DNA from: a virus
IMG/VR virus record: IMGVR_UViG_3300045950_000086
Location: 1 to 34,404 of that record
Strand: one strand, 5' to 3'
DNA: 34,404 nucleotides
Of this stretch, positions 1 to 34,404 are shown piece after piece. The notes under the pieces were generated by a model, which ran no database searches, was not told the DNA's origin, and saw only the letters and a list, made by a program, of their open reading frames with translations. Positions within the stretch are counted from its first letter, which is position 1, and the number at the start of each line of letters is the position of its first letter. A program made the position numbers and the translations under genes.

Positions 1-103
1 CGCCGCTCGCTTGCTCAATCAGGCACGCATAGCACTCTTTCAATCCATCAACTCAACCCAGAACAACGCCGCTTAAGCAGACCCTCTCCACCTCACTTCA
101 GAC

Positions 104-277
104 TCATCTCTGGATTGGAAAGGACTGGGTGTTGCGTCGGGACGATTTTTCTGGAACCCCGTTGACATCCTTGGCGACGAACCAAGGGTCGCCTTGGATC
201 ATCACCATCCGGACAGAATACGAGGGCTCGAAATCGAAAACGGCAGGCGCAGGCGCGCCTTGGGCTTGAGTGGTCAT
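104..277 (-). pseudogene. Truncated BRO-N antirepressor (Ant) remnant
   Basis: This 57-aa frame starts MTTQAQGAPAPAVF and keeps the first part of a BRO-N domain (PWFVAKDV). It then diverges at about residue 39 and stops. The intact relative at 16703-17476 begins almost identically (MNTQAQGAPAPTVF, PWFCAKDV) and continues for 257 aa, so this copy has lost most of the DNA-binding domain and all of the C-terminal domain. The homology continues upstream into the C4 RNA leader, so a whole C4-ant unit was once here. It lies at the downstream end of the leftward early operon. It is unlikely to work as an antirepressor, though its mRNA could still pair with a C4 RNA. Confidence 0.7.
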
Positions 278-540
278 GATGTGTGCTCCGGTTCGGATTG
301 CGAACCGTCCATCAGTCGCCAAACTGGTGGACGGAACCGAACGGGTTGGCGAACCGGTGGAGCACCGGCAGAGCCTTGCGGCTCTCCCGTCCGGCCCGCC
401 CATAACTGGGCACACACGGACACAAAAAAGCCGCGATGCTTGCGCTTGCGGCTCTTGGCCGCTCCAACTCGGGTCGCCAAACCCGATCCCGACATGCGCC
501 GGGATAGAGACAGAATAGCCACGGCACGGCCCGTTGGCAA
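274..540 (-). CDS. Possible Ash/Icd-like small protein overlapping C4 RNA
   Basis: An 88-aa frame lies upstream of the antirepressor remnant and overlaps its start by four bases (ATGA). This matches the position of the icd-like or ash-like frames upstream of ant in P1 and P4-type elements. The residues around GFFVSVCAQLWAGRTGEPQG resemble the Ash family. The same DNA carries the structured C4 RNA and a terminator hairpin, so the open frame may simply reflect RNA constraint. The frame in phase with ant is also open here. Coding status is uncertain. Confidence 0.3.
   Translation of the reverse strand: MPTGRAVAILSLSRRMSGSGLATRVGAAKSRKRKHRGFFVSVCAQLWAGRTGEPQGSAGAPPVRQPVRFRPPVWRLMDGSQSEPEHTS
300..415 (-). 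ncRNA. c4: C4-type antisense RNA, copy 1
   Basis: Read on the minus strand, this leader has the hallmarks of the C4 RNA of P1/P7-like phages (established family; controls antirepressor synthesis by pairing with ant mRNA). A GAGCC-GCAA-GGCTC hairpin with a GNRA tetraloop (plus-strand 371-384) lies inside a longer GC-rich stem built from GGCCGG and CCGGTT. The segment ending CCACCAGTTTGGCGAC follows. Copy 2 at 16575-16680 has GAGTC-GCAA-GACTC at the same place, a compensatory change that supports the fold. Exact ends are not determinable by eye. Confidence 0.72.
424..453 (-). terminator. Rho-independent hairpin upstream of C4 copy 1
   Basis: On the minus strand, AGCCGC (plus 448-453) pairs with GCGGCT (plus 429-434) and is followed by a T-run (plus A-run 424-429). 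The same hairpin and T-run occur at 16523-16553 before C4 copy 2, so this is a conserved part of the leader. It may attenuate transcription entering the C4-ant unit. Confidence 0.6.
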
Positions 541-542
541 GA

Positions 543-588
543 GTAGCTACAAAAATTCCTTGACCAGCCATATTATTGTAGCTACCAT
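543..588 (+). promoter_or_regulatory. brnTA promoter with paired GTAGCTAC operators
   Basis: TTGACC (560-565), a 17-nt spacer and TACCAT (583-588) form a plausible sigma-70 promoter. The self-complementary octamer GTAGCTAC occurs at 543-550 and again at 578-585, overlapping the -10 box. That is where a BrnA ribbon-helix-helix repressor would bind for autoregulation. The -10 box ends 7 nt before the GTG start codon of brnT, so the transcript would have essentially no leader. Confidence 0.6.
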
Positions 589-595
589 AATCCAC

Positions 596-874
596 GTGAA
601 GATTACCTGCGATCCCAGCAAACGCACCAAAACCCTCGATGACCGTGGGTTGGATTTCGAAGATGCCGTCGAAGTCTTTGCCGGCCCCACCATCGACTTC
701 CCGGACGACCGAAAGGACTACGGCGAAACTCGTATTGTGACGGTGGTTTTTTTGCGCGGACGAATGATGGTCGTGGTCTGGACTCCCCGTGGCGAGGCCC
801 GCCACATCATATCCATGAGGAAAGCCAATGAACGAGAGCAAGCGCGTTTTAGGCAGCGACTTGAAAAAAGTTGA
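596..874 (+). CDS. brnT: BrnT family type II toxin (ribonuclease)
   Basis: A 92-aa protein beginning VKITCDPSKRTKTLDDRGLDFEDAV, the typical N-terminus of BrnT toxins, RelE-fold ribonucleases that cut mRNA and are held inactive by BrnA. It ends in the family-like segment RHIISMRKANEREQARF. The GTG start was chosen because it matches the family N-terminus; the frame is open further upstream, but that DNA is the C4/ash leader of the opposite strand. The gene overlaps brnA by 47 bp, the usual toxin-first order. The module stands rightward against the leftward early operon and may stabilise the prophage or act in defence. No damage is seen. Confidence 0.9.
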   Translation: MKITCDPSKRTKTLDDRGLDFEDAVEVFAGPTIDFPDDRKDYGETRIVTVVFLRGRMMVVVWTPRGEARHIISMRKANEREQARFRQRLEKS

Positions 875-1166
875 CGCCCATGTCATCCAGTCGGAGGAAT
901 ACGAGGAAATTCCCGAATTGACGGACGAATGGTTCGAAAAGGCAACGCCCATGATCGGGGGCGAGCCTGTTTCTAGCGAAGAATGGAAGTCCGCGGCGCG
1001 GAAAGAGATGCGGCGCGGCCGGCCGAAAGCCCGGACTCGCAAGGTATTGCTGTCGGTGCGATATAGCCCGGAAGTCGTGGAATACTTCCGCGCCACGGGC
1101 GAAGGTTGGCAAGCTCGCATGGACGAAGCTTTGAAAGAGTGGATCAAGGCGCATCCTCCGGCTTAA
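828..1166 (+). CDS. brnA: BrnA family antitoxin
   Basis: A 112-aa antitoxin. An acidic N-terminal half (EEYEEIPELTDEWFEKATPM) should wrap the toxin. A basic linker (RRGRPKARTRK, about residues 62-73) precedes a C-terminal ribbon-helix-helix (KVLLSVRYSPEVVEYFRATGEGWQARMDEALKEWI) that would bind DNA and dimerise. BrnA proteins neutralise BrnT and repress their own operon, and the paired GTAGCTAC octamers upstream are the likely target. Its last 23 bp overlap the end of the methyltransferase remnant on the other strand. Confidence 0.9.
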   Translation: MNESKRVLGSDLKKVDAHVIQSEEYEEIPELTDEWFEKATPMIGGEPVSSEEWKSAARKEMRRGRPKARTRKVLLSVRYSPEVVEYFRATGEGWQARMDEALKEWIKAHPPA

Positions 1167-1365
1167 CATGCTGCCGACCCTGGCGTGGTTTCATGAAAAC
1201 CACCCAGTGGGTGCCGTTCTCTTTGTCGTGGGAGCGGTCGGTGACTATCAACGTTTCGCGGCGGACATCACCGAACGCTGCGTCGGGGTGGTTGCGGCTA
1301 AACCACATCATGCGGCTGCCGCAGCACGGATCGAGAATTAGTGGCATGTTTGGTCCATGGTTCAC
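1144..1365 (-). pseudogene. Internally deleted phage DNA methyltransferase
   Basis: A 73-aa frame keeps the N-terminal SAM-binding segment of a phage class I methyltransferase (LILDPCCGSRMMWF, then HPDAAFGDVRRET and TDRSH). It then passes directly into a tail-end motif of the same family (THWVVFMKPR). The usual middle of more than 100 residues, including the DPPH-type catalytic motif, is absent, while the reading frame is preserved. The GTG start overlaps the helicase stop (GTGA), so it sits as the translationally coupled last gene of the helicase operon. Without the catalytic motif it cannot methylate DNA; it could be a remnant or a small SAM-site protein. Confidence 0.68.
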
Positions 1366-2978
1366 GCCGCCTCCTGTTGCACGGCCATGCCGACCACGTT
1401 TTTCCACTTCGAATTCATGTCGATCGTGATCGTCAGCACGCGCTTGAATCCGACCGCGCCGGATTTCAGCAGCAGGGCCGCTTCCTCCGCGTTGCGCGGG
1501 TTCGAGCGCGGCCAGGTCAGGCGGCGCCAGTCTTGCACGGCCTTTTGGCGGGCATAGCCGTCGTGAGACAGCATGAGATTGAGGCGGTAGGATTCCAGGC
1601 CGCAATCAAAGCTGATGCGCAGGTAAGGCGCGCCGCTGGTCTTGGCGGTCTCGACGCCATAGGTGATGCCGTCCACGCCGATCGTTTCCAGGCGGGGCGC
1701 GCCGGACAGCACGGAGGCTTGAGACGCTACGGTGTTGACGGTCGAGGCCGGCGGCGGGAATTCGGCCTGGCACTGGCCGCACTCGGCCGCGCCGGCGGGG
1801 TTGGACGCGCCGCAGCAATCACAGATTTTGAACGGGGCCTGGCCGCCTTCGTTCTTGCCCAGTTTCGACCTGCCCTTGACTTCATCCACCGGCCCCAGCA
1901 GTGAGGTGGTGTCGGTGAAATCCAGCCACAGACAATCTCGCTTCCCGTGCGCCGTGCGCATGCCGCGCCCGGCAATCTGTACGTACAGCACCGGGCTTTG
2001 GGTGTTGCGGACCAGGGCGATCAGGTCCACGTCCGGCACGTCGAAGCCGGTGGTCAGCACGGCGACGTTGACCAGGGCGCGCAATCGGCCCGCCTTGAAT
2101 GCCTGGATACGTTCCTCGCGCAACGTCTTGGGCGTATTGGCCGATACCACCGCGCAGGGGATGCCGCGATCCGTCAGGGCGGCCGCCATGTGAACGGCGT
2201 GCCCGACCGTGACGCAGAACACCATCCACTTCCGGCGCAGGGCGCCCAGCCCGATCAGCTCGTCGGCAATCCTGGCGGTCACCTCCGGCTGGTCCAGCCG
2301 CTGGGCGAGTTGGGAGACGATATAGTCGCCGTTGGCGGTGCCGACGCCTTCGCCGCTGATTTGAGTCTTCGGCGGGGCGATTACCAGCGGCGCCAGGAAC
2401 CCTTCGTCCAGCAGATCGCGCATGGTGACGCGGGCGGCGATGTCGGTGAACAGGCGCTGCTCGCCGTCCGTCAGCCAGAGACCATTGCCGCGGAAGGGCG
2501 TGCCGGTCCAGCCGATCACGCGCACTGCCGCGTTGTTGCGCTGGCAGCCTTTGATGAGATCGCGGTACATGCCGGTGTCGGAGCGGGAAACAAGATGGCA
2601 TTCGTCGATCAGGATCAGATCGAACAGCCCCAGCCGATCCGCGCAGCGGGCCAGTGTGCCGACGGTGCCGAGGATGACGTCCTTGTCATGCACGAAGTCC
2701 TTGCGGCCGAGGCTGGCCGACTGGATGCCGATGCGCAGATCCGGCGCGATGGTGATCAGCTTGGCCAGGTTCTGTTCGGCCAGCTCCTTGGACGGGACCA
2801 CGATCAGCACCCGGCTGCGCGTGTCGAACCCGGTGACGGCGTGGCGGCACAGGGCGGCGATCATGACCGATTTCCCTGCGCCGACGCAGGCCGATACGAT
2901 CGGATTGCCTGCCGGGTTGGCGCGGAACCAGCCGTAGAGCTGGTCGAGCGTGGCTTGCTGATAGGGGCGGAGGATCAT
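1362..2978 (-). CDS. SF2 DEAD/DEAH-like phage helicase with zinc finger
   Basis: A 538-aa superfamily 2 helicase probably used in phage DNA replication or recombination. Visible motifs in order are Q-like RPYQQ near the N-terminus, Walker A GAGKS (about 32-37), motif Ia VVPSKELAEQ, DECH motif II (ILIDECH), GWTGTPFRG (motif III region), the helicase C segment VAVLTTGFDVPDVDLI, and motif VI QIAGRGMR. A four-cysteine zinc ribbon (CDCCG...CGQC) follows near residue 400. The start was placed at 2978 because the ATG overlaps the stop of the 75-aa gene (ATGA), giving translational coupling. It belongs to the leftward operon with DUF669, Gp157 and Sak4-like genes. The protein looks complete. Confidence 0.88.
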   Translation of the reverse strand: MILRPYQQATLDQLYGWFRANPAGNPIVSACVGAGKSVMIAALCRHAVTGFDTRSRVLIVVPSKELAEQNLAKLITIAPDLRIGIQSASLGRKDFVHDKDVILGTVGTLARCADRLGLFDLILIDECHLVSRSDTGMYRDLIKGCQRNNAAVRVIGWTGTPFRGNGLWLTDGEQRLFTDIAARVTMRDLLDEGFLAPLVIAPPKTQISGEGVGTANGDYIVSQLAQRLDQPEVTARIADELIGLGALRRKWMVFCVTVGHAVHMAAALTDRGIPCAVVSANTPKTLREERIQAFKAGRLRALVNVAVLTTGFDVPDVDLIALVRNTQSPVLYVQIAGRGMRTAHGKRDCLWLDFTDTTSLLGPVDEVKGRSKLGKNEGGQAPFKICDCCGASNPAGAAECGQCQAEFPPPASTVNTVASQASVLSGAPRLETIGVDGITYGVETAKTSGAPYLRISFDCGLESYRLNLMLSHDGYARQKAVQDWRRLTWPRSNPRNAEEAALLLKSGAVGFKRVLTITIDMNSKWKNVVGMAVQQEAA

Positions 2979-3202
2979 TGGCCGTCTCCATTCACCAGCG
3001 CTTCCATGGCTTCCACGTCGACAGGCCGTTGCCAGCCGATGGTGATGCTGTGCCAGGCGAGGAAAACACCATAAGCCCATTGCCGGCGCACCCTAATCGA
3101 TTCGTCCGTGGCGAATGGCCGGCGCTCTAACAGGGTCTGAATGCGCCATCTGGTCATTTGGGTGAGCTGTTCGTAGGTCCAGCTCCGGTTATTGTCTGCC
3201 AT
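2975..3202 (-). CDS. Hypothetical 75-aa phage early protein
   Basis: A small soluble protein rich in Trp and Arg (WTYEQLTQMTRWRIQTLLERRPFATDE) with no family I recognise. Its stop overlaps the helicase start by four bases, and its operon position suggests a small helicase accessory or regulator; this is inference from context only. The rightward HigBA module begins about 50 bp beyond its start codon, so transcription from the leftward promoter must pass antisense through that module to reach this gene. Confidence 0.55.
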   Translation of the reverse strand: MADNNRSWTYEQLTQMTRWRIQTLLERRPFATDESIRVRRQWAYGVFLAWHSITIGWQRPVDVEAMEALVNGDGQ

Positions 3203-3249
3203 TGGCTGCCTCCGTTGGTTGTGATGGCGTTTCCTCCAGCTCGCGCGGA

Positions 3250-3276
3250 ATACGGGAGTCCCGTATAATCTTCCCC
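3250..3276 (+). promoter_or_regulatory. higBA operator-promoter (copy 1)
   Basis: A perfect 17-bp palindrome with one central base, ATACGGGAGTCCCGTAT (3250-3266), overlaps a consensus -10 box TATAAT (3264-3269). No clear -35 box is seen. Only 7 nt separate the -10 box from the ATG at 3277, so the transcript should be leaderless. The HigA-like protein encoded downstream is the expected repressor. Confidence 0.65.
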
Positions 3277-3572
3277 ATGCGCACCGTGATCGAAACTTCG
3301 ACCTTCCAGAGGCAGGCCGCCCAGGTGTGGAGCGATGGGGAGCACGAGGCCTTCGTCAACGGATTGCCGCGAACCCGGAAGCCGGGGACGTGATTCCCGG
3401 CGCCGAAGGGGCGCGCAAGGTGCGCTGGGGCCGCGCCGGTTCCGGGAAGCGGGGCGGCGTGCGCGTGATTTACTTCAGCCTGACGGAGCGCGGCGAGGTG
3501 GTTCTGGTGATGCTGTACACCAAAGCCGACCGCGAGAACGTGACGCCAGACGAAATCGACAAAGCGAGGTGA
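3277..3572 (+). pseudogene. higB: Frameshifted RelE/HigB-2-like toxin
   Basis: Two frames together give a complete RelE/HigB-2-type toxin. The first encodes MRTVIETSTFQRQAAQVWSD...EAFVN and runs to a stop at 3391-3393. The second continues IAANPEAGDVIPGAEGARKVRWGR...VRVIYFSLTERGEVVLVMLYTKADREN to 3572. The switch falls near 3360, where one base appears to be missing (a TGG Trp codon is expected before ATTGCC). Such toxins cleave mRNA on the ribosome; this one should be dead unless the shift is a sequencing error or is recoded. The antitoxin gene follows 4 bp later and is intact. Confidence 0.78.
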
Positions 3573-3576
3573 CCGG

Positions 3577-3885
3577 ATGGACATCGAAAAAATCGCCAAG
3601 GCCATCGAGGCCGATGCGGGCGGCGCGCTGCCGGAATTGCGCCAGGCGCTGACTGAGGCGGAAGCCGGACTTGGCCGCATCACGACGCGCGAGCAGATTC
3701 TGACGCGCGCGGCGCGCAAGGCGACGGGCCTGTCGCAACAGGCGTTCGCCGACTGTATCGCTACGCCGGTCGCCACCCTGCGCGATTGGGAGCAAGGGCG
3801 GTTCAAGCCGCCCGGCGGCGTGCTGTGCCTGCTGCGGCTCATCGAGCGGCATCCTGAGCTGGCGCGGGAGCTGGAAGCGGCCTGA
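3577..3885 (+). CDS. higA: HigA-like XRE antitoxin
   Basis: A 102-aa protein with a C-terminal helix-turn-helix (LSQQAFADCIATPVATLRDWEQGRFKP, about residues 49-75) preceded by a helical, acidic N-terminus. This matches antitoxins paired with HigB-2/RelE toxins, which bind the toxin and repress the operon. It follows the frameshifted toxin by 4 bp. If the toxin is dead, this gene may persist as an anti-addiction antitoxin or as a repressor acting at the 3250-3266 palindrome. Confidence 0.82.
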   Translation: MDIEKIAKAIEADAGGALPELRQALTEAEAGLGRITTREQILTRAARKATGLSQQAFADCIATPVATLRDWEQGRFKPPGGVLCLLRLIERHPELARELEAA

Positions 3886-3910
3886 AGCCGTGGATTCATC
3901 ACGCCGCCCC

Positions 3911-4399
3911 TCATTTGATCGCCACCCGATACCCGCCCTCGACCACCGGCGCCCCAGGGCATCCGCCGGCGTCCTTGATCGCCGTCTTGTTCGGCTCGCG
4001 CGTGATCTTTTCGCGCCAGAACTCGGGCGGGATCGCGGCCTCGTCGACGATCCGCACCGACGCCGGCAGCTTCGCCAGCGACACGCAAACATGCGCGTTC
4101 TGGGCCTTCTTCATGCCGGCGGTCTGCAAACCGTCGCGCAGGTAATCGCGCAGCCGGGCCGCCTTGTTCTCGATCGCCTTGCGCCGGTCGCGCATGCGCT
4201 TCTCGGCTTCCTCGATGCCGGTGGCGGTGTTCTCCAGGTTGACGACGAACTGGGCGACGTTGCAGACCTTGTCCGTGAATTCGCCGTCCAGGCCTTCCAT
4301 GGTGTCGCGGATGGTGTCGGCGTCGACGTCGTTCTCCGGATCCGTGAGGAATTCCAGGGCGCCCTGGTAGCGGGCGCTGATTTCGTACAGGGATGTCAT
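3911..4399 (-). CDS. Siphovirus Gp157-like protein
   Basis: A 162-aa protein resembling the siphovirus Gp157 family. It has an N-terminal MTSLYEISARYQGALEFLTD and a long charged helical middle (ENTATGIEEAEKRMRDRRKAIENKAARLRDYL), probably a coiled coil. A C-terminal beta-rich part carries PPEFWREKITREPNKTAIKDA. The family is common in phage recombination/replication operons. A link to host resistance has been proposed for one member, but the biochemical role is not established. It begins 2 bp after the DUF669 gene in the leftward operon. The GC-rich stretch on the opposite strand is a shadow. Confidence 0.82.
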   Translation of the reverse strand: MTSLYEISARYQGALEFLTDPENDVDADTIRDTMEGLDGEFTDKVCNVAQFVVNLENTATGIEEAEKRMRDRRKAIENKAARLRDYLRDGLQTAGMKKAQNAHVCVSLAKLPASVRIVDEAAIPPEFWREKITREPNKTAIKDAGGCPGAPVVEGGYRVAIK

Positions 4400-4401
4400 G
4401 G

Positions 4402-5031
4402 TTACCGCCTCCAGGGTTGTTGTCTGCCGGCCTGGGGCTGGGCGGGCTGCTGGCGCGGCGGCGCCGCCTGGCGGGGCGGTTGCGGCGGCGGGGCCGGCGG
4501 CGCGAACGCACCGCCCTCACCGGGCTTGCCCTGAGCCCCTCGACCCCGCTCGGGGGAGCCGGAGTCGAAGGGCGCCTCATACCGCTTGATGCGGTTCTGG
4601 TCGGGGTACTGGCCGGACCGATCCTGCTCGATGCCGACATGGGCCGCGAATTCGACGCCCTCGAGGCCGCGCAGCAGGTTCATGGTCAGGCGCTGATTGG
4701 CGTCCCGCCCGCAGGCGATCAGCCATTGCTTGACCTGCTTCTGGGCGATTTCGACGGTCTGGTGGTTGTGGTGTTGCAGGTTGTAGTTCTCGAACACCTT
4801 GCGGCCCTGGTGCTGCCCTTCCGCAACCTGGAATTCGACGGCCACCATTTTGCCGGCGCCGTTCCGAGTGTTCTTGAGCTGGACGCGGGTCGCCATCAGG
4901 CGATAGCGCCCGGCGGGGAACGGGGTGTAGTTGTCGGTCTCGTCGATGTCGCGGCCGTCTATGCCGAAATCGTAGTCCTCGTCCATCGGGTACTGGTCGG
5001 CGTAGTAATCTTGCACGTATTGGTTGGTCAT
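4402..5031 (-). CDS. DUF669-family single-strand DNA-binding-like protein
   Basis: A 209-aa protein matching DUF669, a phage family usually encoded beside Sak4-type recombinases and regarded as an SSB-like accessory. The folded core (about residues 35-145) includes YTPFPAGRYRLMATRVQLKNTRNGAGKMVAVEFQV and GRKVFENYNLQH. A Pro/Gln/Ala-rich disordered tail follows (PPAPPPQPPRQAAPPRQQ), ending PWRR, like the flexible tails of SSBs. The segment around 4530-4580 that encodes the linker holds a CTCGACCCCGCTCGGG / GGAGTCGAAG repeat resembling intergenic repeats of GC-rich genomes. Confidence 0.82.
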   Translation of the reverse strand: MTNQYVQDYYADQYPMDEDYDFGIDGRDIDETDNYTPFPAGRYRLMATRVQLKNTRNGAGKMVAVEFQVAEGQHQGRKVFENYNLQHHNHQTVEIAQKQVKQWLIACGRDANQRLTMNLLRGLEGVEFAAHVGIEQDRSGQYPDQNRIKRYEAPFDSGSPERGRGAQGKPGEGGAFAPPAPPPQPPRQAAPPRQQPAQPQAGRQQPWRR

Positions 5032-5045
5032 GGCGGGTCTTCCGG

Positions 5046-5816
5046 TTATGCGGCTCGTTGAGTCGGCGGGTTGTAGGATTTCTGGATGGCCTGCCAGAAC
5101 TCTCCCCAGTCGAGCGGGAGTTTTGCCGGCAGGCTGTAGCGGTTTTTGGCGTCATAGGCGGCGGTGCGCTCCAGGTGCAGCAGGCGTTTGCCGTAGCTCA
5201 CGGCCCGCTTGGTCTGGTTCAGGCCCTCGCCCACGGTCTTGATGACCGTGTCGTAGTTGGCGAACGCGTTGATGTCGCACCATTCGCGCAGCTTGGCGGC
5301 GTTGGCGTCGTCCAGCTTGAGGATGTAGCGGTCGTAGGGCTCGCGCTCGGGGTCGTCGAAGCGCTTCACCTGGCAGTGGCTGATCAGGATGATGTTCATC
5401 CCCTTGGCCGACCACAGGGCGTCCAGCGCCCGGAACAGCTTGGCGAACTTCTCCCGCGCAAACTTGTAGCCCTTGCCGTAGCCGATCGCCTCGATGCCGG
5501 TGACCTGGTTTTCCGCGCAGACGGCCTCCAGACACAGCGCCTCGGCCCAATCGGTGGAGTCGAGCACCAGCGTCTGGTAGTCGTGCTCGCCCTCGTACAG
5601 CGCCGCGATGGCGTCATGGATGTCGTCCCAGGTCTCCGGCGTCGGGAAGCGGGCGATGTCGAGCAGGCCGGCGCCGTCCTCGGCGTTGATGAAGATGGGC
5701 GAGGGAGCCTGGGCGGCGAAGGTGGTCTTGCCGATCCCGTCGGTGCCGAACAGGCTCATGCGGAGCGGACGGAACTGGCGGCCGGTCTGGATGTTGGAAA
5801 GCGCCATCCTGCTCAT
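5046..5816 (-). CDS. Sak4-like RecA-fold ATPase (phage recombinase)
   Basis: A 256-aa P-loop ATPase. Walker A is LFGTDGIGKTTFA near residues 20-32. A Walker B-like YQTLVLDSTDW follows near residue 80. A later segment NIILISHCQVKRFDDPE fits the RecA-like core of Sak4 or AAA_24 phage nucleotide-binding proteins. Known relatives assist single-strand annealing and homologous recombination with an SSB partner, here the DUF669 gene downstream. The start at 5816 was preferred because its ATG overlaps the previous stop (ATGA); an ATG at 5825 is also in frame. Confidence 0.82.
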   Translation of the reverse strand: MSRMALSNIQTGRQFRPLRMSLFGTDGIGKTTFAAQAPSPIFINAEDGAGLLDIARFPTPETWDDIHDAIAALYEGEHDYQTLVLDSTDWAEALCLEAVCAENQVTGIEAIGYGKGYKFAREKFAKLFRALDALWSAKGMNIILISHCQVKRFDDPEREPYDRYILKLDDANAAKLREWCDINAFANYDTVIKTVGEGLNQTKRAVSYGKRLLHLERTAAYDAKNRYSLPAKLPLDWGEFWQAIQKSYNPPTQRAA

Positions 5817-6301
5817 GCCGCCCACCGCAAATCTTCGGCCACCTCGCCCAGCACCCGGCCGATCTCCGGATCGAGCAGGTCGCGCAGGGCTTCGAGCACG
5901 CGGATTTTCAGATCCTGGTTTTCCACCGGCTTGGGAAGCTGGCGCAGCCTTTCGGACAGATCGGCCAGGGCCTGGTCGATGGCGCAGTACACCGGCTCGT
6001 CGCTTTCGTCCTCATCGACCGGATCGCCGGGCGATTCTTCGACGGCCTCCTTGATGCCGGCGCCAAGCTGTACGATTTCGACCGGCGGCATGCCGGCATC
6101 GCCGGCCACCGTATAGCGCGGCACGCCGTCGCCTTCGTCGATTCCTTTATCAGGGGCGTGCTCCTTGGTTGCAGGCTTACGGGATTTCCGTTCGTACGTC
6201 TCAGTGTCAGGGTTGTATTGCGCGGCGTGCAGTCGGCCGTCACAAACAGGGCACAGCATCCTCATGCGCGCGCCGCGGGTATTGGAGTTGATGGTCTTCA
6301 T
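5813..6301 (-). CDS. Hypothetical 162-aa protein, first gene of leftward early operon
   Basis: The start at 6301 was chosen for its strong GAGGAG ribosome-binding site about 7 nt upstream. The protein has a basic N-terminus with one CPVC motif (MRMLCPVCDGRLHAAQ), an acidic middle (SPGDPVDEDESDEPV) and a leucine-rich helical C-terminus. A single CxxC is not a full zinc finger unless it dimerises. The N-terminus resembles small zinc-ribbon regulators (Ogr-like) only loosely, so I do not assign a function. It is the first gene after the operator-controlled promoter at 6354-6383, like lambda N by position, but there is no N-like arginine-rich motif. Confidence 0.6.
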   Translation of the reverse strand: MKTINSNTRGARMRMLCPVCDGRLHAAQYNPDTETYERKSRKPATKEHAPDKGIDEGDGVPRYTVAGDAGMPPVEIVQLGAGIKEAVEESPGDPVDEDESDEPVYCAIDQALADLSERLRQLPKPVENQDLKIRVLEALRDLLDPEIGRVLGEVAEDLRWAA

Positions 6302-6353
6302 GGGGGTCTCCTCGTTTGCCAGTGGGACGGTCCAGGAGTGGGCCGTTGGGCGA

Positions 6354-6398
6354 AGATTACCCATAAGGGTATCTACAAGTCAATACCCGTATGGGTAA
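6354..6398 (-). promoter_or_regulatory. Leftward early promoter with two repressor operators (OL-like)
   Basis: On the minus strand, TTGACT (plus 6378-6383) and TAATCT (plus 6354-6359) form a promoter with an 18-nt spacer. Two palindromes overlie it: TTACCCATAAGGGTAT (6357-6372) between the boxes and over the -10, and ATACCCGTATGGGTAA (6383-6398) abutting the -35. Their centres are 26 bp apart. The same palindrome family occurs at 9157-9170 and 9225-9238 around the repressor and cro genes. This is therefore the leftward target of the same regulator. Confidence 0.75.
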
Positions 6399-6571
6399 TT
6401 TTTTCGCCGATCGCTCGGGATCGGCATTCGAGGGTGGGGAGGGTGGGCTAGGGACGGTGCACCGGTAGTGTTTTCATGGCTGGACACACACAATCTGTAG
6501 CGGCTCGCTTTGGCATGGCTATCCGCGCCAGGATGGTGACCGCTCTTCCCGGCTCAACGGGTGATAAAGCC

Positions 6572-6823
6572 ATGATTCCAGACCAGCTCAAACAAGAAAT
6601 TTCAGCGTTCGATGCGATGCGGGACGAACTTTTCAAACACCATGCGGGCAAGTTCGTGATTGTGAAGGATGGGCAGCTTCAAGGCGCATTTGACAGCTTT
6701 GATGCCGCGGGACGGGAAGCCGTCCGGCGATTCGGGCAAGGCCCTTATCTGATTCGGCAAGTTGGAGCGCCGACTGTCATCCGTATTGCGCGCAAGCGAT
6801 TGAAAGAGGTGAAACGTGGATAA
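6572..6823 (+). CDS. DUF5678-like small protein
   Basis: An 83-aa protein whose core (HHAGKFVIVKDGQLQGAFDSFDAAGREAVRRFGQGPYLIRQV) resembles the small DUF5678-type family, whose function is unknown. The next gene, an HTH protein, starts inside its end (stop 6821-6823, next GTG 6816). The two are probably co-translated and may derive from a toxin-antitoxin-like or regulatory pair. The frame is open back to 6476, but the ATG at 6572 better matches family N-termini. Confidence 0.55.
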   Translation: MIPDQLKQEISAFDAMRDELFKHHAGKFVIVKDGQLQGAFDSFDAAGREAVRRFGQGPYLIRQVGAPTVIRIARKRLKEVKRG

Positions 6824-7103
6824 CGACAAATTCAACCCGGTACCGCTAAATGTGGATGCGGCCCTTGGGGAAGCGATGAGCCGGCCTGGCTTCGGGGCGG
6901 CCTGGGATGCGCTGGAAGAGGAATATCAGGCGCTAGGAGCATTACTGCAGGCCAGAAAGACCGCCGGACTGACTCAGGAGGATGTGGCAAGCAGAATGGG
7001 GACGACCAAAAGCGCGATTTGCCGCCTGGAAGCCTCCATCCGCAACGACAAGGGATCACCCTCACGTTATTTCCCTTGCGGGCGGCCAAATAACGATCTC
7101 TAA
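6816..7103 (+). CDS. XRE-family HTH protein with abnormal C-terminus
   Basis: A 95-aa protein with a helix-turn-helix (LLQARKTAGLTQEDVASRMGTTKSAICRLEAS, about residues 44-75) like antitoxins of RelE/HigB modules. The usual ending of that family (a conserved segment after LEAS.RNDK.SPS giving the last helix) is replaced by RYFPCGRPNNDL. The gene therefore looks truncated or frameshifted near 7060. The GTG start has a GAGGTG ribosome-binding site and overlaps the upstream stop. No partner toxin is adjacent; the preceding gene is DUF5678-like. Confidence 0.6.
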   Translation: MDNDKFNPVPLNVDAALGEAMSRPGFGAAWDALEEEYQALGALLQARKTAGLTQEDVASRMGTTKSAICRLEASIRNDKGSPSRYFPCGRPNNDL

Positions 7104-7180
7104 GATCGGCGGCCCGTCTGATATCGGCCTTCTTTGCTTTCTGACTTTTCTTTATGACAGCGTGACTTAGAAGAACGATG

Positions 7181-8071
7181 CTACGCGGCTTTCTGGAGCA
7201 ATGTTTCGGCGGCGTGCCCTGCGGAATAGAAACCACGAACGGAGAGGCCGCGAGCGCTGGCCTCGAGGATCAGTTCATCCAGGACGTCTCTGGCTGTTTC
7301 GTGCTGTTTCTGGCTATACAGCAAGTCGGATTCCTGCGTCAGCAGCACGAACAGCATGGCGGATTCGCTTTCTGCTGCGTTGAGTGTTTGTTCGAGCACC
7401 CAGAGTTTTTGGCGCGAAGCGTTGATCCGGTTCATGGCGATGTCGGGCCGGATCACTTCGAAGTGCGCCGATATCGCGGGCGACAGGAACCCGAGATGGA
7501 CTGGCAGGCCCTTCTGGTAAAGTGACAGGGAAACCCCGAAAGCGCCTTCGAGTCCTGGCTTGACCGCCGTGACCCGATCTTTCACGGCGTCCTGCCAGCG
7601 GGCCGCCAAGCCGCGATTATCGGCCGCTTCTTCCTCGTCATCCGCTGCATCGACGTCGGCCAGGCTGGCGAGGCTTGCCGTCAGCAGCAGGCCCTGTTTG
7701 ATGGCGCCCTTCAAATCGTCGGCCAAGAACGGCCGTTCCTGCCCCAGCAGGAAGCCCGACAGCGGCGCGTCCCATGCCGACAGGGGGCCGCCTTGCGCGA
7801 GATGGGCCGCCAGGGATTCCGCCGCCAAAGCGATCAGCCCCATCACGTTGTCGCCATATTTGCCATACAACGCGCGCGCCGTGTCTTTCCGCAGGCAGAC
7901 GAAGACTTCCGATTCCCCGGTTTCGGCGCGTGCCGCGATGGCGACGGCCAGCCGTTCGCCGCCGCCCGCCATGGGTTCCCAGGCAAGCGGCGCCCAGGTT
8001 CCGCGCAGGGCGGGCGGCTGCGGCAGGGTCAGTCCCAACGCATGGAGTAGCGGGTCAGGCGAAAAGGTCAT
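7181..8071 (-). CDS. Uncharacterised 296-aa partner of HipA-like kinase
   Basis: I do not recognise a family. The protein is soluble, with an N-terminal alpha/beta part (RLAVAIAARAETGESEVFVCLRKDTARALYGKYG). An acidic linker (ADVDAADDEEEAADN, about residues 137-152) follows. The C-terminal part is helical and contains LQKGLPVHLGFLSP-like and TQESDLLYSQKQHETARDVLDELI segments. Its start overlaps the kinase stop by 17 bp, and the kinase overlaps the repressor stop, so the three form one repressor-driven operon expressed in the lysogen. Such positions typically carry superinfection exclusion or anti-phage genes. It may be the substrate, regulator or effector of the kinase (inference). Confidence 0.7.
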   Translation of the reverse strand: MTFSPDPLLHALGLTLPQPPALRGTWAPLAWEPMAGGGERLAVAIAARAETGESEVFVCLRKDTARALYGKYGDNVMGLIALAAESLAAHLAQGGPLSAWDAPLSGFLLGQERPFLADDLKGAIKQGLLLTASLASLADVDAADDEEEAADNRGLAARWQDAVKDRVTAVKPGLEGAFGVSLSLYQKGLPVHLGFLSPAISAHFEVIRPDIAMNRINASRQKLWVLEQTLNAAESESAMLFVLLTQESDLLYSQKQHETARDVLDELILEASARGLSVRGFYSAGHAAETLLQKAA

Positions 8072-8753
8072 GGTTGTCGCTGGGTAGTCGCTGGCTGATC
8101 AGGTCAGCCAGGAGTTTATTCCGCGCGATCAAAAAATTCATCAGGCCGGGGATTTCCGAATAACCGCACAATGGCGCGACAGCCTGTTCCAGGCGGTCTT
8201 CCGTCCATGCGGGCGCCAATTCGGCCAGCGCCCGCCCCAGCCGCCGGCGCCCCACCTCATCGAGCGTGCGCGCCAGCTGCATCAGTTGGTTGTCGGCCAT
8301 GGGGGCGGTAAGGGCCTGATCGTGGTCGATGAGCCAGAACCCGGCGCCTCCGTCGTGCAGGATATTGCCGGGGTGGCGGTCGGCATTGGCGATCCATTCG
8401 TCGAACAGCCCGGCTGCTGCGAACGACCGCCATTGCAGCAGGCGGCGCCGCAATGTCTCGGAGTCGATGTGTCGCAGGTGGCGCGTCAGGTTGGGGTGTT
8501 CGATATCGACTGATCCGAACAGCGCTTCTTGCGTTTCCGCGTGGATGACGATGAGGGGCTCGGGGATCGGCAGAGACAAGGCGCGGCCGAGCAGCGCGCA
8601 AAGCATTTCGGTCAGGAAGGCCTGGCGCGGCAGATGCTTGCAGACGGCGACGACATCGCCGGCGGCCGTTCTGACCACGCCGCGCACGGCTTGATTGATT
8701 CCTTCACTCAGCTGGCAGCCGCCAGGCAGCAATACGCCACAGCGCAGACTCAT
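8055..8753 (-). CDS. HipA-like protein kinase
   Basis: A 232-aa kinase-like protein. Lysine 39 (VVAVCKHL) and Glu49 (FLTEML) fit the nucleotide-binding Lys-Glu pair. The catalytic loop is NADRHPGN (Asp125, Asn130), and IDHD (Asp143/Asp145) is the metal-binding motif. This matches the compact HipA-like kinase group, shorter than HipA toxins (about 440 aa) and without a HipB-like partner. The ATG overlaps the stop of the CI-like repressor (ATGA). Expression with the repressor suggests a lysogen-maintained role such as abortive infection or exclusion, or control of the 296-aa downstream protein. The substrate is unknown. Confidence 0.8.
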   Translation of the reverse strand: MSLRCGVLLPGGCQLSEGINQAVRGVVRTAAGDVVAVCKHLPRQAFLTEMLCALLGRALSLPIPEPLIVIHAETQEALFGSVDIEHPNLTRHLRHIDSETLRRRLLQWRSFAAAGLFDEWIANADRHPGNILHDGGAGFWLIDHDQALTAPMADNQLMQLARTLDEVGRRRLGRALAELAPAWTEDRLEQAVAPLCGYSEIPGLMNFLIARNKLLADLISQRLPSDNHDLFA

Positions 8754-9163
8754 TTACGCCCCATTTTGTCGATGAGCTCCTGGATGAATTTCAGGTTGTC
8801 CTCCGAAAGCAGTCCCTGCGCCGATTTGTTCATCATGTCCTCGACCAGGCCCCGGGTCGCCGGGGATAGGCTGTTCCAGAATTCGGCGTCTACGACCGGT
8901 GGGTGGGATTCCACGCCGCCCGCCGCCCGCCCCTCCCCGGCGTGGTCGTGGTCGAGCCAGCCGGGCGGGAGCTTGAGCTTTTCTTCAATGTCCCTGGCCA
9001 CCTCTTCCCCGATATTCCGCCGATCCACATCTCCATCGGCGAGCATGCGCGATACGTTCGGAGGCGGGCGTCCTATCGCTCGCGCGAGGGCCGCTTTGTT
9101 CCCGGCAAAGCGATCCATCAGAAGCTTCTCAAGATTCTGACGTCGCAGTGATTTTGTACCCAT
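8750..9163 (-). CDS. CI-like phage repressor
   Basis: A 137-aa protein with an N-terminal helix-turn-helix (LLMDRFAGNKAALARAIGRPPPNVSRMLADG, about residues 13-43) and a helical C-terminus that could dimerise. There is no LexA-type protease domain, so induction would not be by self-cleavage; the BRO-N antirepressor at 16703 fits that gap. The start at 9163 lies inside the operator palindrome 9157-9170. A -10 box TTTAAT (plus 9170-9175) ends 6 nt before it, so the mRNA would be leaderless, as lambda cI is from PRM. A longer in-frame start exists upstream but would cross the promoter region. Confidence 0.78.
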   Translation of the reverse strand: MGTKSLRRQNLEKLLMDRFAGNKAALARAIGRPPPNVSRMLADGDVDRRNIGEEVARDIEEKLKLPPGWLDHDHAGEGRAAGGVESHPPVVDAEFWNSLSPATRGLVEDMMNKSAQGLLSEDNLKFIQELIDKMGRK

Positions 9164-9242
9164 GCGGGTATTAAATCCTGGCGCATCGGCATTGGGAATT
9201 CTCGTTTTGGGTATTGCCAGTGCGTACCCTATGGGGTAATGT
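9157..9242. promoter_or_regulatory. Divergent switch region: PRM/PR with two operators (OR-like)
   Basis: TACCCATGCGGGTA (9157-9170) covers the repressor start. TACCCTATGGGGTA (9225-9238) overlaps the -10 of the rightward promoter (TTGCCA 9214-9219, 17-nt spacer, TAATGT 9237-9242). A half-site GGGTA at 9209-9213 lies between. The leftward repressor promoter has TTTAAT (plus 9170-9175) with a weak -35 (TTCCCA on the minus strand). Both start codons lie 6-7 nt from their -10 boxes. Confidence 0.72.
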
Positions 9243-9249
9243 TTTGCGC

Positions 9250-9501
9250 ATGAACCTAAAAACATATCTCAGGATCCTCTCAGTCGATCGAAGGGAAGAT
9301 TTCGCCAGGCACTGCAATTGCACGTTGCAACACCTGAAGTTCGTCGCATATGGGGCAAAACGTTGCTCCCCCGACCTCGCCCTCGCCATCGAGCGCGAGA
9401 GCGGCGGGGCGGTGACGGTGGCGGACCTGCGGCCGGAGTTCGCCGAGACGCTGAAATCGGCCGGGTACGTCCGCATCCCGCCCAAGGATCAGGCCGCATG
9501 A
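9250..9501 (+). CDS. Cro/YdaS-like DNA-binding protein
   Basis: An 83-aa protein resembling YdaS/Cro-type regulators. The N-terminus MNLKTYLRILSVDRREDFARHCNCTLQHLKFVAYGAKRCSPDLALAIERESGGAVTVADLRPE reads as a degenerate helix-turn-helix followed by the CSPDLALAIE...G.VT..DLRP block typical of YdaS. It is the first gene of the rightward early operon, divergent from the CI-like repressor. It should compete for the TACCC-type operators and favour the lytic path. Its stop overlaps the next start (ATGA). Confidence 0.8.
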   Translation: MNLKTYLRILSVDRREDFARHCNCTLQHLKFVAYGAKRCSPDLALAIERESGGAVTVADLRPEFAETLKSAGYVRIPPKDQAA

Positions 9502-9896
9502 GCACGCTGACGACCCATTTCGATGCCGACGGCCTGGTCCGGGCGCTGGATGAGTTAACGCAGCTTGCCGAGGCCGCGCCCGAGCGCGCCCAGGCTTTTC
9601 TGGACTCGGTCGATACCCTGTCGGAGCTTTTCCGTACTGATTTCGCGCCACCGCGAAGACCGCCCACCGGCCCGTGGCGGACAGCAGCGCTTGCCGGGAG
9701 CGCAGTAACGGCCGCGGTTCCGCCCGGAAGCATCTCCTTGTATCTGCGCCGCTCCTTCCCCATGGGGAGCGGCTTTTTTTGGAGGCATTGCCATGACCCG
9801 CTTGATCGCCGCCTTGTTTCTCGTCTTGTCCTGGCTGCGGGAGACCATCCCTGTCCCGTCGCGGCGCAGCCGCTCCCACGGGGTGGAAGGCGATGA
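9498..9896 (+). CDS. Hypothetical early protein crossed by a terminator
   Basis: The 132-aa frame starts with an ATGA overlap to cro. The first 50 residues (MSTLTTHFDADGLVRALDELTQLAEAAPERAQAFLDSVDTLSELF) look like a genuine acidic helical protein. The rest is Arg/Pro-rich, and its DNA holds a strong terminator (9748-9780) and a second gene start (9793). The original stop may have been lost, or the 3' half may be non-coding in this frame. Function unknown. Confidence 0.5.
   Translation: MSTLTTHFDADGLVRALDELTQLAEAAPERAQAFLDSVDTLSELFRTDFAPPRRPPTGPWRTAALAGSAVTAAVPPGSISLYLRRSFPMGSGFFWRHCHDPLDRRLVSRLVLAAGDHPCPVAAQPLPRGGRR
9748..9780 (+). terminator. Rho-independent terminator in rightward early operon (tR1-like)
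   Basis: A perfect 8-bp stem, GCCGCTCC (9748-9755) with GGAGCGGC (9766-9773), encloses a TTCCCCATGG loop and is followed by seven T residues (9774-9780). It lies between cro and the replication genes, the place of lambda tR1. A GGAGG ribosome-binding site begins at the next base (9781). Confidence 0.82.
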
Positions 9897-9933
9897 GCAC
9901 GAATTCGCCTGGAACGAGTACCCCGGCCTATGA
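9793..9933 (+). CDS. Small 46-aa protein with hydrophobic N-terminus
   Basis: It starts with an ATG 7 nt after a perfect GGAGG, just downstream of the terminator. The N-terminus MTRLIAALFLVLSWLRETI is hydrophobic enough to be a signal anchor; the rest is polar (HGVEGDEHEFAWNEYPGL). Its stop overlaps the next start (ATGA at 9930), a sign of a real operon member. No family recognised. Confidence 0.5.
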   Translation: MTRLIAALFLVLSWLRETIPVPSRRSRSHGVEGDEHEFAWNEYPGL

Positions 9934-10211
9934 GCATCGAATTCTTCGCCGGCCTTGCGGCCGGCTGCCTGGTCGGCTGGTCCCTGCGGGCCAGGCGCGA
10001 CCATCGCCTGTTGAGCGCCCTGGCCCCGCTGGCGAGGCAGATCATCGACAGCGGGCAGACCGTCATCAACCACCAGGGGGGGGAGTTAGGTTGTGGAAGA
10101 CAGCATTCGCAAGGCGTTCCTGGACATGATCCGCGCCTATCCCGGCGGGTGGGACGCCGCCGCCGGCGCGCTCTGCATGAGCCGCATGGCGCTGGAAAAC
10201 CGCATCTATGA
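9930..10211 (+). CDS. Small membrane-anchored protein, C-terminus altered by a G-tract
   Basis: MSIEFFAGLAAGCLVGWSLRARRDHRLLSALAPLARQIIDSGQTVIN is a plausible short protein with one membrane segment and a polar tail. It is coupled to the preceding gene by ATGA. An 8-G tract (10076-10083) follows. As written, the frame then runs 43 residues through the next gene as Arg/His-rich sequence. With one G fewer it would end at a TAG at 10086-10088 just before the next GTG. The true protein is therefore probably about 52 aa. Confidence 0.5.
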   Translation: MSIEFFAGLAAGCLVGWSLRARRDHRLLSALAPLARQIIDSGQTVINHQGGELGCGRQHSQGVPGHDPRLSRRVGRRRRRALHEPHGAGKPHL

Positions 10212-10563
10212 GCGCAAGGGCCAGGCCCCGCTGGTCGAGCACGGGCTGGCGCTGCAGGCGCTGTCAGGCGCCACCCGCTTCGCCGAGGCGGTGGCGGCCC
10301 TGTCCGGCGGGGTGTTCATGCCGCTTCCCGAGCCTTCGCTGCACGGCCGCGGCGATCTGTTCGAGAAATTCGCGGAGCTGTACGCCGAGCTGGGTAAGCT
10401 GTCCGAGCAAATGAAGGCGGCGGTGGCCGATGGCGAAATCGATAAGCGCAAGCGTATCGGCATCGCCGCGACCGGGCAGGATATCCACCGCGTCCTGCAA
10501 GAGCTGCTGCAGCTCACGTTCGCGGTCTACTGCCGGCCCGGGCCGGACAGGCCGGGTGACTGA
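10093..10563 (+). CDS. CII/YmfL-like phage regulatory protein
   Basis: A 156-aa protein with an N-terminal helix-turn-helix-like region (IRKAFLDMIRAYPGGWDAAAGALCMSRMALENRIYERKGQ). The layout is typical of the phage CII / YmfL group, in which a ...GGW..AA..LG.S..ALENR.YE.KG motif is recurrent. A helical C-terminus with KFAELYAELGKLSEQMKAAVADGEIDKRKR may tetramerise. GTG start, with the G-rich tract as ribosome-binding site. Such proteins activate or tune the lysogenic promoter and sit directly upstream of replication genes, as here. Its stop overlaps the next start (TGATG). Confidence 0.75.
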   Translation: MEDSIRKAFLDMIRAYPGGWDAAAGALCMSRMALENRIYERKGQAPLVEHGLALQALSGATRFAEAVAALSGGVFMPLPEPSLHGRGDLFEKFAELYAELGKLSEQMKAAVADGEIDKRKRIGIAATGQDIHRVLQELLQLTFAVYCRPGPDRPGD

Positions 10564-12794
10564 TGTCGACCGTCGTGCCATTCAACCCGCCGCATCCCGC
10601 CACGCCGGCCGAGTACGCTCGGCGCTACGCCGAGATCGGCTGGCATGTTCTCCCTCTATGGTGGGTGCGGGAGGATGGCCAATGCGCCTGCGGTAATCCG
10701 AAATGCGAGCACCAGGGCAAGCACCCGCTGGGCATACTGGCTCGCCGCGGGCAGGATTCGGCGACCACGGACGCCACCGTCATCGGGCGCTGGTGGCGGC
10801 AGTACCCCAAGGCCAACATCGGCATTTCGCTGCACGCCTCCGGGCTGTGCGCGGTGGATGTCGATCCGCGCAACGGCGGCGATATCACGCTGGAGCAGGT
10901 CGAGGCCAAATACGGCAAACTGTTGTCGGATGTCGAGGCGATCACGGGCGGCGGCGGCCGGCATATCGTGTTCAGCGCGCCGGCTGGCCTGCAAAGCTTG
11001 CCGGGCAAGCTGGGGCCCGGCATCGATCTCAAGCTTAACGGCTACATCGCCGTCGAGCCCTCCAATCACGTCAGCGGCAATACCTATGAGTGGGAGGGAT
11101 CAAGCTCCCCCCTGGATGGCTGCGCCCCGGCGCCGCTGCCGGACTGGCTGCGCGGACTGGCTCCCGCCGAAGTGCGGGCGCGCACTGGCGAGGCATTTTT
11201 CCGGGCGGCGGACGGCTCCGTCATCGATGACCTGAGGGAGGCCTTGGCGTTCGTCGACGCCGACGATTATCACCAATGGACGCACACCGGCATGGCGCTC
11301 TGCGAGCTGGGGCGCGCCGGGTTCGATCTGTGGGACGAGTACAGCCAGCGGAGCCCGAAATACGACTACCGGGCATGCGTGGTGAAGTGGAAGTCGTACC
11401 GGCCCGGCGATGGCTTGCACTACGAATCCGTGTTCGCCTGGGCGCAAGAGGCGGGGTGGATCAATGCGGGCAGGCCAATTCCGCAAGAGGCCGATATCGA
11501 CCTGGGTGATGCCGAGCCGGCACGGCCATCGCCGCTCCCCGCCCATGCCCCCAAACGGCCTACCATCGAAAGCCCGCCGGAGGAGCTGCTGTCTCCCCCT
11601 GGATTGCTGGGCGATGTGTGCGCGTGGATCAATTCGACGGCGCGCAAGCATCAGCCGGCGCTCGCCCTGGCCAATGCCATCGCGGCCCTGGGGGCGGTGG
11701 TCGGGCGCAAGATCGAATCCGAGACGGAGCTGCGCACCAACTTCTACACCATCGGCGTATCGGAGTCGGGCACCGGGAAAGAACACTCCCGCAAGGCGAT
11801 CAAGAAGCTGTTCGAGGCGGCCGGATTGTTCCACTTGTTGCAAGAGGAAATTGGCTCTGATTCAGGTCTGGAGGACCGGCTTTACAATCACGCATCCACG
11901 CTATTCCAGATCGATGAGATCAGCCACAAGCTGACCGCCATGCGCGGCAAGAACGCCAGCGCTTACCTGGCAAAAATCCCAGCGCTGCTGATGACGCTGT
12001 TCGGGTCGGCCAATGTCTCCCACCCATGCAAAACCCTGTCAGGATCGGAGCCGCGAGTGCTGATACAGCCGAATTGCTGCATCTACGGCACCAGCGTCCC
12101 CGGTGATTTTTTCTCCTCGCTGTCATCGGCTGAGGTGGGTAACGGGTTTCTCGGGCGCTGCTTGATATTTGCCGGAAACGAAGATCCGCGAACGCAAAAA
12201 ACCAGGATGGGCGCACCGCCCCCCGAACTTGTGGAACGACTGGTATGGGCCTATCGAATCGCTACAGAACACCCCGAAGCAGGCGCCGACATCAAACAGC
12301 CGAAGCCGGTTTTGATCACAAAAACACCATGCGCCCAGGCCCTGTTCGATGAGCTTGAGTCGAGACAGAACAAGCACCGTTTAGCCTCTCAATCCAGCGA
12401 AGAAAAGAGCTTGTGGGCTCGCGTTTGGGAGCATGCCGACAAACTGGCTCTGCTAGCCGGCGCTCTGCACAACGGCAATGTTGATGAACGAATTGCTCAG
12501 TGGGCCATCGATCTAGCCTGGCATTGCACGTCGACGATGGCCCAGGCTGCGGCTGATTACATCGCCGACACCCAGGCCGAGGATTACATCAAGCGGGCAT
12601 CCAGGGTGCTGAGGCAGCACGGCCGCATGACCTGCAGCCAGTTCACGATCAAAACCCAGTTCATGAAGATGAACGAGCGGCGCGAGGTGCTGGCGACGCT
12701 GGTCCAAATGGGACACATCGCGCAGACGCCTGGAACCGGCAAAGGCGCAGACAAGCAGCCCTCGTTTCTGGAGTGGATCGGCGAAAAATCATGA
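10563..12794 (+). CDS. PrimPol-helicase replication protein
   Basis: A 743-aa bifunctional primase-polymerase/helicase. Residues 15-200 form a PrimPol domain with a CACGNPKCEHQGKHP cluster (41-55), catalytic Asp99/Asp101 (CAVDVDPRNGG) and GGGGRHIVFS (130-138). A PriCT-2-like segment spans about 222-302. The C-terminal half is DUF3987-like, with Walker A SESGTGKEHS (400-409) and Walker B LFQIDEIS (447-454). It should prime and unwind at the phage origin, probably the iteron region that begins at its own stop codon. DNA from about 11820 to 12560 looks lower in GC than the first half, hinting at a recombinant gene. Confidence 0.87.
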   Translation: MSTVVPFNPPHPATPAEYARRYAEIGWHVLPLWWVREDGQCACGNPKCEHQGKHPLGILARRGQDSATTDATVIGRWWRQYPKANIGISLHASGLCAVDVDPRNGGDITLEQVEAKYGKLLSDVEAITGGGGRHIVFSAPAGLQSLPGKLGPGIDLKLNGYIAVEPSNHVSGNTYEWEGSSSPLDGCAPAPLPDWLRGLAPAEVRARTGEAFFRAADGSVIDDLREALAFVDADDYHQWTHTGMALCELGRAGFDLWDEYSQRSPKYDYRACVVKWKSYRPGDGLHYESVFAWAQEAGWINAGRPIPQEADIDLGDAEPARPSPLPAHAPKRPTIESPPEELLSPPGLLGDVCAWINSTARKHQPALALANAIAALGAVVGRKIESETELRTNFYTIGVSESGTGKEHSRKAIKKLFEAAGLFHLLQEEIGSDSGLEDRLYNHASTLFQIDEISHKLTAMRGKNASAYLAKIPALLMTLFGSANVSHPCKTLSGSEPRVLIQPNCCIYGTSVPGDFFSSLSSAEVGNGFLGRCLIFAGNEDPRTQKTRMGAPPPELVERLVWAYRIATEHPEAGADIKQPKPVLITKTPCAQALFDELESRQNKHRLASQSSEEKSLWARVWEHADKLALLAGALHNGNVDERIAQWAIDLAWHCTSTMAQAAADYIADTQAEDYIKRASRVLRQHGRMTCSQFTIKTQFMKMNERREVLATLVQMGHIAQTPGTGKGADKQPSFLEWIGEKS

Positions 12795-13049
12795 AATTCA
12801 TGAAATTCACATGAAATTCAAGCGGCATTTTTGAATTTCATGGAGGTTTGGCGATTGATTTACAACAAGTTTTTATGAAATTCATGAAATTCAAGGCCCC
12901 CTATAGATACCTAGGAAGGGGTAGCTGTAGGGGTATCTATAGGAATTTCATGAATTTTATATATTTTATTATATATATCAATAACTTATGATTTATAAAA
13001 TTCAATTTTGACACTTGAATTTTATAGGAATTTCATGAATTTCATAAAT
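12791..13049. other. AT-rich iteron region, probable phage replication origin
   Basis: The interval to the next gene is strikingly AT-rich. Exact copies of the 10-mer ATGAAATTCA lie at 12791, 12800, 12811, 12875 and 12884. Exact reverse copies lie at 12832-12841 and 13036-13045. One-mismatch copies occur at about 12942, 12951, 12995, 13016 and 13027. A very AT-rich core (12950-13000) holds almost only A and T. A 12-bp inverted repeat (12900-12911/12932-12943) sits in the middle. Iterons, an unwinding element and a dyad next to the primase gene are the usual parts of a phage origin. Function is inferred. Confidence 0.7.
12900..12943. repeat. 12-bp perfect inverted repeat within the origin region
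   Basis: CCTATAGATACC (12900-12911) and GGTATCTATAGG (12932-12943) are perfect complements separated by a 20-bp loop that includes GGGGTAGCTGTAGG. It lacks a following T-run, so it is not a standard terminator. It could form a cruciform or hairpin used for primase loading or protein binding. Confidence 0.75.
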
Positions 13050-13069
13050 TGGCACAGGAGGGGGGGTTC

Positions 13070-13135
13070 GTGACTGATCGAATCAAGAAAACCGAAAACG
13101 CCGGGGATCAACCCTCGCTAGACTGGTTCGCATGA
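13070..13135 (+). CDS. Tiny 21-aa ORF coupled to the nuclease gene
   Basis: A GTG start follows a strong AGGAGG-type site (13056-13064), and the stop overlaps the nuclease ATG (ATGA at 13132). It encodes VTDRIKKTENAGDQPSLDWFA. It could be a leader peptide that couples translation to the nuclease, or the remnant of a larger gene. No family recognised. Confidence 0.35.
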   Translation: MTDRIKKTENAGDQPSLDWFA

Positions 13136-13452
13136 GCCCCCTCGAACGCCTCTTCCTCGATCGCTGCCGCATGGCCGGGCTGCCCACCCCGGTGCAAGAG
13201 CACCGCCCCATGGCCGCCCGCAACTGGCGCTTCGACTTTGCCTGGCCGGAGCGCCAGGTTGCCCTGGAGGTGGAGGGCGGGACCTGGGCCAATGGCCGCC
13301 ACAACCGCGGGAGAGGCTACGAGAGCGACGCAAGGAAGTACAACGCGGCTACCCTAGCGGGTTGGCGCGTGCTGCGTGCTACGGGCGATATGGTGCGCTC
13401 TGGCGAGGCCGTGGCGGCGGTGAGGGAGGCGCTCGGGCATGAGCGCGGGTGA
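13132..13452 (+). CDS. PD-(D/E)XK-like small endonuclease (DUF559/resolvase-like)
   Basis: A 106-aa protein with WRFDFAWPERQVALEVEGG (about residues 28-46), which supplies the D...ExE pattern of PD-(D/E)XK nucleases of the DUF559/VSR-like type. HNRGRGYESDARKYNAATLAGWRVLRAT follows, as in that family (a basic stretch, then the strand ending in RAT). It is probably a phage nuclease for recombination intermediates or for DNA processing ahead of packaging. It stands between the origin and the terminase genes. Small phage resolvases (Rus, RuvC-like) occupy the same place in other phages. Confidence 0.75.
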   Translation: MSPLERLFLDRCRMAGLPTPVQEHRPMAARNWRFDFAWPERQVALEVEGGTWANGRHNRGRGYESDARKYNAATLAGWRVLRATGDMVRSGEAVAAVREALGHERG

Positions 13453-13540
13453 AATGTCAGGGCTGGCGTTCCTGGCCTGGCCTGGCTTTGGCTGATGGCT
13501 TGGGTCATTTCGTGGGCGGCGCGGCCGCAGAAGGGCGACG

Positions 13541-14089
13541 ATGAAGAAACCCCGTAAGCCGACGCCCAGGCAGGCCCGTTTCGTCGAGGAGTACCTGATC
13601 GATCTGAACGCGACGCAAGCCGCGATCCGGGCCGGCTATTCCGCGAAGCGTGCGGATGCGATCGGCTATGAATTACTGAGAAAACCCGAGATTCAGGAGG
13701 CAATCCAGGCCGCTATGGACGCCAGATCGCGGCGGACCGGCATCACGGCCGATCGCGTCCTGGACGAGTTGCGCAAGGTCGCTTTCGGCGACGCCCGTAG
13801 GGTGATGAGCTGGGGTCCTGGCGGAGTGAAGCTGATCGATTCCGCCGAGTTGTCCGGCGACGACGCGGCGATCGTGGCGGAGGCCTTCGAGTCGATCACG
13901 AAGGACGGCGGCTCGATCAGGCTCAAGACTCACGACAAGCTCAAGGCCCTGGAACTGCTGGGCCGGCATCTGGGCATGTTCGTCGACAAGCGGGAGCTGA
14001 CCGGCAAGGATGGCAAGGATTTGTCGGCCGTCGTCGTCTATGTGCCCGACAACGGCAGAGGGAGCGCGGAGGAAGGGCGCGATGGATGA
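13541..14089 (+). CDS. terS: Terminase small subunit
   Basis: A 182-aa protein with the Terminase_2-type opening PTPRQARFVEEYLIDLNATQAAIRAGYSAKRADAIGYELLRKPEIQEAI (a helix-turn-helix that recognises the packaging site). A coiled region (ADRVLDELRKVAFGDARRVM) and KTHDKLKALELLGRHLGMFVDKREL, typical of the family C-terminus, follow. It would select phage DNA for packaging and hand it to the large subunit, whose start overlaps its end by 8 bp. A packaging site may lie in the unexplained 13453-13540 stretch or inside the gene; none can be named by eye. Confidence 0.92.
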   Translation: MKKPRKPTPRQARFVEEYLIDLNATQAAIRAGYSAKRADAIGYELLRKPEIQEAIQAAMDARSRRTGITADRVLDELRKVAFGDARRVMSWGPGGVKLIDSAELSGDDAAIVAEAFESITKDGGSIRLKTHDKLKALELLGRHLGMFVDKRELTGKDGKDLSAVVVYVPDNGRGSAEEGRDG

Positions 14090-15458
14090 GGCATTCATCG
14101 TCCGCCCGCAGCCCGGCCCGCAAGAACGGTTCCTGGCGTCTTCGGCGGACATTGCGGTCTACGGCGGCGCAGCCGGGGGCGGCAAGACCTACGCCGCCTT
14201 GATCGAGCCGTTGCGCTACTGCGGCAACGGCGAGTTCGGCGCGGTCTTCTTCCGTCGTGAATCGACTCAGATCACCAACGAAGGCGGCTTATGGGATACG
14301 GCGGCGTCACTGTACCCCCTGACCGGCGCCCGCCCGGTGAAATCGCCGAAGCTGGGCTTTACCTGGCCTTCCGGGGCCAGGGTGACGTTCGGCCATCTGA
14401 ACCGCGAGACCAACGTGTACGACTGGCAGGGCGCCCAGATCCCCCTGATCATTTTCGACGAGCTGACCCATTTCAGCCGCGGCCAGTTCCTGTACATGCT
14501 CAGCCGCAACCGCTCGACCTGCGGCGTGCGCCCGTACATCCGGGCGACCACCAATCCGGACGCCGACTCCTGGGTGGCCGAGTTCATCGCTTGGTGGATC
14601 GACCCGGATACGGGCTATCCCATTCCGGAGCGCGCCGGGGTGCTGCGCTGGTTCGTGGTGGTCGACGACAGGATGGTCTGGGCCGATACGCCGGAAGGCT
14701 GCGAGCGGGCGGCGGGCGTCGAAGCGCGCTACGCCAAGAGCGTGACCTTCGTTCCCGCCAAGGTGACGGACAACCGGGCGCTGCTGGCGAAGGATCCCGA
14801 CTATCTCGCCAACCTCAAGGCGCTGTCCCGGGTCGAGCGCGAACGGCTCCTGGAAGGCAACTGGAAGATCCGCCCGGCCGCCGGACTGGTGTTCCCGCGC
14901 CATTGCGCGGCGATCGTGCCGGCGCTGCCGGGCGACGTGGTGGCCTGGGTGCGGGCCTGGGACCTGGCCGCCACGCCGCCCACGCCGGACAACCCATCGC
15001 CCAACGCCACGGCCGGCGTGAAGATGGGAAAGCGCGCCAACGGGCGCTATGTGATCGCCGACGTCCGGCATATGCGGGTGGCCGCCCATGAGGTCAGGAC
15101 CGCGGTGCGCAATACCGCGGCAGGCGATGGCAGGGGCGTCCGCATCTGCGTGCCGGAGGACCCTGGCCAGGCCGGCAAGGAACAGGCTTTAAGCTATGTC
15201 GCGATGCTGGCCGGCTACAGCGTCTACCGGCGGCGCCCGAGCAAGGACAAGATCACCCGGTCCGAGCCGTTCGCGGCGCAATGGCAGGCCGAGAACGTGG
15301 ACGTCGTTGCAGGCCCCTGGACCGACGCCTTCCTCGGCGAGCTGGAGGGCTTTCCCGACATCGAGCACGACGACCAGGTGGATGCGGCCGCCGACGCCTT
15401 CATCGCGTTGACGAAGGGGTACGAAGGCCCGCTGACGCATCAGGTGGCGGCGTTATGA
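14082..15458 (+). CDS. terL: Terminase large subunit
   Basis: A 458-aa packaging ATPase/nuclease. Walker A is YGGAAGGGKTYAAL (residues 27-40). Walker B is LIIFDELTH (122-130), followed by the coupling motif ATTNPD (155-160). The nuclease domain begins at AWVRAWDLAATPP (Asp294) and ends with EHDDQVDAAADAF. The start at 14082 gives an 8-bp overlap with the small subunit and the normal N-terminus PGPQERFLAS. It cuts concatemers and drives DNA into the prohead through the portal. Unusually, the portal is not next: its gene is 5.5 kb away on the other strand. Confidence 0.93.
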   Translation: MDEAFIVRPQPGPQERFLASSADIAVYGGAAGGGKTYAALIEPLRYCGNGEFGAVFFRRESTQITNEGGLWDTAASLYPLTGARPVKSPKLGFTWPSGARVTFGHLNRETNVYDWQGAQIPLIIFDELTHFSRGQFLYMLSRNRSTCGVRPYIRATTNPDADSWVAEFIAWWIDPDTGYPIPERAGVLRWFVVVDDRMVWADTPEGCERAAGVEARYAKSVTFVPAKVTDNRALLAKDPDYLANLKALSRVERERLLEGNWKIRPAAGLVFPRHCAAIVPALPGDVVAWVRAWDLAATPPTPDNPSPNATAGVKMGKRANGRYVIADVRHMRVAAHEVRTAVRNTAAGDGRGVRICVPEDPGQAGKEQALSYVAMLAGYSVYRRRPSKDKITRSEPFAAQWQAENVDVVAGPWTDAFLGELEGFPDIEHDDQVDAAADAFIALTKGYEGPLTHQVAAL

Positions 15459-15499
15459 GCGGCCTGCTCCAAGCCATTGGGCGGGGTCGTCATGGCTCA
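15455..15499 (+). pseudogene. Possible truncated start of the gene that once followed terL
   Basis: An ATG overlapping the terL stop (ATGA) begins MSGLLQAIGRGRHG, which reads like a normal phage structural N-terminus. It then runs antisense into the XRE gene, where the sequence becomes a non-coding shadow. I read it as the left scar of the insertion that placed the toxin-antitoxin/antirepressor cassette here. Confidence 0.35.
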
Positions 15500-15784
15500 A
15501 GCTGCCCGGTCCAATTCCAGCCGGACATGCATCCCCGTCTTGAGCGCCAGGGTCAGCAGCATGTCCAGGCTGAATTTCTTCCATTTGCCGCGCACCAAGT
15601 CGGACACGCGGGCCTGGGTGACGCCAAGGCGCTCGGCGGCCTCGGCCTGGGTCAGCCCTTGGTCTCGAATCCACAGCGCCAGCCCGTTCATCAGGTCGGC
15701 GCGCAGTTGCAGAATTTCAGCCTCGTGGGGCGGAAAGCCGAGGGCCAGGAACAGGTTTTCGCCTGCCTTTACGATGTCGGTCAT
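15497..15784 (-). CDS. XRE-family antitoxin-like protein
   Basis: A 95-aa protein with a central-to-C-terminal helix-turn-helix (LWIRDQGLTQAEAAERLGVTQARVSDLVRGKWKKFSLDMLLTLALKTGMHVRLE). It is characteristic of the HigA-like antitoxins that pair with phage-derived Gp49/RelE-like toxins. No toxin of its own is adjacent; the toxin upstream belongs with the antitoxin at 15806-16090. It may be an orphan antitoxin left after loss of its toxin, or a third member of this operon. It reads leftward, 21 bp after the preceding antitoxin. Confidence 0.75.
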   Translation of the reverse strand: MTDIVKAGENLFLALGFPPHEAEILQLRADLMNGLALWIRDQGLTQAEAAERLGVTQARVSDLVRGKWKKFSLDMLLTLALKTGMHVRLELDRAA

Positions 15785-15805
15785 GGGTCATCCTCCAACT
15801 GGGCG

Positions 15806-16090
15806 TCAAGCAGGCTCCGCATGAAGCTTGACGCCCAGCGCTCTGACGACCCTCAGCACCGTGTCGAAGCGCGGTTTGGCGCCGGGCTTGAGTGCGTTGT
15901 AAAGGTTCTCGCGTCCGAGCCCGCTATCCTTGGCCAGCTGCGCCATGCCGCGCGCGCGCGCGACATACCCCAGGGCGCGAACAATCTCGTCGCTGTCGCC
16001 ATCGGCAAAAACCTGATGAAGGTATTCGGCAATGGCCGCGTCGCTGTCAAGCTCGGACACCATATCGAATGGAATGATTTTGACGGTCAT
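15806..16090 (-). CDS. HigA-like addiction-module antidote
   Basis: A 94-aa antitoxin with the family opening TVKIIPFDMVSELDSDAAIAEYLHQVFADGDSDEIVRALGYVARARGMAQLAKDSGLGRENLYNALKPGAKPRFDTVLRVVRALGVKL. The helix-turn-helix is about residues 47-75. This is the antidote of RelE/ParE-like addiction modules (toxin-first order). It starts 3 bp after the toxin stop. It should neutralise the toxin and repress the promoter at 16397-16425 through the GTATCGA-CT-TCGATAC palindrome. Confidence 0.86.
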   Translation of the reverse strand: MTVKIIPFDMVSELDSDAAIAEYLHQVFADGDSDEIVRALGYVARARGMAQLAKDSGLGRENLYNALKPGAKPRFDTVLRVVRALGVKLHAEPA

Positions 16091-16093
16091 GAT

Positions 16094-16390
16094 TCAAATC
16101 TCCTTGGACAAGGCGATGGCCCGGCGAATATCGGCGTCTTGGGTAGACTTGTCGCCGCCGGCCAGCAAGAACAACATCACGCGCTCACGCGTCGTGAAAT
16201 ACACGCGATACCCTGCGCCCACGTCGATCCGCATCTCGGAAACCCCCTCGCCGACGGGCTTCACGTCGCCCAAATTGCCCGCCTCGGCCCGCTCGATGCG
16301 GCGCCGTATCGCCGTTGCCGCGCGCAAGTCCCGCAACGAGCGGCGCCATTCGGCAAACGATTCGATCTGCTGGATGATATAGGTTTGCAT
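16094..16390 (-). CDS. RelE/ParE (HigB-1-like) toxin
   Basis: A 98-aa toxin: MQTYIIQQIESFAEWRRSLRDLRAATAIRRRIERAEAGNLGDVKPVGEGVSEMRIDVGAGYRVYFTTRERVMLFLLAGGDKSTQDADIRRAIAL. The FAEWRRSLRD...A...IR.RI.RA..GNLGD.K.VGEGV.E.RI..G.GYRVY pattern is that of the HigB-1 group (ribosome-dependent mRNA interferase). The start is the ATG 6 nt after a -10 box. Nothing disabling is seen. Confidence 0.88.
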   Translation of the reverse strand: MQTYIIQQIESFAEWRRSLRDLRAATAIRRRIERAEAGNLGDVKPVGEGVSEMRIDVGAGYRVYFTTRERVMLFLLAGGDKSTQDADIRRAIALSKEI

Positions 16391-16425
16391 GGGGTTAATG
16401 TATCGACTTCGATACGCCAGGTCAA
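16391..16425 (-). promoter_or_regulatory. Promoter-operator of the HigB-1-like module
   Basis: On the minus strand, TTGACC (plus 16420-16425) and TACATT (plus 16397-16402) are 17 nt apart. A perfect palindrome, GTATCGA-CT-TCGATAC (16400-16415), fills the spacer and overlaps the -10. The -10 box ends 6 nt before the toxin ATG, so the mRNA is probably leaderless. Confidence 0.72.
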
Positions 16426-16522
16426 CCGCCGCTTGACCTCGGGCGCGGCGCCTGGCTATGCTCTCCCCGTCCCGGCGCATGTCGGGATCGGGGGTGGTAG
16501 CCCGAACAGTAGAGCGGCCAAT

Positions 16523-16553
16523 AGCCGCGAGAATTTCATTCAGCGGCTTTTTT
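16523..16553 (+). terminator. Rho-independent hairpin upstream of C4 copy 2
   Basis: AGCCGC (16523-16528) pairs with GCGGCT (16543-16548), followed by a T-run (16548-16553). It matches the hairpin upstream of C4 copy 1 at 424-453 in both sequence and position. It may separate transcription arriving from the terminase operon from that of the C4-ant unit. Confidence 0.6.
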
Positions 16554-16574
16554 GTCGCCTGAGTACGTCCAAGT

Positions 16575-16680
16575 CATGGGCGGCCGGGCGGGGAGAGTCG
16601 CAAGACTCGCCGGTTGCTCTACCCGGTCTACCAATCCCCGTTCGGTCGCTCACCAGTTTGGTAGCTGGTGTGCGGTTCGT
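16575..16680 (+). ncRNA. c4: C4-type antisense RNA, copy 2
   Basis: GGCCGGG (16582-16588) pairs with CCCGGTC (16622-16628) around a GAGTC-GCAA-GACTC hairpin (16595-16608). The CACCAGTTTGGTAGCTGGTG segment follows before ant. This is the plan of the C4 RNA of P1/P7 and related prophages, where the RNA pairs with the ant leader and blocks its translation. Copy 1 shows compensatory substitutions in the tetraloop stem. The RNA would be processed from the same transcript as ant. Confidence 0.75.
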
Positions 16681-16702
16681 AAATTCGAACGTAGAGCACA
16701 TC

Positions 16703-17476
16703 ATGAACACTCAAGCCCAAGGCGCGCCTGCGCCAACCGTATTTCAATTCCAGCCATTCACCATTCGCGTCGTCGCCGACGAAAACGGAAACCCTTGGTT
16801 TTGCGCCAAAGACGTTTGCGGCATCCTGGGCTATACCAACGATAGTAAGGCCATCAAGGATCACTGCAAATCAGATGGGGTAACGAATCGTTACCCCATC
16901 ATCGATACCCTTGGACGGCAACAATTTCCTGCCTTCATCAATGAAGGCAACCTCTACCGACTCATCATCAAGAGCCGCAAACCGGAAGCCGAAAAGTTCG
17001 AAAGTTGGGTCTGTGATGAAGTCCTCCCCGCCATCCGCAAAACCGGCCGCTACGTCCACCGGGAGGCCCGGCCCGCCGCCGCCCCCTTGGGCGATGCCGC
17101 GCAATGGGTGGTGCGGGAGTACACGCAGAGCCTCGGGCGCTACCTGAACCGATCCACCCAGCAGATCAGCCCGCGGCTGCACGCCCATCTGCGCGCCCGG
17201 TTCGGCGTCGGCAACGTGCGCGACATCCCGGCGGACCGGCTCGACGAGCTGCTGAACGTCCTGGAGCAGTTCCACGACCAGGCCTACGGGCTGTGGTGGG
17301 TGTGCCTGAACCTGGAGCTGGCCTTGCTGCAAACCCTGCACGTCGCCGCGTATGAGACGCGGACGGAGCTGCCGCCCGCCGTGAGGGAGGCCATGACGGC
17401 CTGCGCCCTCCCCGGCGACAAGGGCGGCGCGGCCGAAGCCATCCGCCAGGGCGTGCTGCAACGCTTGAGACGATGA
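16703..17476 (+). CDS. ant: BRO-N domain antirepressor
   Basis: A 257-aa protein. Residues 15-110 are a BRO-N DNA-binding domain (IRVVADENGNPWFCAKDVCGILGYTNDSKAIKDHCK ... FINEGNLYRLIIKSRKPEAEKFESWVCDEVLPAIRKTGRY). A linker and a C-terminal domain (ISPRLHAHLRARFGVGNVRDIPADRLDELLNVLEQF) of the kind found in phage antirepressors follow. Such proteins inactivate the resident repressor and trigger lytic growth, and are silenced by C4 RNA. The gene sits within the late region rather than next to the switch. Its stop overlaps the start of the MuF head gene (ATGA), so it could be co-translated with a structural gene. Confidence 0.85.
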   Translation: MNTQAQGAPAPTVFQFQPFTIRVVADENGNPWFCAKDVCGILGYTNDSKAIKDHCKSDGVTNRYPIIDTLGRQQFPAFINEGNLYRLIIKSRKPEAEKFESWVCDEVLPAIRKTGRYVHREARPAAAPLGDAAQWVVREYTQSLGRYLNRSTQQISPRLHAHLRARFGVGNVRDIPADRLDELLNVLEQFHDQAYGLWWVCLNLELALLQTLHVAAYETRTELPPAVREAMTACALPGDKGGAAEAIRQGVLQRLRR

Positions 17477-18981
17477 CCGACGAAGACCACCAAGCCCAGC
17501 TCGATGCGGTCCAGGCGGAAATCGCCGCCCTGGCCGCGGCGGCGTTCGAGGAACTGATGCAGCGCTTGCGCGACGGCCAGGCGCCCAGGGAAGCCCTGGC
17601 GGCCGTCACGGCGACGTTCCAGGGGCAGTACTCCGAAGCCTTGGCGCGGGAGTTCGGGCGGCTGCTGGGGCGCTCCGTCAGCCCGGACGAAATCCGCGCG
17701 CTGCCGGTCGGCGACCTGAAGCTGTCGGACCGGCTGTACCGGCAGTCCCGCGAGACTTCCGCGGTGGCCCGGACGATCATCCAGAACCACGCCCAAGGCT
17801 TCCAGGACGCCCGCAAACTGGCGCTGCAGCTCTATGAGGACTATGAGTTCAAGACGGATCCGCTGAAGGTGAAGGCGGCCCTGCCGAAGTACCTGCGGGA
17901 AGCGATGCAGGATCCGGCGATCGACGGCGGCCTGCGGCTGCTGTTCGCCAAGATCAGGGCCACGAACCTGAAGACGCCGGGCTTGCGGGCGGCTTACCTG
18001 CAGGCGCTGGATGCCATCGAGAAAGGCGCGGGGGAGGCGTGGCTGAAGAAGCTGCTCAAGATCGCCTGGTACGAGCGCAACCGCTACTTCGCCAACCGCA
18101 TCGCCCAGACCGAGCTGCACCGGGCCTACGAGGATGAGAAGGCCCGGGAGTTCATGGCCGACGACTCGCTGCGCTGGGTACAGGTGCGCTTGTCCAGGGC
18201 TCCCCGCCGCACCGACATCTGCGATCTGCACGCGCGGCTGGACAAGTTTGGGCTAGGGCCGGGCGTGTACCCGAAGGCGGAGGCGCCGAAGCCGACCTTC
18301 CATCCGTTTTGCCGGTGCGCCCTGGTCCCGCGCTGGGACCTGGAAGGCGAAGGCAAGGCGCGCCCGCATGCCGAACGGGCCTTCTTCGAGTCGCTGCCGG
18401 CGGATGAGGGGCGCAAGGTGGCCGGATCGTTCGACAAGCTCCGGCGCATCCTGGACGGCGAGAACTGGGAGAAGGTGATCGACGGCAACACCGATCCGCT
18501 GTACCGGCTACAGCGGGTGGGGGATACCATGAAGCCCGTGAACGCCGCCGCAGAATCCATGCTCAAAAGCCTGATTGACCGTGCGCGACAATCGGAGTCA
18601 AAGGGCGTAGAGTTGCTGAAAGCGGTCTGGTCTAACCCCAATAAGTTTTCTTCGCACGTCGTCAAGCGGATAGAAACGGGACATACGTTGTCGGCGGAAG
18701 AGTACGCGGCACAGACTTTTTCCGTACTTGCTCACGCGAAGACCATGACCCTTGCCATTCCATCATCAAACAATGGGTTGGCTACAGGGCGTTTGAGACT
18801 GAAGGCGGATGACTGGATCGTGCTGCTCGGAAACCGGGGGGAGATTGTTACATCATATCGTTACGAGCCTGGCAAAGAGACATTCGATTCTCGCCACGCA
18901 AGAATGGGAGATGCAATTTATGACTACGCAATACCCGACGAAATTAGACGAATACTTGCACAAATATTCGATCATGCTTGA
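17473..18981 (+). CDS. MuF-type head protein with C-terminal toxin-like domain
   Basis: A 502-aa protein. Residues 1-330 are a Mu gpF-like minor head protein, with an N-terminal helical part and the late signature CDLHARLDKFGLGPGVY...FHPFCRCALVPRW. Such proteins lie inside the capsid and may be ejected with DNA. After residue 330 a separate domain follows, containing HVVKRIETGHTLSAEEYA, LRLKADDWIVLLGNRGEIVTSYRYEPG and YAIPDEIRRIL. This pattern (His, basic residue, late ...G.IVTSY) resembles the Barnase/EndoU/ColicinE5-D/RelE-like nucleases fused to MuF proteins. The coding DNA of this part is visibly lower in GC. A candidate immunity gene overlaps the end. Confidence 0.8.
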   Translation: MTDEDHQAQLDAVQAEIAALAAAAFEELMQRLRDGQAPREALAAVTATFQGQYSEALAREFGRLLGRSVSPDEIRALPVGDLKLSDRLYRQSRETSAVARTIIQNHAQGFQDARKLALQLYEDYEFKTDPLKVKAALPKYLREAMQDPAIDGGLRLLFAKIRATNLKTPGLRAAYLQALDAIEKGAGEAWLKKLLKIAWYERNRYFANRIAQTELHRAYEDEKAREFMADDSLRWVQVRLSRAPRRTDICDLHARLDKFGLGPGVYPKAEAPKPTFHPFCRCALVPRWDLEGEGKARPHAERAFFESLPADEGRKVAGSFDKLRRILDGENWEKVIDGNTDPLYRLQRVGDTMKPVNAAAESMLKSLIDRARQSESKGVELLKAVWSNPNKFSSHVVKRIETGHTLSAEEYAAQTFSVLAHAKTMTLAIPSSNNGLATGRLRLKADDWIVLLGNRGEIVTSYRYEPGKETFDSRHARMGDAIYDYAIPDEIRRILAQIFDHA

Positions 18982-19204
18982 ATACTGGAGCCCTGACGAG
19001 GGTGACTCTCACTTGATGGTCGACTATCGTGAGCTGATAGATGAGCACTTGGCTTCAGCATCCACGGAGCAAGTGCGAACCCTGGCCGAACTCGATGCGA
19101 AAGCCGCCGCGCTGCTGGATGGCTATTCAGGGGCGGACACTTGGGATGTCAAAATGCTGAGAGAGACGGTCAAGCTGAGTAGGGAGCACCAGGCCGCCGC
19201 CTGA
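18920..19204 (+). CDS. Candidate immunity protein for the MuF-linked toxin
   Basis: A 94-aa acidic, helical protein (MTTQYPTKLDEYLHKYSIMLEYWSPDEGDSHLMVDYRELIDEH...). The ATG at 18920 has a GGGAG site 9 nt upstream and lies 62 bp inside the end of the MuF-toxin gene. Small acidic proteins encoded directly after a nuclease toxin domain are typically immunity proteins, and the position would protect the lysogen from the domain made during morphogenesis. I recognise no family; the role is inferred from size, charge and place. Confidence 0.62.
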   Translation: MTTQYPTKLDEYLHKYSIMLEYWSPDEGDSHLMVDYRELIDEHLASASTEQVRTLAELDAKAAALLDGYSGADTWDVKMLRETVKLSREHQAAA

Positions 19205-19276
19205 CGGATGCAAGCATGGCAACATCTGACCGTAACGTGCTGCTGCGGACGCAGGTGAAGAGCGCCGCTTGAATCC

Positions 19277-19329
19277 GGCGGAACCCGAAAAGCATGTCCT
19301 AAGACTCCGATCCTTCGAACGGTTCCGCC
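19277..19329. terminator. Inverted repeat between convergent genes, possible terminator
   Basis: GGCGGAACC (19277-19285) and GGTTCCGCC (19321-19329) are perfect complements with a 35-nt loop. They lie between the rightward immunity gene and the leftward tail gene that stops at 19330. No T-run follows on either strand, so it may be a weak or Rho-assisted bidirectional terminator, or a scar at an inversion boundary. The rest of 19205-19329 shows no gene. Confidence 0.4.
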
Positions 19330-19704
19330 CTACTCGCACCTTGTCACCTCGAACCGGCTGGCGAACAGCTTGTAGTGCTCCAGCCGGTCCTCGTCGGTGA
19401 CCGTCTCCAGCCACCGGCAGTGGTAGCCCCGACCCACCCGGAGCGCTTCCCTTATCCGCCCCTCCCACGCGAACAGCGCCTGGTACAGCGCTTCCAGGCC
19501 CTGATCGGCTTCGGCCAGCGGGGCGCCGTAGTACACCAACACGTTCATCGAGCGCCAGGGCGTCCCCGGTTCGAGCGAGGACGGCACCAGCCGGATGATG
19601 GGGTAGTCGTCCGGGGACAGGCCGGATTCGATGCCGATCTTGCAGGTCTTGACCTCCGGCAGGACGGCCAGCGTATCCCTGAGGGCGACCAGCGTCTCCC
19701 ACAT
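19330..19704 (-). CDS. Probable tail terminator / tail completion protein
   Basis: A 124-aa protein (MWETLVALRDTLAVLPEVKTCKIGIESGLSPDDYPIIRLVPSSLEPG...) ending the leftward block. The position after an HK97 gp10-like gene, the size, and the alpha/beta opening followed by a R-LVPS strand fit phage tail terminator or minor tail proteins (lambda gpU-like). Sequence alone does not prove it. The preceding gene ends 4 bp upstream. Confidence 0.55.
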   Translation of the reverse strand: MWETLVALRDTLAVLPEVKTCKIGIESGLSPDDYPIIRLVPSSLEPGTPWRSMNVLVYYGAPLAEADQGLEALYQALFAWEGRIREALRVGRGYHCRWLETVTDEDRLEHYKLFASRFEVTRCE

Positions 19705-19708
19705 GGCT

Positions 19709-20008
19709 TCAGGCCCGTCCGATGGGAACGGACAGGAACGTCACCCGCGTTCCGTCCGGCCGCCTGGCGTTGCGCAGCGCGAATTCGAACTCCTTGCGGT
19801 ACTGGCCCAGCTTGACGGCGAAGGTGTCGTCCTGCTGGCCGCCCTGCTCCAGGCAGGCCAGGAGATAGACCCGCAGCACGGTGAGCTTATCGCGTGATTC
19901 GGGCAGGAATGCGCCCATGGCGTCGATGTCGGCGCGGGCGCGGGCTTCCAGCTCCGGCGTGATGCGGGTTTTCAGGTAGGCGTCGGTGTAGGCGAGTTGC
20001 AGGGGCAC
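19709..20008 (-). CDS. Hypothetical head-tail connector-like protein
   Basis: A 99-aa helical protein (AYTDAYLKTRITPELEARARADIDAMGAFLPESRDKLTVLRVYLLACLEQGGQQDDTFAVKLGQYRKEFEFALRNAR). It sits between the gp10-like and the tail-terminator-like genes. Size and position suggest a connector or adaptor protein, but I recognise no family. Neighbours are within 5 bp on both sides. Confidence 0.5.
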   Translation of the reverse strand: MPLQLAYTDAYLKTRITPELEARARADIDAMGAFLPESRDKLTVLRVYLLACLEQGGQQDDTFAVKLGQYRKEFEFALRNARRPDGTRVTFLSVPIGRA

Positions 20009-20012
20009 GGCG

Positions 20013-20444
20013 TCAGACCTCGCGTTGCAGTTGGCGGAGGATGCGTTCGAAATGGCGCGGTGCGGCCTCGGCGGCTCGCTTCATGTAGGGGTCGCCCTGA
20101 TAGCCCGGATGCCGGACAAAGCGAGCGAAGACGAACTGGTTGCCGCCGACCCAGCGCAGCGCCTTCTTGGTTTTAGGCCGGATCGCGTGCGGCTTGGCGC
20201 CGCGCATAACGAACTCGGCGTAGGGCGCGCGCCGCTCGTCGTGGTCGATGAGGTAGCCCACGGCGGACTTCTTGATGCGCACCGACTGGAACAGGGCGCC
20301 GGTCTTGGTGTGGGCGTCGGCGCCCCCCTGGACGTCATCGAACACGGCCTGGGCGAGCCGCGCCGCCGCCTTGGGGCCGGCCGCGCCCAGCCGCTTAAAG
20401 CCCTCGTGGATGACTTCGACGCCATCGATGCGGAGGATGAGCAC
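20013..20444 (-). CDS. HK97 gp10-like head-tail joining/tail completion protein
   Basis: A 143-aa protein with the gp10-like layout. An N-terminal helix (FKRLGAAGPKAAARLAQAVFDDV) leads to the recurrent TKTGALFQSVRIKK block. YLIDHDERRAPYAEFVMRGAKPHAIRPKTKKALRW and a C-terminal PGYQGDPYMKRAAEAAPRHFERILRQL follow. Such proteins join head and tail in siphoviruses. It belongs to the compact leftward block with the portal. Confidence 0.8.
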   Translation of the reverse strand: MLILRIDGVEVIHEGFKRLGAAGPKAAARLAQAVFDDVQGGADAHTKTGALFQSVRIKKSAVGYLIDHDERRAPYAEFVMRGAKPHAIRPKTKKALRWVGGNQFVFARFVRHPGYQGDPYMKRAAEAAPRHFERILRQLQREV

Positions 20445-20450
20445 AGCGGC

Positions 20451-20924
20451 TCACCCGCCCGCGCCGAGGGTGCAGTAGATCGTCCCCGCGCCGGCTTGGG
20501 CGATGACGGCGAGATGGGTATGGGGCTGGCCGATGTCGATGCTGCGCCAGAGCATCGCTTCGCTGTGGGGCAGGACCGGATAGTCCGGAATCTGGGCCAC
20601 CACCTCGGCGTCGCCCAAGCGGACGAACGCCAGAAAATCGCTAGGGTTATGGATTTTCAGCGCTTCCATGTAGGCCGCCGGCGGGGGGAATTCGATCCGG
20701 GCGCTGATGTCGGAGAACGGCGCCGCCACGGTGCCGCCGAACGGAAAGAAGTGCCGCTTTTTCGTCCAGAACGAATAGCCTTCGCTGACCGTAACGTCGG
20801 TCAGGACGACCATGACTTCGCCCCTAGGGGTGATGGCTACCTCCCCGTAGCCGCCGGCGTCATCTTTCCCGGCGATGCGCACGATGCGGCGGTCGTCCCT
20901 GAGGCGTTTGCTGATGGTGGTCAT
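20451..20924 (-). CDS. Hypothetical structural protein following the portal
   Basis: A 157-aa, beta-rich protein (ITPRGEVMVVLTDVTVSEGYSFWTKKRHFFPFGGTVAAPFSDISARIEFPPPAAYMEALKIHNPSDFLAFVRLGD...). Its ATG overlaps the portal stop (ATGA), so it is co-translated with the portal. The content suggests a virion-surface, decoration or connector component, but no family is recognised. Confidence 0.5.
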   Translation of the reverse strand: MTTISKRLRDDRRIVRIAGKDDAGGYGEVAITPRGEVMVVLTDVTVSEGYSFWTKKRHFFPFGGTVAAPFSDISARIEFPPPAAYMEALKIHNPSDFLAFVRLGDAEVVAQIPDYPVLPHSEAMLWRSIDIGQPHTHLAVIAQAGAGTIYCTLGAGG

Positions 20925-22267
20925 GGGTTGGCTCCTTTCTGCAAAGTGGGCTCATCGATGGCCGCGATTATCGCGTCCATGGTTTCGGCTTCGGCCGTGG
21001 CGAACTGGAGGCCGACCACGGCCTTCATTCCTTCCCGGATCACGGCGTCCGGGAAGCCGGCGGCCTGCATCTGCTGCAGCACCGTCAGTTCCTGGCCGAC
21101 GTCCGCCAGCTCGAAGGACTTGGGCCAGACGCTTTCCGTGCGGTTCTGGATACTCAGCCAGCGGCAGGCCAGGTCCCACATCCGGCGCTCCAGGTCTTCC
21201 ATGCGGCGGGCGAAGCGGGCGAGCGCGGAATTCAGCTCCTGGAAGCGGATGGTCAGGGCGATGCCGGATTCGGCCTGCGTCGGCTGCTCGACGGTCATGG
21301 CGATGCGGCGGATGGCCTCTTCCAGGCCGGCGATCACCTCGTTGTAGATCGTCGCCGGCCCGTCCGGCGGGGCGATGAAGGCCGGGGTGTCGCCGTTGTG
21401 GATCAGCATGTTGCTGACGCCGACCGTCTCGGTCACGGCGACCAGGTCCGCCGGCGGCGCTTCCGGCGGAATCTGGTAGGTCAGCAGGGAGAAGGTCTGG
21501 CCGCGCAGAATCTCGTCGCGCTCGGAAGCCGCATTGAAGTAGCGCCGCGAGAGGACGGCGATCTGCTCGAAATCCCCGTAATCGGGAAAGCTGCCCGACT
21601 CGGTGAAGGCCAGCACCGGGCACAGCCCTAAGCCGTGAATTCCTGACTCCAGCACCTCGCCGGTCTCGCCGGGGCGCTGCACCCGCCATTCCGCCGTGTC
21701 CCACACCCGCCAGACGTCGATCGTCTGGCCCTGGTATTGCGCCGTGCTGGCGATGGCGACGCTTTCGAACAGCCCCTGGACGTTGAGCGTGTAATCGACC
21801 ACCCGTTCCGGCGGGATCGGCGCCAGGTAGGGAAAGGCCCGCTGTTCGATCTGGGAGGCGCGGTCCGGGGGCACGGCCTGGGGCATGTCCACCAGCAGCA
21901 GCATGGAGCCCCTGGCCTTGGTTTCGACCGCGAAGGTGGACCAGAACACGTCCAGGCTGTTGCCCTGCCAGTCGCAGTCGTCGGAGAGCGCGGTGAGCAA
22001 GGGATGATCGAGCGCGCGCCGGGGCGGCTTCTTCGCCAGATAGCCGGCGAAGCGGACGCAGGCCGGTTTCAGGAAATTCCGGTACCAGGCCACCTCGTTG
22101 CGGCGGGCGAACTTCTCCGCCGACTCCCGCGGATAGCGCACCAGGAAGGAGGGGCCGGACAGCTTCGGGTTCAGCCCCTCCCGGTCGATCCAGACCTTGG
22201 GCCGGAAGCCGCCGGAGCCATCGAGCGCATGGGCGATGAACTGGTAGCGCGCAGTGTCCGGAACCAT
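20921..22267 (-). CDS. Portal protein (DUF4055-like)
   Basis: A 448-aa protein. The N-terminus (FRPKVWIDREGLNPKLSGPSFLVRYPRESAEKFARRNEVAWYRNFLKPACVRFAGYLAKKPPRR) is typical of DUF4055 phage portals. A helical stem and C-terminal part (FQELNSALARFARRMEDLERRMWDLACRWL) follow. It forms the dodecameric vertex through which the terminase packages DNA. It is the first gene of a leftward block, while terminase, scaffold and capsid genes are rightward, so it needs its own promoter. The start codon lies directly after the right arm of a 21-bp inverted repeat and has no recognisable ribosome-binding site. Confidence 0.82.
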   Translation of the reverse strand: MVPDTARYQFIAHALDGSGGFRPKVWIDREGLNPKLSGPSFLVRYPRESAEKFARRNEVAWYRNFLKPACVRFAGYLAKKPPRRALDHPLLTALSDDCDWQGNSLDVFWSTFAVETKARGSMLLLVDMPQAVPPDRASQIEQRAFPYLAPIPPERVVDYTLNVQGLFESVAIASTAQYQGQTIDVWRVWDTAEWRVQRPGETGEVLESGIHGLGLCPVLAFTESGSFPDYGDFEQIAVLSRRYFNAASERDEILRGQTFSLLTYQIPPEAPPADLVAVTETVGVSNMLIHNGDTPAFIAPPDGPATIYNEVIAGLEEAIRRIAMTVEQPTQAESGIALTIRFQELNSALARFARRMEDLERRMWDLACRWLSIQNRTESVWPKSFELADVGQELTVLQQMQAAGFPDAVIREGMKAVVGLQFATAEAETMDAIIAAIDEPTLQKGANP

Positions 22268-22327
22268 GTTGACATACTACATGTTGTGTGTAGCATTATG
22301 GTTAGTCACAACATGTAGTATGTCAAC
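22268..22327. repeat. 21-bp perfect inverted repeat with facing TTGACA boxes
   Basis: The left arm (22268-22288, beginning GTTGACATACTACATG) and the right arm (22307-22327) are exact complements separated by an 18-bp AT-rich loop (22289-22306). Each arm carries a consensus -35 hexamer TTGACA pointing into the loop. On the plus strand TAGCAT (22291-22296) is a possible -10 at 16 nt; on the minus strand TAACCA or CATAAT are weaker choices. It stands between the divergent portal and scaffold genes and is much more AT-rich than its surroundings. It is probably a divergent promoter under a dyad-binding regulator. Confidence 0.7.
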
Positions 22328-22346
22328 CGGAAAAAGACCGCTGCCC

Positions 22347-23039
22347 ATGGACATCGACAAGCTGAAAGACAAGCTCGGCGCCGAGTTCGATCCCATCAAG
22401 CACTACATCGACGATCTGATCGGGCAGCGCGACGCCGCCCGCAAGGAGTCCATCGACGGCCGCAAGGCGCTCAAGACCGAAGTCGAACAACTGCGGACCT
22501 TGAAGGCCCACCTGTTCGAGAAGCTGGGGCTGGACCCGGACGCCGATCCGGCGGACCTGCCGGACGTAAAAGGTCAGGCCGAGGCCGCCAGGCAGTTCGA
22601 GGCCCGCGTGAAGCGGCTCGAACGCGAACTGGCGGACAAATCCAAGGCCCTGGATGAGGCCACGGCGCGGCACCGGCAGTTGCGGCAACAGGCCGGCATC
22701 ACCAAGGCGCTGACCGCGCACGAGTTCATCGACCGCGAGCTGGTCGAGAGCTTTGTTTCGAACCGCGTCGACTGGGAGGACGACATCCCGTTCTACCGGA
22801 CCGACGACGGCAAGCGCGTGCCACTGGACGAAGGCGTGAAGCTGATCGCCAGCACCCGGCCGCATCTGTTGAAAGCCCAGGGGGCGGGAGGCTCCGGGTA
22901 TCACGCGGGCAACGGCGGACGGGCGGTCAACCCCTGGGCGAAAGAGACGCTCAACCTGACCGAACAAGGCCGGCTGCTCCGCGACAACCCGCAGCAGGCC
23001 CAGCAGTTGATGGCCGCGGCGGGCGTGAAACCGACCTGA
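22347..23039 (+). CDS. Capsid scaffold protein
   Basis: A 230-aa, highly charged, coiled-coil protein (MDIDKLKDKLGAEFDPIKHYIDDLIGQRDAARKESIDGRKALKTEVEQLR ... QFEARVKRLERELADKSKALDEATARHRQLRQQAG). A Gly-rich segment and helical tail follow. Position just before the major capsid gene, length and coiled coil fit a phage scaffolding protein. The ATG at 22347 was chosen over the in-frame ATG at 22320, which lies inside the inverted repeat; a GGAAAAAGA site precedes it. Confidence 0.75.
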   Translation: MDIDKLKDKLGAEFDPIKHYIDDLIGQRDAARKESIDGRKALKTEVEQLRTLKAHLFEKLGLDPDADPADLPDVKGQAEAARQFEARVKRLERELADKSKALDEATARHRQLRQQAGITKALTAHEFIDRELVESFVSNRVDWEDDIPFYRTDDGKRVPLDEGVKLIASTRPHLLKAQGAGGSGYHAGNGGRAVNPWAKETLNLTEQGRLLRDNPQQAQQLMAAAGVKPT

Positions 23040-23059
23040 CTATCACGGAGCAATGAGCC

Positions 23060-24040
23060 ATGGCGGAAACCCGTATCGCGGACGTCATCGTCCCGGAAAT
23101 CTTTCAACCCTACGTCATCCAGCGCACGGCCGAGCTGTCGGCCCTGTGGGCCGCCGGCATCGTGGCGGCGGACCCCCGCGTCATCCCAGGCCCCCGCGCC
23201 GGCGGCGAGACCGTGAACATGCCGTACTGGAACGACCTGGACGGCGATGCCGAGGAGCTGTCCGACCAGAAGCCGCTGAGCGTCAACAACATCGGCACCG
23301 GCCAGGACGTGTCGGTCGTGCAGGCGCTGGGCAAGGCGTTCGGCGCCAATGATCTGGCCTACACCCTGGCGGGCGACGATCCGATGCGCGCCATCGGCGA
23401 TCTGTTCGCGCAGTGGTGGGTGCGGCAGATGCAGAAGCGGTTGCTGGGGGTGCTCAAGGGCGCGTTCTCGGCCGGCAACATGGCCGGCAACATCCTGGAC
23501 ATCTCGGGCAGTACGAATAGCGCCGCGACGGTGATCGAGAAGACCAGTTTCGCCGACGCCGCCTTCCTCTTGGGCGACGCCTCCGCCGGGCTCACCGCCG
23601 TGGCGATGCACTCGGCCACCTACACCAAGCTGTACAAGGACGACCTGCTCGACACCGAGAAGGGCGCGGATGGCGCCACCTTCGCCAGCTACCAGGGCAA
23701 GCGGGTCATCATCGACGACGGGCTCCCGGTGGAAGCGGGCGGCGTCTACACCACCTATCTGTTCGGCCCCGGCGCCATCGCCTACGCCGAAGGCTCGCCC
23801 AAGACGCCGGTGGAGAACGACCGCCACAGCCTGGGCGGCTACGACGTGCTCATCAACCGCCGCCATTTCGTGCTGCACCCGCGCGGCGTCAAGTGGATCG
23901 GCGCCGCCGCGATCTCCGCCGGCGATGCGCTCGGCGGCCATCCGACCCTGGCGGAGACCGCCGACGGCGCCAACTGGACCCGCGTCTACGAGCCCAAGGC
24001 GATCCGCATGGTCGCCTTCAAGCACAAGCTGGCGGAGTGA
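23060..24040 (+). CDS. Major capsid protein
   Basis: A 326-aa protein with the plan of Gp13/HK97-fold coat proteins. It opens ADVIVPEIFQPYVIQRTAELSALWAAGIVAADP, followed by ETVNMPYWNDLDGDAEELSDQKPLSVNNIGTGQDVSVVQALGKAF. VAMHSATYTKLYKDDLL, IDDGLPVEAGGVYTTYLFGPGAIAYAEG and a C-terminal HPRGVKWIG complete it. It forms the prohead shell with the scaffold encoded 20 bp upstream. No separate protease gene is visible nearby. Confidence 0.9.
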   Translation: MAETRIADVIVPEIFQPYVIQRTAELSALWAAGIVAADPRVIPGPRAGGETVNMPYWNDLDGDAEELSDQKPLSVNNIGTGQDVSVVQALGKAFGANDLAYTLAGDDPMRAIGDLFAQWWVRQMQKRLLGVLKGAFSAGNMAGNILDISGSTNSAATVIEKTSFADAAFLLGDASAGLTAVAMHSATYTKLYKDDLLDTEKGADGATFASYQGKRVIIDDGLPVEAGGVYTTYLFGPGAIAYAEGSPKTPVENDRHSLGGYDVLINRRHFVLHPRGVKWIGAAAISAGDALGGHPTLAETADGANWTRVYEPKAIRMVAFKHKLAE

Positions 24041-24043
24041 GCC

Positions 24044-24211
24044 ATGGGCATGCTGTCGTTTCTTGAGCAAGCGCCGCCGCCCAAGCGCCCCGAGCCGGAC
24101 CCGCGCGAGGCGCAGCAGACCGCCGAAGACCCGCGTGAAACCGAGGATGCCAAGGAGCCCGCGCGCCGCAAGCCGGCGCGAAGCGGCAACAGTGACGCCC
24201 ATGAAGGCTAA
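24044..24211 (+). CDS. Small Pro/Glu/Arg-rich protein after the capsid gene
   Basis: A 55-aa, fully charged and probably disordered protein (MGMLSFLEQAPPPKRPEPDPREAQQTAEDPRETEDAKEPARRKPARSG). It starts 4 bp after the capsid stop and ends within the beginning of the holin candidate. Family not recognised; small charged proteins in this position often take part in head completion. Confidence 0.45.
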   Translation: MGMLSFLEQAPPPKRPEPDPREAQQTAEDPRETEDAKEPARRKPARSGNSDAHEG

Positions 24212-24215
24212 CGCC

Positions 24216-24536
24216 ATGGGCATCGATCTGGATAGCTGCCGGCCGCCCGGCCCGGTCATCCATACGGCCGTTGCGATACAGGTGATATTCGTCGCCGTGT
24301 GGTCGGGCCTGGTGGCCTATTTCAACCGGGTCCGCGAGCGGATGGATTCGCTCAACTGGCTGTTCGGCCTGATCGACATCGCCAGCTCCTCGCTGGTGGG
24401 GTTCTCGGTCTGGCTGCTCGCCGAGCGGCAGGGGCTGGGGTACTGCGAAGCGATGTTGTTGGCCATCGTGGCCGGCCACTTCGGCGCGCGCTGGTTCGGT
24501 TTGCTGATGTACCGCTGGCGCGGGCCGCAGGAATGA
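24216..24536 (+). CDS. Holin-like membrane protein with three helices
   Basis: A 106-aa protein with three hydrophobic segments (AVAIQVIFVAVWSGLVAYF; LFGLIDIASSSLVGFSVWLLA; AMLLAIVAGHFGARWFGLLMY) separated by short charged loops. This is the class I holin layout. It is placed between capsid and tail-tube genes, whereas the lysis genes are at 28772-29728, where a second, two-helix holin candidate is found. The two might act as holin and antiholin, or this one may be a superinfection-exclusion membrane protein. An ATG at 24201 is also possible. Confidence 0.5.
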   Translation: MGIDLDSCRPPGPVIHTAVAIQVIFVAVWSGLVAYFNRVRERMDSLNWLFGLIDIASSSLVGFSVWLLAERQGLGYCEAMLLAIVAGHFGARWFGLLMYRWRGPQE

Positions 24537-24573
24537 GTCACACCCGCCTTAATCACTCACTTAGGAGTTATTC

Positions 24574-25086
24574 ATGACTACTGACGCAATGCTTTTGACC
24601 GGCACCATCAAGGGCGCCGTCGGCACCGGCACCCTGGTGGACTTGGGCAACGCCGCCCTGGACCTCAGCATCGAAGAAGATACCAAGGAACTGGCCGATT
24701 ACCAGAACCCCGGCGGCGGCGTCATCGCCTCGGTCAGCCGCATCAAGTCGGTCACGCTGAAGCTCAAGCTGTGGTCGATCAACGCCGCCAACCTGGCGCT
24801 GGCCGTGCGCGGCACCGTCAGCGGCACCGGCGCCCAGACCATCGAGGCGCTGACCAAGACCGCCGAGGACTGGCACATTACCTTCGACGGCGTCAACGAG
24901 GTCAACGGCGACACCGTGGCCTACGACTTCTACAAGGTGAAGTTCTCGCCGTCCTCGTCGCTCCCCGGTCCCGGCTCGGACGACTTCGCGGTGCTGGAAC
25001 TGACCGGCAAGGTGCTGAAGGACACCAGCAAGACCGGCACGGGCGTCAGCCAGTACTTCAAGGCCGTCATCACCCCGGCAACCTGA
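24574..25086 (+). CDS. Major tail tube protein
   Basis: A 170-aa, beta-rich protein (LLTGTIKGAVGTGTLVDLGNAALDLSIEEDTKELADYQNPGGGVIASVSRIKSVTLKLKLWS ... EDWHITFDGVNEVNGDTVAYDFYKVKFSPSSSLP ... ELTGKVLKDTSKTGTGVSQYFKAVI). The pattern and position before the assembly chaperone and tape measure identify a siphovirus tail tube subunit. It has a good TAGGAG ribosome-binding site. GC and codon use match the surrounding late genes. Confidence 0.85.
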   Translation: MTTDAMLLTGTIKGAVGTGTLVDLGNAALDLSIEEDTKELADYQNPGGGVIASVSRIKSVTLKLKLWSINAANLALAVRGTVSGTGAQTIEALTKTAEDWHITFDGVNEVNGDTVAYDFYKVKFSPSSSLPGPGSDDFAVLELTGKVLKDTSKTGTGVSQYFKAVITPAT

Positions 25087-25100
25087 TAGGCAGGCTGTTT

Positions 25101-25153
25101 GTGGGGGCGGCTTGACCGCGAAACCTCTCTCATCGCGGCATGGCCGCTCCTAC
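25101..25153. repeat. REP-like palindromic repeat between tail genes
   Basis: The left arm GTGGGGGCGGCTTGACCGCG (25101-25120) and the right arm TCGCGGCATGGCCGCTCC (25133-25150, continuing TAC) are imperfect complements around a short loop. They carry the TGTAGGAGCGGC...GCCGCGA motif found in chromosomal REP elements of Pseudomonas and some other gammaproteobacteria. It would form a stable hairpin and could act as a terminator or mRNA stabiliser between the tail tube and chaperone genes. Confidence 0.65.
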
Positions 25154-25164
25154 AGGACGAACGC

Positions 25165-25533
25165 ATGGCGGAACTCGACACCACGAACCCGACCGGTCTC
25201 CGGGCCGAGCGCACCATCGAGGCCGGCGGCCGCAAGGTCGTGGTGCGCGAGCTGACCGTGGGTGAAGTCCGGGCCTGGCTGAAGGACGCCAACGACGAAC
25301 TGGACCGGAACGACCTGGTCGCGCTGGCGCTGTTTGCGGACATCACCCTGGACGACCTGACTCGGTTCGCGGACCTCTCCCGGGCCGAACTGGACGCCAT
25401 GCTCCCCTCCGAGCTGGACAAGGTGCGGGAGGCGGCCAAGAGCCTGAACCCGCATTTTTTCGGGCTGCGCGAACGCCTGGCCAACGCGGCCCAGGTGGCC
25501 GCTACGGCGCGGCCAGCAACCTCGACAACCTAG
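25165..25533 (+). CDS. Tail assembly chaperone, short form (gpG-like)
   Basis: A 122-aa protein (MAELDTTNPTGLRAERTIEAGGRKVVVRELTVGEVRAWLKDANDELDRNDLVALALFADITLDDLTRFADLSRAELDAMLPSELDKVREAAKSLNPHFF...). It lies between the tail tube and tape measure genes, the position of lambda gpG. Such chaperones coat the tape measure during tail assembly. The T TTT TTC heptamer near its end allows a longer product. The start has a weak upstream site (AGGACG). Confidence 0.8.
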   Translation: MAELDTTNPTGLRAERTIEAGGRKVVVRELTVGEVRAWLKDANDELDRNDLVALALFADITLDDLTRFADLSRAELDAMLPSELDKVREAAKSLNPHFFGLRERLANAAQVAATARPATSTT

Positions 25534-25634
25534 AACTGACCGCGCTGGCGCTGATCGAGCGCGGTCATCAAGGGGTCTGGAACTACCCTTGGCGGATGTT
25601 CATGCAGGTCAGGGTGATGAAGCGGTCGCGTTAG
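25165..25634 (+). CDS. Tail assembly chaperone, frameshifted long form (gpGT-like)
   Basis: A -1 shift at 25455-25461 joins the first 99 residues of the chaperone to a second-frame extension. The extension includes GGRYGAASNLDNLELTALALIERGHQGVWNYPWRMFMQVRVMKRSR. That segment is clearly protein-like and has no start of its own. The arrangement copies lambda G/GT, where the minor fusion product recruits tail tube subunits to the coated tape measure. The coordinates span both frames and should be read as one protein with the shift. Confidence 0.75.
25455..25461 (+). promoter_or_regulatory. Programmed -1 frameshift site (T TTT TTC)
   Basis: In the chaperone frame the codons read CAT TTT TTC, so the heptamer T TTT TTC is in exactly the X XXY YYZ phase for tandem -1 slippage. 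The -1 frame from 25461 is open to the TAG at 25632-25634, while the zero frame ends at 25533. Confidence 0.82.
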
Positions 25635-25755
25635 GCTGGTACGGCGGGAAGCGGACTTCCGCGGGTATGGGCGGGCCGGACAGGAGCGTGAAGAAGATGA
25701 GGAACACGATCAGCAGCGCACTCGGCATCAAGACCCAATAGAACAGTTCTCGCAT
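25609..25755 (-). CDS. Possible 48-aa membrane peptide antisense to the G-T/tape measure junction
   Basis: MRELFYWVLMPSALLIVFLIFFTLLSG contains a convincing single membrane helix, followed by a short Pro-rich tail. Its start codon overlaps the tape measure ATG on the other strand. It fills the 119-bp gap that otherwise has no gene (25635-25753). A weak GAGAG site precedes it. A chance frame cannot be ruled out. Confidence 0.25.
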   Translation of the reverse strand: MRELFYWVLMPSALLIVFLIFFTLLSGPPIPAEVRFPPYQPNATASSP

Positions 25756-28735
25756 GGCGACTCTCAAAACGGTCATCGAAATTGCGGCGAATACGGCGGC
25801 GGCCGAGAAGGGTCTCGGCAACGTCTCGGCGCAGGTCGACCGGCTGGTTGGGTCGATCAAGCGCGTCGGCCAGTATGCCGTCGGCCTGTTCGGCGCGGCC
25901 GAAGCCCTTCAAGCTGCCCGCGATCTGGGCAAGCTCTCCGACCAGTACCGCAACCTCGAAGGCCGGGTCAAGCTCGCGGCCGGCTCCCAGAACCAGTTCA
26001 CCGAAGCGCAGCGGGCGCTGTTCGCCATCGCCCAGAACAACGCCCAGGCGCTGGCCGGCGTGTCGCAACTGTATTCCCGCATCGCCAGGGGCGCGGTCGA
26101 GATGGGCGTGTCTCAGCAGCAAGTGCTGAGCATCATCGACTCGGTCGCCAAATCCTTCCGCGTCTCGGGGGCCACGGCCCAGGAGGCCGAAGCCGCCACC
26201 CTGCAATTCTCCCAGGCGCTGGCCGCCGGGGTGCTGCGCGGCGAGGAATTCAACTCGGTGATCGAGCAGGCGCCGCGACTGGCCCAGGCCATCGCCGACG
26301 GCCTGGACGTCCCGATCGGTAAGCTGCGCGCCCTGGCCGAAGCGGGCGAACTGACCACCCAGAAGGTCGTCGAGGCGCTTGCCAAGGCCAAGGCCGGCAT
26401 CGATAAGGACGCGGCCGGGCTGCCCGACACCATTGGGCAGGCGATGGTCCGCTGGGACAACGCCGCCCTGAAGTTCGTCGGCACCTCGCCCGCCATCACC
26501 CGCGCCGCCGAGGCGATCGCCGACGCCATCAACGGCGCGGCGGAGAACATCGACAAGATCGCGGCGGCGGCCGAAGTGGCCGGCACCGCGGTGGCGGCGC
26601 TCCTGGCCGGACGTATCGCGGGCGCGGTGGCCACCGCCATCGCCGGCATGGGCGCCGTCTCCCTTTCGTTGAGCGGCATCATCGCGCTGCTGGGCGGCCC
26701 CGCCGGCATCGTCGCGGCGCTGGCGGTAGCGGCGGGCGCCTGGAAGCTGTTCGGCAGCGAGGCCGAATCCAATCTCGACAAGGTGGCCCGCAAAGCCCTG
26801 GAGGTCAAGTCCAAGGCGGGTGGAAAGGAGGTGTCGCCGGAGGCGCTGGCGTTCCAGCAGCAAACCGCGCTGGATGAGGCGGCGCTGGCGAAGCAGCGGG
26901 CCGCCGTCGACGATCTGGCCCGGCAGTACGCCGCCTATGAGGCGGCCGGCAAGGGCGCCGGGCAGGCCCGCAAGGGCAGAGAGCTGTTCGATACCCTGAC
27001 CCAGGAGAAAAACGTCCTGGGCGAAATGGTCAGGCTGTTCAATCTGCGGCAGGCGGCGGCCGACGCGGACCGGACCGCCAAGAAGGAGCGCGAACTCGCC
27101 AAATCCTTCGCCGAGACCAAGGCCGCGCTCAAGGACGCCACGGAACAGGCCGAGACCTACTACCAGCGCCGGCTGGCGGCGATCAACGCCATCGAGCAGA
27201 CCGGCATCACCCGGATCACCCAGGCCCCGCCGAAGCAGCCCGTCCCCGGCGAATCCAGCACCCTGGGCGGCATCGCTCAGCCCAACAACAAGGCCAGGAC
27301 CGAGCTGGAACAGGCTCAGGCCGTGTTCCGCTTGCAGCAGCAGGCCGAGCAAGCCCGGCTGACCGCCATGCGGGACTACGCCAATCAGCGGCTGGCCCTG
27401 GTCGATCAGGTCTACGGCAAGGAGATCGCCAAGTACAAGGACGGCGAGGACAAGAAGACCCAACTGGAGCGCGAATCGCTGCAAGCCCGCCGGGCCATCT
27501 ACGCCGGGCTGGAAGCGGCCTATGCCGCGACCATCGACAAGCTGATCGCCCAGGAGCGCAGGCTGCGGGACGAGGCGGTGGCCGCGGCCAGGGCGCGGGT
27601 CGACATCGAGCGGGAAACCCGGCAGGCGGTCGCCGGCATGGCGCAGGCTCAGGCCACGCCGGCCGAAGCCGCGCGCGCGCAATACCTGGAGCTGCAAAAG
27701 CTGATGGCCGAGCAGCAAAGCGCCCTGGCCGCCGGCAATCTGGACCTCTCCAGGCAGGCCGGCAATCAGGCGAAGGGCATCGCCGAGGCGCTGGGCCAGC
27801 AGATCGCGGCCGCGCTGCGGGACGTGAAGCAGAAGATCGCCGATCTGGCGAAGGAAAAGACGGCGGCCGAGGCGGGCAAGACCACCGATCAGCGGCAGAA
27901 GGAGTTCATTGGCCAGAACGATGCGCGGAATCTCATCGACAACGCCGATCCGGTCCGCCAGTTCATCGCCGGGGCGTCCGGCCCGGAACAGCCCAAGCCC
28001 CAGCCCGGTCTGGGCACGCAGGACGATCTGCAGAAGCTGATCCGGTTGCGCCAGGAGATCGGCCAGCTTCTGGCCGAGGCGGAGACCAAGGCCGGGCAGG
28101 CCGCCATCACCCAGGCCGAACAGACCGCCCAAGAAATCCAGACCGCCCTGCAGGGCGCGCAAAGCGTGGGGGCGGAGATCGACAAGATCGACCAGAAGCT
28201 GGCCCAGGGCTTCAACCTGAAGGTCCAGGCCGATCCGGCGGCCCTGCAAGCCTTGCAGACTCAGCTGCAAGAGCTGCTGAAGCCGGAAACCAAGATCATC
28301 AACGTCAAGGTGGTCAAGGACGGCAACGCCATCACCGCCACGCCCGACGGCGCCAGCCCCGATACCGGACTGACCGTACCCGGCTTCCGCCGCGGCGGCT
28401 GGATCAAGGGCTACGGCGGCGGCGACCGGATTCCGGCCCTGCTGGAGGAGGGCGAATTCGTGCTGCGCAAGGAAGCGGTGCGCAAGTTCGGCCTGGACAG
28501 GCTGTACGCCCTCAACAACCTGGCCATCCCGCGCTTTTCGATCGGCGGCTACGTGGCGCAGGCGGTGCCCGCCTTCGACGCCTCCCTGGCCCGCGCCGAG
28601 GGCGGCCAGCCGGTACACATCCATCTGCCCGGCGTGCCGGGCTCGTTCGCGCTCAACGGCGACCCCCAGGTGGTGCGGGCGCTTCAGCGCGAAGTCGCCA
28701 AGGCCGCGCTCAAGCACGGGCGGATCGTGCGATGA
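25754..28735 (+). CDS. Tape measure protein
   Basis: A 993-aa protein. The N-terminal 230 residues form the tape measure domain (YRNLEGRVKLAAGSQNQFTEAQRALFAIAQNNAQALAGVSQLYSRIARGA ... LQFSQALAAGVLRGEEFNSVIEQAPRLAQAIADGL). A hydrophobic stretch at about 275-330 (AALLAGRIAGAVATAIAGMG, IIALLGGPAGIVAALAVAAGAW) could span the host membrane during ejection. A long Ala/Gln/Lys-rich coiled region follows, then a C-terminus with FRRGGWIKGYGGGDRIPALLEEGEFVLRKEAV. It sets tail length; 993 residues suggest a tail of roughly 150 nm by the usual rule. The long frame on the opposite strand is a shadow. Confidence 0.9.
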   Translation: MATLKTVIEIAANTAAAEKGLGNVSAQVDRLVGSIKRVGQYAVGLFGAAEALQAARDLGKLSDQYRNLEGRVKLAAGSQNQFTEAQRALFAIAQNNAQALAGVSQLYSRIARGAVEMGVSQQQVLSIIDSVAKSFRVSGATAQEAEAATLQFSQALAAGVLRGEEFNSVIEQAPRLAQAIADGLDVPIGKLRALAEAGELTTQKVVEALAKAKAGIDKDAAGLPDTIGQAMVRWDNAALKFVGTSPAITRAAEAIADAINGAAENIDKIAAAAEVAGTAVAALLAGRIAGAVATAIAGMGAVSLSLSGIIALLGGPAGIVAALAVAAGAWKLFGSEAESNLDKVARKALEVKSKAGGKEVSPEALAFQQQTALDEAALAKQRAAVDDLARQYAAYEAAGKGAGQARKGRELFDTLTQEKNVLGEMVRLFNLRQAAADADRTAKKERELAKSFAETKAALKDATEQAETYYQRRLAAINAIEQTGITRITQAPPKQPVPGESSTLGGIAQPNNKARTELEQAQAVFRLQQQAEQARLTAMRDYANQRLALVDQVYGKEIAKYKDGEDKKTQLERESLQARRAIYAGLEAAYAATIDKLIAQERRLRDEAVAAARARVDIERETRQAVAGMAQAQATPAEAARAQYLELQKLMAEQQSALAAGNLDLSRQAGNQAKGIAEALGQQIAAALRDVKQKIADLAKEKTAAEAGKTTDQRQKEFIGQNDARNLIDNADPVRQFIAGASGPEQPKPQPGLGTQDDLQKLIRLRQEIGQLLAEAETKAGQAAITQAEQTAQEIQTALQGAQSVGAEIDKIDQKLAQGFNLKVQADPAALQALQTQLQELLKPETKIINVKVVKDGNAITATPDGASPDTGLTVPGFRRGGWIKGYGGGDRIPALLEEGEFVLRKEAVRKFGLDRLYALNNLAIPRFSIGGYVAQAVPAFDASLARAEGGQPVHIHLPGVPGSFALNGDPQVVRALQREVAKAALKHGRIVR

Positions 28736-28771
28736 GGCTTCGACTTTTTCAACCCACGGGAGGAACGACCG

Positions 28772-29038
28772 ATGTTCGACAAAGTGAAATACTTCTACGA
28801 ATGCATGCAGGCCGGCAAGGCGTTGCAGGACCCGAAACTATGGAACCGCCGGGCGGACCTCATCGCCAAGTTGACGGTTCTGTTCATGGCGGTGACGGGG
28901 CTGGCCGAGGCTTTCGGCTACCCCTTGGGCCTGACCGGCACTGACATCGCCGCGGTGGCGCAAGGCGTGGGCGTCCTGGCCGTCACCGCCGTGAACGCGC
29001 TGTACACGGCCAGCAACAAGGAGGCCGGCAAGCGATGA
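28772..29038 (+). CDS. Holin candidate with two membrane helices
   Basis: An 88-aa protein with a charged N-terminus (MFDKVKYFYECMQAGKALQDPKLWNRR). Two hydrophobic helices follow (LIAKLTVLFMAVTGLAEAFG; IAAVAQGVGVLAVTAVNALYTA), then a short basic tail (NKEAGKR). It directly precedes the endolysin gene and overlaps it by four bases (ATGA), so a class II holin is likely. It has a good GGAGGAACG ribosome-binding site. Confidence 0.75.
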   Translation: MFDKVKYFYECMQAGKALQDPKLWNRRADLIAKLTVLFMAVTGLAEAFGYPLGLTGTDIAAVAQGVGVLAVTAVNALYTASNKEAGKR

Positions 29039-29490
29039 ACGCCTGGATGAGACGCGCAGCCGTGCAGGCGGCGCAAGCGCACGGCCTGCCGATCGAATGG
29101 GTGCTCGCCATCATCGAAGTCGAATCCTCCAACCGCTGGGACGCGACCCGGTTCGAACCGGGCTACCGCTGGTTCTGGGGCAAGATCACCTGCGACCAGG
29201 AGCGCATGGGCCAGGCGACGAGCTGGGGGCCGATGCAGATCATGGGCGCCGTGGCCCGAGAACTGGGATTCGAGGGCAAGTTCGAAGAGTTGTTGAGCTC
29301 GCTCGGGATCGATTACGGGTGCCGGCACCTCGCCAACTTCGTGCGGCGCTTCGGCCTCACCGACGGCGCCATCCGCGCCTACAACACCGGCCGCGCGCGG
29401 CCGACCCGGGCCGGGGACCGGTATCTGGCGAAAGTCAAAGCCGCCATGGGGAGGCAGGCAGGGACTCCCGTCCGTAGGGCGGTCACGTGA
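29035..29490 (+). CDS. Endolysin, lytic transglycosylase type
   Basis: A 151-aa SLT/goose-lysozyme-like muramidase. LPIEWVLAIIEVESSNRWDATRFEPGYRW holds the catalytic glutamate (Glu30 in the VES motif). SWGPMQIMGAVARELGFEG matches the G-MQI-M motif, and RAYNTGRA the AYN.G motif. It has no signal peptide, so release depends on the holin encoded upstream. Its stop overlaps a possible GTG start (29487) of a tiny membrane peptide. It degrades peptidoglycan at lysis. Confidence 0.85.
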   Translation: MNAWMRRAAVQAAQAHGLPIEWVLAIIEVESSNRWDATRFEPGYRWFWGKITCDQERMGQATSWGPMQIMGAVARELGFEGKFEELLSSLGIDYGCRHLANFVRRFGLTDGAIRAYNTGRARPTRAGDRYLAKVKAAMGRQAGTPVRRAVT

Positions 29491-29582
29491 TCCATCCGAC
29501 CGCTGTTCAAGCCTGTTCCCTGGGGTCCGCGTGCTGGCTCGTCGGCTTTCTCGCGGGCTCCTTGGTCTGGTTATGGCCGTGA
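29487..29582 (+). CDS. Tiny 31-aa membrane peptide overlapping the lipoprotein gene
   Basis: A GTG overlapping the endolysin stop (GTGA) opens a frame encoding VIHPTAVQACSLGSACWLVGFLAGSLVWLWP, essentially one membrane helix. It runs out of frame over the first 52 bp of the spanin-like lipoprotein gene. The nested arrangement recalls Rz/Rz1, but it is too short to be an inner-membrane spanin. It may be a remnant of one or serve to couple translation. Confidence 0.3.
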   Translation: MIHPTAVQACSLGSACWLVGFLAGSLVWLWP

Positions 29583-29728
29583 CCCTGGCCGGCTGCTGCA
29601 CGCTGGCGCCGCGGGTCACCCTGACGCCGGAGGCCTGGCTGACTCCCCTTCCGGAGATCGCCGCCGGCATCGAGGAGGTTGGGCTGGTCTTGCGTTGCGA
29701 AGAACCGGCTCCGGGCGGCTCGTGCTGA
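29531..29728 (+). CDS. Spanin-like lipoprotein (o-spanin candidate)
   Basis: A 65-aa protein with a basic N-terminus, a hydrophobic helix (GLLGLVMAVTL) and the lipobox LAGC, which predicts lipidation at Cys22. The 44-residue mature part is Pro-containing (TLTPEAWLTPLPEIAAGIEE). Small lipoproteins directly after the endolysin are usually outer-membrane spanins that complete lysis in Gram-negative hosts. A matching inner-membrane spanin is not evident. GTG start. Confidence 0.68.
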   Translation: MLARRLSRGLLGLVMAVTLAGCCTLAPRVTLTPEAWLTPLPEIAAGIEEVGLVLRCEEPAPGGSC

Positions 29729-29741
29729 GCGGAGTCGAAGC

Positions 29742-30203
29742 GTGAGCGTCCTCCGCGACTCGGCCTTCCTCCTCGGCGGCATCGCCGTGCCGCTCTACGC
29801 CCGGCTGGAATGGTCCCAGACCTACCGCTGGCTGGAGGGGGCGACCACGCACCGGATGTGGTCCGGCCGTTCGGTGAAGCAGCACGCCTGGCGCAAGCTC
29901 GCCACCGAAATCAGCGGGGGCGGCTGGACGCCGCCGGGGCTGTCGGCGCTCGACTATTCGCGGCCTCTGGTGCTGGCCTGCGCATCACCCCTGGCGATCG
30001 TCGGCGGCGGAACCCCGCCGCTGCCGGCGCGGACGGAAGCCGAGTTCGCCACCGTCACGCTGGACGTCGACGGCGTGGCCATCACCTATTACTACCCGCG
30101 AATCACCGTCTACTGCTCGCCGCCTGAACAGCAACTGGACGGCGTGACCGGCAATTACTCCTGGCGCCTGAGCGCCGAAATGATCGATCCGATCGGAGGC
30201 TGA
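29742..30203 (+). CDS. Hypothetical distal tail/baseplate protein
   Basis: A 153-aa protein (SVLRDSAFLLGGIAVPLYARLEWSQTYRWLEGATTHRMWSGRSVKQHAWRKLATEISGGGWTPPGLSALDYSRPLVLACASP...). A GTG start was chosen at 29742. The wording RMWSGRSVKQHAWRKL...SGGGWTPPGL is seen in phage tail genes between lysis and tail fibre genes. I take it as a distal tail component without a named function. It begins after a CTGAGCGGAGTCGAAGCG repeat fragment (29725-29742). Confidence 0.6.
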   Translation: MSVLRDSAFLLGGIAVPLYARLEWSQTYRWLEGATTHRMWSGRSVKQHAWRKLATEISGGGWTPPGLSALDYSRPLVLACASPLAIVGGGTPPLPARTEAEFATVTLDVDGVAITYYYPRITVYCSPPEQQLDGVTGNYSWRLSAEMIDPIGG

Positions 30204-30204
30204 C

Positions 30205-30957
30205 ATGCTGTTGAATCTCGCCTGGCTCGATGGCGTCAAAACCACGCTCGCCGCCGCCGCAGGGGCGAGCGACACCCTGCTGAGAGTGGCCGGCGCCAAT
30301 CCCCCCTGGCAGAATCCGCCGTTCACGAACGGCCAGTACTACTATTACCTGACGCTCATCGACGCCGAGATTCCGATGCAGTGGGAACGGGTGAAAGTGA
30401 CCAACGTCTTTTACCCCGACGGGATGCCCGGCGAATTGACGGTCGAGCGCAACATCGCCAGTTCCAGCGGGGCGCCACAGGCCTTCGCCGCGGGCGCCAT
30501 CCTCCAATGGTCGCCGGGGGCGAGGGAGATCGACCACTGGCGGATGAGCTTGTCGGCATCGATGACGGCCGCCGACGGCCTGGCCGGAACCCGGTTCCTG
30601 GCGCCGTTCACGGGCAGTGTGACCGGCAGCATGGGCGCGGCGTACTGGATCAACCGCTCCGGCAAGGCGCTCCGGCTGTCGCAGCTCATCGCCGTGCGCG
30701 CGAACGATTCGACCTTCAGCGGCGACAGCATCGTGGTCTCGGTGGAATCCACGGACGGGCTGAATCCGGCCGCCCCGTCCGGCCTGCAATTGCAAGTCTT
30801 CTCCGACGACTTTGGCATCATCAGGAATGCGTACGATTTCCTGGACATAGCGCCCGAAGGGCCGGTCTGCTTCATGCTCAGCCGGGCCAACGCCGGCGCC
30901 AGTGTGTCCGGCGCCTTCCGGCTCGCCCACGTCAGCGTGCTGGCGGAGGAACTGTGA
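30205..30957 (+). CDS. Hypothetical tail protein
   Basis: A 250-aa protein (MLLNLAWLDGVKTTLAAAAGASDTLLRVAGANPPWQNPPFTNGQYYYYLTLIDAEIPMQWERVKVTNVFYPDG...). It has a GGAGG ribosome-binding site and is coupled to the next gene by ATGA. The Gly/Ala-rich beta pattern and ...LTVERNIASSSGAPQAFAAGAILQWSPGAREIDHW read like a virion tail-tip structural protein of the type that precedes receptor-binding proteins. No family is recognised with confidence. Confidence 0.6.
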   Translation: MLLNLAWLDGVKTTLAAAAGASDTLLRVAGANPPWQNPPFTNGQYYYYLTLIDAEIPMQWERVKVTNVFYPDGMPGELTVERNIASSSGAPQAFAAGAILQWSPGAREIDHWRMSLSASMTAADGLAGTRFLAPFTGSVTGSMGAAYWINRSGKALRLSQLIAVRANDSTFSGDSIVVSVESTDGLNPAAPSGLQLQVFSDDFGIIRNAYDFLDIAPEGPVCFMLSRANAGASVSGAFRLAHVSVLAEEL

Positions 30958-32030
30958 TGACGACGATCTCCGGCACCCTCACCGAATCCCTCGATCCGAC
31001 CGACTGGATCGCCTACGCCCACCGGATCGACACCGGCGCGCTGGCGGGCCTGGCCAATGTGGCCGCGGGCGCATTCTCGATCGACTGCGGAACCGTGACG
31101 GAAGCCTGCCTGATCACCGTGGCGCCGCGGATGGGGGCGCGGTGGAAGGCCGGCGAAATGGCGGCGGTCGGCGATTACCGGGTGCCGTCCGCGCCGGCGG
31201 CGACGCCCTATATCTACAGGGCGGTGGCGGTAGGTGGCGGCACTGACCCCCACTTCCAAAATGTGGAGCTGGGGCTGCGCTGCAACGGTGCCAACGGCTC
31301 GACGGCATTCACCGACCTCTCGAACCGTAATCGCGCCATCACCGCGCATAACGGCGCGCAGATTTCTACCGCCCGGTCGAGATTCGGCGGGGCGTCCGCG
31401 TTTTTCGACGGGACTAACGACTTCCTCTCGGTAACCCCTCCCTCTGGCGACACGGGGCTTCAGTTCGGCACTGGTGACTTCACGATCGAATGCTGGGCCT
31501 TCCAGACCAGTCCATCGGATGGAAACAGGACCCTGTGGGGGTTCGGCGAATCACAACCCATGCGGCTGTTGACCTCCAGCGGCAACCTCGTTCTTAATCA
31601 CACATCGACCGGAACGGTTGTCATCAGCACCACGGTGACAATTGGCGCTGTATGGAAACACGTCGCCCTCGTTCGCTCATCCGGCATCGTTCGCCTCTAC
31701 GTCGACGGGGTCCAGGCCGGCGCGAATTGGTCGTTTTCCGGCAACCTAGATCTCCCGGCGGGAGGCGTATTCCGGGTCGGCTGTAATCGAGGCGATACCT
31801 GGTTCTGGGCCGGAAACATCGACGATCTGCGCATCACCAAGGGCGTCGCGCGCTATACGGCCAATTTCACCCCGCCCGAGGAAATCGGCACTAGCGTTTC
31901 CCCTACCGGCAGCAGTGAGCCCGCCTGGCCCACCACGATCGGCCAGGAGGTGATCGACGGCGGCGTCACCTGGCGCTGCGTCAGCCGCATGGTCCAGCCC
32001 ATCACCCATGGGCCGCTGATTCCGGTCTAG
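30957..32030 (+). CDS. LamG-domain tail protein, candidate receptor-binding
   Basis: A 357-aa protein. The first 95 residues resemble a phage tail attachment segment ending YIYRAVAVGGGTDPHFQNVELGLRCNGANGSTAFTDLS. Residues 100-315 form a LamG/concanavalin-like domain (GGASAFFDGTNDFLSVTP, GTGDFTIECWAFQ, WKHVALVRSSGIVRLYVDGVQAG, WAGNIDDLRITKGVARYTANFTPPE). A C-terminal AWPTTIGQEVIDGGVTWRCVSR closes it. LamG domains bind glycans, so host-surface recognition is likely. The LamG coding part (31250-31880) is lower in GC than its flanks, as for an exchanged module. Confidence 0.75.
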   Translation: MTTISGTLTESLDPTDWIAYAHRIDTGALAGLANVAAGAFSIDCGTVTEACLITVAPRMGARWKAGEMAAVGDYRVPSAPAATPYIYRAVAVGGGTDPHFQNVELGLRCNGANGSTAFTDLSNRNRAITAHNGAQISTARSRFGGASAFFDGTNDFLSVTPPSGDTGLQFGTGDFTIECWAFQTSPSDGNRTLWGFGESQPMRLLTSSGNLVLNHTSTGTVVISTTVTIGAVWKHVALVRSSGIVRLYVDGVQAGANWSFSGNLDLPAGGVFRVGCNRGDTWFWAGNIDDLRITKGVARYTANFTPPEEIGTSVSPTGSSEPAWPTTIGQEVIDGGVTWRCVSRMVQPITHGPLIPV

Positions 32031-32033
32031 GCC

Positions 32034-34404
32034 ATGGCCTATACGCCGTCGCCCTCCTTCGATTTCGCCGCGGCGGCCTACACGCCGGGGACGGCCTTCG
32101 ACTTCGACGCGCAAACCGGCGAAATCTATTCGCTCACGGCTCAGCTCGAGCAGCGCGTCTTCGGGGTCTACGGCCTGGCGGCGCCCATCGCCCAGCCGAT
32201 CCATGTCACAGGGAGTCTCGAAGCGCCGATCGAGCAGCCGGTATTCACCGCCTACGGCCTGCCGGCGGCCATCCGCAGCGAGGTTTACGAGCATTTCGGC
32301 CTCTCGGCCGGCATCACCCAGGAAATCGGGGTATTCGATCTCTACACCCTGGCTGCGCCGATTGCCCAGGCGGTATTTGGCGTTCACGGCATCGCCGGCG
32401 GGATAGAACAGCCGATCTATGTCACAGGAAGTCTCGAAGCGCCGATCGAGCAGCCGGTATTCACCGCCTACGGCCTGCCGGCGGCCATCCGCAGCGAGGT
32501 TTACGGGCATTTCGGCCTCTCGGCCGGCATCACCCAGATACAGTTCGTTCCCTACGCCATCCCTGCCGCCGCCATCGAGCAGCGCATCCGGGCGGAGCCC
32601 TACACGCTCCAGGCCCCCGTCACCCACCGGGTCATGGCCGTATACACGCTGTCCGCGGCCCTGGATCAGACGGTCACCGATCCGGTGTTCGACCTGGACG
32701 CCCCGCTTGAGCAGGCCGTCTATGCGTTCCTCGCGAACCTCAATGCCCAAATCAGCCAGACCCAATACGACGCCCAGGTCGTCGGCGGCGGGGCGTACAT
32801 CGGCCAATCCCAGACCGCCAGCAACGACATCACAACCTGGGCGGTCAAGGCCGTCATCGGCAACGCCATCGGCGACGGCGAGCCGATCCCGCCGGCTCAC
32901 GGCGTCGTCCTGGGCGAGCTGCTGGGCCGGATGACCGGCGTCCTGACCGTGGACGGCGAGGAAGGCGCGGCCCGGATCGCCGAGTTCACCGTGCTGCCGG
33001 CGCCGGGATCGGGGCCGATCCACATCCATACCCTGACCGGACTGCCGGTCACCCTGTTGCTGGTGATCAGAGGCATGGAATTGCCGATCTTCCAGGGCCT
33101 CCTGGATGTGCCCGGCTGGGACCCGGTGCAGGGCCTGCTCCATCTCTCCTGCACCGACAATCTGCAAAGCCGCTTCGGCGGGCTCAAGCGCAAGGAGATC
33201 GCCAGGATCATCGGCGGGCGCTGGTCCCCCTATTTGTTCGACGCCAAGGCCGACGAGTGGCAGTACGTGCAGGACCGGCTGTCGACGCTGCCGGTCAGCT
33301 ACGACCTGGACCTCAACCTGCAAGGCCAGATCACGCCCTGGCGAGCCAAGGCGAACGCCGATTTCACCTTCCGCCCCGACGCGATCATCGAAAACAGCGT
33401 CCGCATCGACATGGCCTCGGCCCGCCAACTGGTCAATTCGATCGACGTCAACATGGACTACCGCTACGAACGGCTGATGCAGCGCGAGCACACCTACCAC
33501 TGGGAGCTGAGCATCGACCAGATCATGGAGGGCAGCACCGCGCCGACCCCGGAAACCATCATGCAGGCCGTCAACGGCACCGGCTGGGCGGTGCTGGCGG
33601 AGAACGGAATCCCTAGGCTCCGGATGACGCCCTTGCCGGACCCCCAATGGCTGCGCGGCGTCATGTACCTGTCCGACTGCCCGCGCTACAGCCTGGCGGC
33701 CGGGCTGTTCGTGACCCTGGCGCAGCGCTGGACCCAGACCGTGACCGAGCAATGGCATATCACCGTCGACGCGCCGGACTCGATCCGGGTGATCGGCAAG
33801 CGCCATGCCGCCACCACCGCCAACTTCGACGCCCAGAGCGGCAAGGACCCGCGCTACGAGCATTGGGACCGGACCACCGAAAAGGCGATCCAGCTCACCC
33901 TCCACGACGGCGCGCCGCGCGGCGGCTATGCCTGCGACTCGTGGATTCCCTACCACCCGCTCCAAGTCCGGCTCCACACCGTGCCGGTCCCTGCCGGGGC
34001 GCGGCGCTTTCCCACCCAGGACCCCATCGCCAACCCCTTGGGCGATCTGTACTACGACCTCGACGACGGCGCCGCCGACGGCCGGGCCGGCCTCTCCAAC
34101 GCCTACATGACCGGGATCGAGCGGGCGCGGCGGGACATCCTGGCCTCCCACCGCCAGACCACTGTGATCTTCGACACCCTGATCGCGCCCCTGATCGACC
34201 GCACCCACACCGTGCGCCTGGTATCGCCCCGGCTGACCGCGAAAGGCAAGGTGCGCCGGGTAACCCATACCGTCGATTTCGACCGGGGCGCGGCCCTCAC
34301 CACCCTGGCCCTGGCGGTGTCGAAGTCCTACGGCGTCGGCCTGGCCGATGCGGGTTTCGATTTCCCGGCCCCGGCCAAGCCCCCGGCCACCCAGGCGGCG
34401 CGCC
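32034..34404 (+). CDS. Large tail-tip protein with N-terminal short repeats (partial)
   Basis: Begins at ATG 32034 and is open to the window end (790 codons). The first 240 residues are about 15 tandem copies of a 13-16 residue motif (G/T-L-x-A-x-I-E/x-Q-x-V-F/Y-x-x-Y), including a 72-residue exact-type duplication. A hub-like part then follows (VVLGELLGRMTGVLTVDGEEGAARIAEFTV, FQGLLDVPGWDPVQGLLHLSCTDNLQSRF, SVRIDMASARQLVNSIDVNMDYRYERL), suggestive of a gp27/baseplate-hub-like tail protein. It follows the LamG gene by 3 bp. The C-terminus lies outside. Function as tail tip or host-contact protein is inferred. Confidence 0.7.
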   Translation, partial: MAYTPSPSFDFAAAAYTPGTAFDFDAQTGEIYSLTAQLEQRVFGVYGLAAPIAQPIHVTGSLEAPIEQPVFTAYGLPAAIRSEVYEHFGLSAGITQEIGVFDLYTLAAPIAQAVFGVHGIAGGIEQPIYVTGSLEAPIEQPVFTAYGLPAAIRSEVYGHFGLSAGITQIQFVPYAIPAAAIEQRIRAEPYTLQAPVTHRVMAVYTLSAALDQTVTDPVFDLDAPLEQAVYAFLANLNAQISQTQYDAQVVGGGAYIGQSQTASNDITTWAVKAVIGNAIGDGEPIPPAHGVVLGELLGRMTGVLTVDGEEGAARIAEFTVLPAPGSGPIHIHTLTGLPVTLLLVIRGMELPIFQGLLDVPGWDPVQGLLHLSCTDNLQSRFGGLKRKEIARIIGGRWSPYLFDAKADEWQYVQDRLSTLPVSYDLDLNLQGQITPWRAKANADFTFRPDAIIENSVRIDMASARQLVNSIDVNMDYRYERLMQREHTYHWELSIDQIMEGSTAPTPETIMQAVNGTGWAVLAENGIPRLRMTPLPDPQWLRGVMYLSDCPRYSLAAGLFVTLAQRWTQTVTEQWHITVDAPDSIRVIGKRHAATTANFDAQSGKDPRYEHWDRTTEKAIQLTLHDGAPRGGYACDSWIPYHPLQVRLHTVPVPAGARRFPTQDPIANPLGDLYYDLDDGAADGRAGLSNAYMTGIERARRDILASHRQTTVIFDTLIAPLIDRTHTVRLVSPRLTAKGKVRRVTHTVDFDRGAALTTLALAVSKSYGVGLADAGFDFPAPAKPPATQAAR
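32203..32537. repeat. 119-bp direct repeat with 216-bp period inside the tail gene
   Basis: The segment 32203-32321 recurs at 32419-32537 with about two substitutions (GGGAG/GGAAG near the start; TACGAGCAT/TACGGGCAT). The intervening 97 bp carries other repeat units of the same protein motif. The near-identity at DNA level means a recent in-frame duplication of 72 codons. Confidence 0.88.

Follow-up and report, generated by a model that had tools for sequence, protein, structure and literature searches.

Introduction

NrdR is a bacterial repressor of ribonucleotide reductase (RNR) genes that senses dATP and ATP (PMC9110341; PMC12051234). Its tetramer binds only with dATP and ATP and then blocks polymerase (PMC9110341); binding needs two boxes that lie an integer number of helical turns apart, and the DNA is kinked by ~90 degrees at each box (PMC9110341; PMC12051234). 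The 16-bp boxes of RNR operons are those of Rodionov and Gelfand (2005), as cited in PMC12051234. A published expression for the box pair, C.[AT].A[AT].[AT].G with a core spacer of 20-23 bp, corresponds to the common box distance of 14-17 bp (PMC12051234). NrdR can also act as an activator, as at topA of P. aeruginosa, which has a single box (PMC4409342). During lytic infection of pneumococcus by SpSL1, host operons with NrdR boxes are induced far more strongly than any other host genes (PMC6755750). Here we describe an NrdR-type box pair that lies between the structural operons of a phage, and we propose how it might be used.

Results

An NrdR box pair inside a perfect inverted repeat

The window, by which we mean the whole stretch of DNA analysed, is a 34,404-bp IMG/VR viral contig of 65% GC, and the 60-bp dyad at 22268-22327 has a GC content of 37%. 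Its left arm, GTTGACATACTACATGTTGTG (22268-22288), and right arm, CACAACATGTAGTATGTCAAC (22307-22327), are exact reverse complements that flank an 18-bp loop, TGTAGCATTATGGTTAGT. A TTGACA motif lies at 22269-22274 on the plus strand and another at 22321-22326 on the minus strand, both pointing inward. Exact comparison of the arms and the positions of these motifs thus bear out the 21-bp arms, 18-bp loop and inward TTGACA of the original prediction, and the divergent structural neighbours that it named are likewise present, with a portal gene (phrog_145, minus strand) and a scaffold gene (phrog_206, plus strand) on either side (Table 1). The dyad is the longest perfect inverted repeat with a short loop in the window, where base composition predicts ~2.6e-6 perfect repeats with arms of at least 21 bp and loops of 3-60 bp. 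The dyad 20-mer has no further copy anywhere in the contig, and a search of other viral contigs for the exact 20-mer found none.

Each arm contains a 16-bp palindrome, and the two 10-bp cores, CTACATGTTG and CAACATGTAG, both fit the published expression. The gap from box to box is 16 bp and the core spacer is 22 bp, which falls in the canonical 20-23 class. The pair expression has one match in the window, readable on either strand because the site is palindromic, against 0.15 expected. As controls, the regions upstream of E. coli nrdHIEF and nrdDG match the expression, and that of nrdAB does not under the strict form. At the level of sequence it is nearly certain that the dyad represents a box pair of the canonical NrdR type, and we do not read its symmetry as a recombination scar. 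A chance repeat was rejected on the two expectations given above. An intrinsic terminator was also rejected: the dyad lies between two gene 5' ends, and a terminator scan, which looks for a GC-rich hairpin followed by a T run, did not pick it out.

Table 1. Coordinates of the dyad, its predicted elements and the genes of the two flanking operons.
Feature	Position	Strand	Remarks
Perfect 21-bp inverted repeat with 18-bp loop	22268-22327		NrdR box pair and both inward -35 boxes lie within
NrdR box 1, ATACTACATGTTGTGT	22274-22289		Published 10-bp core CTACATGTTG at 22277-22286; regular expression of PMC12051234; kept in L003, L005, L076 and L100
NrdR box 2, TCACAACATGTAGTAT	22306-22321		Core CAACATGTAG at 22309-22318; regular expression of PMC12051234; kept in relatives
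Predicted rightward promoter (scaffold/capsid operon)	22269-22296	+	TTGACA-16-TAGCAT; consensus scan
Possible leftward promoter (portal operon)	22298-22326	-	TTGACA-17-AACCAT, weak -10; by sequence
Portal protein gene	20921-22267	-	phrog_145, E 6e-48; start codon abuts left arm; first gene of leftward operon
Leftward operon gene, 157 aa	20451-20924	-	No function assigned
Leftward operon, tail completion/neck protein	20013-20444	-	phrog_5; kept in relatives
Leftward operon, small conserved gene, 99 aa	19709-20008	-	Kept in relatives
Leftward operon, small conserved gene, 124 aa	19330-19704	-	Kept in relatives
Head scaffolding protein gene	22347-23039	+	phrog_206, E 4e-17; first gene of rightward operon
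Major head protein gene	23060-24040	+	phrog_247, E 3e-106; PF20036; second gene of rightward operon

Predicted promoters and genomic setting

The predicted rightward promoter has 10 of 12 consensus matches, with 0.1 such sites expected in shuffles, and box 1 sits between its -35 and -10 elements, so that the predicted RNA polymerase site is overlapped. The consensus scan gave no match for the leftward promoter; only the rightward one scores well. Box 2 falls inside the possible leftward promoter. The bidirectional late promoter with a dyad-binding regulator that had been suggested for this site fits these findings, with NrdR as the named regulator; the leftward -10 is weak.

A tblastn search detected no RNR homologue in the window, and the dyad is not upstream of an RNR gene. 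Portal and scaffold neighbours without an RNR make an RNR operator less likely; they do not lower the case for an NrdR binding site. The phage may be temperate, given its repressor-like gene (8750-9265) and two antirepressor genes.

Several other features of the window deserve mention. Two Bro-N/antirepressor-like genes lie in opposite orientation (16703-17476, plus strand; 104-1147, minus strand) with inverted similarity between 225-329 and 16651-16755 (77%), and one such gene is inserted between the terminase and a MuF-like head gene. A segment at 12786-13050, between the primase and terminase small-subunit genes, is AT-rich and holds many ATGAAATTCATGAAATTC repeats in both orientations; it is a candidate replication origin or operator array. 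A tandem duplication of 202 bp (32120-32321 and 32336-32537) is 82% identical.

The same junction in related phages

Relatives were gathered with the portal, scaffold and head proteins as queries. The divergent portal/scaffold order occurs in ~40 loci, comprising viral contigs and contigs of metagenome-assembled genomes (MAGs) assigned to Methylomicrobium, Contendobacter, Nitrosomonas and Comamonadaceae; a Thiobacillus MAG contig (L077) has the portal only. Most relatives with the inverted order have neither the repeat nor NrdR boxes, and other lineages carry a promoter-like sequence without boxes at this junction. Because most relatives with the divergent junction do without the boxes, NrdR control is not essential to the architecture.

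Four further diverged lineages do have the pair between portal and scaffold: L003 (the same as L004), L005, L076 (in a Methylomicrobium MAG) and L100, with portals 46%, 58%, 54% and 61% identical to that of the window, respectively. L100 was found by DNA pattern alone, in the blind scan of viral contigs for the strict pair described below. The core spacer of 22 bp (box distance 16 bp) is identical in all five; the expression match gives it in the window, L003, L005 and L076, and the L100 junction was extracted with it. When the five are aligned on the dyad, the two 10-bp cores have invariant bases at fixed places and stand exactly 22 bp apart. Identity between lineages is 71-77% across the boxes with their flanking bases, 32% in the spacer and 27-29% in the outer flanks. 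Shuffling of the five junctions yields a pair with a P of 0.0004-0.003 per junction. In the portal tree a single branch (support 92/96) separates the five lineages from the rest; the scaffold tree neither groups nor resolves them.

The arms pair at 20 of 22 positions in the window and at 10-16 of 22 in the relatives. The original prediction had pointed to the 21-bp arms as the element to follow into relatives; what is kept there is the boxes and their spacing, and neither the perfect symmetry, which only the window has, nor the exact 20-mer. The -35 boxes are not conserved either, whereas neither the NrdR columns nor the spacer length of 22 bp varies.

Regulation seems to cluster at the portal/scaffold junction, with different solutions in different lineages. 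In another lineage (L048, L049, L050, L054, L058, L061 and L075), divergent junctions of ~400 bp (for example L048:3748 onward) contain a small gene of ~100 aa ending in TWTGRGIKPRWL, a motif that suggests a silencer of the H-NS family. As a separate observation, the large terminase gene of L003 (7379-9580, minus strand) appears to have an intein-like insert (CISEGTLIETKIGLVPIEDIKSGDYVLT ... VHNC), overlapped by a possible homing endonuclease frame (7518-8165).

Box pairs in other viral contigs

A strict form of the pair, ACWAYATRTWGT, 20 bp, ACWAYATRTWGT, occurs in at least 120 viral contigs, with 103 distinct sequences. Bases beyond the search pattern fit the 16-bp NrdR box, with C or T at position 0 in 91% and A or G at position 13 in 96%. 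Long open frames hold 7% of the pairs, compared with 67% of positions drawn at random from those contigs. Half-sites placed 5 bp closer, and so half a helical turn out of phase, occur in 12 contigs as against at least 120 in phase, and those 12 matches are mutually similar within a narrow GC range. The 12 viral contigs (L235-L246, 32-37% GC), alike in sequence and with NrdR-type half-sites 15 bp apart, possibly represent a variant NrdR or another regulator.

An RNR recognizable with E. coli queries is present in 7 of the at least 120 loci, not always adjacent to the pair. Among the matches listed, many pairs stand before or next to genes for structure or packaging, in phages that are unrelated to one another: HK97-type portals (L084, L133 and L137, and L190 by sequence cluster), N4-type portals (phrog_1216; L176, with L150 and L167 in its cluster), the terminase small subunit (the L113 group, L156), the terminase large subunit (L147, L177, L115, L119, L094), a scaffold (L100), genes directly ahead of the major head protein (L083, L086) and head-tail adaptors (L114, L152). 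Other neighbours are methyltransferases, repressors, ERF, NAMPT and genes without an assigned function. An apparent excess of late genes among these loci is probably real. Pairs also lie beside nicotinamide phosphoribosyltransferase (NAMPT; L097:5186-7133), a lysis gene and a CI-like repressor gene (L112 and L173 being among these loci), so that the phage targets of NrdR would not be late genes alone. No convincing pair was found at the portal or connector genes of the isolated phages Pylas, FSL SP-076, Biscayne, TPWB-05 and Piluca, and the SpSL1 genome has loose pair matches at chance level only, none of them convincing.

NrdR in the hosts of relatives

A TIGR00244 search found NrdR encoded in all six tested host MAGs of relatives. 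None of 16 viral records checked, several of them fragments, has an NrdR gene, and on this count we rejected a phage-encoded NrdR as the binder. The Methylomicrobium genome that holds prophage L076 (G001) encodes NrdR and has, before its own class II RNR gene, a pair with a spacer equal to that of L076; host gene and prophage thus offer similar sites to one repressor. The same genome has a second NrdR (C159:9360-9797) that scores below the first, perhaps through contamination or as a mobile copy. Among 274 gammaproteobacterial genomes, the strict pair occurs in the L076 carrier and in none of the other 273.

Discussion

We propose that the dyad is an operator for host NrdR laid over a compact bidirectional late promoter, and that its release as dATP is drained would time both structural operons; we regard this reading as likely. 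The box pair, its canonical spacing and its conservation in five lineages are observed directly, as are NrdR in the hosts of relatives and its absence from the viral records checked. From these we infer that NrdR binds the dyad and represses both promoters, and that dNTP depletion sets the timing. NrdR loaded with dATP and ATP would bind as a single tetramer to both boxes, which are separated by three helical turns, kink the DNA and shut RNA polymerase out of both promoters. One bound tetramer would close both, since the rightward promoter contains box 1 and the possible leftward promoter contains box 2. Phage replication would then lower dATP relative to ATP, NrdR would let go, and the leftward portal operon would be switched on together with the rightward operon for scaffold and major head protein, so that capsid building would follow DNA synthesis. 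The timing model needs infection alone to be able to relieve NrdR; that it can is indicated by the induction of NrdR-boxed host operons by SpSL1, a phage without a convincing pair.

The same pairs could act in other ways. As decoys on many replicating genomes, they would titrate host NrdR, free the host RNR genes and raise dNTPs, with control of the neighbouring genes secondary. Derepression of host RNR would benefit a phage, and the pairs are close to consensus, in a strict form that is rare in the gammaproteobacterial genomes. A decoy, however, needs no promoter and no fixed position, yet five lineages have the pair at one and the same divergent junction, almost all pairs lie between genes, and SpSL1 induces NrdR-boxed host operons with no convincing pair of its own; we consider this explanation unlikely. 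It is also conceivable that NrdR chiefly silences the structural promoter in the prophage and has no role in lytic timing. The location of L076 within a bacterial MAG contig and the repressor-like and antirepressor genes of the window fit such a role, which is compatible with the data and overlaps the timing model, but pairs also precede N4-type portals (L176, phrog_1216) in relatives of isolated Schitoviridae. Schitoviridae are mostly lytic, and we hold silencing in the prophage alone to be quite improbable.

Plain sigma-70 transcription in both directions, from a promoter of unusual symmetry whose -10 regions overlap and which has no regulator, would account for TTGACA on both sides and for the good rightward -10, and would agree with the promoter-like junctions without boxes in other lineages. 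It does not account for relatives that keep the NrdR columns and spacer but not the -35 boxes, nor does it predict a 10-bp core at a 32-bp centre-to-centre phase in unrelated phages, which makes it very unlikely. The original prediction had also raised a recombination site left behind when the portal block inverted, which would make the dyad a scar or a target of site-specific recombination. In the related phages L006, L007 and L012 the neck, scaffold and head genes share one strand, from which we conclude that the block changed orientation in the past, probably once and long ago. The inverted arrangement is old, and most of its ~40 loci have no repeat, which argues against a scar; the contig has no second copy, whether at the far end of the block or anywhere else, and the arm symmetry is not kept. 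An inversion scar is contradicted, and we give it almost no weight.

Returning to timed release of a host NrdR operator, it is possible, and we suggest this more tentatively than we do for the window, that host NrdR serves many unrelated phages as a general checkpoint between replication and assembly, at which late promoters would open on dATP drawdown without a phage late regulator. NrdR has been described as an RNR-specific repressor; if phages use it on packaging and capsid promoters, it becomes a phage-relevant regulator as well. Phages would, if this is true, read the host's gauge of DNA precursors to time assembly, which would give a simple and testable answer to how late genes are timed in phages with no obvious late activator, and a DNA signature with which such promoters could be found in metagenomes.

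Our searches of mostly open-access literature turned up no paper that places NrdR boxes on the structural genes of phages. The closest described system is the NrdR operator of bacterial RNR operons (PMC9110341; PMC12051234), which shares with the dyad two palindromic boxes 16 bp apart, a centre-to-centre distance of about three helical turns, overlap with a promoter and a match to the published expression. The dyad differs in its putative targets, which are phage portal, scaffold and capsid genes, in its position between divergent operons and in the extension of its arms to a perfect 21-bp repeat that includes both -35 boxes. Like topA of P. aeruginosa (PMC4409342), it would be an NrdR target outside ribonucleotide reduction, but topA is chromosomal, has a single box and is activated rather than repressed. 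SpSL1 infection (PMC6755750) likewise ties lytic growth to the loss of NrdR repression, although the genes induced there are the host's and SpSL1 itself has no convincing pair. In the phage dyad, an operator of known type would serve targets of a new class.
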